From Symbiotaphrina buchneri (Eukaryota; Ascomycota; Symbiotaphrinales; Symbiotaphrinaceae), in contig BCIG01000006.1 of assembly GCA_001599915.1 (NCBI GenBank), positions 620,001 through 684,000 of the forward strand: a stretch of 64,000 nt of DNA, in the 5' to 3' direction. A program made the position numbers and the translations under genes. Positions 1-64,000 of the stretch are shown here, in pieces (the stretch's first letter is position 1; each line of letters begins with the position of its first letter). The notes below the pieces were generated by a model. That model was not told where the DNA came from, searched no databases, and saw nothing but the letters and a program-made list of their open reading frames with translations.

Positions 1-69
1 CATCAGGGGCAGCTGTCTCCTGTGTGAATTATTGCGCCGGCCATGCTGTCTACAATTGCACTAACAGCT

Positions 70-3000
70 TCATGAAGCGTATGCAAACTCGGTCCCTCTA
101 CATGCAATCCAGAAATCTTTTACAACCTGATTCGTCTTCCGGGCCCCTCTGAGACTGATCAAGCGATCGCATCTATTAGCCAAGTGGTATATCCAAGCAA
201 GCTCGCTCGAGGGCCTACCTTAGAATTGTCTGCAGCCACAGTCGTTTGTCTGCGTCTTCCACCTTCTGGCTGGGAAACGATGGGCTAAAAAGTGCACCCT
301 CGAGCCACATCTTAGCCTTGGGCTGCTTGAAGACCATCTTCTTCAGGAGGTCGGTGAGCGCATCCAGTTCGCTTCGAGACGCCTCTCCTCCTAAGTTATA
401 GACCAGAGCATCTGCCAGATGGGGCCCGAAATACCCCACTACTTCAGTAATAGAGGCTTGAACATCCTCGGGCAAGTCGGTGAGGGCGATAAATGTCGCC
501 TAATTCGCAGAAGTTAGACATTTGGCACCGACTGAAGCAAGACAGTAGCTTACCCAGAAGGATGCCGCGGACCGTTTTGGTAGGATCTCCTTACCCCGAA
601 GACACCTCAGAGTAAAGACGAACGCATTTTCTACCAAAGCTCGAGGCTGAAGCTGAAATATGATATTTGTATAACGCGGGTTAATCTTGCCAAATAGATC
701 AACGCAATTCTGCGCAATTTCGGGATCTTGCTCCGGTGCTGAACAGGTCAGTTGATAGGGTACCTTGTAGCGCAGATGAAGCATACCTTGAAGGGCTTCC
801 ATGAGGTTCAAGGCGAAGCTCAGTAATCGTTCTACCTCATGATCTATCCTGATCGAGGAGTCCATGCTATGGGACGTGATGAGTATGCAAGCCGTGGTGA
901 GGACAGGGCCCAGGCGGGATGTCTCGAGGTTTAGATCGAGTAGAAAGTCTGTTACAAGTGAGGGAGGGAAAACAAAGGGTCCAGGTGATCTTTCTGTGAA
1001 CCCTGACCGGATGACAGTACACGCTGCTTCAACGATCTCCGTGTCCGTGCTGAGAAGCGATGTAACAGCTCTTACAGCTTGGATAATGCGAATTTGCAGA
1101 GCCGAGCCGGATCCCTCAATCCAAAACGAATTCGATGGAGTCTCCGCCTCTAGGTCAATTGCAACATCATCGGGCACCTGCATAGCCTTTCCAAGGCTTG
1201 CCATGCATCTGAGGGCGCTCAGTCCTTCAGCTTGTGCTGTGGGAACATCACCGCGGTTGTAGGCCTGTGTGCACCGATTAACATCCCGTTCGATGAATCC
1301 TAATAGGCCGTTGAGCGGCAGCTCTTTCGCCTCCTCTGATGGCAGAGCTTGAACTATGGAGCCAATGGCACCGAGTACCTTTTCTTTGGTGAGCATATCA
1401 GCTGTCGTACAAGTAACAAAATGTTCGTATTGTTGCAGGAATGCGCTCAGCTCCAAGGTCAAAGACTGCCGGCATGAAGAGCATAATGACGCTATCGACC
1501 TTGATGCTGTTGTAGCGTAGGCAGGAGCTTCCAATGATACGAAGAGAAAGTTGAGGGCCGCAGGCAGATACTCTTTGTGGCGCTCGAAAAAGGCCGCATA
1601 ATGGCCTAGAAGATTGACGGCTGTCTGGCGCATCTTAGCAGGCGCCGCCAGCCTCGCATCTGAAAGCTCAGAGAACATTGAAGAACCAAGCAGGCGCTCA
1701 AGAATTGAGTCCTCTGTGTCTCCCTCGGATATGCAGTCGGCAAGCGAGTTAAGACAAAATAATGCTGCTTCTGTCTCCGTCCACGCGCCGCTGTTAAAAG
1801 AAGACAGCGCAAGCTCGACGAATTTCTCGAATATAACAGAGCCTAACAAGGGATAGCACGACTGAAGATAATCCCGCACCTCAATGCGGAAATCTTTGAA
1901 CCCCTTCCTAATTTCAGAGTCCCATGACGCAGCGACTTCGCTGGGGGGCATCCGAATCTTGGCCCAGCACCGCTCGATAGATTGCAGGATGGTTCCTCTT
2001 GCGTGCTCGAACCATGGCGCCTTGTCCTGCCCTTCGGCGAAGAGAGAGTCGATTAGGAACTCCACGAACGTGTTCCAGAATTCGATGGCAGATGTGCAGA
2101 TCTCGTCCTCGGCAACAGCATAGCCGTCACAGTTCAGCAATTCGAGGAACATCAATAGCAGACTTCCTGAACGCTGAGTTTCCGGCGTCCGCGCAATATC
2201 TTGGACACTAGCATCTCCGAAAGCCAGCAATAATCTCCCGAAAAGCAGCGAGTCGAATTCGAAGTCACCCGCTTTGAGTCTCTGTAAGCGCTCTACGCCC
2301 CAGTCACTAGTCAGTATAGAGGCGAGGGCGTCTATATGGGGCAAGTCCAGGAATCTCGAATAATTTGACAAGACGTCGGTGAGTAGTTCAGCAGCGACAT
2401 CAAAGAGATCATCCTGCACTAGGCAATGTACCACCGGTTCGATGAGGCCCTTCAGTGCTCCCAGAGATACCTCTGAGTCGAGCCAGGCTTTTTGAGCATA
2501 AAACACCCATGACTGTAAAACATCAGCAAATGATTCTCCAACTCGACAAGGGTCTCCGCCAATACCTGATATGACTTAATTCCCTCGCGACTGAGCTTTG
2601 TGACAGATATGTTCGCGCCATTCACTGCCTTTGAGCCAGGATGCAAGGTATGACTTATGACGTCTACGACATCTTGCGCACTGGAAGAGACCCGTTCATG
2701 GAACTTGTTCCTGCCACATATAGTCAGGAGCCTTTCGGCACAAACGAAGTTAGAGACACTAACTCACTGTTTTACGCTGTTAACATCAATTTTGCCGACT
2801 TCCTCCGCCAGAGCCGAGCTAAACCAGAGCGTGGTGGCAATTTGCTGCTCGGTGAGCTTGTCCACTAAGCCAAAAGTTTCTGGGTAGGTCTCTACGGCAT
2901 CATAAGGAACCGCTTCCCCGCTACAGAAACAACAGATTATATGCCGGACCGGTCTGTCCCAAGAAGGGGTGATTCGTATGAAATACGTGACCAAGGTAGA

Positions 3001-3451
3001 GCACAGCTTCTTCAACACCAGGGGACCGGAGCTTTGGGCCACTAGGCGGACAAGCCAGCTCAACAGACGTTGGAGCAATTGTTTTGCACTTCCCTCGTCC
3101 AAGCTTTTCCTACGTGGTTTTAGTACGTGTCGAACTAGTCGAAAGGTCTGGATTACCAGTCAGAATTGATCTTAACGGTGAATGTCAGAGCCCCAAAGAA
3201 TCGCACAGCTTCATCATCGCTCGACAGTAGTGCGTCTGCTAGTTGCCAGCCATCTGGCGATCTCTGCAACTGCTGCAGTGTCTCTTGAATGTTGTTGATA
3301 TAGGTTGGCGGGCCGGGTTGGTAGAGGCGTTTAACTAGCTGGGAATGCTTAGCATGAATTGGTCCTCCAGGAGGATTCTGGGGACACCAACCTGCTCCAC
3401 GTCTTCGTATGACGACGGCATGACGGCGGCAGAACCGATGCTTGTAGTCAT
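70..3451 (-). CDS. Importin-beta family karyopherin, importin-13/Kap122 type
   Basis: Nuclear transport receptor of the importin-beta superfamily; yeast Kap122/Pdr6 and animal importin-13 are the nearest family I recognise. About 1,030 residues in seven exons. The start ATG at 3451 gives a short first exon (about 20 aa), joined at VEQ|LVKRLYQPGPP to the typical first HEAT repeat, which contains SPDGWQLADALL and RFFGALTFTVKI. Introns have GT..AG ends, e.g. one with a GCTAAGC branch point before the LVKRLY exon and one after FVLASFW-type sequence near 550. The last exon reads from about 171 to the stop at 70 and encodes RGARKTNQVVKDFW, a conserved C-terminal block. The rest is helical HEAT/ARM-like sequence without catalytic motifs. 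It is divergent from the aminopeptidase gene at 4003. The cargo cannot be read from the sequence; in yeast Kap122 imports TFIIA. Mtr10/transportin-SR is the main alternative family assignment. Confidence 0.85.
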
Positions 3452-4002
3452 CGTGATATGCAGCTGTGTGAGGTGCGGAGCGGATAGAAAGGCGGGGTTG
3501 CTTGGACGGCGCACGCGCTTTGCTGGCAAAGGTGAGAAACAACGGTCCTAGAGAAATACATGGCTCGGGCTCGTTGGCGCATGCTTTCGGGTTTCCAAAT
3601 CTCTCAAAGTCATATGATTTATTTGACGCGACAATTGATTATAACATTGCACAAGAGAATCCGCATTGGGCTGCACTGAACCCCCACCTTGCACATCGGA
3701 CGTCGGGAAATGCCATCTGCCAGCCAACACTGGACGGCTACCTCAACTTACCTCAACCTCAGTAGGTTGGCGCCCGAGCTCCTTAAAGAGGCCTAAACCG
3801 ACCTATTATACCTTACCTGCCCAGCTCGGCAGTAACTGTAACTGTAACTGGTGGTGTACAAAGCACCGAGCCCTTTGTAACTTCTTGCAGCTATCCTACT
3901 CCGTACGCCGTGCCCAGTCCGTGCTGCCCACTGGTCGTGTGCGGGTGCATCCTCTCTTTCCACGCTTCACCTACGACCACGAACGACCTTGACCGCTGTC
4001 AG
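3452..4002. promoter_or_regulatory. Divergent promoter region, karyopherin / aminopeptidase P
   Basis: Shared upstream region of two divergently transcribed genes. It holds several CCTCAACTTACCT and TACCTTACCT words (3738-3765 and 3809-3818), a three-unit GTAACT tandem near 3832-3850, and TACTCCGTA at 3897-3905. No open frame here is supported as a gene. Function of the words is unknown. Confidence 0.5.
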
Positions 4003-6516
4003 ATGCAAGTGCTGCGGCGTTGGCTCATTGGCAGACCCTCAATCTGCCAACAGACCTTCCCCAGACCGACTTCATTTCGCGGATTGAGCTCGACGGCTGC
4101 CCAACGTTCAGTAGCAGATATGGAGAAAGTGGACACCAGCGATCGCCTCGCACGTCTGCGTGAGCTGATGAAAGCTCATAAAGTCGACGTCTACGGTAAG
4201 CACGCCTCTTGTCGGTGCATACCCTCGCAATTGACGGCCATCTAGTCGTTCCTTCGGAAGATAGCCATCAGTCCGAGTATATCGCGCCGTGCGATGCGCG
4301 CAGAGGTACGTCTCAGATATAGCTTACTGCGCACCACCGGGCTGCCTAACCGGTCACTGCAGAATTCATATCAGGCTTCTCGGGCTCAGCAGGGACAGCG
4401 GTGATCACACAACAGAAGGCAGCTTTAGCGACTGATGGGCGATACTTCAACCAAGCGGAGAAGCAGCTCGACAGCAATTGGCAGTTATTGAAGCAGGGAC
4501 TCCAAGATGTACCCACATGGCAAGAATGGTAGGTTAAATGCTCATGGTCAGTCATTCGGGGTGACCGCGCTGAAGTTGGCTAGGACGGCGGAACAAGCAC
4601 AGAATGGGGAATTTGTCGGAGTGGATCCGGCTGTCATAACAGCCGGTTAGTGCCCTCAATATCCATAAACCACAAGGATACCTGCTGATGTCTTCCAGCT
4701 GAGGCCCGGAAGCTTGCAGAAAAGATTAAGAAGAAGGGGGGTTCTGATCTGCTCCCTGTCAGGGAAAACCTCGTGGACATGGTGTGGGGAAAGTCGCGGC
4801 CACCCCGTCCGGATGAAAAGGTCAACGTCCTGGGACTGGAGTTCTCAGGCAAGAAATTCCAGGACAAGCTGGCTGAGCTCCGGAAAGAGCTAGACAAGAA
4901 AAAGAGTTCGGGATTCATCATATGTATGCGTGTGTTCCTGCCATTCCTGGTTTTCAAGGGCTGACCGAAACACTAGCCATGCTGGACGAGATCGCTTGGC
5001 TGTTCAATCTCCGGGGGAATGAGTCAGTCCAGTTCACTAGCTGCTTTTGAGAGATGGAGTATGCTGACAACAGCAGTATCCCTTACAATCCGGTTTTCTT
5101 TTCATATGCTCTTGTGACTCCTACAGAGACAACCCTATACATCAGCGAAAGCAAACTGAGCCCTGCGGTTAAGCAACATCTAGGGAGTGAAGTGACGATC
5201 CGCCCATACGATGCAGTTTTCGATGATATCAGCGCCCTGAGCGATACCACTTTCAGTCACCAGTCGACGAACGGCGCATCTGAATCGACAAAGCCAAAGA
5301 AGTTCCTGGTGTCGAATAAAGCGTCATGGGCGTTGAGTAAGTCTCTAGGAGGGGAAGACAGGGTGGAGGAAGTCCGTAGTCCTGTCGGCGATGCAAAAGC
5401 AGTCAAGAACGCAACAGAGGTAGACGGCATGAGAGCTTGCCATGTCCGCGACGGTGCAGCTCTAATTGAATATTTCGCTTGGTTGGAGGATGAGCTCGTG
5501 AATAAAGGAGCTAAACTGGATGAAGTAGAAGCCGCCGACAAGCTGGAGCATATAAGATCGTGAGTTCTACACATTGCTTATCTGCATCACTGACGACCCA
5601 TAGCAAGCATCAACACTTCGTCGGATTATCCTTCGATACCATCTCTTCCACTGGACCAAATGCGGCTGTTATACACTACAAACCAGAACGAGGCAATTGT
5701 GCCACTATCGACCCAAATCAAGTGTACCTCTGTGACTCCGGAGCTCAGTACTTCGATGGCACCACAGATACTACGAGAACCTTACATTTTGGTCAACCCA
5801 CGGAAATGGAACGCAAGGCTTACACATTGGTCTTGAAGGGGAATATAGCCCTTAATCAGGTCGTCTTCCCCAAAGGAACAAGTGGTTTTGCGCTCGATAC
5901 ATTAGCTCGGCAATTCTTGTGGGAGGAAGGCTTGGATTACCGTCATGGGACTGGCCACGGTGTAGGCTCATACCTTGTAGGTACCCACCGAGGCACGTCC
6001 CATCAGTGGCTCTCACTGACCTTTCGAAGAATGTCCATGAGGGACCAATAGGTATCGGTACCCGGGTTCAGTACTCCGAAGTTCCATTGGCTCCTGGTAA
6101 TGTGATTTCCGATGGTATGAGCTCGAAACATCCTACGCCAACAATTTTGGGTTCTGACTTCTGCAATAGAGCCCGGCTACTATGAAGACGGTAAATTCGG
6201 GATACGCATAGAGAGTAAGCTGTGGCCCCCTCCCATATACCTGTTTAAACAAACGCAAGTGCTGATAAATATAGACGTCATTGTGGTCAGGGAGGTCCAA
6301 ACGAAGCATAAGTTCGGAGACAAGCCCTATTTAGGCTTTGAAGGAGTAACCATGGTGCCAATGTGCCGAAACCTAATCGATGCAAATCTTCTTACCGACG
6401 GTGAGAAGAAATTTCTGAATGAATATCATGAGACGGTATTCAACGATACCAAAGGCTTCTTCGGGGATGATCCAAGGAGCTTCAAATGGCTGAAGCGAGA
6501 GACACAGCCAATCTGA
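4003..6516 (+). CDS. ampp: Xaa-Pro aminopeptidase P (M24B metallopeptidase)
   Basis: Removes an N-terminal residue preceding proline; dinuclear Mn(II) enzyme of about 650 residues. Two creatinase-like N-terminal domains ([20 protein letters not shown], then [13 protein letters not shown]) precede the pita-bread catalytic domain. Metal-ligand blocks are visible: [33 protein letters not shown] and the final GFEGVTMVP glutamate. The gene has about ten short introns; one after GVGSYL joins to [10 protein letters not shown]. The first ATG at 4003 adds 39 Arg-rich residues lacking acidic residues, which resembles a mitochondrial presequence. A second in-frame ATG at 4120 gives the usual cytosolic start [16 protein letters not shown]. 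Divergent from the karyopherin gene; Sec8 follows on the same strand. The family call is secure; the location of the product is inferred. Confidence 0.93.
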
Positions 6517-6926
6517 GGTTAGACGATCGGTTGCTTCGGACGTTCAGGTTTCAGGGAGCATTCTCGGCGTCTAGCATCATAGAATTTAGCGTCCCCCCGC
6601 AAGATTCGGGGCATCACAAGTAGCTTGAGAGACTGTAGTTCGTAAATACCCCTGGAAGGTTTGTTCATAATAGGGGCTCGTCCTACTTACCGGAGCTACC
6701 TTACTTCGAGTAAAGAGCGGCAAGTTCCGTGCAATTGCACCCCAGGGGTCGCGTCGCTCCAGGAATTGTATCATTGACCCTCAGCTACTCCAGCTACAAA
6801 CGATATATTTTGCGGTGCAATCCCCAAATTGGGCTGGTACTACAATGCAGCGACAGTGCCATATTATTTCGGCTTCATTCAGCTGCGGCTGAGGCGCGCG
6901 GAGGAGAGTATAGCAATATCAGGGCC
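6517..6926. other. Intergenic, aminopeptidase P to SEC8
   Basis: About 400 bases between two genes on the same strand, holding the aminopeptidase 3' region and the SEC8 promoter/leader. One TACCTTAC word lies at 6697-6704. I see no gene in it. Confidence 0.5.
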
Positions 6927-9900
6927 ATGTCATATCCGCAACAATATCGCGGCGGACCCCAGGGCCCTCGAACGTCCGGCCCTGAACGGACCGACGGTCG
7001 TCGACATGAAGGACACTCTTATATTAACGGAAACGGGAGAAGCAGCCCAGAGAGACGGCCAGGCGGGTATGGTGGGTTCGAGGATGCTCCACCTTCACGG
7101 TCAGATTATGAGCCGGCAGCATATGCGCCTCGGGAGAGAGCACAGCCATACGAGCGAGTGAATGGTCGCTACAATAGTAACACCGAAGGTCCCAGGAACG
7201 GATGGGATGAGCGTAATCGCTCGAGAGAGAGGAGCAGACCTGCGGGGGCCAGAGCTTACGGTAACAGCCAAGGCGGAAGGCAAATCGAAGGTCAGAGACA
7301 GGCTTCATGAACCCGCATTTCATTTCAAGACGGCTTTTTTGCACGACCTGTGTATCTGCTTGCTTAGACGAGGTCTGCTCATGTTGCTGTATCCTCAAGT
7401 CTTGAATTGCTGCCAGACCACTTGGGGTTATTTCCTGCCTGATTCCCATGGTTCCTGCAGTAGCTAACGCTCCGTTATTGCCAGATGTCCTACAATCTAT
7501 TCAGCAAGAGTGGGACTTCATGACTAAGAGCGACTGTATCCCGGTGCAGGTGGCATTGCAGCTTATGGACTCGAGTTCTCTGGGACGAGCGCATCAATAT
7601 GGCCAATTCCAGGAGACACATGAGCAGCTGCAAAGTGCTCTGAAGACGATTGTGAATGGTCGGTCTCCTCTGTCATCGCGTATTTTACCATCTAATAGTT
7701 ATAAGAGCATTATGAGGACTTCAATAGCTCCATCGGAACTTTCTACCGTGTCCAATCGGCCATTCAGGGATCCCAAGCAAAGGTTCGGACTCTCAAGGAA
7801 TCACTCAGCCACGCAAAGTCACAGTTACTCCACACCAAACCAGAGCTAAAGGTGCTTGCAACATCCTCGCAAAGTTATGATGATATGCTCCAACTCTTAT
7901 GCAGAATGTACGTAATGCAATCCTCGATCTACTCCATGCCTATTGATGTCGTGCAGCGAAGAACTCCAAGTAGTCCCGGAGAGACTAGAAGCTCGCATAT
8001 CTGACAAACGTTTCCTTGCTGCCGTCGAGGTGCTACAGGAGGCGTTGAAGATGATTCGGTTGCCCGAGCTGCAGAATATTGGAGCTCTTAGTGAGCTTAA
8101 GATTTACCTAAGCAACCAAGAAACGGTAAGCTATTCAGTTGCCATGTCTCGGACATATCACTGACGGCATGATGAATAAGTCATTGCCTGATATTCTTAT
8201 CGAAGAACTGCACAGTCATCTGTATCTGAAGTCTCCCTACTGTCAAGATAGATGGAAACAACATGTCCGCGAGCAGGGCGCAGGAGGAATCATTGATGAG
8301 ACAACTGATGGCCTCAGTAAGATTTTCTACGTGCAGGGTGGAGCGAAACTGACTCATTCTTCTAAGCGCCTTTCAGCGGCAGATCTGTTCACAAATTCCT
8401 CGAGACTATGGATGTTTCAAGCCAGGTATTTCCTTCGAAGCTGGAGAGCCCCATAGATACTTACGGTGCAATAGATGATTGACGACCCAACGCGCAATCC
8501 TGAAGCAGATAGCTTCTCCTATATACGACTTCTCATAGAATCACTGAACCACCTGGGTCACTTGGAGACTGCTGTCAATCAAATCGAGCAACGGCTGCCA
8601 GTAGAGCTCTTCAGGGTCGTTGAGAAGACCAACAACGAAGTTGATCAGAGGCACCCGACGACTGTGCGGGGTAATCAACGACGAAACTTGAATAGCTTTG
8701 ATTATGACCCCTCATTCGATGACACCGTTGCTGCAACAATATCCGATTTTCTGTGGAGCCTATATTCCAAGTTCGAGGCTATTGCGGAAGGCCACCGGGT
8801 ATTGCACGATGTGGTTGTAGGCATTGTGGAGAGGGAAAAGATACAGCAGGGAAATGCATTAACGACGGGTTTCAGTGAACTGTGGAAGCTCTACCAGAGT
8901 GAGGTAAGTCTTGCTCCAGACGCCTGAGAATTCATGGTCTGAGTGAGCTAGATGCGGTCACTGCTTCACGATTACCTTGCTGCCACCGGCAATGTTACCT
9001 ACCGTCCTGGCCGAGTGGAGAACGGGGAGTCAAATATATTTCACCGCAGTCAACGTGATCGAAACAAGGTGACTGAACAGCATTATCTAAGAGGTTTGGG
9101 GGGTGCTAATAGCTTCTCAGAGGATGTTCAAGATATCCGGCGCCGATGAAACATCCGGCAAGCTGAAGGAAGAAGAAGAGGATCTCGACGCAATCTTGAA
9201 ACCTTCTGTTCCCGGACTTGTCTCTAACCTTCGCACCCCGGCAGTAGTGAGGCTGACTGAGCAGAATCACATCCAAGATGGCTCAGCCACTGGGCACAAG
9301 CTTTTGATCGAGCCCAGCGTCTTCAATGTCGGCTTTCTGCTCCCTCCATCACTTTCATTCATACAACGCCTGAAGGACATAGTACCCGCTGAGTCAGAGA
9401 TCGTAATGCACACGTTAACCTCATTTCTGGACGACTTCCTCGTCAATGTTTTCCACCCACAGCTTGATGAAACGATTTCTGAACTTAGTGCGCAAGTTAT
9501 AACAGCTCATGATGCGTTCCAGGAGGATGCGCACTGGCAACTGCACTCTCCAAAACCGATTTTCAAGGTAGAGACTCCTTTTACTGATGAGAGCCGCGCT
9601 GACCTTGCAGGGGACCTACGCACTATTCTCCCTCGTTCGATCATTTTGCAGGATGTTGGACTCTATCCCTCATGACCAGGCGTTCAGCAATCTGCTCTTG
9701 GCACAGATCAAAAATTACCGTATGAAATGTTACAATTGGTACAAAGGTTAGTTTGGCTTCGATATTTCATGGCCGCCAACTAAACGTACATCAGCTTCGG
9801 TTGCGCGGGCACAAGCGGAGGGAGAGAATAGCGAGCGCCTTAAAATTGCTGCAGCGCTGGCAGAATCGGAAACGTTTCGAGGTATCTGTATTCAGATAAT

Positions 9901-11055
9901 ACAAAGCGAAGATGAGGAAAAGCGAGACTCACTACTCAAGGAGGTAAAACTACGCCCTGAGAGAAGCAGAAATCTTCAACCACTAAATTCGAGTAGTTCA
10001 CGCATATGCTCATCCGAAAAGCCACAGAAAAGCAGCTTCAACCCTCCGATATCCTCTCAGACCGTAAAACTGTTCCTGCTCTGGGACTATTATACACTAG
10101 CATGGTGGGTGCAACGTTTCCTCCTGTTTCGCTTCCCTGACAAAGAGCAGCAATGGCTCGCAAGCCATCTGAAGCAATTACGGTACATCACGGACCATGC
10201 AGTGGACTCCTCTCAAAATGAGGCAGGAAGACACTCGCGAGCCCGGCGCTGGACTATGGTCGGCGTATCAAAACCTCGAAGCACTCATCAATCAATATAT
10301 CTGCCGGTGACGGAGCAGAGCGTAGGGTGATTGATTTCCACCCGCTTTGAGATACCCCTAATTTGTACTGAAAATCTGATAGGGAATTTGATGAAGTTGT
10401 GAAGTCGTTCGAGGACCTTGCCACGACCGCTCTGCTTACACTGTACATGGACCTAAGATGTGGTATGATTTACAATCTGGAAAACGCGTTAAAGACAAAT
10501 TATGTCCTGGAGCAACCAGTGAGAGATCCTTCTCAGGAGATACTGGTTGTCAACACAGAAATCAACAAGTTTGATGAAAGCCTCCTCAAGCTCATGCCAA
10601 CCCGGGCGCATGAGTGAGTGTCTTTCAACCTTCGATTGTGGTTCCTGCACTGACGTTGGCACAGCTTTCTTACACGTGGTCTTGGCTTGCTCGTTGATGA
10701 AGTGTTGATCCAACGCTGTACTCTGATCAAGGCGATGAACGCCAATGGTTGTGGAAGGATGCAAGTCAACATCCTTGTGCTTCAACAAAACTTGAAGAAT
10801 ATCGAAGGGGACGTCCAGCTGCGGCGAAGCTCGCAGTTCTATGACTTGTTCGCTGAAGGGGCCGATGCCATTGTTTTGATGGCCAAAGAAAAGGGATCCG
10901 ATGGTCAAGGTTTCAGCTACGACGAGTTGAAGGATTTGGTGCAGTTGTGCTACGCGGAAGCTCTGAGCTCCGATCGGAGAGAGATCGCTACACAAGCAAA
11001 GAGAGGTCTCAACGATCGTCTCCTGCAACTGAGCGAATATTTATGGCAGACATGA
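6927..11055 (+). CDS. SEC8: Exocyst complex subunit Sec8
   Basis: Subunit of the octameric exocyst, which tethers secretory vesicles to the plasma membrane at growing tips and septa. Start ATG at 6927. Exon 1 (6927-7290) encodes about 121 residues of low-complexity Arg/Gly/Ser/Tyr-rich sequence; a 194-nt intron (7291-7484) then joins RQIE to DVLQSIQQEWDFM, the conserved start of the Sec8 N-terminal helical domain. Further conserved blocks include LMDSSSLG, FNSSIGTFYRVQSAIQGSQ, VRTLKESL, QLVPERLEARI-like sequence around 7970, and ELHSHLYLKSPYC. The C-terminal helical region runs through LVDEVLIQRC to a stop at 11055. Around ten exons and roughly 1,100 residues, as expected for fungal Sec8. Convergent with NTA1. 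The disordered N-terminus is fungal-variable and its role is unknown. Confidence 0.92.
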
Positions 11056-11372
11056 TATGTACCGGTCTCCCTTATGTGTGGTTCATGGATGAGGACCGCA
11101 TTATGTTTGAGCGAGAGCGGAGACGATCATGGCTCAAGTGTATTTTACATATGTTCGAGAGGCGATGAGGGAGATCCTGAGCCAGCTGTCCCTCGATGGC
11201 GGGGCTCACTTGGCCCGCCGAGGTCGTTTCTGTGTCCGGATAAAAGATGTTGTCTTGCCAGTAGGCCGGAAAAGGCGTTGAATAATAGCATGGGGAGAAC
11301 GGCCCGTCAGCCGGAGAAGATGGGCAAGATCTGACCACTCAAAAGTCACTTCTTATGGCTGATGACTGACGA
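11056..11372. other. Convergent 3' region SEC8 / NTA1
   Basis: About 320 bases between two convergent stops. It must contain both polyadenylation regions. No gene is supported. Confidence 0.5.
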
Positions 11373-12331
11373 CTACGTGGATGATGGTCGATCAGTATCA
11401 ACACGCAATAGCTTCTCTTGTCTCCTCCCCAGCATTCCGTAAATGCGAACCTTCCCTCGCCGAATGCCCATGACAGAACTTGTGCCTGCATAATGCACGT
11501 CTCCTTCTGTCCCGCACCTGTTGCCAGTGACGAACAAGACTTCTCGTGGGTCTTGCTTACTTCGCTCAATGACCGGCTGGAGTCTGCTGAGCCAGTAGTA
11601 CAGTGTCTCCAGATCGGGACCATCAGGGTCTTCTGCTAGTTCCTCAGCGGACATTCTCGTCAGCCACGCCATAGGCATGGCGATCAGAGCGGCGTCAAAA
11701 TGCACGGCATGCTGTGCGAACTCGTAAGCTTCAAACGGTGTAAGGAAGCGGCAAGGATTGAGATCCATGCCTACAACCGGTCAGTAAGTTCGTTAGGACG
11801 TGCCAGCATGTCCTATCAGATCCAATGTCGGGGATATTGAGACGCATTTGATAGGATACACGCGGAGGAGCGCTTACAGATCCCCATGGCAACCTTCCCG
11901 AGCGGTCCCATCTCGGCCTTGAAGAAGCCTTCGCCGCCCTCATCCGCCCACGTTTCGTCCGTGTAGTACAGGAAGCTCTTGCGGTAATTGAACAGCACGA
12001 CACCCTGGGGCGAGGCCGTGACGGCCGAGTTGAACCTCTTGGGGGGTTCCGTCAGGGTGATCTCCGGGTATCCGACAGTCACATAGCACTGAAGGCGGCG
12101 CGCCGTGGCACACGCCCATCTCGCCGTCGGTCCCGCAGAGGTGGGCTCGAGATACGGTTCGAGCGCCTCCAGGGAGGGGAAGTTGTAACCTGTGAAAGCA
12201 AGCTCAGGGGCAATGAGGAGGTCCAGCTCTTGGCCTTCGGACAGCGATTCCTCCAGCACGGCCTCCGCCCGCTGGATGTTCTCCTCGACCTTGCCAAGGG
12301 TCGGCGCGAACTGGAGGCATGCGATCTTCAT
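11373..12331 (-). CDS. NTA1: Carbon-nitrogen hydrolase, protein N-terminal amidase (Nta1-like)
   Basis: Nitrilase-superfamily enzyme predicted to deamidate N-terminal Asn/Gln, creating N-degrons of the Arg/N-degron pathway. About 285 residues, two exons. The catalytic triad is visible: Glu in APELAFTGYNF (near residue 43), Lys in YRKSFLYYTDE (near 120), and Cys in GICMDLNP (near 152). The intron near 11770-11875 splits the codon of the catalytic Cys (T|GC). The start ATG at 12331 opens directly into the family's first strand, MKIACLQFAP, so no leader is needed. It is shorter than yeast Nta1 (about 450 aa). The call rests on the residues around Cys; another amidase of this superfamily is possible. 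Convergent with SEC8. Confidence 0.82.
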
Positions 12332-12968
12332 GTTGTTCGCCTACCTTCCTAGCGAGCTGGCTTCCCTTGTTCATGTGGGTGGCTGCCGCGGTGTATTTAA
12401 ATATACTTCAGAAGGCGGCAGGCGCTCAGAATGCCCTTCGGGAATGCTTTGATGAAACAAGTGCTTTATCTGGCATTTTTCCACAACTACCAATCCAACG
12501 CTTGGGGTATCCTTCGGCGGCGGCGCCTGTCCAGGATGGGGAAGTCAACAAAGCTTGTCATCACATCACGGCATTTTCTAGTCGTAGCCTCACAGCTCGT
12601 CTCGAGTCTCCCACATTTGGTGGTGAACAATTACTTGCGCATGAATCGAGGGCATTTTGACAAGCAGACATCATAATCAAGCTTCATGATGGACGACTGA
12701 CATTTCCTTGCAGTATATTGCGAAAAGCTAACTACATCACGACTTCTCTCGTTCCTCCGCTCAGGTGGTGCGGACATGAGAACACCAGGGAAACTCCAGA
12801 CACGTCAACCCGAAACGCCGCAGGAACGCCCCGAACACACCGAGCACGATAACAGAGACTTCGGCATTAGTGCTTGCGTGCTACCTTAAAGAAAGAGAAC
12901 GACATCAATCCAAACCCTCGAGGAAAAAAGGTTCCGTCACAGGGGACTCGCAGCAATAAGCAAGGCAA
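12332..12968. other. Intergenic, NTA1 promoter and bHLH 3' region
   Basis: About 640 bases. An AT-rich near-palindrome GTATTTAAATATAC at 12393-12406 lies about 60-75 bases upstream of the NTA1 start and could serve as a TATA-like element on the minus strand. The right part is the 3' region of the bHLH gene. No gene seen. Confidence 0.4.
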
Positions 12969-14038
12969 TTAACTCTCAGTCGCCCCTTCATTCTCTCCTT
13001 TTGTCGACTCCTCCTTGTCTGTGACCCCTGCACTCTGAGCTAACTTCTTCCACTTCTCGGCCTCTCTCCAAGCTCGCTCGCAATCATTTTTGAGCTTGTC
13101 GACACTAGAGCTTAGTTCAGCTATCGCCTGTTCCGTCAAAAGCTTCTCTAGGGTCCATTTTTCGATGTTTTGGCTCTCATTGTCCTTCAATTGAGTGATG
13201 AACTGCACGGCTCGTTGCAAGATGGAACCTTTGTTCTTCTCACAGCCTGGCACGATCTTTGCGAGCTCGTTGATTCCCTCGTTGATTGTTTCTCTACGCC
13301 GTCTCTCCACTGTTGTTGTTGCCTTGTTAACCAGATATCTTAAACCAAGACGAGCCAATACTGACCTTCTTTGTGGTTATCGCGCCTTTGCTTATGCCAT
13401 TCATCGGATCCTACAGCTGGGCGCTGGCCCATCCCGGACGAGTCCTCCCTCAAGCCTTGGCCACTTTCTTGCAGTGCAGACAGGCCGTAGGCGGAATCGC
13501 CCGACTGCCCATGACCGCCTGCATGGTCGGAGTAGGACGACTCGGTACCCGTATGAGTACTTGCAAATGACAAATCTGTAGGTTGAGGTATTGTCATTGA
13601 CGGATATATCCCCGCCAGCGCCGCCGCAGCGGTAGAGCTCGCATTTGCCGCATGATGACTCCCATTGGACTGGTCAGAGACATCGTGATGGTGGGACAAA
13701 GTACTAAAGTCCAGTGCGTCCGCAGTGTTCTGCAGCTCTCCATCGCCAGCGGCAGAGCCAGTCTGCCCGGTGAGGAATGCCGTGTTGCTTTGTTCCTCCA
13801 CATTGGCGCCGCTGGAAGTCATATCATCATGTTGTGAAGACCCCTTTTTGAAACTTGGTCGTCGGCCACCCATCGTGGCCGCTGAGCCATCATGGTCCGT
13901 GACATCACGCTTCCTCTTTGCTGGCATTTTTGATGAGGCTAGACCACCAGCCTCGTCGTTACGGAACGCTTGCACGTGCCCGGCCCTTGTTGTTCCGACA
14001 CCGCCTGCTGAACTGGCTTGTGCAGTCTCACTAGACAT
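12969..14038 (-). CDS. CBF1: bHLH transcription factor, Cbf1/AnBH1 type
   Basis: Sequence-specific DNA-binding factor of about 335 residues. Residues 1-220 are low-complexity (Ser/Gly/His rich) with a basic KRKRD stretch. The bHLH begins with WHKQRRDNHKE, and an intron (about 13300-13365) joins it to VERRRRETINEGINELAKI. The His-Glu-Arg pattern for CACGTG recognition (H in NHKE, E and R in VERRRR) is present. Helix 2 reads GSILQRAVQFITQLK and is followed by a leucine-rich coiled coil to the stop at 12969. In yeast Cbf1 binds CACGTG in sulfur-metabolism promoters and centromeres; the Aspergillus relative AnBH1 represses penicillin genes. Both strands of evidence support a nuclear regulator. 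The upstream region is unusually long, and a CACGTG lies within its own first exon (13973-13978). Confidence 0.9.
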
Positions 14039-15970
14039 ATCATGTATCGATAATGCCCTGCACCCCTGATGGTTGGCGCGTCAAGCCAAGTCTTTCCTTC
14101 GAGCCGTTATAGTGTGCGTTTGATGGATTAAAATTCAGTTCTTGCTGAACCCCCTGATAGTCAAATGTGACGGTGGCGCATGCCTAACCTAAGGCGTAAG
14201 ATATACTTTATAGCAAACGGATTGATAAGCTGGTCCTTGAAGGGTTGCGTAGGCGTAAGGCTGAGATAGGTACGCGTGCAAGTGGAGGAGGAAGTGGTTC
14301 ACTGCTACGTCCCACCACAATACAGCTGTCGATGGACAGGCGGTCGACTAGGGGTAGGCTCTGAATAGACTCAGGTAGGTCCGTCGATCAGAGACTGACC
14401 AGACAACTCTGGCTTCTAATAATCTGATCGCATAAGCTTGCATTCCCTCTTTCGCATAACTTGTCACAATGTACACACACACGCGTTGGCGACGAGACCA
14501 AGGGCGTCGTGAGCAAAACAGGGCCGATAAATCACCGGCAGATATGGGTATATGGTGTAGAAGCAGGAGGGAAGCCAAGCGATGCTGGGGTATCCAGTGT
14601 AGAAGATATAGTGTCGCGGGCGGCAGGTGATGTTGTGATGCGTGGGTGCAACAGACGCATCCTGCTTCCCATCCACCACGGAGCAAGCTGCGTTATGGCT
14701 GCAGGCATCTTGATGGATGGTGTGCGCGAGTCTTGTTCTTGGGTGCCAGGGTCGAAGGGGTGGGAGACGCGAAAAGGGGTGTACAGAGAGATACTCACAT
14801 GGCCCAAAGCTTCGACGAGATCACGGGTTCTGGGGATGCTAGACGGACGAGCGAAGTCACGAGGATTGGGGAAGGGGGAAGCCGCGGGTACAAATGGGGA
14901 GGGAAAGTCCCGCAGTAAACCGACACGCGCCAGTCAGCCGATCTTGGCTACGGTCTCGAGTACGGTAGAATTGTCAACCAATAATGGCGAAGTCATTCAC
15001 AGGTTGACCTGCTGTGGATATCCGTTCTCCATATACCTTAGACTCCAAGATGGAGAGAGTTGTCAATAATAACAGTTGTTTTATTGTTTTGCAGTGATAA
15101 TCTGCTGCAATGCGACAAGGGCTGCGAGCGAATCCATCGAACCCGTGACTTCTCGCATGTCCCTTACCTTTTCGGCCCTAGTAGTCAGTCAGATGACCAC
15201 CCCAAACAGGCCATGTGCGGTGGCCGCCAGGCTGGGGCACTTTGTATGGGATATCATACCCAGCCTTGACAGCTACTACTCCGGGCTGTAGGTGCATCTC
15301 GCAGAATACGGGAAGAATAGTGCCAAGGATAAAGTAATAAAGGCTGTTGGACGGCCACATAACTTGCTTATAAGGTACATCAGGAAAGCGCAATTATTCT
15401 TTTTACCACTGTCTTCATAGTGAAAAGTCGGCTGTGGTCTTGTTATGCCTGATATACCTCGCCTTAGGAGAATGGATGACCAGTAGAAAGGTGGTAAAAC
15501 CGAATATGGACTATATAATGATCTCTAATAATGGGGATAAGGTATGCCTTGAAAGAAACTCTTGGATTCGTACAGGAGCAGAGAGTCTCTCATTTTGGTG
15601 TACGAAGGATCAGATCGGACGCAGGCTTCGTCAATCGCATCAGCGGCCAGTGGATCGGGGATCTCGGCACGTTTTCCGCCGTCTGGCGTTGACAGCCGAC
15701 TGACCGGCTTACCCTTCCTGCCCCTGATTGGCTCTCACTTGAACCCATTATTTGCAACACCTTGCTTACCTCAACTCACTCGTGCGCCGTAGACGAACGA
15801 ATGATACGCAGTTGCCCATGATCATGATAATACGTAGGACAACCCCTCCGCAAAACATTTGTTGAGCCGCATCCTCTGATTGAATTTTGGTCGACCTTTT
15901 CCCACCCTCCTGGTCGCGCTCATTCTGAACGTGCCAAGGCCGTCGGCTTCCAGCGCACGTCTCCCCGGAC
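14039..15970. other. Long divergent intergenic region, bHLH / ABC transporter
   Basis: About 1.9 kb separating two divergent genes. I find no recognisable domain in any frame. A stop-free stretch at 14461-15069 starts at TTG and has no fungal-protein features. The region near 15420-15560 is AT-richer than its surroundings. It probably carries long leaders and promoters of both regulated genes. Confidence 0.5.
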
Positions 15971-21059
<5,089 letters not shown>

Positions 21060-23682
21060 TATTGTTCACCAGCACGGTTAAGCCTGATTTACTCATCAAG
21101 GTTGATATTTCCACCTCTCCGTCAGCACATTTCCCGGCGATGTCTTTAGACGTCGTTTCGTGCTTTGTTTTTCCAACAGTCTACAGCGCCGAAGATATAC
21201 TTCGACCTCCTGCATCAGCACCTGTTAGCAATGTTAGGGGCGTTTCTACATCAAGCGCAGTTTTATAATCCTATTTGCAGGAGACAGAGCAAAATATGAC
21301 CAGCCAGCTGGAAATGCTGGGGCTCATTTTGTACATATTTGCTTAGACGCTGCCATCAGAGTCGCAAACCAAAAGCATTGATACTCTTAACCCCGGTCCT
21401 TCATCCTGCATCAAATGTACTCCGTGCGGAGGAGGTATTGGTGCTCCCGGCCCCGCACTCCTTCATGTCTTACTGGTCTTTGCACGGGCTGCGGTGTAAC
21501 GAAGGGAGCCTGTGTTCCCATGCAGGGGCAGACAGATTGAGCACTCGATAAGGTAGGTAGTCTTACGGTAATGCTCTCCTCGGATCTGCCTGTAGAGCAC
21601 CGATTAATACTTTGGGTGGCGAGAGCGAAGGAGTGGAAATGTCGTGGCTTTCTTTGGAGTCCCATCTACTTTTGTTAAGGTACGCTGCTGCTGCTTCGTT
21701 TTATCTCCTTCATCTACGCACGGGCACTCGGGTGCGCATGGAGGAGTACGGTAGGGCCAGGGGAGCCCCTGCCGTGCCTAAGGGGACCTTACCCGCGCTT
21801 CCCCGGCCGGCGCCGTCTGTTTTCCACTAGGCGCCTTAGTTTCGTGACCGGCAGAACATTTAAGTGATGCCGTGATTGACTGAGTTTGGGAGGCTGCATC
21901 GCCCAGACCAGGGGAGGGAAGCAGAGCAATCGGAGAGCAATAACAATGTCGCCGCACTGCATAATGTAGGAAATAGGGGTAAGCTGCTGAGCTGTACAGA
22001 ACGCATCGTTTGTAGTGAAAACAAATTATGTCCCCCTCGGAAAGGACTGCCGTGGAGATATCGTGTTACCCGGAATATTTACCTTGTGCAGATTCCCAGG
22101 AATCTGGCAGAGATTTCCACCCTAAGTGGTATCTGTAGGATAGAGTTCAGCCGGCGGTGATTAGGCTGTGCGGGAAGGATTGCTTGCCTGCGACGATTTT
22201 TCGCAAGCTCTGGACCCTAAACCCCTGTTGGATTTACAGTACCCTTAGAAAACATTAAGCTGTCAGGCAGGCCGGCTAGAGATGGGCTTTTTATGCGACT
22301 ATCTAAGCGGTACCTTACCTATCGGAGTGGAGCGCCCGATAAGCTCCACTGTTCTGTAGATGCATAATATCCCGGAGTCGAGGTACCTACCTACTGCGGC
22401 TGCAAGCTAGCTACTTTGCCTACATAAGCTCCTTTACACTGCTCCTCGCACCTCTGTCAAATGGGACATACTGGTGATACCTACCTTACCTGATTATTTC
22501 CATTTACTAGGCTAGCCAGCCTTGCAGCGGAAGACAGATACTGTACTTCAAGCACAGTGGTTGGTTGTAGGGCAAGGTAAAGTAGGAGCAGGTGGTACCT
22601 TATATATGAAGCAGCAGTGATCCAATAAGAAATTTGTGCAGATGCATGAAGGTTTGTCGGTCTTATTCTCGATGCTACCTTACCTTAGGTTTCGTACCCG
22701 GCCCGCCTGCTTCCTACACCCCGGAGTACCTATTCCTGTGCCTCCAAGGCCAAAACCAACCCTGTGTACGGAGTACCGAGTCGAAGTAAAGAAAGCATTG
22801 GGAGGCCTGTATCAAGTTGCACCCGAATGGAGACCGTCCAGAGCTGTTCCGGCCATTAAGATCAAACCTTACCCTTCCCTCGATCACTCCTTATGTCTTA
22901 GTCCGTACTGCTGTTGTTCTTTGAGAGATGAATAGATAATATCCTCCCGACATTACCTTCATCGCCGTCCATCAAGCCGATTGACTTGCGTTGCGACTTG
23001 CTGCGCCGGGCATGCTTCCTCAGCCATAGCGACCGTGATCCAACATCTGCACCGCATTGGCGTTGCTTTTACTCCGCACGTCCGCCGCTGCATCATCAGC
23101 AGCATCTCCCTCAATTAAGGTAAGGCGGGCTTTCTTCTGTCAACGTCTTCGGAAGGAGAGGCTCTTGTTTAGCATGGGAGAGTTGCAGCAGCGGGAATCG
23201 ATGGTTAGCAGCTTTCCGCCATCGCCAGTTATTCATCTATGCCATATTGCTTTATGTCACCGTTCTATGTCACGGCTCTCCATCACCGCTTCTCCGTCAC
23301 GGCGTCGCGCCTCGCCTCTCCGCCGCTTTCTATTTCTTCTGACCCTCATCCCGTCGCGAACATCGACCGATCAGTCTCTATCACCCTCCTTCCTTCAGTC
23401 TCAACCCCGATCCGACTGCGAAGTTGCGTCCCGTCGGCTAACACGCACTTGCTTGCCTAGCGTCTCTGCTACTTTTCCGTCCCGCGATTTAGTGCCAGGA
23501 CCCGGACCTGGCTTCGCCTTGCGTCCTGCCCGCCTTCCCCCTGCGCTGATTGCCTCCCCGTCGGAGCTCCCGGTCGTCCTTCGGATGCCCGCCCGGCCGT
23601 TCGGTCGAGTGCCCCAGGTCCTCTAGTGCACTTCACAGATCTGTCCGGACTATTCGGGCACTGATATACGGTGTCCGCAGAC
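21060..23682. other. 2.6-kb gene-free region before the YDR124W-like gene
   Basis: The longest gene-free stretch in the window. No frame gives a recognisable protein. Its middle (22.3-22.9 kb) carries a cluster of TACCTTACCT words and TACGGAGTA at 22767-22775. From about 23.2 to 23.6 kb the plus strand is strongly pyrimidine-rich, as in fungal 5' leaders. This fits a long promoter plus leader for the gene at 23683. I see no transposon remnant. Confidence 0.5.
22311..22690 (+). repeat. Cluster of TACCTTACCT-type words
   Basis: At least five copies of TACCTTACCT or close variants in 380 bases, all on the plus strand: 22311-22320, 22383-22393 (TACCTACCT), 22478-22491, 22596-22603 and 22676-22690. 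The same word occurs singly in other intergenic regions of the window (3809, 6697, 26432) and in reverse orientation at 36673-36724. Function unknown. Confidence 0.6.
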
Positions 23683-25801
23683 ATGGTTTCCCATGCCGGC
23701 CATCAGACTCCTTTGTCCGGTTTGATCGGGGACGGAGGTAGAGCTCCGTCCGGACCTTGGGGCGATATGTCTCAAAAAGAGCCAGGACCATCCACGGAGT
23801 TTTGGGTAAGTCGATCAATGAGATCCGGAGCCTTGCTTTCTTCCCTGCTACCCTCGCGGCGAATTGCAGCTGATAGCGCGGTCGACAGTCAATCTCCCGG
23901 GCGCTCAAAGAGAAATGCAATCTCCCGCACGAGGCCGTCGCCGTGATTCTTCTTGATCCGAATGGTAATGTGCGGACGTACAACTCACCGGGCCTGGAGC
24001 GATATGTGGCCGGGACTTTCTCGCAAGTCAATCAAAGAGACTTTTTCCGTGAAGTCAGGAGTCGTCCGAGCGGACACGGAGGCTTCGGCTCAGGTATTGC
24101 TCGTGCGAAGCCTGCTACAGTGTTAACGCCAGCTGACAGGTTCGAAGATGCCTACCAAGACAGTGTTCGACCTCCCCTGGAAGATGAACCCTTCAATTTG
24201 GACAGTAGACGGTCGAGCTTAGCATCTCCGGTTATTCAGCGAAAGAGCTCGAAAAGCATGCATACCATCCAAGCGCCGTCTTTGCAGACAGCACCCTTGC
24301 AGACAGGTCCACGCCCGACTAAGCGGCGGAAGTCTAGCACGCATGTGTATGACAATACAAATTCGGCCCATCAATTGCCGACCGAGGAAGATCCAGTGGA
24401 CAGCGATTCCAGAGGCGTGTCGGAGGACCTTCCTTATCAGAAGTTGAGAGTTGGAGATAAGACAGCTGTTGATGCGTTCTTCGATACTCGATTTCAGCAG
24501 CTTCAGCAGATTACCTGCAAAATTGTCGCCAAGGCGTGGATCAAAGTTATTGAACCTAAGAAGCAGTCGCATTATCCCTATAATAAAGGGGATGAGAAGA
24601 AGCCTCCTTGGTGGCCCGCGGACTGCCCTCACGTAGAACCGGATCATCAAAAGAAGCAAAGTCTGCACATGCCTTCCTCTGCGCACTATAGCTGCTGACT
24701 TTCACCAGGCCGGTTGAAGCTCCTGATGGCCATGCTACGGCTCAGAAAAGTATCAATCGAGCAACTTGAGGGTGCAACGAACGAGGTGTTGGGGAATATC
24801 AAAGAGGAGAAGCGGCACATACTGGACGAGATCTACAAGATTGCAAAGCTCGAGGAACGCTTTGATAAAGGCGAGATAGGTAGGTCGTGTTCCGGTCCAA
24901 TCGATCTCGCATACCTGACGGTCTGCTAGATGAGACCACCGAGGTTCCGGTAGCAAACTCCGAGAAGGTGTTGGCGAGTTCCCGTCGTCCGAAAGACTCC
25001 CCGAAGGGTATCAGGCAAGAGGATCCAACGGAAGAAGACCTGCAACGCGAGGCAACAAATAACGTGCTGGGACGACAGGGAAGAACGGCGAGGCTTGCAT
25101 CTCCAGTAGGTGTCCTTGGGCTAGGAAACGCGCAACCCCAACGTGCTCGGCCCGTCCCTTCGCCTGATATGAGCGACAATCCTTTCCCAGAAATGGACGA
25201 ATCCCCTCCTGCCAGGCCCCAGGCTGCAATATCCCCTGGTAGCTATCCGCCCCAGTTCAGTATTGAGCACCAGCCAGGTCTGGAGGACTCGAATAGCTTT
25301 TTGCCCAACCAACCTTTGCAGATCCCTCAAGGGTTCAATATCGATTCCAGAGATGCCACGTTCACGCCCTCCGGGCCTGGAGTCCCGCCGAGACGTGAGG
25401 GCTTATATCAGCCTGCAAATCCCCAAAATATCTATGGGGACTGGTCTACAGCTCCAATGCACGGTTCATTTGCTGGCACCCAGATCCAGTATGGTTACAA
25501 TTCCTACAACCCTGCTTCTGCTCCGCAGGACGCACAGCAACCAAGCGCGTCTATGTTTCAACTACCTGCGCTACAAGCGGGCGGCATTGGCTTCAGCCCC
25601 CTTCAACCTCATCAGCACACGCAAGTGCCGGAACTGGAAGGCGTAAGGAATCAGCATTACCAGGGCCATGCGCAATTCCGTACTGGATCTCTGAGCCATC
25701 CACATGTCTCCAGCCATGGGCTGCCGGGATTCGATCCGCAACAATCTGCATTTGATAATTTCACTTCTTCGCATGGAATGAAACATGATGCAATGGGGTG
25801 A
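23683..25801 (+). CDS. YDR124W-like / hrmA-associated helical bundle protein (DUF2841)
   Basis: About 640 residues in four exons; biochemical function unknown. The recognisable part is a helical bundle shared with yeast YDR124W and the subtelomeric hrmA-associated protein of Aspergillus fumigatus. It begins at GDKTAVDAFFDTRFQQLQQ, contains KAWIKVIEPKKQ and the Trp-rich KPPWWPADCPH, and continues after an intron with RLKLLMAMLRLRKVSIEQLE. The N-terminal third has a basic patch (PTKRRKSS) that may be a nuclear signal; the C-terminal third is Pro/Gln/Tyr-rich and disordered. The start is ATG 23683; the GTG upstream is not used in fungi. Intron 1 begins GTAAGT after TEFW; its acceptor is uncertain (two AGs within 12 bases near 23885). 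A long leader region precedes it. Confidence 0.75.
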
Positions 25802-26755
25802 GGCAGATGTCGATTGACCATGGACCATTGATGTCAACCTTGACTTTTATTTCCAATGGAGTGGGATCTGCTTGGTCATGTCGGGGTTTAGCTTTTACAC
25901 TTGTCGCTGACTGCGTGATGTCCTCTTTTTGAGTTCGGGCAGTCAACACTTCGCATTCTCATCTGTTTGAGTAGGATCTGTCAGTACGGTATGGTGCTGC
26001 AAGCTCCCATCGGCATTGCTTCCTTCGAGAATCGCGGTGTTTTCATGTATGGGTAAGGGTTTCAAAGGCTGGGTTCTAAAAGGGCTGCTCGGAGATGGGA
26101 TCTGCAGTTCATTCAAGTTTGCTCTCCTACAGGGCCTTTCTCCATCATATCATGGTCTCTATTTCGGGAAGCGCATTCAGGGATAGCGTTGCCCTACAGG
26201 GAGTCAGTCTCATATTGCATGTTTGCTAAGAGATATCATGATTTGACCACCTTCTGCTGTCATTCTGAGCGGAATGTGTCGAAAGGTTTTCCATGCAGCG
26301 TGACCCAAGCGGCCGTAACTGTGAGTGGCAGACTATGTCTACGGGGGTCTCTTCCCAGACTTTATCCACAAATTGAAGATGAAGTGAGTGCGATGATTGT
26401 GGCGGTCAACAAAGGCGTAAAACACGTCTTGGTACCTTACCTCAGGTGTATGTCGCCGAATGCGGGATAGCTCGAGGCGCAACCTCGCAGTGTCACTCCG
26501 CCCTCGTAAATAGTAACAATGGAGCTCGCTCCGCATTCAAACACAACAAGGAAGTCTCTCTCGGTCTCTGCGCCTTCCTTTCTGTGGCCTACCAACCAAC
26601 TCCCACCCCCTTCATCCGATCCACTTCATGGTCTGGGAGTTGCGGTTTTGCAGAGATGCCATGCTCCGCTTGTGGTGACGTGTGAAGAGCTCCGACTTCC
26701 GGCTTGATGCACCTTACAGAATCTGCCAAACCAAGCTTGCGCATCCCACGCAGCC
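25802..26755. other. Intergenic, YDR124W-like gene to SAC3
   Basis: About 950 bases between two genes on the same strand. One TACCTTACC word is at 26433-26441. Small open frames here lack codon bias and features. No gene or RNA recognised. Confidence 0.5.
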
Positions 26756-29700
26756 ATGATGTCGCTGCGCGGAGGCGATGGCAGGAGCCCGCTCATCCGT
26801 GGTCGAGGCGGCGGACGCGCTGGTAGGGCCAGTCGAGGTCGTGGCCATAGGCGCGGTGGTATGGGAGGAGAGAGCGAGACCGATGAGCAGGGCAAGCAAC
26901 GGGCCCGAACTGCTCCTGGCGGGCCCAGCTCTGGCCTCCCTTTTAAGAACGCGCGGGTGCGTTCCAACGGCGTACGTCTGCCTGCATCGAAGCTGTCGAC
27001 TACGAATGGGGATTCGCTGCCCGGGAGGAGACAAGACTGGCGAGATCCAAGTTCTGCGGACTACCAAAAGAACATGAACGACTACTTTCAGACGGTATAT
27101 TTCTTTCCTTGCGAGTTCTGCCCTCCATATGGGTGACACTGACTACCATTACTCGTGTTCTAGCTCAAGAAAAGACGAGAGAAGGAGCGGGCCGACGCTA
27201 TCAAGAATGGTTTGATCGCCGACCCGGAAGTGAGGACGGGGCTAGACAAGGCCATAACATTGGTTGGCACCTGCCAGGATATGTGCCCGGAGTTCGAAAG
27301 GGTTGAGCGGATAGTGCAGAATATGGTTGATGGCTGTGAGAAGGTTAGAGGCGCTCCATCGACGATTTCGCCCTCGTGGTCTGACTGCTATGTCCTAGGC
27401 AATGGTAGACTCTGCGAACAAGTCTGTGCCTATCGAAGAACACATGGTCAAGAGATTCCGACGCTCCGCAGCTGGTTATGATGAACAATTACCTTCGGAT
27501 GTCCGGCCGCCACTCGTGCTTCAGGTTCGCAAAACATACCCCTGGCCTTCTGGGACGCATTGATCTAAGCTTGTGCAGCGAACGCTCAATTACCTACTGG
27601 ACGAAGTTGTTGGTGGCCCACAGTCATTGGCGACTGTCCACAAATTCGTATGGGACAGAACACGCAGCATTCGCAACGATTTCTCCGTGCAGCAGCTCAC
27701 GAAAGCTCGAGATATCGCGGTCGCAGTTGACTGCTTTGAACGCATTGCTCGATTTCATATCCTTAGCTTGCATCAGCTCTCACATCCTGACATCTCTGAT
27801 TCGGAGTTTAGCCCCCAGCAGGAGCGAGAGCAACTTGATAAAACTCTCCTATCTCTGACGTACTACTACGACGATAACCGGCATAAACTTCCCTTGCCAA
27901 ACGAGGCAGAATTTCGCGCGTACTGCATCATCTTTCAGATACAAAGCCCGCTACCGGATCTAGAGGAAAGAGCGCAGGGGTGGCCTAAGGAAGTCTTCTG
28001 GAACTCTAGAGTCCAGACGGCCCTGAAACTGTACGCTGCCGCCACAAATTCGATGGATGAATATGGTCCCTTGGCCCCTGGGGCCAGTGCGTCCGTGAGC
28101 CAAGGCAATTATAGTCGCTTTTGGCAGATGGTCGGTTCAAAGAAAGTGTCATATCTTATGGCATGCGTGGCCGAGATCTATTTCAATCTGATACGAAGAG
28201 TCGCCATCACCTCCATGTGCAGGGGATTTAAACGAAGTGGAGGAGCCAAAATGGAGGACCTGACTCTGGAAGATCTGGTGTTTGCACTTGGCCTAGACGA
28301 CGAAGAACAAGTCGAGATGCTTTGTGAAGCACATGGCCTCCGGATTGCAGAGCAGTCGGACGGCTCGAGATATCTTGATATTGATTCGCTTTCCGGGGAT
28401 TTACAAGGTATGGCATCTTCGGAATTCCTTCTCGGTCTGGGCTATCTTGACGGACCTTCTAGCACCTTCCCCACCGTTTAAGCAAATGTTCTCTGAAAGG
28501 CTAGTGGAGTCGAAACGCTACGGCCGAACACTTCCAGCGATTGCGAACGGAGTATCAGTGTCTTCAGCTGTCCAGCAGGGCATGATCGAGGACCCCGCCG
28601 TCGAAATCGAATCAACTTCTGAACAGGACGACCAGTCTCTTTTCGTCACCCAGGACGTGGGGGAAGATATGGGAGAAGACGGTGTCGTAGAGTCTGAGGT
28701 CCGCAACCCGTCTTTCCAGGATACTGGAGGTGCAAAGCAAGCTTCCGCTGCCAGGCTGAACCCTACCGCGTCTACTTCTGAGCCCAAACCTGCTTCCGCT
28801 TTCACCAGTTTTGGCTCTGAATCCATTCCCAAATCTTCGGCCCCTGCAGGGACAAATCCTTTCGCGAATCCAAACGTGATTTCCTCTACACCAAATCCGT
28901 TTTCCGCAGCAGCTCAGAAACCCTCAGCAACGGCTAGCCCTTTTTCGAAGAATGTGTCTTCTGGTTCAGTGGCCGGGGCGTTCGGCAGTTCAACGTTCGG
29001 GGCTCCCAGCACGGTCCCTTCTGGTTCTTCTCCCGCACCGCTGAATCCTTTCGGAACAGACAAGTCCTTCACCAATCCTTTCGCACCGAAGCCCTCATCC
29101 ACTGTCCCGTCGGACTCCAGCACTCCTGCTCCAAATCCCTTTGGTACCGGGAAGATTGCTTCAAATGTTTTTGGTCCCGGGGTTGTATCTGCAACTCCTT
29201 CAAACCCTCCAAAGCCTGCGGATCCCGAGTCCACCTCATCATTCAAAACGACACCTAAGGAAACCCAGCCTTCTTCAATATTCAGTACTGCGGTCTTTAC
29301 AAACACTCCTAGCCAGAGCGAAGGGAATCCGGGTTTTACCAGTGCCGAGAAAGCAACTGGCCCTTCCGCGCTTTCTAGTAGCAGGCCTTTTCAATTCCCA
29401 GCGTTTGGGAGCAGTTCTAACACAGGTACCGACCTGAAAAAGATCTTTCCTTCTATGGAGGATTCCGTTGAGAAGGAGAAGTTGCCGTCGAAGCCGGCGC
29501 CCTTCCCATCTCTACCACAGACATCGTCGGGAAGTTCTGCACAGACACTATTCGCAACACCGAATGTTCCCTCGGCGTCCTCGCAAACCCCTACTACAAC
29601 ACCAGGTGTCGGAAATTCAACCACAAATGACATTTTCCGAGATCCTCGTCTACAACCCGGCATTCCGTCCCAGGGCACTTCAGCCTCTGCGGTCACCACG

Positions 29701-31611
29701 CCGGGGCCCTCAACGGAAGAGAAACCCCGCCCTGCAAAGACCGTAACATTCGCCCCGTTCCCTGAATATTCAAAAAGTCCCGAAGTACAGCCGCGGACGC
29801 CGAGCACCGACCTGTCACAGCCAGATAAAACATCTTCTTCCGGTGATCACAGACCATCCGCACTTCGCGCATCAGCGGCGCTATCACTGAGCCCTGGACA
29901 CAAGAATTTCCCTTCGGAAGCTTCGCAGCCGAAACCTTCCTTGGATCTCTCGCGTTCGATAAACTCACTCGCACAATCACTATACTTCGAAAGAAATGGA
30001 CTGCTCGGCCAGTTCGTCGAGTTCACTGTAGGCTCGGTCGTCTTTTCTGCCCTTGAGCAAGTCTCAGACGAGAATGTAGCGGCGGAGGCAGGTACGTTCA
30101 TCGCTGTATTTTCACCCTTAAAGACCCGGCTGACCCGTTCAGATCATTTCCGTCAACGAAAACTTTCTGAGCGCTACTTTTATAGATGGAAAGACATCAG
30201 TTGGAAGCTGGGTTTGAAACGCAAAGGAAGAGAACGTCGGAAGAAGTTTGCAGAATCTCTGAGAGCTTCTGTGAGCGGTAGGAAGAGAGGGATTGAACAG
30301 GATATGGAGGATTGGGTGAAGAGGCAAAAGCCGGACGGGGGTTCAGAGGAACGACAAAGACTGGAGGTAGTTGATGGTGCGGTTCATCAATCGGTCAGTC
30401 ACATGAGGGGGAGGAAGAGCTTGCCGCCTGGTTACGCTCCAAATGGTGAAGGGTCTCTTCGTGATGAGGGCGACCAAATGCAGAAGCGGCCTTCGCCAGC
30501 ACCTGTGATTGGTACTCCTGGAACGGCTGCGGCTGCAGCTCGGAAATATAAACGGTCAAGAACTGTGGCCAACGTCGAGGCCGGACCGCAGTCCTCAAGG
30601 AGTGCCTACAACAATTCGAATCTTCAAAGGTCACCACTGGGAAACTCGTCGCTTTTCAGAGACTGGTCGCCTAATTCTTCAACTGCCAACCACATACGAC
30701 GGAAAGATACGACACAGAGCGAGTATTTCCGTCTCAAGTCGATGGGTCTGGATCCCAATAAACTACTTTCACCCAAGGTCACATCTACCAAACTGAATGG
30801 CACAGGTGTGAGGGGTGAGGATAACGACGCGATAGCGAACAAGTCGGCTAAACGTTCGTTGGACGACGCCTCGTTTGATTCACCACGGTCTCGTCCGCGG
30901 TGCTCTGGCGAATTCGACCGAAAGGCGGCTGACGACGAAGATGAGGAGCTTTTTGCTCAACTGCAAGGGGTGAGGGAGGCAATGAATGATGGGATCGTAT
31001 TCTTTCACAAGCAGTTGGAAGAAGAGGGCAAGAGGTTGCGAGAGAGCACTGGAAGTAGTCGACGAAGTAGCGGAGGTCCAAGTGTGCATCAAGCACAGGA
31101 CTATGACCAGGAGGCATTATCCAACTCTAGGAGAGGGTTTTGGAGGCCGAAGGACCGGCCGCGGACGGTGTTTGAGGTCAAGCCTAGAACTAACAAACCT
31201 TTACCAAGCGTTCAGGCAAAGCCCCTTGGGTCACACACTCCGGCGCTGAGCGTGGGGAGCGACTTTGGAGCAAATGATGAAAGCCCTGGGGTCGAGGAGG
31301 GCCTGCACGATGATGAGGCATCTGCAGAAGAAGAGGAAGGACTGGAAGACTTTGAAGGAGAGGATGAGGACGACCTGCGATATGGGGCAGACGAAGTATC
31401 CGAGGATGGTCTCCAAGAGGAATATTTGGAGGAAGGAGATTACCTAGAGGATGAAGAATCGCCTGCTGGCTACTCTGAAGAAGTAAGCGGCGACGAGGAA
31501 GGGAGCTACGTCTCGGAAGACGATTTTGTCGCGGAGGACGCGGCTGCAAGGGCGCGCCGGGCCGCTCTGGCGGCCAAAGGAAGCAGCGCCGACGATGCCA
31601 TTGAGCTTTGA
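26756..31611 (+). CDS. SAC3: Sac3/GANP-family mRNA export factor (TREX-2 scaffold)
   Basis: Scaffold of the TREX-2 complex, which links transcription to mRNA export at the nuclear pore. About 1,480 residues. The N-terminus is Arg/Gly-rich (RGRGGGRAGRASRGRG). The Sac3 domain begins at TLVGTCQDMCPEFERVER, passes HMVKRFRRSAAG and RTLNYLLDEVV, and ends with a winged-helix-like segment at MEDLTLEDLVFALGL. Then comes a Ser/Pro-rich region (roughly residues 480-830) with many NPF/FG-type repeats resembling nucleoporins. A basic segment follows (LSERYFYRWKDISWK), and the C-terminus is very acidic. Introns lie after DYFQT, CEK, LVLQ and GDLQ. A further in-frame intron near 30092-30143 (GTACGT..TTCAG) probably joins AAEA to DHFRQRK. 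It is not clear whether the FG-rich part binds Mex67, as in other family members. Confidence 0.9.
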
Positions 31612-32073
31612 GTTTGGCGCGAAATTATGGTTGTGCCAGGACTACGTGGTGCAAATAGAGGAGGTCAAGACCTTGGTGCATTTTCGTAGGCGTGGCGTTG
31701 GCGGACATCTATCTGTACCAGATTTCTGGAGGCTTCTTCGGCCGAGGGATTGCATCGCATGCGGCGTCTTCAACATTTTGAACGGTGGTGTGATGATTGA
31801 ACTTCAGCATCGGGACCGGGTAGCCGGCCCTTCAAGACTGCTACGACTGTGTTAACAGCAAGTTGGACTTCGACCGGCATTAGCTAGCGAGGAATGCAAT
31901 CAAGTGATTGTTCTTGGAGGACTGAGATGCTTCCTCTTTCTATTGGAGCACATGTACCGGTGATTGCCTGATTGGTCTACCTGCACGAATGCACGAGTGA
32001 TGATAAGTGGTATCCTTGTTATTATCTGCTATACGCCGATATGCTTGTTGTAGAAGGCTAAGCTGGCCCAGCC
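31612..32073. other. Convergent 3' region SAC3 / USP-like gene
   Basis: About 460 bases between convergent stops at 31611 and 32074. It contains the 3' regions of both genes. No gene seen. Confidence 0.5.
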
Positions 32074-34849
32074 CTACTTTGCCATGCCATCCAAGACCTC
32101 CTCATCCTCATTCAGATCCATCAGATCGCCCTCCTCGCCTCCGTCTCCCTTTGACCCCGAAGCGACCATCTGCGCGACCAGGCCTCCGGCCGACACCCGT
32201 TCCTGCATCTCCTGCTCTCCGGGTTCATGAGCGACGGCCTCCTCGTAAGGCGGTGGGTCCTGTGGAGGCGCGTCGGGGAAGGTTCTCGTGTCGAGCACGA
32301 ATGGTACTGTGTGGCGACCGCCAGCCGGCGGGGAAGGGGCTCGCCGCATGGGCTGCTCGTCCTGGTCGCTTTCGCCGGCATCGGCACGGTTCTTGCGCTT
32401 AGGAGATGCCTGCGCGGCCGGCTCGTTCGAGGCCTGGCCCTGTGCCAGCTCGGCGGCAAAGGCGAGGTTATCGGCTTTGACGAATTCCTGCGTCGGAGAC
32501 CGTCAGCTACCGTTCAGAATCGTTCTGTGATGGCCCCTTGCGTCAGGGGCTCGGGGGACCTTACTTGCAAACTGTCCGGTACTGGATCGTAGTCCGCAGA
32601 GCAGGCAGCGCTGCTCGCGTAGACCAGCAAGACCTTCTTGCCTTCATCTTTGGCTGCTTTGAGCACCTGCTTCTCCGACACGCGCGTCTTCTCCACAGGC
32701 TTCGAACCGTGCGATGAGTAGCTAAGTTTCCACAACTGTAGACCTCTTGAGAGGGCATCGGGTGTAGCAGGGGCTTCCTTGTTATCGTCTAGGGGATATA
32801 GAATATAGGTCGTTGATGGGTCCGTTGAAACCCCACGTAAATGGTACGGATTCTGGGGCGAGCGCTCCGGATCTCCCTCTATGGGTTGCGTGAGCAGAGT
32901 TGAAAGGTCCCTTAGACTTGCTCGTGCCTTTTCCGTTTGCTCATCGAGGACTGTTTACATTAGCGGGAGATCGTCACGTCCAGGCATCCTGTATAATACA
33001 TACGCCGCAACTTTTCGGTCACGCTCTCGTAGACTAATCTGAGCTGCTGTTCGAGGTCCTGCTTCGTAGACTTGTCGTCAGACTCGGCTTGAGCTTCGTG
33101 GCTGTCCTGGGAGGCTGTGTCGACTGACGACGGCTTTGGCACGAGACAGGCCATTGCCTTCTCCAACAGTTTCCTCGCGTCGATATTCTGACCATTACTG
33201 CCCCGGGCATTGAGCAATCTCATGCGCCGCTGGTCAATCTCGGCCAGTTCCTGCAAAATTTCAGCCTTCTTTGTCCGCATTTTCTTTGCCAGCTCCGCGT
33301 TGGCTTCTAGGTAGCGATCAGGGTACCATATAGATGGTACCCGTACCCCGACTCCGGCCTTCCCCATGGTTTGCTGTTCCACCCTCAGGGTGATCACGTC
33401 TGCTATGCTGGTCAAATATGTATGGTCTTCAATCCTGCCATCCAAAGGTTCGCTCCAGATGAACTCGTCAAGCGCATCATACAAAGAGGCATTGGGAGCT
33501 ATTGGATTCTCGTAGATGAGCACATCAAGAACTGAGAAGAGGACCCGCTCCGGTTCCTGTGCCGGATCTTCCAGGAAAGAAACTTTGACGGCTCGCGACT
33601 CAAAGAGGTTCGTCTGACTGTCACCGGACATTTCTCGAGCCGAACCTTCCCAGGCCCGAAGGAAATTGGGGAGGACCTCATCCACGGCTTCATTGTAAAC
33701 AGTAGGCAATGTCGCCAATGCCTGAACACTTCCATAGGATCTGTCAGTGAGCTCGAGAAAAGCCATTAGCCTCTGCGTCTCATATATGACCTCCTCCCCA
33801 CTGACAACACCTGCCGCTTTCGGTGATTGGGTGACCTTTGCCAACTTTATAGGCGTCCCATCCCACCATTCATCGTCACATCCATAGCTATCCAAAACAT
33901 AGTCTCTCATGAGCAGTGCCTCACGCGCCAATGGTATTGTTTGCATAATAGTGACCATGGGTGCGAGAAAACCGCCGGAAGGCGATGGCTTCATAAAAGC
34001 AGGTTCCCCAGCTTGCCGCTTCCTGTCCTGAGGCTTAGGATTCAGTATGATTTCGTGAGCCGAAGATCCTGAGACGGTTGTCAATGCCCATTGTTGTGTG
34101 TCGTAGTAATCCCTGTTTGCCGGACCAAACTGCGTCCCAGATGTTCCAGTGACGCCGCTCTCTTGGGGATAATGTTCGCTCATAGATAAGGCCATGGCCT
34201 GCTGCAATTCTTGTTCCTCTCGTTCCTCCCTGCTCAGATTCTTATTCGTACTGGCTGCTACCCTTCAGTCAGCTCAATGCCAAAATCCCGGCACAGTAAC
34301 ATGGCACGCACAGGGGCTAGTTTCCGTGGTCAGGTCAATTGTCGCCTGGTTGCCCATCCTTGAAGGAGGCCGGGAGGGGGCAGCGCTGAAGACATTTGGT
34401 TGCAGACTATCCGCTCCTTGGATGTTGAAAGCTGATGTCGTGAAAAAGCAGGAGTTAGTGGTCAAAGAGCGTTTTCAATGCATCCTCTCTGCCCGGGGCT
34501 GGGCCCTCTTACAAGGAACATTTTGACCGTAATCGGTTTTGTCAGCCTGGAAAGCGCTCTCGTCCCATGTGGTGTCAGTCTGTTGTAGTTGAAGTTAGCG
34601 ATGATCAACACACGAACTCAACGTCTGGACATGCCTGGGGTTGCTGCGGATTCGGATTCTCATAGTGTGCATTAACAGTCTTCTGTATATCGTTGTCGTT
34701 CAACTGCAGGTCTTGTATTCAGCTCTAGAGTTCTGTGCGCTGGCAAAGCTGTGCTCTCCCACCTTAAGCTTCCGCACAGCTTCATCGCGACTGATGTCAA
34801 GGATCTGCTGTAACGTCCGTACAGTTTCCTCTGGTGGATCCGAGCTCAT
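32074..34849 (-). CDS. USP25/28-like pseudo-deubiquitinase with UBA, SIM, UIM and PY motif
   Basis: About 800 residues, seven exons, start ATG 34849. Order: UBA-like domain (residues about 6-50, TLQQILDISRDEAVRKL then NDNDIQKTVNAHYENP); TIDLTTE, a SUMO-interaction-like motif; UIM EEQELQQAMALSMSEHY; then NPKPQDRKRQ leading into a USP fold. The Cys-box position reads PSPSGGFLAPMVTIMQTIP, which lines up with GNTCWFSAVIQSLFQLP of USP25/28, so Gly replaces the catalytic Cys. A YPDRYLEANAELAKKMRTKK coiled segment matches the USP25/28 insertion. The His-side half (LWKLSYSSHG, KVLLVYASS) is recognisable. The last exon contains PPPY (32245-32256) and an acidic tail. One intron is GC-AG. It is predicted to bind ubiquitin or assemble a ligase/DUB complex rather than cleave. 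Yeast Rup1 (UBA plus PY motif) has a comparable layout. The family match is from my reading of motifs, not a search. Confidence 0.8.
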
Positions 34850-35514
34850 CGCGACGCCAGTGCACTCTGATCACAGACAGCGGACTCTTCTAGCGGAGGG
34901 CAGACCTGGGACATCTGAAAGTAGAATTTAAGGCGGCGCCTGACCGTTGTGGAGCTCTATGGCGGTCGTAGAACGAATTATGAAGGGCGCATGCTCCGTG
35001 CGGAAACAATCATGTGAATGCGGGAAGCCGCATTATTTGACTCCCGTTCGCCTGGCTCAACAATCCCGACCCCCAGCTCCAAGTTAAGGAAATCTGTATC
35101 AGGGTGACGGTCTGTTCATTGCATACCTCTATATGGTCAGACTTTGACCTGTTGTATTTCGTAGATGACTGAGTGGATCGATTCGGGAACAACATAATGA
35201 GACAATCATGACATTTACAAATTCAAAATGCATGAACCACGAATGGATGAGCACAATTATTTGGTCACCGATAAAGCCCACATCTAACATGCCTATGGGA
35301 TTTTTGGTGACATCTAAATAGAAGCCCAGTAATACTCGAAAGCATCGGAATGTGATCGTTTTGCGCCAGTTGAGAGGATGCGAATCCCAGCCAGTATACG
35401 CCAATGTAAATGCAAACATCCAGCGCTATGCATGAAACCTAGAGGACGATGACCTGTTGACGCCAGAATTGCCGCCATTCATAGCCTACCCGTGCCGCTT
35501 CGTACTCCCGGCCA
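34850..35514. other. Intergenic, USP-like gene promoter and CDC34 3' region
   Basis: About 660 bases between two minus-strand genes. It holds the promoter of the USP-like gene (left) and the CDC34 3' region (right, AT-rich). A 96-codon minus frame at 35129-35419 has no family features and is rejected. No tRNA found. Confidence 0.5.
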
Positions 35515-36316
35515 TCAAGAAGTCTCATTTCCATCTTCACTTGGAGAGTCGACATCAACATCATCCTCGTCAAAGTCATCCGCAGACATCTCAACGTCGG
35601 AAGCACTTCCACCGAAATCGTCTTCCTCGTCACTGTCGTACCAGAAGTCCTTATCTTCTTTCTCTTCCTTGGGTTTCGCAGGTTCAGCCGTGGAAGGCAT
35701 CACAAACCCTTCCGGGATGTCCTTCTTCGACAGCTCGACATCCTCCCTGACTAGCTCTTTGTACTTCTCCAGATCCTGACGAAGGGTGACGGAGGCATCT
35801 ACATTGGCCGGCGAGCTAACTTCCGCGTCATCAAAGAGGGACAGGATAGAGATCAACACGGACTCGACACGTTGGGCAGGCGACCAGCGCTCGGCCGCAG
35901 TCTCCCCAGACATCTCGTCGTCTCCCGGAGGATGGAGGATCGAGATGCAGAGTCTTCCGTCTTTGTAAATATTGGGGTGGTACAATGGCCGAAGAAACTT
36001 AAAATCTTTTCTACCGTTAGTATTCACACCACTCCCATGAGCGGTCCAACAGCAACGAACTTACTAGGTGGAGAATATGGGTAGTTGTTGGGGAAAGTCA
36101 TCTTTGCCTTGAAGTAACCGCCGTGATAGTACGAGTCAGGATTGACTACAATGAGCGCAATGTTCCAGTCGAAGATGTTCTCATTGTTCAGCTCGAGTGA
36201 GAGTTAGCCGCGTATTGTAGGCCCATATCTCGGGTAACAGGGCTACTCACCTCGATGTTCGCCCAAGGTTCTTTGGACAGGCTCTTGAACTCGTTCATCA
36301 ATATTCGCTCGGCCAT
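35515..36316 (-). CDS. CDC34: Ubiquitin-conjugating enzyme E2, Cdc34/Ubc3
   Basis: E2 of SCF ubiquitin ligases, needed for degradation of cell-cycle inhibitors and, in yeast, of Gcn4. About 228 residues, three exons. The start ATG 36316 gives MAERILMNEFKSLSKEPWANIE, joined to LNNENIFDWNIALIVV. The core contains YPYSPP, HPNIYKDGRLCISIL with the active-site Cys, and the Cdc34-specific acidic insertion HPPGDDEMSGETAAERW after the active site. The C-terminal tail from about residue 180 is highly acidic (DFWYDSDEEDDFGG), the Cdc34 feature that binds the cullin basic canyon. Divergent from CWC2. The insertion plus tail separate it from Ubc7, which lacks the tail. Confidence 0.95.
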
Positions 36317-36949
36317 TTTCGCTCTTCAGCAATATCAGAGATGGACCGTGGTGGGCAAATGGGTTCGCTGGGCTTGCTACGCTCGTGGTACGCACGCGAA
36401 AGTCCGGCCCTACGACGATAAGACCGAATGTGTCTATCAGACGAGGCGAGGTCGAGAACGCTTGAGACCGGGTAAGAAGACGAGGGCGAAGATGCCAGTT
36501 CCGCAACAGGGGAGTCCTTCAGGCACGGAGAGAACAGAGCGAGGAGGTCAAGGTACTTGGAGATGATGTAAGAGGTAGGAGGATGAAGTCGGGTCAGCTT
36601 CTCGACCTGCTGAGGACTGAGGGCGACTTTCTGGGGGTGGCCAAAAGTGGCTTAAGATTCAGGGACGGGCGTCTAAGGTAAGGCTAAGTCAAGTGTAACA
36701 ACCGTAAATAAGGTAAGATAAGGTGATATACGGTACGGATAGTGTAACAGCATGTGAAACAAGTATCGAAACGACGAAATTGAAATATAAAGTGTAAGGT
36801 ATTTGTAAACTGCGTCGGTGGCCAAGAAAGGGCTCGCTTAGGTAAGAAAGAAGTACCGGATGGTGGGAAAGCAGAGCGAGGCTGCATGTCGGAGTGTTAA
36901 ACAGCAACCATAATTTTATACAACAACTCGCTCGATTTCAAACGTCCCC
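36317..36949. promoter_or_regulatory. Divergent promoter region CDC34 / CWC2
   Basis: About 630 bases between two divergent starts. Between 36673 and 36724 it holds reverse-oriented copies of the TACCTTACCT word (TAAGGTAAGG and AAGGTAAGATAAGGT), the last also matching GATA sites. Probably the shared promoter. No gene. Confidence 0.5.
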
Positions 36950-38249
36950 ATGGCTGAGGTAGACACGCGGCCTTCCACCGATCTACCGTCGGATGGGAAG
37001 GAATCCGATCCTGTTGCAGATGGTGTCTTCAGTGGCAACGAACTCGCCGTCACCAACAGTGAGAATGCTGTCGCCGGCGCGGACGACGCCGCGGGGAAGA
37101 AGAAGAAAATCGTCAAGAGAAAGAGACGGCCGGCTAGGCCACAGGTAGATCCGGCTACTATTACCTCGGAACCTCCACCGCAGACTGGTACAATCTTCAA
37201 CATATGGTATAACAAGTGGTCCGGCGGCGACAGAGAAGATAAATACCTGTCCAAACATGCAGCTCCCGGTCGCTGCAACATAGCGAAAGACTCTGGTTAC
37301 ACGCGCGCCGACAAGGTCCCTGGGTCATACTTCTGCCTCTTCTTCGCTCGAGGGATTTGCCCCAAAGGGCATGAATGCGAATACCTCCATCGACTGCCGG
37401 GCATCCATGATCTATTCAATCCCAACATAGACTGCTTCGGGCGGGACAAGCATTCCGATTACCGTGATGATATGGGCGGTGTCGGTAGTTTCATGCGCCA
37501 AAACCGGACCTTGTATGTTGGCCGCATACACGTGACTGACGATATCGAAGAAGTGGTAGCAAGGCATTTTGCAGAATGGGGACAAATCGAAAGAAGTAAG
37601 GAACTCCATATTCATCCTCGCCTTTTGAAGAGCCCAGCGTCTGTGCCAGTTGCTAACATACATTACAGTCCGCGTCCTTAATTCTCGTGGAGTGGCTTTC
37701 GTGACCTACATGAACGAAGCCAATGCTCAGTTTGCCAAGGAGGCCATGGCACATCAGTCACTGGACCACAACGAGATATTGAACGTCAGATGGGCAACAG
37801 TAGACCCAAATCCGTTAGCACAGAAGCGGGAAGCACGGAAGATTGAGGAGCAGGCGGCAGAGGCCATCCGCAGAGCCCTTCCAGCTGAATTTGTTGCGGA
37901 GATCGAAGGACGTGATCCGGAAGCGCGCAAAAGGAAGAAGATAGAAGGCAGCTTTGGCCTGCAAGGTTATGAGGCGCCGGATTCAGTCTGGTATGCGCGG
38001 AGTCAGGCGCTTGAGAGTGGTGTCGATGCTTTCGATGCAGTGGAAGCGCCAGATGAGAGGCGGCTCATAGAGCAGGCGCCGCAGCGGCAATCTGACGGAG
38101 AACCAGGCGAGGACGGCATATTCTCCAGCTCAACCTTAGCCGCGCTGAAGGACTTCTCGTCGCATAAGGGAACAGTCGCTGTCAGCAAACCCCCGGCTGC
38201 TCCTGCTGGGCCCCTGGTCGCATACGGGAGTGATGACGAGGACGAGTGA
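36950..38249 (+). CDS. CWC2: Pre-mRNA-splicing factor Cwc2
   Basis: RNA-binding spliceosome component (NineTeen complex associated) that contacts U6 and helps form the catalytic core. About 405 residues, two exons. The N-terminal 70 residues are charged, with a Lys/Arg patch (KKKKIVKRKRR). The Torus/CCCH zinc-finger part reads FNIWYNKWSGGD and CLFFARGICPKGHECEYLH. The RRM follows: RTLYVGRIHV (RNP2-like), then an intron near 37596-37669 and GVAFVTYMNEANAQFA (RNP1-like). The C-terminus is less conserved and ends in an acidic SDDEDE. Divergent from CDC34, convergent with CUT12. Confidence 0.95.
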
Positions 38250-38706
38250 TGATCGATTGGTTGTCTTGCATCCCCGGCGTTTATTCTGGTTTGTGGAAAG
38301 CTCGAGATTTTCGGCGTTCAAGGAGTTGTAATTTTGGAGCATTGGGTCGGCAGTTGATTGCGAAGAATTCTAATACCAGAAGAGCTGAATGGATGTCAAG
38401 GGCAACCTACGAACATGCTTGCAATACCAGCTGAAAAAAGTTGTAACATCAATTTCACACATCATGTATCTGCGGATCATAAACACGGTCTTATCCGTTA
38501 TTGTATGCTGGCGCCAACTACGGAAACCACCATCTCGGCATTAGTCTACTAGGCCACGAGACGCCCCTAATCACACCAATTTTGTTTTTCGACAATGATC
38601 CAACTCCTGTCTTGCAAAAGGTTGCTGTGCCTGCCCCCTTTTGAATACGTAGGGCTGTCCAGTGGAGCGGGTGTCCGATAACAGGCATTCACTGATCCCT
38701 TGGGTC
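38250..38706. other. Convergent 3' region CWC2 / CUT12
   Basis: About 460 bases between convergent stops. It contains both 3' ends. No gene seen. Confidence 0.5.
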
Positions 38707-41043
38707 TCAAGGCTTGCGCTTTTGCTCCGCTGCACGCTTCCGTTGTTGTAACCTTGCCTTTGCTGCAGCAGCTCGGTCAGGAGGGAGGGCACTCCTACTC
38801 CGATTGGCCAAGCTACTTGCCCTACTACTTGCGTTGTTGAGCCGGGCTGTTGTCGTCTCTTCGCGGTTCATCGTATGAACCGACTCAGCAACCGCTGGAG
38901 TGTCTTCGAGCCCTTGTGTCTCCTTTTCCCGCCCAACTCCCAGAGAGATACCGCTCTGCCGGCGGAGGGAGGGTACCACACCAGGTTTCGAATCGATAGA
39001 CCGTGATGTATAAGGTCGTGAGGTGTTATTTGAAGTTTCGTTCAACGCCTGCCTGATAGACTCTCCTGACCTGCGTTCTTGGGACTGCTCTGCCCCTGAC
39101 GCTGCCGTTGGCGTGTAGATGTCGTCACCTTTTAGGGAATCCATACTGCTCAGCGCTCGAGTCCCCTGCAAAGCTTGTCGTAGCCCGCCCATAGCACTCT
39201 CCGATCCCTCTTCGGCATTCAAGTCACCAACATCGGATACGTCCAACGATTGTGGCTGCCTATCTGAGCGCGACTGAAGGCCCTTGGTTTGGGGACGCTT
39301 TCGTATGAGTGAATGATGTGACTCGTCCCTCTCCATGCCATCAACGTCAAAGCTGCGGTTGCTCTGCTTGCCGGCCTCAGTGTGTGCTCCTTGTCTGTCG
39401 CTGTTCGACATGTAGCATTTCCTGGTCTGATCTACTGGTTCTCCCACTCTCCCGGCTGCTGTAGAAGAAAACTCGGCTTTCAGTTTCTCAATTTCAGCGA
39501 CGTACTTCTTCTCAAGATTCGCTCGTGCTTCCTCATGGGCCTGCCGTGCTCTGACCAACTCATCCCTATACTCTTGTGCTCGCATTTGCAGGCGTTCCTC
39601 TCTTTGTCTCTGCTTCTCATCCCGCTCCTTCCTTCTCCGTTCATACTTCTCCATCTCTTCTTTCACCCGCTTGAGGTTGTCGTGCAAGGACGTCTTTTCC
39701 TTGTTGAGTCTCTCTGCTTTCTCCTCCGCAACTTGGAGATTCCGACGCAGCTCCCTTGCTTCTTCTTGCAAACTCTCTAGGGCTTGCATTGCCTCCCTAG
39801 CTTTCTTTGGTTCCCGACTGCTTTCGACCAAGGTCTGTTTCGTGCGTGGAGAAGCTGCTTCGCCGCTATGCGGCTTGTCCTCTGCACCATGCTGTCTTTG
39901 TATCAAATTCTTCTCAAATTGCCAAACGCGGGTCTTGTATTCCGCAGCCAGTGCCGTCTGCTGTGCCAGCTCCGCCAGTAGACGTTCCATATCATGAGTA
40001 TTGCCATCTCTCAGCTTGACTGCACTCAGTTCAGCGGCCAGTTCAGAAACCTTAGCTTCCATCTCCAGGACCCTTGACTTCTCCTTACGAAGCTTTTCGG
40101 CCAAACGCGTGGCTTGGGAATCTCTGGCCATTGCAAACGATTTTGCGGCTTTTTGATACGCCATGAGCCTCTTCATCTCCCTGTAGGTCTTCTTTCGGTA
40201 TTCGTCATATTCGCTCTTCCAAAAGTCACTAGCACGGGATTTGGTAAAGTCAAGGTCGGCAGTGGCGTCTTCATCGGGATCTTGCTCTGGAGGGTTCCGA
40301 GAAGATTTGATTTCTGCTCTCTCCAGTACATTCTTCTTCGTCTCATCATTAGACAATTGTCTTCCGGCACCCGCTACGGTTACGTGTTCCCCATCGGGTG
40401 CCTGACTCGGATCAGGCTTCCCCGTTCTCGCATCGAGCAAGGACTTAGTCAATGCAGTCTGGCTGCGTCCATGGCCAGAATTCTTAACGCGCGGTGTCCA
40501 GGGACTTGGGTATTTGCCTGGGCAGTTGTCTGGCAGTCCGCTTTTTCCGCGATTTGATAAATGTTTCCCTTCCTCTTGTACATCTGTCATCGCGCCAAAG
40601 GAGACTGTTTTACGACGCATCCCTGCCGTTCCCGGAGTCAATAGGATGCCTTTCGCCGGTGAAGCAGGTACTCTTGTGTTAGAGGTCCCCGGCGTGGGAA
40701 GTATCTTCTTCGGGTCCTTTATTAGATCATCATCCGCTAGCTGTCTCCGAGGGTCTGTCCTGTCTTGCTCCCCATCCTGCCGGCCTGAATTGATCGAGCT
40801 CCGCTTTGGGTCCCCCATAGCTTGGGGCGTTCCGAAGATGGCCGTTCGAAAAGCTCGAAGAGCAAAGACTGGGGCTGGTGTTTCAGGAGCTTCGAAGTCA
40901 CCACCATTGATAGAATGATCTAACAAAATGGTCAGTGTTCACTGCCTCGATTATCAATGTTCATGCTGACCTGGTGTACCCGTTGAGGGGTGAGGGCCAC
41001 TGCTGGCACTTGCTTGCTGCGGTGCGCCTAGCCATCCCAGCAT
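38707..41043 (-). CDS. CUT12: Spindle pole body protein Cut12
   Basis: Fungal spindle-pole-body protein; in fission yeast Cut12 anchors the pole in the nuclear envelope and promotes Polo kinase activity. About 760 residues, two exons. The first exon begins at ATG 41043 (MLGWLGAPQQASASSG), and a 51-nt-class intron joins TP to DHSINGGDFEAPETPAPVFA. Conserved blocks are APVFALRAFRTAIFGTP, SPAKGILLTPGTAGMRRKTVSFG and KYPSPWTPR, followed by FWKSEYDEYRKKTYREMKRL, which opens a long coiled coil (about residues 260-530). The C-terminal 200 residues are Ser-rich and end in a basic KARLQQRKRAAEQKRKP. Likely phosphoregulated (TPG and SP sites), but that is inference. Divergent from GCN2. Confidence 0.9.
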
Positions 41044-41479
41044 ACTGGACAGTATATCGGAGATCCTGGACACGAGTGTTGATGCGAGATGCTCCGGCAC
41101 ACAGTGTTCCGTCAAGGATGCCAGTCAGGATGAAGCCTACTTGGTTGAATGGAGGCTTTGTTTACATTCACGGCTTCGCGCGTCAGTCCAACTCGAATTT
41201 GGTGTTGACCAATAGGACGCAACACCTTGATTATATATATAACCAAAGCTCTTAGTGCGGTGGTACGAAGTACCGTACTCAGATGCGGAGATAGTTCGCA
41301 CTACTTGATGGATGAGCTCTTGCTGGAAAAGTGAATGAACAAGTATATCTCAGCAATCTCAGCCCAGCTTCAGCAAGATGTCATATACTGGCCTGTGAAG
41401 GCCTGCAGCTTCGGCTGCATGCTTGCCCCCCCTCTCCTCAGGACGGCTGCGCTTTCATTGTGCATAATCCATCTAGACA
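41044..41479. promoter_or_regulatory. Divergent promoter region CUT12 / GCN2
   Basis: About 440 bases between divergent starts. A TATA-like run TTATATATATAACC lies at 41231-41244, about 240 bases before the GCN2 start. No gene. Confidence 0.45.
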
Positions 41480-46582
<5,103 letters not shown>

Positions 46583-47006
46583 ACCTGCAGCTGGCGATTC
46601 CTTGAGGTACTCGAACGCTCCGGGAAAGGTGTACTACAATGGGCCTGTTTTCGAGGCGTTGACGGCTTGTTCTTGGTGTATGGCATGCAACAGATACCCT
46701 TGTATTTTGGTAAGAAAGACCGGGAAGAGATAACCAGGTAGAAATAATTTCAAAAGATGTTGTCTGTAGGACAGTTCGAGGTGACGAATCCGCTCAGTGC
46801 TGCCCTCCCCTTACCCCTTTCTTCTTGAATGCGGAGTGATCAAGCGAGGCCTTGCGGGATGCTGACTAAACCTCCGCATTTTCACCGTCGACATACCCCC
46901 CCCCTCCCCTCCGCGTCTGGCGACAGACGACGTGCTGGTACCGTTTTCTGGGTCTAATTTCTTCGTTTTCAATTCGGTTGAGGCGTCAGGAACGCGGATT
47001 AGCAAG
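46583..47006. other. Intergenic, GCN2 to RBG2
   Basis: About 420 bases with the GCN2 3' region and the RBG2 promoter. A C-rich pyrimidine tract (about 46895-46912) lies some 100 bases before the RBG2 start. No gene. Confidence 0.5.
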
Positions 47007-48603
47007 ATGGTCAACATCACAGAGAAGATAAAAGAGTACCTATAGACCCATTCCCAAGTTGTGGTGGAGGCACACTGAGAGATGACACCAGGATCGAGGA
47101 GGAGATGAGAAGGACCCAGAGTGACCAACCCACCCATACTTCGCAGGATGTAGCTAACATCACCCAGAGAATAAGGCGACTGGTATGGCTCCCGGACCAA
47201 TATACATGACGGCCCCGCATTGACACTGCTCAGAATACCATCTTGGACTACTAAAAGGGTCCGTCGCTGTATGAAAAAGCTAGCTAGTATGCTCGATCTA
47301 ACCGGAGCAATAACAGAAAACTCGCACGTCTACGGGCACAACTACTCGAACCAGCTCCCGGGGCGTCATCTGGTGGAGGAGCTGGCTTCGATGTTAGTAA
47401 GAGCGGCGACGCTCGCATTGCCCTAGTCGGCTTTCCGTCAGTTGGGAAGTCAACTTTCCTGTCCAAGATCACCAAGACGAAGAGCGAGGTTGCAGCCTAT
47501 TCATTCACAACCCTTACTGCCATACCAGGTGTTCTGGAATATGGTGGAGCTGAGATACAGGTCCTGGACCTTCCCGGAATTATCGAAGGAGCATCGGAGG
47601 GCAAGGGCAGAGGAAGACAAGTTATTTCGGCAGCAAAGGTCGTGACCGTCTCCTCCCTTCAGCGAGGACATGTCGCTGACAGCCACACAGACCAGTGATC
47701 TCATTTTGATGGTCCTCGATGCGACGAAAAGAGCGGAACAAAGGGCGCTGCTAGAAGCCGAACTCGAGGCAGTAGGCATCAGGCTCAACCGAGAACCCCC
47801 GTATGGCCCTTACAGGATGACTGGCCATCCACTCGTCCATGTTGACCTTGCGCAGGAATATCTACCTCAAAGTCAAGAAAGCCGGCGGCATGAAGATTAC
47901 CTTTCAATCACCGCCGAAGAACCTGGACGAGAAAATGCTCTACAACATCCTTCGAGACTACAAATATCTAAATTGCGAGGTGCTTGTGCGAGATGAGAAC
48001 GGTAGGTAGTCCGCCATTAGGGCTATCATCAGTGCGAGCCTTGAGTCGGCTAATTTCAACACCAGCCACGGTGGATGATTTCATTGACGTGATCATGAAA
48101 GACCATCGGAAATATATCAAATGGTGAGCGAGCCATCAGCTTCTTGGTGAAAGAATTTGCTGACAGGCAGTGCAGCCTCTACGTGTATAACAAAATAGAC
48201 AGCGTATCGATCGAATTTCTTGACAAATTAGCACGAGAGCCCCACACCGTGGTCATGAGCTGCGAGCTAGACCTTGGCATACGAGACGTCGTTGACCGCT
48301 GCTGGCAGGAGCTGCGGCTGATCAGGATATACACGAAGAGGTAATGCTAAGCATGGCCTCTGATATTGGTGCCCTGGACTGACTTTCCGGCTCAGGAAAG
48401 GAGAGAATCCGGACTTTAGCGAGGCGCTCATCGTCCGAAACCAGTCGACCATTGAAGATGTATGCGACCAGGTCCATCGCACGCTCAAGGAGAACTTCAA
48501 GTATGCGTTAGTGTGGGGTGCCAGCGCAAGGCACGTCCCTCAGCGAGTGGGATTGAGTCATGTGGTGGCCGATGAGGACGTCGTGTCGATTGTAGCCAAA
48601 TAA
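47007..48603 (+). CDS. RBG2: DRG-family GTPase Rbg2 (DRG2 type)
   Basis: Ribosome-associated TRAFAC GTPase of about 375 residues in roughly nine short exons. The start ATG 47007 gives [10 protein letters not shown], then small exons add [14 protein letters not shown] and EYHLGLLKG, then [13 protein letters not shown] motifs: G1 [10 protein letters not shown]3 DLPGIIEG, G4 NKID, with [16 protein letters not shown] between. The TGS domain ends in [18 protein letters not shown]. Residues such as [20 protein letters not shown], the [11 protein letters not shown] segment and PQRVGL favour DRG2/Rbg2 over DRG1/Rbg1. In yeast Rbg2 pairs with the RWD protein Gir2, which can compete with Gcn2 for Gcn1. 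It is notable that it sits directly downstream of GCN2 here. The GTPase call is firm; the subfamily call is good. Confidence 0.9.
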
Positions 48604-48695
48604 TGATGATAATAATGACATACCTTCCAGTCTCCACGTACGATCATGATGATGGTGAGGATGGTTCATATTTCGCAAATCAGGGCTCGCTGGGT

Positions 48696-48760
48696 GGATT
48701 GGATTGGATAAGATAAGATAAGATAGTGGAAGATAACAGCTTCATCTTATCTGCCGATAG
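48696..48760. promoter_or_regulatory. Cluster of GATA sites
   Basis: GATAA or GATAG at 48707-48711, 48712-48716, 48717-48721, 48722-48726 and 48132-type spacing at 48732-48736, plus GATAG at 48756-48760; TTATC (GATAA on the minus strand) at 48147-type position 48747-48751. The first four are in tandem at five-base spacing after two GGATT units. Fungal GATA factors (AreA, SreA, NsdD types) bind HGATAR pairs. Whether it acts on SIS1 or RBG2 is not shown. Confidence 0.5.
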
Positions 48761-48778
48761 CCGGGGGCAGCTACCAAA

Positions 48779-48796
48779 GAAGCTTCTCGATGCTTC
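48779..48796. promoter_or_regulatory. Heat-shock element upstream of SIS1
   Basis: Reads GAAGCTTCTCGATGCTTC: alternating GAA, TTC, GAT, TTC cores, each separated by exactly two bases. Three of four cores are perfect. This is the spacing bound by trimeric heat-shock factor. It lies about 430 bases upstream of the SIS1 start; SIS1 is an Hsf1 target in yeast. Function here is inferred. Confidence 0.6.
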
Positions 48797-49078
48797 TGTG
48801 TGCCACATGTGCAGGCGACGTCAGTCACCCCACGGCCCCCCAGTCGACGCACCGCAGCGGCCAGGAAAGGCAAGTCAAAGTGAATCGACGCGACCGATTG
48901 CCCGGCACAGAGCACAGGGCAATGACTGGCTACTATTTTCTTTGACATTCCTCTAGCTCCTTCGACTGTCTTCCCACCACCCAACCTGAGGCTTGCTACG
49001 TACCTCCCTTTGTACGGTGTACTCGTACCCTCTTACTTCTACCCTCTTTCCCTGCTCCACCCAGTTCCATCACTCTCT

Positions 49079-49103
49079 CACACACACCACACACTACACA
49101 CAC
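49079..49103 (+). repeat. CA-rich simple repeat in SIS1 leader
   Basis: Interrupted CA/ACAC run followed by further CA-rich sequence, about 130 bases before the SIS1 start. Probably part of the untranslated leader; no function shown. Confidence 0.5.
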
Positions 49104-49226
49104 TTACATACGCAAACAGACAAGCACATACCTCCATTGTCTATACCTTCGACGCCGTACTCGTCTCATACGCATACGCAAATACAGAATTGCTTCTCGA
49201 CTGCCATTATAATCTAATTGACAGCC

Positions 49227-50539
49227 ATGGTAGCGGAGACCAAGCTATATGATGTGTTGGGTATCAAGCCTGACGCTTCCGCAGATGAGATCAAGAAAGC
49301 CTATCGGTAAGTCTATGGCTCCTCCTCGCAATGCAGCCGTCATTGATGACTAGGACTAATTGTTGGGTAGAAAAGGTGCATTAAAAAATCATCCTGACAA
49401 GAACAAGGATGACCCAAAAGCTGGCGAGAGATTTAAGGGTGAGTAAGCGTGACAGTCATGTAGTGGACAAATCAGTTTGCTGACGGTCGTGCTTAGAGAT
49501 ATCCGAAGCATTCCAGATCCTGAGTGATCCCGAGAAGCGCAAGACCTACGACCAATACGGACTGGAATTCCTTCTACGGGGCGGTGCTCCACCACCAGAG
49601 GGTGCCGGACAAGATGGCTTCCAAGGTGGTGGTTTCCCTGGCGGGTTTGCCGGCTTCGGCGGCATGCCAGGTGGTGGAGGAATGCCTGGCGGTGCCCGCA
49701 CCTTCCACTTTTCTACGGGCGGAAATGGAGCCGGAGGATTCTCGTTCAGCAACCCTGAGAGTATCTTCAGCGAGTTCTTCCGTCAACAAGGCGGCGCGGG
49801 CATGGCAGGCGACGATGACGATGATATCTTCAGCCAATTTGGCGGCCTTGGCGGCGGTGGAGCGAAAGGTGGCCGTCCTAGTGGCGGTTTTCGCACAGGC
49901 GGTGCGCGTTTCAATGACATGAATGGCGGTCATAGCCGGCAGCCGACGCCAGAGGTCAGCGTGGTGGAGAGACCTCTACCACTCACTCTTGAGGAATTGT
50001 ACTCGGGAACTCAGAAGAAGATGAAAATAAAGCGGAAGACTTTCGATCAGACCGGGAAGAGAACTGTCCAGGACAAGATCTTGGAGATGACCATAAAACC
50101 TGGTCTCAAGGCGGGTAGCAAGATCAAGTTCAAGGGTGTGGGCGATCAGGAAGAAGGCGGCATGCAAGACTTGCATTTCATTGTCACACAGGTATGATAC
50201 TTCCCCAGTTGGCGTTCTTCCAACAATGAGCTAACTTGTCTTCAGAAAGAACACCCTTATTTGAAGCGCGAAGATGATAACGTGCGAACGAAGATCGAAT
50301 TGTCACTCAAAGAAGCCCTGACAGGTTGGAGGCGGACTGTTACAACGATAGACGGAAAGAAACTGGAGATCCAGAGGGCTGGGCCGACTCCTCCAGGCTT
50401 CGAAGAGCGCTTCCCCAACCTGGGAATGCCAAAGAGCAAGAACCCATCAGAAAGGGGTGACTTCATTGTGGAAGTCAAGGTGGCTTTCCCGAAGAGCTTG
50501 ACTGCTGCCCAGAAGGAGAAATTGAAGGAGATCCTATGA
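49227..50539 (+). CDS. SIS1: Type II J-domain co-chaperone Sis1
   Basis: Hsp40 partner of cytosolic/nuclear Hsp70, about 375 residues, four exons. The J domain starts LYDVLGIKPDASADEIKKAYR and contains the HPD motif (NHPDKNKD) in exon 2. It is followed by a Gly/Phe/Met-rich region (about residues 75-180) without the CxxCxGxG zinc finger, so class II (Sis1/DNAJB) not Ydj1. The two C-terminal beta-domains read PLPLTLEELYSGTQKKMKI, IKPGLKAGSKIKFKGVGDQ and, after an intron, KEHPYLKREDDN; a dimerisation tail ends SLTAAQKEKLKEIL. The promoter holds a heat-shock element and GATA sites. Convergent with UREF. Confidence 0.95.
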
Positions 50540-50769
50540 GGATAAGGAGATTGTACCAACTTTTGCACAACTTCTTCAGGTGTAATGCATCATGTGTAAT
50601 GCATCACGGCATTGGATGTTTCGATGGAGCAATGTTATTGGACGGCGTTTGAATCATGCATACCAGGACGGCGCACATTATGGAGATGGGGTATTCTGTT
50701 AGATAGAACAATTGCCTGCATGCACGACCCCACGGTCACTGCAGGTGTCATGTTATTCGAATTCAAAAC

Positions 50770-51657
50770 TTATGAATTGAAGATTCTGCTGTAAAGCAAT
50801 TCATGCCGTCCGAGCCAGAGGTCCATCAGCGGCACCAATTGGCCTGCATTCTCCACGGTGATATCCCAGTTGCTCTGGAGCACACTTGTCAGGGCGGTCT
50901 GTAGCAGGGAACTGGCCAGGATCCCTTGCGCTTGGTACGGACCCATGACGAATGCCCGCACCGCCGCGCTCAGCAAGGCCTTGACATGGTTCATGAGGTA
51001 GATATAGACGCTCTGGTAGGCGGATAATCCCATCGCCGCCGTCACCGCACCCCAAAGCGGGGCCAGGTGTCCGTTAGCTGGCAGGTCCCACGCATCGCCG
51101 CCTGCACCGGAGGGTGCTCTTAGCAGGAGGCGGAAGTTCTCCAAGGCCGCCGCGGTCCTGCCATCCACCTGTTCCACCCGGAAGCAGCGCTCCCACAGGC
51201 TCAGCAGGGCGCGTCCCTGCGCGACGGACGCTCGTCGGGCCACCGTACACGGGGTGGAAGCGTCAAGGTCGTTGTCCAAGGCCGGCAGGGCATCGGGGTC
51301 ATCATGTGCCGAGCGGACGTACGGCACGGTCGCTCGCGCGAACGAGTTCAAGGACAGCGACAGGAAGCGGTGGAAGTTGGGCGGGCGCGGATGGTGCGCC
51401 AGATACGACTCCAATCCACTAGAGAAGGCGAAGGAGCCAAGGGGCAAGGCGGAATCGGAGAGGAGCAAGATCGCATGGTATGACACTGTATTTCCTAGGC
51501 CGCTGCTGGGCGATTCCGAGCTTGAAGGAGCGGTAACCGTCGTCTCCGCCCTCCCCCTGGTCGAGCAGGCCGCTTCGGGTCGTTGCTCTGTCGAGCCAAG
51601 CTCATTCGCCAGAGAGGGTTCCTTTGTTTCCTCTGCGGAGAGGACACGCGGTGTCAT
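50770..51657 (-). CDS. ureF: Urease accessory protein UreF
   Basis: Member of the UreD-UreF-UreG nickel-insertion complex that activates urease; 295 residues, no intron. The signature block is LLLSDSALPLGSFAFSSGLESYLAH (cited in parts: SDSALPLGSFAFSSG), followed by helical sequence: LSLNSFARATVPYV, RRASVAQGRALLSLWERCF, GAVTAAMGLSAYQSV, and MNHVKALLSAAVRAFVMG. The C-terminus ends LGRHELLYSRIFNS. The first ATG in frame is at 51657; the open frame extends to a TTG at 51702 that I do not use. The first 60 residues are poorly conserved. Divergent from COQ8 with about 300 bases between starts. No other urease gene is in the window, as usual in fungi. Confidence 0.92.
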   Translation of the reverse strand: MTPRVLSAEETKEPSLANELGSTEQRPEAACSTRGRAETTVTAPSSSESPSSGLGNTVSYHAILLLSDSALPLGSFAFSSGLESYLAHHPRPPNFHRFLSLSLNSFARATVPYVRSAHDDPDALPALDNDLDASTPCTVARRASVAQGRALLSLWERCFRVEQVDGRTAAALENFRLLLRAPSGAGGDAWDLPANGHLAPLWGAVTAAMGLSAYQSVYIYLMNHVKALLSAAVRAFVMGPYQAQGILASSLLQTALTSVLQSNWDITVENAGQLVPLMDLWLGRHELLYSRIFNS

Positions 51658-51959
51658 GTCATTGGGATTGGAGCTCACCGGAGGAGAGTTGCAGAAGCAC
51701 AAGGCCCGAAGCTCAATTCATTCGGGCTTTGCTGCGGACGGGGCGGGGCGGAGCGGAATTGAGAGTGGAGTGGAGCGGATACAATTTACGGAAGTTGCCG
51801 TATAGAAATGTCGAAGAAGAGTCTAGGATCATTACCTGCCCGGCTGCAAACAAAAGCAGAGAATGCTAAAGGTGCTCATTCCTCCAACGATGCCACTCTC
51901 TTGCGGTCTGGCCCGATGATGGGCTTCTATGGCCTCAACCTGCCGTCTGACAATTTCCA
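51658..51959. promoter_or_regulatory. Divergent promoter region UREF / COQ8
   Basis: About 300 bases between divergent starts. An ATG at 51808 opens a 90-codon frame that overlaps the COQ8 start in another frame; it could be an upstream ORF of COQ8 but has no recognisable product. Confidence 0.4.
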
Positions 51960-54598
51960 ATGGCAGGTAAACGCCTCGTCGACCTTGCGGCACTGTTCGG
52001 CGCTGCCCGGGCCGTGGCCCGTCAACATGCGGCCGTCCGCTCGAAGGAATGGGACACTTACACCAGGTCTTCCACGGTAGCAAGGGCGGTTAAGAGTCAG
52101 ACGGATAGGGTGACTCTCACAGCTCAGGCGGCTTCAGCAATTGCTCGCCGAATGAACGAGGCTCCGTCGTCTTCCAGTCCCCGCCCATCACCCGCGCACG
52201 ATCGAAGTGAGGCTGATGGCCAGTCTGGAACCGTACCAAGGACCGAGGGGGTCAAGGATGCAGCATCCAAGAGCCAACCCAGGGAGGGTCTTCAGGAAGA
52301 TTGCTTTTACGGGAGGTCCCAGGCCAAGAGCTCGCCGGCTAGCCCACCTCCCGAGGATTTGAAGGTCCAACAAACGCAGCCTTCACAGGCCCCTCTTCCG
52401 GATGGGACTATACCCCCGACGGCTTCCGGCTCAAGAGCAGCACATCGGCCAGAACCAGATGAAGCCCGAAGACTGCAACGCGCGGCGGAAGCTCAGATAC
52501 CATCTGAGGTTGCAAGACAGGCTGCGGATACTTCTAATAGCGCACTTGGGGACCACTTCTATGCACCGTCACCCACCTCCGAGACAGTGCTTTCAAGCCT
52601 CCCAAGGGTCAAGGTGCCAAAGCATACAGAGGGCATGCCGGGAAATGTCAAGGATGGTGAAATCAACAGTGACATCTACAATAGGAGTACGGACCATGAC
52701 ACGCGAGCCCTCGAGGAGCCCGGTCAAGGAGGGAGCATAGACACAGCGATATTTCACAGCCCTAGGGTTGCCAAGCTACTTGGTGGTGATGTCCAGTCGA
52801 AGAAGAATCCATACCGCAAAACATATGACCAAGATCGACCCGCAAGATCCGGTGCGAAGGCGGACTCTGTCGTCAATTTACCTGGATCATCAACTTCATC
52901 TGCTTCTACCGGAACCGATCTTCAGAACCATGCCGATCCAGTAGAAGTACCCCCTGTTGTGGGCCTGAAGCAGGATGAAGACCTACATGAGCTGGCGTCC
53001 GAAATTGCAGCAGAAAGTCATGCTGCGACTCCAGAGGTACAGTACACCTCGGTGGCCTTTTGTGGCGTGCATGTACCTAGGGCAGAGGCTAAATTTGAAT
53101 AGATAACAAATGAACTTGGCCAGCAGTCAAGCGACACTCCATACCAGATGAGGGAGTCTTCTGTTCCCTCGTCTCGTCTCGGCCGTCTTTGGCACTATGG
53201 CGGTCTAGCTACCGGAATGGCGTTAGGAGCCGTCAGTGAAAGCTTCCGTCGCGTAGCCGGTAGCAGTGCGGGCACTGGAGGGTCGCTGATGCTCAGTGCC
53301 GGCAACATGGACAGGCTCGTTGCGAAGCTTTCCAGAATGCGGGGAGCCGCGTTAAAACTTGGGCAGATGATGAGCTTTCAGGGTCGGTCCAAGCTGCTCG
53401 CTCTTATGTTACTGGAGCGTTATAAGTCGATGCTGACGCTTCGATAGACTCCAAGTTGTTGCCCGCCACGGTCCAGGAAGTGCTCCAGCGAGTACAGGAC
53501 AGCGCCGACTATATGCCCGCTTCCCAAAGGGACAAGGTCCTGGCGGCGAATTTGGGAAACGACTGGCGGGACCTGTTCAGCTCGTTTGAAGAGGTCCCTA
53601 TGGCTGCAGCGTCTATCGGACAAGTCCACGGAGCCGTGCTGAGGTCTACGGGTCAACGTGTTGCCGTGAAAGTCCAGTATCCCGGAGTAGCAGACTCCAT
53701 TGACTCTGACTTGAACAATCTATCCCTCCTACTTACGGCTTCGCGGCTTCTGCCGAAAGGACTCTATCTCGACAGGACAATTGCAAACGCCCGTACAGAG
53801 TTGGGTTGGGAGTGCGATTACATCCGTGAGGCGGAATGTGCGAAGAGGTACAAGGAACTGTTGCAGGACGATCAGGAGGTATACGTGGTGCCGGACATCA
53901 TCGACGAGGCTTCGGGAAAGCAGGTTCTGACAATGACGAGGATGGACGGGGTGGGCGTGACGAAGGTGCAGGGTTTATCTCAAGAACAAAAAGACTGGAT
54001 TGGCACACAGATCCTTCGTCTCTGTTTGAGGGAGATCACCGATTTCAAGTTTATGCAGACCGATCCCAATTGGACGAATTTCCTCTATAATCGCCAAACA
54101 AACAAGGTGAGCTCTCGGCTCGTTGTTTCTGTATGTCTCGGCTATTCTAACCAACTCCTCCAGCTCGAGCTCCTTGACTTTGGAGCTTCGCGAGACTATC
54201 CGGATCGGTTCATCGATCCATACGTCAACATCCTCCTTGCTGCCTCGCGCAATGACCGCGACACATGTCGTGACCTTTCCATTCAGCTAGGCTATCTGAC
54301 TGGACATGAAAGCCAGACGATGCTCAATGCGCATGTGAACTCGATCCTCACACTAGCAGAGCCCTTCCGCGAATCGTCGCCGGAGGTCTATGACTTCCGC
54401 CAGCAGACTATAACGGACCGGGTGAAGGAGCTTATCCCAATCATGGTGCGAGAAAGACTTGCACCGCCACCGGAGGAAACATACAGTCTGCATAGGAAGC
54501 TCAGCGGGGCTTTCTTGCTGTGCGCTAGACTCGGTAGCAGGGTGTCGTGCCGGAGTCTATTCCGGGATGCCATGCATAAAGCAAAAGTTGGTCCGTAG
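51960..54598 (+). CDS. COQ8: Mitochondrial atypical kinase Coq8 (ABC1/ADCK3)
   Basis: UbiB-family ATPase/kinase supporting the coenzyme Q synthome on the mitochondrial inner membrane. About 815 residues, four exons. N-terminus MAGKRLVDLAALFGAARAVARQ is amphipathic. A long poorly conserved Ser/Pro/Gln-rich linker spans about residues 60-385. The core has SSRLGRLWHYGGLATGMALG, the KxGQ motif (ALKLGQMMSFQ, then DSK after an intron), the Ala-rich loop AAASIGQVHG, VAVKVQYPGV, GWECDYIREAE, FMQTDPNWTNFLY and LLDFGASRDY. Introns: about 53036-53103, 53388-53448, 54108-54164. The start is ATG 51960. The linker is much longer than in yeast Coq8 (501 aa total), though similar extensions occur in filamentous fungi to my knowledge. 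Convergent with ESS2 at only about 100 bases. Confidence 0.92.
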
Positions 54599-54698
54599 GA
54601 CTATGTTGTTATTGTAATATAATGTATCATAGCATGCATCGGTGGGAGTATCATCTCCAGGGTATCAAGAAAAAGGGAATTCGTAAGGTTGCTGTTCA

Positions 54699-56114
54699 CT
54701 ACTCGACTCTCTTTTGCGCGCGTGGTGTGGGTGTCCATCGATGTCGGAGGCTACTGCCAGCGGTCTTGGAGGCGATCTGGGTCCGGCCATCAAAGGCTCC
54801 AGAGATGCCCAAGGCGGACGTACCGACCCGGCTGAATAGTCTCTGCGCAGCCGGAGTAAGGTTACCCGTCCCCACTCGAGGACTGCTCATGAATTTGGGT
54901 GTAGGTGTCTTCTGCGGGGCCCCTTTTCCGCTCGGCCCAGGTACCTGCTTCTTGCTTTTGCTCGCCTTCTCCACCATCCTATGATGTAGGGTCTCTCTCT
55001 TACTCTGCTCCCGGATCTTGAAGGGGTTGGGTGTCTTATCCACGTTCTCGCCCAGTAACAGCGGGGAACCATCCAGCGTACCCCACGTGAGAGGCGGAGC
55101 CCCTAACTCGCTGGGCGAAGGCGATGGAGCATCATCAACGAATGAATATCCGTTTACTCTGGGCGTCTCCCCGCCGCTGAAACCTGGTTCCGAGTCTGTG
55201 GCTCGTGGTCGACCAGCAATAGCATCTTGAACAGCTGAAAGGGATGGAGAAGGCGGCACATCGCCAGTAGAGGGTGGAGGAGGTGGCGGCATACGAGTGT
55301 TGTCGTATGCCACAGCCTTTGGTGGTGCTCTAGACTCGGCCTCCGCCCGCTGTTGAACGGTCTGAAGTCCTGCATCTTCGATCCCATCTCCGGAGAACAT
55401 GAGGGTATTGGCCGGATTCGAGACTTTCCAGGCATCTGGCATAGCTTTTCTTTTGTCCTTATCAGCGGCCTTGACGGTGGTGAGCTGCCCTTCATTGCCT
55501 GACGCCTGTGCTTCAAGTAGTTTGGCTTCCCGCTGTCTATGGGCGATCTGACGCGGCGCAGGAATCTTATTCCCAGCCCACATCCAAGCATATTTCTCCG
55601 CCCGTTTCTCATTGTGCTTGTCGAGTAAGGCGTTGAAAGACTCATTATCTTCGCTTGTGTATTTGGCCTGGAACGCGGAGAGGCTGAGATTCGTATCCAC
55701 CTCAGGTCGCTTCGTCGTACCTGTCGCCAGGGTAGAGGAGTCCGAGGTAACAGACATGGGTGTATCTCCCACAAATCCTGTCGGCGTCTGGTCCATACGC
55801 CTAGTGAAGCTCGTCCCGGTCCTCCCTCTGCTTCTTCGTCCGTCGGGACCAGGCGTCATAATGTCCGTCAACTTCCTCCCCGCACTGGCGATCCACTCGC
55901 TGTCTTGAGATTCGAGAGCATCCAGATATTCTTGCTGTGACTGAGTCTCTAGGAGTCCCGGGAAGAAATCGCGGGCAATTATGTGTGAGAGGGCGTCGGT
56001 ATAGGTGTCTTCGTCCAGGACTTTGGATGGTCGTTTGATGCGTTTTGTAGGCGGAGGAGGCATCAGCTGGGAATCCTCTGCAGCACTTCGCTTTATCAGG
56101 GCTTGAGACGCCAT
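54699..56114 (-). CDS. ess2: Nuclear protein Ess2/DGCR14, spliceosome-associated
   Basis: Splicing factor family found in late spliceosomes (animal ESS2/DGCR14, fission yeast Bis1). 471 residues, single exon. The start ATG is 56114 (MASQALIKRSAAEDS); the open frame extends to a TTG at 56216 that is not used. Conserved blocks: SKVLDEDTYTDALSHIIARDFFPGL, cited in parts as DEDTYTDALSHIIARDFFPG; LSLSAFQAKYTSEDNESF; AEKYAWMWAGN; NTLMFSGDG; and LTWGTLDGSPLLL. The C-terminal TPAAQRLFSR block is also typical. Pro-rich linkers separate them. It shares a 236-base divergent promoter with POP8. Confidence 0.92.
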   Translation of the reverse strand: MASQALIKRSAAEDSQLMPPPPTKRIKRPSKVLDEDTYTDALSHIIARDFFPGLLETQSQQEYLDALESQDSEWIASAGRKLTDIMTPGPDGRRSRGRTGTSFTRRMDQTPTGFVGDTPMSVTSDSSTLATGTTKRPEVDTNLSLSAFQAKYTSEDNESFNALLDKHNEKRAEKYAWMWAGNKIPAPRQIAHRQREAKLLEAQASGNEGQLTTVKAADKDKRKAMPDAWKVSNPANTLMFSGDGIEDAGLQTVQQRAEAESRAPPKAVAYDNTRMPPPPPPSTGDVPPSPSLSAVQDAIAGRPRATDSEPGFSGGETPRVNGYSFVDDAPSPSPSELGAPPLTWGTLDGSPLLLGENVDKTPNPFKIREQSKRETLHHRMVEKASKSKKQVPGPSGKGAPQKTPTPKFMSSPRVGTGNLTPAAQRLFSRVGTSALGISGAFDGRTQIASKTAGSSLRHRWTPTPRAQKRVE

Positions 56115-56350
56115 GGCGAAGAGGGGTTCCGGTCCCGTTTCGGGGACCGATGATGATCGCGATGGTCGTGACAAGGTGTTGGAGGCGGGAGTGCAAGGCA
56201 GCAATGAAACCGTCAAGTGGGAACACAGAGAATCACTAAATGGAATGTCGGTTACGTAAGCGGCGAACCACCCACCCCCTACCCGCTTCGCCGCAATCCA
56301 CCTCCGGAACTCTTTTTCACCTTTGTATTAGGGTCTCCGCCTACTCAGAA

Positions 56351-56749
56351 ATGGGGGAAGGCGCGACAGACGAAGTAGTTGGTAAAGCGCACGATGTTCG
56401 CATCACCATTCGAAATACCACCTGGTCATATCTGCACCTGGAGCTCGTCACCACCACTCCAGCTCCGGCATTGGACGAGATCACAGCCCGCGCATATCTG
56501 ACCTCAGCGCTGCATCAATTCCTCGGTCTTACTGGCACGGCTATCCCTATTGATATCTTAAAGGTGACCGGCATTCACCTCTGGATTAGAGTGCCGACGG
56601 AAGATTACAGAGCCGTCATGGCTGCTGTGGGGGGTTGGATGGGCGGTTCTGAACCGCAGGGTTCGGTCGGATGGAGGATCAATGGTGATGGGAACTGGCT
56701 CACTGGTCTGCTAGGCAGATCACAGGAACAATCAGTCTGGGAGACCTGA
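56351..56749 (+). CDS. POP8: RNase P/MRP subunit Pop8
   Basis: Small protein subunit of RNase P and RNase MRP, which process pre-tRNA and pre-rRNA. 132 residues, no intron. An Alba/Pop5-like alpha-beta fold is suggested by DVRITIRNTTWSYLHLELV, cited partly as IRNTTWSYLHLEL, followed by LDEITARAYLTSALHQFLG, GTAIPIDILKV and WIRVPTEDYRAVMAAVGGW. The start is the ATG at 56351; in-frame upstream codons lack an ATG near the promoter. Divergent from ESS2, convergent with PPT1. Pop5/Rpp14 is the alternative, but the length and block order fit Pop8. Confidence 0.85.
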   Translation: MGEGATDEVVGKAHDVRITIRNTTWSYLHLELVTTTPAPALDEITARAYLTSALHQFLGLTGTAIPIDILKVTGIHLWIRVPTEDYRAVMAAVGGWMGGSEPQGSVGWRINGDGNWLTGLLGRSQEQSVWET

Positions 56750-57025
56750 GAATCTGTGGCACAAAGATGCCCAACTTGGCGCCCGCCTGCCGACGAGCAT
56801 CGGCTCCGAAGATTGGATTGAAGCATCCCAAACGGGGTGCACTTGCGGCATGATATACCAACTTAGTGTACAAATCTCTCAAGATCCGCCCAACACCATC
56901 CAGAAATTGCGGATATGCCAAATGCAAATACGCCATGCATATGCAACTCAGAATCCCCACGGAGTCACTCAAGCTATGCAGGTCAAAACGCCGATGGTCC
57001 CAGGCACATCTAATCATATGACATT

Positions 57026-58722
57026 TTACATCATAGACATGAGAGAGCTGTTCGCATATGCCTGCAGAAGAAATGATTAGACCTCTCAACAGAGATGAAG
57101 AGAAGAGGACGCACATACCATAGGCTTGATATCAGGATGCGGAACAGCGTCGAATTGGTGAAATTCGAGTTTCAAATCGGGGCCAATATTGATGTATGCG
57201 CCCTTGTTCTCTGTCGAATCGCAATACTTCGGTGCTGAGAAGACTGCCAGAAGTTAGCGAACTATTCGTCTCCTGTGATATGGACAAATTGCACCTGTTA
57301 TGCACTTTCCGTCATGTTCTACCTCATAACCCTCCATCCGTACTTCATGGCTCCGGATGACAGCCTCAAGCCCGTTCTTCTCACAGAACCTCTTCGTAAC
57401 GTCAGGCCCAAATTGCAGCCCGACACCCCGCTTGCTGGGACCACGTCCCGGTCGTTCCTGGGGATCGGTCCATAGCATCTCCATCATGAGGCCGGACTGT
57501 CCAGGTTGGCGCTGCTGATGTCTGTTCAACTTCCGGATATCCTCGAGAGTGACGTTGTCATCGGAGAAGAGACCACCATGTAGGACCAGATATTTCTTTC
57601 CCACCAATGTCGCCAGAGGCAACGCCGAAAAGCTTTCTGAGAAGAGCTTGAACACACGCTCGTTATACTTGGCTTTGCATTCGCCCTCGAAGCCATAGAC
57701 ACGGTTCATGTCATCCGTCTCGTGATTCCCACGGTTGAGGAATATTGCATTCGGATAGAGCCACTTGTAAGCGTACAACAACAAAGCTATTTCAGTTGAC
57801 CAGGATCCACGGTCAACAAAGTCGCCATTGAATAGATAGTGATGGGTGGCGGAAGGGAATCCATTCAGACGGAAAAGCTCCATCAAGTCGAAGTATTGAC
57901 CTGCTGGGTTAGTTTAGCCAGACCAAAGGGCGGCGCCATGACGTACCATGGGTATCGCCACACACAGTCAGTTGTGTGTCTTGATCAACATTGATTTCCA
58001 CCATGGTCGGTTCGTCGTAAACGATTTTCTTGACCGCCAGAATGATCTGGAAGACGTACTTTCTGTGGATCTTCTTCCCGTTCTTGAAACGTTCGATCAT
58101 GTCTTCCACAAACTCCTGCGTCATCTTGTCCTCCAGCCGAAGACCGTCGTACTTGTCGTCCACAACCATAGCATCGAGATCCAACCCCTCTGCGGCAGAG
58201 GGTTCGTCCTCCACCTCTATAGCTTTGAGAAATTCGACCCTCTTGACAATCTTCTCGCATTCTGCAAGTTTCAGACGAGCGTCCTTGTCATTAGGCGCCT
58301 TCTTCACGACGGTTTTGAAGTCTTTGAGCGCTTCCCGTGCGTTAAGGATGGCAGTGTTCGCAATGGCTCGTCGATAGTATGCCTAGAGGTGAAATGAGCA
58401 CAGATACGGTACAGACGAGCTATCATTTCAAACCTTGACGTAGCCAGGATCAAGTTCTATGGCCTTGGTGGCGTCTTCTATAGCAAAACCGTAGGCTTCT
58501 AATTTGATATTTGCCTTTGCAATTGTCATCTGAAGGCGGCCCTTGCAAGTTATGATACATATTCCTCGTATCTTACCTGCGCCCTGTTGCAGTAGAATGA
58601 CGGCTCATTGGGGTTCTTCTCAATAGCCTTCGTATTACTGAGTAGTCCACAGCAGTGGGCCAGTCATGCTCAGCAAAGGCTTTATTGCCTTTCAGCTTGA
58701 GTTCCTGCGCTTCGTCTGCCAT
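57026..58722 (-). CDS. PPT1: Ser/Thr protein phosphatase 5 (Ppt1), TPR-containing
   Basis: PP5-family phosphatase acting with Hsp90. About 475 residues in six or so exons. Three TPRs (residues about 8-115) start with LKLKGNKAFAEHDWPTAVDY, then TKAIEKNPNEPSFYCNRAQ, ANIKLEAYGFAIEDATKAIE and KAYYRRAIANTAILNAREAL. Catalytic blocks: GDTHGQYFDL (split by an intron near 57900-57945), GDFVDRGSWS, RGNHETDDMN, HGGLFSDD, IRSHEV and SAPKYCDS. The last exon (about 57026-57060) gives AYANSSLMSMM. Odd: between VDY and TKAIE, positions 58634-58641 carry 8 bases that put the two halves of TPR1 in different frames with no usable intron, so the frame is broken or misread here. Divergent from SPT4. Confidence 0.9.
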
Positions 58723-59190
58723 CGTGAGGGGCGTGTGATCTCTTAGCAGAGTGTAATTGCACAAATGCGATCGAGCTGAGGATAACTGGATTGGAAATGC
58801 TCGCGTGCTTGTTCCGAACCCACTCGAAGCAGCCTTCAGATATGAACGAAGGTCCTACCAGGCCCAAAATGCAATGCTGAAAAGAATGAGCCCCCGTAGT
58901 GATAGACCAGAGTCGTAGTATGGGCCCTTCGCGCGACGGTTTTGTACAGAAGGGTACGGGCAGGAGAGACGTGGCGTACGGGCTATTCTGATCTCCACAG
59001 GATTCGACAAGGCGCGGTGGAGCACTGTCCGGGACCGGTCCTACTTTGTTCCGGGACGATCCGGTCTAGATCCAACCACACCACTCCGCAGCTCCTTTGT
59101 CCACAGCCTTGCCAGATATAAAGGGGACCCGAGGACTTTCTCCACTCTCCGCCGGATCATCTCCCCCGCATTTCACCTTATTCCACGACC
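58723..59190. promoter_or_regulatory. Divergent promoter region PPT1 / SPT4
   Basis: About 470 bases between divergent starts. A TATAAA at 59117-59122 lies about 70 bases before the SPT4 start. No gene. Confidence 0.5.
59117..59122 (+). promoter_or_regulatory. TATA box of SPT4
   Basis: Perfect TATAAA 69 bases upstream of the SPT4 ATG, in the expected orientation. Transcription start not known. Confidence 0.45.
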
Positions 59191-59750
59191 ATGTCGAGCT
59201 TCTACGTGCCTCCAGGCCAGCAGCGGAGTCTCCGCGCGTGTATGGTGTGCGGTATCGTGCAGACCCAGAACGTGAGTTCCACCTTTCTGCTCTGTCGCCT
59301 GGCAGTCGACCTTCGATTCTGATCGAGCGCTTTGCATCTAGCGATTTCTTCATGAGGGTTGCCCTAACTGTGAAGAATTCTTGAATCTTCGGGGCTCCAG
59401 CGATGCCATACAAGAGTGCACCTCGCAGGTATGGGAGGGTCTCATCGCTCTGGTAGATCCGGCCCAGAGCTGGGTGGCTAGGTGGCAGCGGATGGACAAT
59501 TATGTCAGTGGCACGTACGCTGTCAAGGTCGTGGGACAGGTGGGTGAAATTAACTCTTGTTGCTCTGCAAATATCTGCATTTGGTCCATGGAACTGACAA
59601 GCAGTATCAGCTTCCTGAAGACATAATACAAAATGTCGAAGATGCAGGGATAAAGTATATCCCGTAAGTGTCGGTCAGAACCAGCTCACAGGCGAGTAAT
59701 GCTGACCTCCCGGCAGGAGAGATGGCAGCGAGCAGTCCGACGAGGTTTAA
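59191..59750 (+). CDS. SPT4: Transcription elongation factor Spt4
   Basis: Zinc-finger subunit of DSIF (Spt4-Spt5), which supports RNA polymerase II processivity. About 118 residues, four exons. Exon 1 gives [20 protein letters not shown] with the first CxxC; after an intron, [18 protein letters not shown] supplies the second CxxC. Core: [40 protein letters not shown], then [20 protein letters not shown]. The last short exon gives [10 protein letters not shown] and a stop at 59750. Introns follow QTQN, VVGQ and IP. Divergent from PPT1, convergent with MID1. Confidence 0.95.
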
Positions 59751-60058
59751 GGACAGATTCTCAGGAGTATGTCAGCTCTAACTGGCTCGGAGCATGAGAG
59801 GCGTTTTGTGGGACTTCGGAAAGAGCCCACTACAGGGGTTGTGCTATGGCGTTTGGGAAAAGCAGCGTTTTGCAACTGGCAGTTTGAGCGTTCACAGAGA
59901 ACACTGCATTATCGGATTTCTATCCCGAAAGGGATTCTCAGAGCACAAAGGAGTTCATTGTTGTTGCCGGCTTCCGCAACCGGGTTCTGTGTTACGAGAT
60001 CGCGCTACTCTAGAATGCATGCCACAACACCTGATTTCTTCCGTGGACGACATGTTGT
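59751..60058. other. Convergent 3' region SPT4 / MID1
   Basis: About 310 bases with both 3' regions. No gene seen. Confidence 0.5.
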
Positions 60059-62083
60059 TCAGTAATGTGTCATCCATAACGCAATAAATGTGCCCCCGAG
60101 CAGCGCCGCCATGCCAGGATGAATTCGTGAGCCATCATTCAAGTAGAAGGCCGCTCCCAAATAACTGCAAGTGATGATTCCTTCGTCATTCCGCATTCCG
60201 TAACTCATATTAAGCCATTTCCCCGTTGGACAAGAGAACCCCAGGGCTGCTGGGCAGCTCTGCACGAGGGTATAACACAAATCTGCACATGGTAAGATCT
60301 CTTTGTACGGTCCTGGACGAATATCGTTGTCGATTAGAGGATTGCGCGACTGATTCCACGCCGCGGCCTGGAACTGTGAAGCCTCCAATCCCGCTGCCTC
60401 GGGCGACAAGGAAGTGTTGTTGATAAAGTTCTGGCCGATATTACGCGGCATAAGGTAGCTGAGATTGGAAGAGAAATCCTGACAGCGAGGAATTGTCACA
60501 GCACATAGCCATTGCTTATATGCACTTGCGCAACTAGTGCAATCTCGTGCTAATGAGTACTGTGCGGAGCTGGTGGTGTTGCAAGGTATTTGCTGCAGCG
60601 AATAGGAAAAGGCGTCCCAGTATTGCTTGCTGTTGTTGTCGTAGAGGCTCGCAAGTGATGCCAGGTCGGGGAAAGTGTTGGGATTCGAGGGCACGGCGTA
60701 GGCGACTTCAGAGCAGAAGTCCAGGTTGTATATCACCTGACAGTTTCCGTCTACCTCCAAGTTAGTGTCATGATCACGGTCATCAATAGGAGACGAACCA
60801 GACTTGGTGGTGAAATTCATGGCCTGCCACACCTTGCCACCACCGCCGACTACGCCCCCACCAGAGGCTGTCGAATTACCAGCCATTGCCAACATGCCGT
60901 AGTATGTTGAGCTGCCATTGAGGTTCTGGATATAGAATTGCTCCTTTGGCTTGTTTCCCAAGCCCCGTGTGGTCATGCTTACATCACCATCGTTGCCGGC
61001 GGCGTTCGAAACAGTGATCTGCGCGTATTTTTGAAGACCACAAAATGAGTTTCGTAGGCCATCAATGGCTGTATCGTTTTGATTTTGTGCGAACATCATG
61101 AAGGGAGGAGAGGTGGACATCCATTCTTTGTATACTGGATCGTCTGGTTGCGCCTGGGTTAGGTTATCAGTAATGAGCAATGCCGAGTTTGTGTCGCTGT
61201 CAATGAAGAGGAGGTTTGGGTCGGTTGGGTCGAGGTTGGCTGCGTGATATGGCGCGTCAATCGATGCTGCAAGCTCGTAGTTGTAGATGCCCGTGAAACC
61301 AGTGGCATTGGGCGCGGACACCGTAATATAGACATCTTCACCTTTCGTTGCATTCAGAGTAGCACTTGCGAAGCCACCCTGTGCCTGGACGACGATTTGG
61401 TCCGGACTGGTATTGTCTGGCCCCGGCGTGGCACTATTGGCCGATTGCAAGATATACAACTCAAGCTGCGAAGGTAGTTGCGCGCTCTGCGAACTGTTCG
61501 ACGATGGCTGTAAACATGTGTTGAGCGTGATGTATACTGTCCGTGATGACCCATCCGTTGAGTTCTGCCTCTTCAGAAGCGTCGAAGATGTTCCTTGCTC
61601 CTCCACGTCCGGGTCCACCAGAGCCGCCAAGTTAACTTCCTCAATTGTCCTTTCCGCCCTTTTGTCGACCGTGTTAGGCAGACCTGGGGTGGACGGGAAA
61701 TAGGGACCCCAAACAGTGGCATTGGGAAATACCCAAGCCTGGGACTCCCCAAGTTCGGTATTCAGCAAGGCAGGTGCGTTGTTTGCCAACGCAGTGACAC
61801 CGGCCGGCGCCCTTCCGATAATTCCTCTATCGATCCCCGCAAAATCAGCCTCATAGTACTGATCTTCCTCTTCTACAACCCAGCTGTGCAATACCTCCTC
61901 CTGTTCGTCTCCTTCAAATCCGATTGGCAAGAGCCGGAGGCCATCCCAACCGGGCGACGCTGGTTGCAGCTCGGCGGCTTGAGCACACACTCTTGCATTA
62001 GGCGCATAATGTGTCACGATCCAGGAAATCAACAGCAGTAACAATTGCGAGATTTGCAGGCCGGTGAGATTCGTACGATACAT
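60059..62083 (-). CDS. MID1: Stretch-activated calcium channel subunit Mid1
   Basis: Regulatory subunit of the high-affinity Ca2+ influx system with Cch1 at the plasma membrane. 674 residues, no intron. ATG 62083 opens a signal-peptide-like segment (LQISQLLLLLISWIVTHYA). The middle is a secreted, Asn-glycosylation-rich region (many NxS/T) with Ser/Thr-rich beta segments. The C-terminal third holds the Mid1 cysteine-rich part: CQVIYNLDFCSEVAYAVPS, YSLARDCTSCASAYKQWLC, PRCQDF, LPCADLCYTLVQSCPAALGF. The protein ends in a short hydrophobic stretch (MAALLGGTFIALWMTHY) that may be a GPI signal or membrane anchor. Convergent with SPT4. Confidence 0.93.
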   Translation of the reverse strand: MYRTNLTGLQISQLLLLLISWIVTHYAPNARVCAQAAELQPASPGWDGLRLLPIGFEGDEQEEVLHSWVVEEEDQYYEADFAGIDRGIIGRAPAGVTALANNAPALLNTELGESQAWVFPNATVWGPYFPSTPGLPNTVDKRAERTIEEVNLAALVDPDVEEQGTSSTLLKRQNSTDGSSRTVYITLNTCLQPSSNSSQSAQLPSQLELYILQSANSATPGPDNTSPDQIVVQAQGGFASATLNATKGEDVYITVSAPNATGFTGIYNYELAASIDAPYHAANLDPTDPNLLFIDSDTNSALLITDNLTQAQPDDPVYKEWMSTSPPFMMFAQNQNDTAIDGLRNSFCGLQKYAQITVSNAAGNDGDVSMTTRGLGNKPKEQFYIQNLNGSSTYYGMLAMAGNSTASGGGVVGGGGKVWQAMNFTTKSGSSPIDDRDHDTNLEVDGNCQVIYNLDFCSEVAYAVPSNPNTFPDLASLASLYDNNSKQYWDAFSYSLQQIPCNTTSSAQYSLARDCTSCASAYKQWLCAVTIPRCQDFSSNLSYLMPRNIGQNFINNTSLSPEAAGLEASQFQAAAWNQSRNPLIDNDIRPGPYKEILPCADLCYTLVQSCPAALGFSCPTGKWLNMSYGMRNDEGIITCSYLGAAFYLNDGSRIHPGMAALLGGTFIALWMTHY

Positions 62084-62562
62084 GTGATTGAAGGACTAGC
62101 TCCTGGTTTCGTTGAAAGCGAGGGCGCTCGACAGCTGCAATGTCGATCAGAAGACAACAGGCGTAGTTCCTGGACAGCCGGGCTGGCAGCCGAAGTCAGC
62201 ATGGATAAGCAGATGCGGTCGCTATCATGGTATGTCAGTTGAAGGACCGGTTGTCATTATTCGTAGATATTCACACTGAGCCGTATCAACGAATCAGTAC
62301 GAGGAAAGGGGTCTGTCTCATGTTTAAAGGGAGCATGTGCATCGTCAGCCTAGCTTAGTCACCCGCAGCATAAGGCTTCTCGGCTTGTACACAAGCTATT
62401 CTTAGACCATGGCCCGACGGGTGGATCACGGAGGTAAGCTACATCAAACTTAGGGAAGATAATGCACACGTTATCATACACGGAAACTTTCATTGCATCT
62501 GCAATTTAGCATGCTAGACTATTTTGTACAGATCGGAAAAATGAGGAGAAAATCGAGACTTT
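62084..62562. other. Intergenic, MID1 promoter and GABA transaminase 3' region
   Basis: About 480 bases between two minus-strand genes. It holds the MID1 promoter and, at its right, the 3' region of the aminotransferase. No gene seen. Confidence 0.5.
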
Positions 62563-63940
62563 TCATGACTTGAGCAACTTCTCCACAGCTTCCAGCAAGA
62601 TATCAGCTGCAGGGCACAATCAGTCAGCTCAGCCTGTCCATATCGCGAGTGATACTGAGGGTGGAAAGATGGAATGACTTACCATGATGTTTCTGGAATA
62701 TCAACATCGGCCTCAGACGGACCGCTCGTTCTCCACTACCGCCAATGTTGATTCCAAAGCTCTTGGCCTTTTTCAGGAACTCATCTCTTCGGGGTGAGTC
62801 GAAGGCAATAAAGGTGCCTTGGCCCTTTCCTCTCAAATTCTGGATTTCCTTGGGGTATTGTTGCTGGAGTCGGGCAAGCCCATCATACAGGTAGTCGCCG
62901 ACCTGGGCCGTGTTCTCTACAAGGTTCAGGCGCTCGATTTCCTGGATGATGGCCCTGAATAGCAAGGCGCGTGCGGGGTCGCCCATCCACGTATTGAATT
63001 GACGGTATGCCTTGTTAGGGCGTAAGTCAGGGTTAGCATAGTAGTAGCCGGCCGTCTGAGCCTTCTTCGAAAAGGTCACCATATCGGGAGGAGAGGGAAG
63101 ATCCCAGTGCTCATGCGCCCATAGTTTGCCAGTAGCCCCAACACCAGTCTGGACTTCATCGACGATGAAAAGTATGTTATGCTTCTTGGTGAGCTCCTGC
63201 AGACCACGGAAAAAGGCGGGCGTAGCGTGGTTGTCACCCCCTTCGGATTGGACAGGTTCAATGATGACTGCTGCTACAGGGTTGTGCCATTCTTTGATCA
63301 ACTTCTCAGTCTCCTGTAGGCATCGTTGCTCTTCCCTAGCATTCTCTTCGACATGCTCCTCCAATGGGTACTTTAGCATTGGAAAGGGTGCCTGTGGCCA
63401 GTCAAACGCCGGGATATCGATTTTGTGGATGGGCTTGCTGCGGGTCGTGGAAAGGGTAGCGAATAGACGACCATGAAAAGCTGTACGGAAGGACATGATG
63501 GACATTTGCGGGGACCCAGGGGCTTTATTGTTCATTGTTGAGTCGATTTCCTCTGCGGTGAAGTCAACGTCAGGACCACCTCGCTCCTGCCGACGCTTCC
63601 ACATGAAAGCGGCCTTGTAGGCCAACTCATTGGCATCGGAACCTGCCAATGCTGTGAAAACTTGATCCAAGCCCTTCGGGGCGGCTTTGAGCAGGCCAGT
63701 GCTCAGAATCGAGGCCCAGTCGTGCTGTGGAAAATTTCCAAGTGCCGGTCGGTTGATCAAAGCGCTCGTCATTTCAGGGGACTTCGCTGCAGCTAGTAGT
63801 GAAGGGTTATTGTAGCCAACTGGTATAGATGCAATCTGAGCATAGCTACCCGGCTGTGTCAGTCTATTTTTGTCCACGTAGATCCAAAGGAGGTGTAAAC
63901 TGACACGTCCAACAACACGTTTCCATCGGGGTCAACAATA
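62563..63940 (-). CDS. UGA1: 4-aminobutyrate aminotransferase (GABA transaminase), 5' end outside window
   Basis: PLP-dependent class III aminotransferase converting GABA plus 2-oxoglutarate to succinate semialdehyde and glutamate. About 430 residues are visible. A short exon (about 63907-63940) gives IVDPDGNVLLD; after an intron, GSYAQIASIPVGYNNP follows. Visible blocks: NFPQHDWASIL, ALAGSDANELAYKAAFMW, FHGRLFATLS, VIIEPVQSEGGDNHATPAFF, ILFIVDEVQTGVG (the Asp binding the PLP ring nitrogen), and DMVTFSKKAQTAGYY with the Schiff-base Lys. The last exon gives ADILLEAVEKLLKS and a stop at 62563. An intron occupies the last bases of the window, so the N-terminus, including any mitochondrial presequence, lies beyond 64000. 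Confidence 0.93.
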
Positions 63941-64000
63941 CTACTCGAGGTCAGTCTTCTCCCTTCTGCACGTGATGTCGTGCGCCCTTCCATTCATGGT

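Follow-up and report, generated by a model that had tools for sequence, protein, structure and literature searches.

A 64,000-nucleotide window of the Symbiotaphrina buchneri genome carries a gene that the initial annotation described as a USP25/28-type deubiquitinase fold with glycine in place of the catalytic cysteine. This raises the question of whether the loss of the active site belongs to this gene or to a wider family, and of what such a protein could do in a fungal cell.

The gene and its encoded parts

The spliced reading frame extends from ATG to stop (34849 to 32074, minus strand) over seven exons with zero internal stops, and encodes 805 amino acids; residue numbers throughout refer to this model. 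Its intron 2 measures 34 nt. An alternative GC-AG intron of 55 nt (34634-34580) with the branch site CTAAC, which drops residues 53-59 and yields a protein seven residues shorter, appears the likelier of the two. The features of the locus are:

32074..34849 (-): whole gene, putative Rup1-like pseudo-deubiquitinase of the USP25/28 type; open spliced frame, introns GT-AG or GC-AG
34849-34763, 34703-34614 (or 34703-34635 with the GC-AG intron), 34579-34513, 34431-34312 (-): coding exons 1-4
34257-33004, 32950-32565, 32487-32074 (-): coding exons 5-7
34650..34831 (-), split by intron 34762-34704: UBA-like domain, residues 7-47 (Pfam UBA_4)
34325..34342 (-): IDLT stretch resembling a SUMO-interaction motif, residues 112-117 (sequence only)
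34172..34219 (-): UIM-like helix, residues 135-150 (Pfam UIM; family-profile alignment with the matching USP25 stretch)
32613..34042 (-), with intron 33003-32951 inside: degenerate USP domain (residues 194-652), which runs from NPKPQDRKRQ up to the final strand KKVLLVYAS
33911..33991 (-): former Cys box KPSPSGGFLAPMVTIMQTIPLAREALL, residues 211-237, Gly217 at 33971-33973 (ungapped HMMER alignment with USP28; column counts)
32892..33328 (-), with intron 33003-32951 inside: helical insertion with the entry motif WYPDRYL (HMMER alignment to the USP25/28 insertion); comparison puts the helices near residues 440-474, 479-494 and 518-559
32790..32852 (-): former His box NPYHLRGVSTDPSTTYILYPL, residues 573-593, Thr587 preceding the conserved Tyr588 (column counts; pairing with USP25 by eye)
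32449..32585 (-), across intron 32564-32488: post-domain motif PVPDSLQEFVKADNLAFAAE, residues 662-681 (profile alignment with the USP25/28 motif)
32239..32259 (-): PPPY motif (DPPPYEE) at residues 745-751, a possible WW-domain ligand (sequence)

The order of UBA-like domain, IDLT, UIM and NPKPQDRKRQ that had been likened to USP25/28 is present, and the stretches quoted for IDLT, NPKPQDRKRQ, the line at the Cys box and YPDRYLEANAEL agree with the sequence letter for letter. Both ubiquitin-binding parts score below their Pfam cut-offs, UBA_4 narrowly (E 1.8e-4; 21.6 bits against 21.8) and UIM more clearly (E 2.6e-3; 17.9 against 21); at E<=1 they are matched in 29 and 17 of 43 family members, respectively. 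The SIM-type pattern [VIL]D[LMV][TSD], a loose one counted at any position without a chance control, occurs in 112 of 221 sequences. Pfam listed no UCH match for the S. buchneri protein, either with the exons searched separately (E<=10) or with the spliced protein (E<=1), and UCH was absent among the 25 of 58 Pfam families listed for the 43 family members. As the exons yield no UCH match, Pfam by itself would overlook the USP domain.

Upstream, and likewise on the minus strand, the neighbouring gene (35515-36060, by eye to about 36310) codes for a ubiquitin-conjugating enzyme (Pfam UQ_con, E 3.2e-19) that has a long acidic tail and looks Cdc34-like by eye, so that two ubiquitin genes adjoin. 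On the plus strand, a stop-to-stop open frame of 1104 amino acids (28297-31611) has no Pfam match at E<=0.1; by eye, NPF and FG-like repeats abound in its first half and it is strongly acidic near its end.

Family, fold and catalytic residues

A protein search returned 136 relatives at E<=1e-3 and a profile of 18 divergent members returned 209 at E<=0.01, 120 being listed in each case. The listed relatives are 29-45% identical to the S. buchneri protein in the best local alignment, with P0001 of Xylona heveae scoring best (45%). Lichen-forming fungi, Aspergillus, Penicillium and black yeasts are named among them, and the classes represented include Leotiomycetes, Orbiliomycetes, Dothideomycetes and Sordariomycetes. 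Common record names are 'ubiquitin interaction motif protein' and 'ubiquitin interaction domain-containing protein'. Searching the S. buchneri genome with P0001 revealed no second copy, this locus alone appearing among the best candidates scored. The family alignments A1, A2 and A3 comprised 42, 66 and 18 of the 120 listed relatives, and A4 comprised 36 of 48 yeast matches. Two records, P0056 (Talaromyces) and P0077 (Aspergillus), additionally contain a dynactin p22 domain (PF07426), which may come from fused adjacent gene models.

When the family profile was searched against the PDB with HMMER, the 12 best of 41 matches were all USP25/28, which argues for a likeness beyond chance. USP25/28 was reached by the family profile only; phmmer with the single spliced protein gave three rows (E 0.38-0.44) and no USP catalytic domain. 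A match due to the UBA, the UIM or a coiled coil alone was considered and rejected, as catalytic-domain chains matched at E 1.1e-12 and chains without the insertion at E 3.1e-5. The fold was computed on the relative P0001 rather than on the S. buchneri protein itself. Its model aligned with USP chains over 405-421 residues where the chain has the insertion and over 290-309 where it does not, with similar Z. The closest USP fold is that of USP25/28, and the large helical insertion is present in the USP domain, its helices lying at 436-467, 484-504 and 518-560 of the model. All VIA-align matches listed for the P0001 and yeast Rup1 models were USP-type chains, and families beyond those listed may also match. 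The spliced frame bears out the gene's position and strand, and profile and structural alignments the USP25/28-type fold with a long helical insertion, as initially annotated.

Human USP25 and USP28 share with the S. buchneri protein the order of UBA-like part, IDLT/SIM-like stretch, UIM-like helix and USP domain, a helical insertion at the equivalent place with a DRYL/DRYM entry motif, and a post-domain L..FV..DN..F motif. Their catalytic Cys and His, however, are missing from the fungal family. The C-terminal region is of low confidence in the P0001 model, whereas the USP25 C-terminal domain is reported as folded (PMC6509359). In the third insertion helix, eight columns are hydrophobic in at least 90% of sequences, as expected of any coiled helix; one of the eight is Glu in the S. 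buchneri protein, and the placement of this helix relative to USP28 V541/L545 is uncertain by one residue.

At the Cys box, HMMER aligns the region to USP28 (PDB 8p1p) without gaps. Gly217 lies 13 residues upstream of Pro230, which is invariant in the family, and the USP28 Cys likewise lies 13 before a Pro. The structural alignment of P0001 with USP28 starts at residue 192 versus 149; assuming no gap, USP28 Cys171 falls on P0001 residue 214, a Phe that aligns with Gly217. Column counts covered 221 sequences, namely the S. buchneri protein and 220 relatives (237 listed, minus 17 shorter than 560 amino acids). Thirteen residues before P230, 108 sequences have H, 28 L, 14 G and only 3 C, with others making up the rest; the Cys column of the alignment is gapped in 99. 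Directly preceding Tyr588, we found T (94), A (75), V (18), others and a gap in 3 sequences, and His in none; USP25 has GHYW at this box, against Thr587-Tyr588 in S. buchneri. A His does occur within five residues upstream of Tyr588 in 71 of the 221. GNTC[YFW]-like motifs were found in 0/221 family sequences and 0/48 yeast relatives.

The counts at both boxes indicate that the loss of Cys and His is a family trait, with Gly restricted to a few members. The proposed glycine at the catalytic Cys therefore holds for the S. buchneri gene, given the ungapped USP28 alignment, and fails as a conserved feature, while the idea of a conserved pseudoenzyme is upheld. Since the loss of both residues is common to the family, the S. 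buchneri protein can be called a pseudoenzyme, judged by its sequence. A few sequences deviate from the pattern. P0194, P0195 and P0224 (two from Microdochium, one from Monosporascus) have a Cys 13 before P230 and lack both the GNTC context and the His, and the yeast relative P0280 shows GHY where the His box would lie and no Cys-box motif.

Pseudo-USPs are a known kind of protein, and USP39/Sad1 and USP52/PAN2 represent other USP branches. Like the S. buchneri protein, these have a USP domain without the canonical triad; they differ in their roles, which lie in splicing and deadenylation complexes (PMC10919355).

Yeast Rup1 and its partners

The initial annotation knew of no functional description of such a fungal protein. 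This view has to be revised, as the family is homologous to yeast Rup1 (YOR138C), a published partner of the deubiquitinase Ubp2 that tethers it to Rsp5 (PMC2626285, PMC3777918). The homology extends over most of the length, with hhalign E-values of 1.8e-16 and 2.2e-17 against 0.17-0.96 for decoys. The predicted structure of Rup1 is USP28-like; its profile matched UBA domains in the PDB, with no USP catalytic domain among 24 rows. As in the S. buchneri protein, an N-terminal UBA is followed by a degenerate USP25/28-type domain with the insertion. Both proteins also have a PY motif, which precedes the domain in Rup1 (131-135) but lies in the C-terminal tail in S. buchneri (PPPY 746-749). Unlike the S. 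buchneri protein, Rup1 gives no UIM match at E<=0.1. Counted at any position, PPxY is present in 57 of 221 family sequences and in 22 of 48 yeast proteins, and so is far from universal. Within C-terminal tails it is enriched, being counted in 30 of 200 sequences, 21 of the 221 being omitted as they have no delimiting motif, compared with a mean of 3.0 and a maximum of 8 in 200 shuffles of the tails. Based on profile, fold similarity and the single locus found, rather than on a tree or synteny, the S. buchneri protein is likely the filamentous-fungal counterpart of Rup1. The fission-yeast protein Ucp6 is a further putative Rup1-type counterpart, likened through the literature, and InterPro and PANTHER family names unite Rup1 and Ucp6.

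The same genome encodes the expected partners. On contig C9 lies a Ubp2-type gene with RPT repeats and both active-site motifs, PVGLENVGNTCYLNS and GHYWIYIYD. In the PDB, the exon pieces of this gene, once joined, match USP25/28 at E 4e-28, far better than USP7 (E 1.1e-9), and this, together with a DRYM motif and an insertion that aligns at start and end with that of USP25, makes Ubp2 look USP25/28-like. By PDB match, both Ubp2 and the Rup1-like protein resemble this type, but Ubp2 keeps the GNTCY and GHYW that the latter has lost. It also has RPT repeats, and downstream of its N-terminus, the part covered here, neither UBA nor UIM is matched. Direct comparison of the two was faint: the family profile matched the single Ubp2 sequence weakly (E 0.0085, probability 4.7), the Rup1 profile did not match it (E 0.15), and BLASTP between the two S. 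buchneri proteins gave nothing meaningful (best E 0.19). Contig C16 encodes a HECT ligase bearing three WW domains, expected to be Rsp5. Ubp2 (about 2419-5033 of locus L019, contig C9) has a PPPY of its own within the USP domain, so that it and the Rup1-like protein might share docking to Rsp5.

In yeast, Ubp2 and Rup1 co-purify completely and likely in equal amounts, with Rsp5 sub-stoichiometric. Ubp2 fails to precipitate detectable Rsp5 without Rup1, and the discussion of the same study mentions residual Ubp2-Rsp5 binding in its absence. Rup1 Y135F weakens Rsp5 binding without abolishing it, and Rup1 is dispensable for multivesicular body sorting (all PMC2626285). In vitro, Rup1 increases the auto-ubiquitination of Rsp5, and it has also been cited as raising Ubp2 activity (PMC3777918). 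In fission yeast, the UBA protein Ucp6 co-purified with Ubp2 (PMC2935449). Enrichment of Rup1 on K63 chains is reported (PMC11109483), and Ubp2 prefers K63 chains (PMC5059457). USP25 and USP28 form homodimers through the helical insertion. The insertion of USP28 is described as necessary and sufficient for its tight dimer, and USP28 V541E L545E is monomeric with unchanged activity (PMC6509359).

A probable non-catalytic partner of Ubp2

Joined together, yeast co-purification, K63 enrichment and the USP28 insertion dimer suggest a role for Rup1-like proteins as dead USP25/28 subunits that pair with Ubp2. We consider it probable that the S. buchneri protein is a dead member of the USP25/USP28 lineage and the filamentous-fungal Rup1, a non-catalytic partner of Ubp2 that reads ubiquitin and brings Ubp2 to Rsp5. 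The computed basis comprises the P0001 fold, the lost Cys and His boxes, the wide conservation, the Rup1 homology, the USP28-like Rup1 model, and, encoded in the same genome, a Ubp2 that keeps the Cys and His motifs together with a HECT ligase bearing three WW domains. Rup1-Ubp2-Rsp5 binding is published for yeast, and we infer the same role here. Weighing against this reading are the patchy occurrence of PPxY, the missing UIM match in Rup1, the faint profile match to Ubp2, an orthology based on profile and fold, and the yeast findings of residual Ubp2-Rsp5 binding without Rup1, of sorting that does not need Rup1 and of a Y135F change that only weakens Rsp5 binding. The Rup1-like protein would pair with the live USP25/28-like enzyme Ubp2, perhaps through the helical insertion. 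Its UBA and UIM would hold ubiquitin (binding of SUMO is also conceivable), and it would carry Ubp2 to the NEDD4-type ligase Rsp5, possibly by docking its PPPY motif on the WW domains. Deletion of UBP2 in the rice blast fungus revealed no evident function (PMC9599802), so some fungi may be able to do without the complex.

Alternatively, the protein could do no more than read ubiquitin and SUMO chains, without a durable association with Ubp2 or Rsp5, its likeness to Rup1 reflecting common descent and not a shared partner. In line with this, the UBA- and UIM-like parts are its sole Pfam features, and PPxY is absent from 164 of 221 family members. However, pairing with Ubp2 is reported from two distant yeasts (PMC2935449, PMC2626285), and both Ubp2 and the three-WW ligase are encoded alongside it, which makes a reader without these partners unlikely. 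That the protein is an active deubiquitinase with unusual catalytic residues is far less probable still. Supposedly dead USPs such as USP39 and USP52 have been re-examined and argued to be active (PMC10919355), activity has been reported for USP53/54 (PMC12037411), and 3 of 221 family members do have a Cys 13 before P230 and 71 a nearby His; yet neither box has a conserved Cys or His, and the Cys column is often gapped. Finally, a sequence error, a pseudogene or a wrong gene model hiding orthologues that work elsewhere, to which the improbably short intron 2 of the first model might point, can be dismissed almost entirely, for the seven-exon frame is open and in none of the 220 relatives does the Cys-box motif occur together with a His directly ahead of Tyr588, the shared loss on which a pseudogene was rejected.

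Extending the preferred reading of a dead Ubp2 partner, Ubp2 and Rup1 could be the halves of one ancestral USP25/28 dimer: after a duplication, Ubp2 would have retained the active site and the Rup1 family the UBA-SIM-UIM readers, the two still being paired via the insertion. We regard this scenario as tentative, its chances lying slightly below even. In the sections available from open-licence PMC papers, we found no statement of Rup1 as a degenerate USP, of Ubp2 as USP25/28-like, or of a dead USP25/28-type protein spanning filamentous fungi and yeast, which leaves room for an earlier description of the Rup1/Ubp2 reading in subscription papers such as Kee et al. 2005. The role of Rup1 was termed enigmatic in a 2009 paper naming it (PMC2626285), and a 2010 fission-yeast census gave Ubp2 no human counterpart (PMC2935449).

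If the ancestral-dimer scenario is true, the Rsp5-Rup1-Ubp2 complex would contain a live/dead USP heterodimer in which one chain carries the readers and the other the scissors. If Ubp2 and Rup1 are both of the USP25/28 type, one live and one dead, the architecture of their complex becomes a directly testable structural question, as do the cited stimulation of Ubp2 by Rup1 and the K63 preference of Ubp2, and USP25/28 would gain fungal relatives in which to study regulation by dimerisation.
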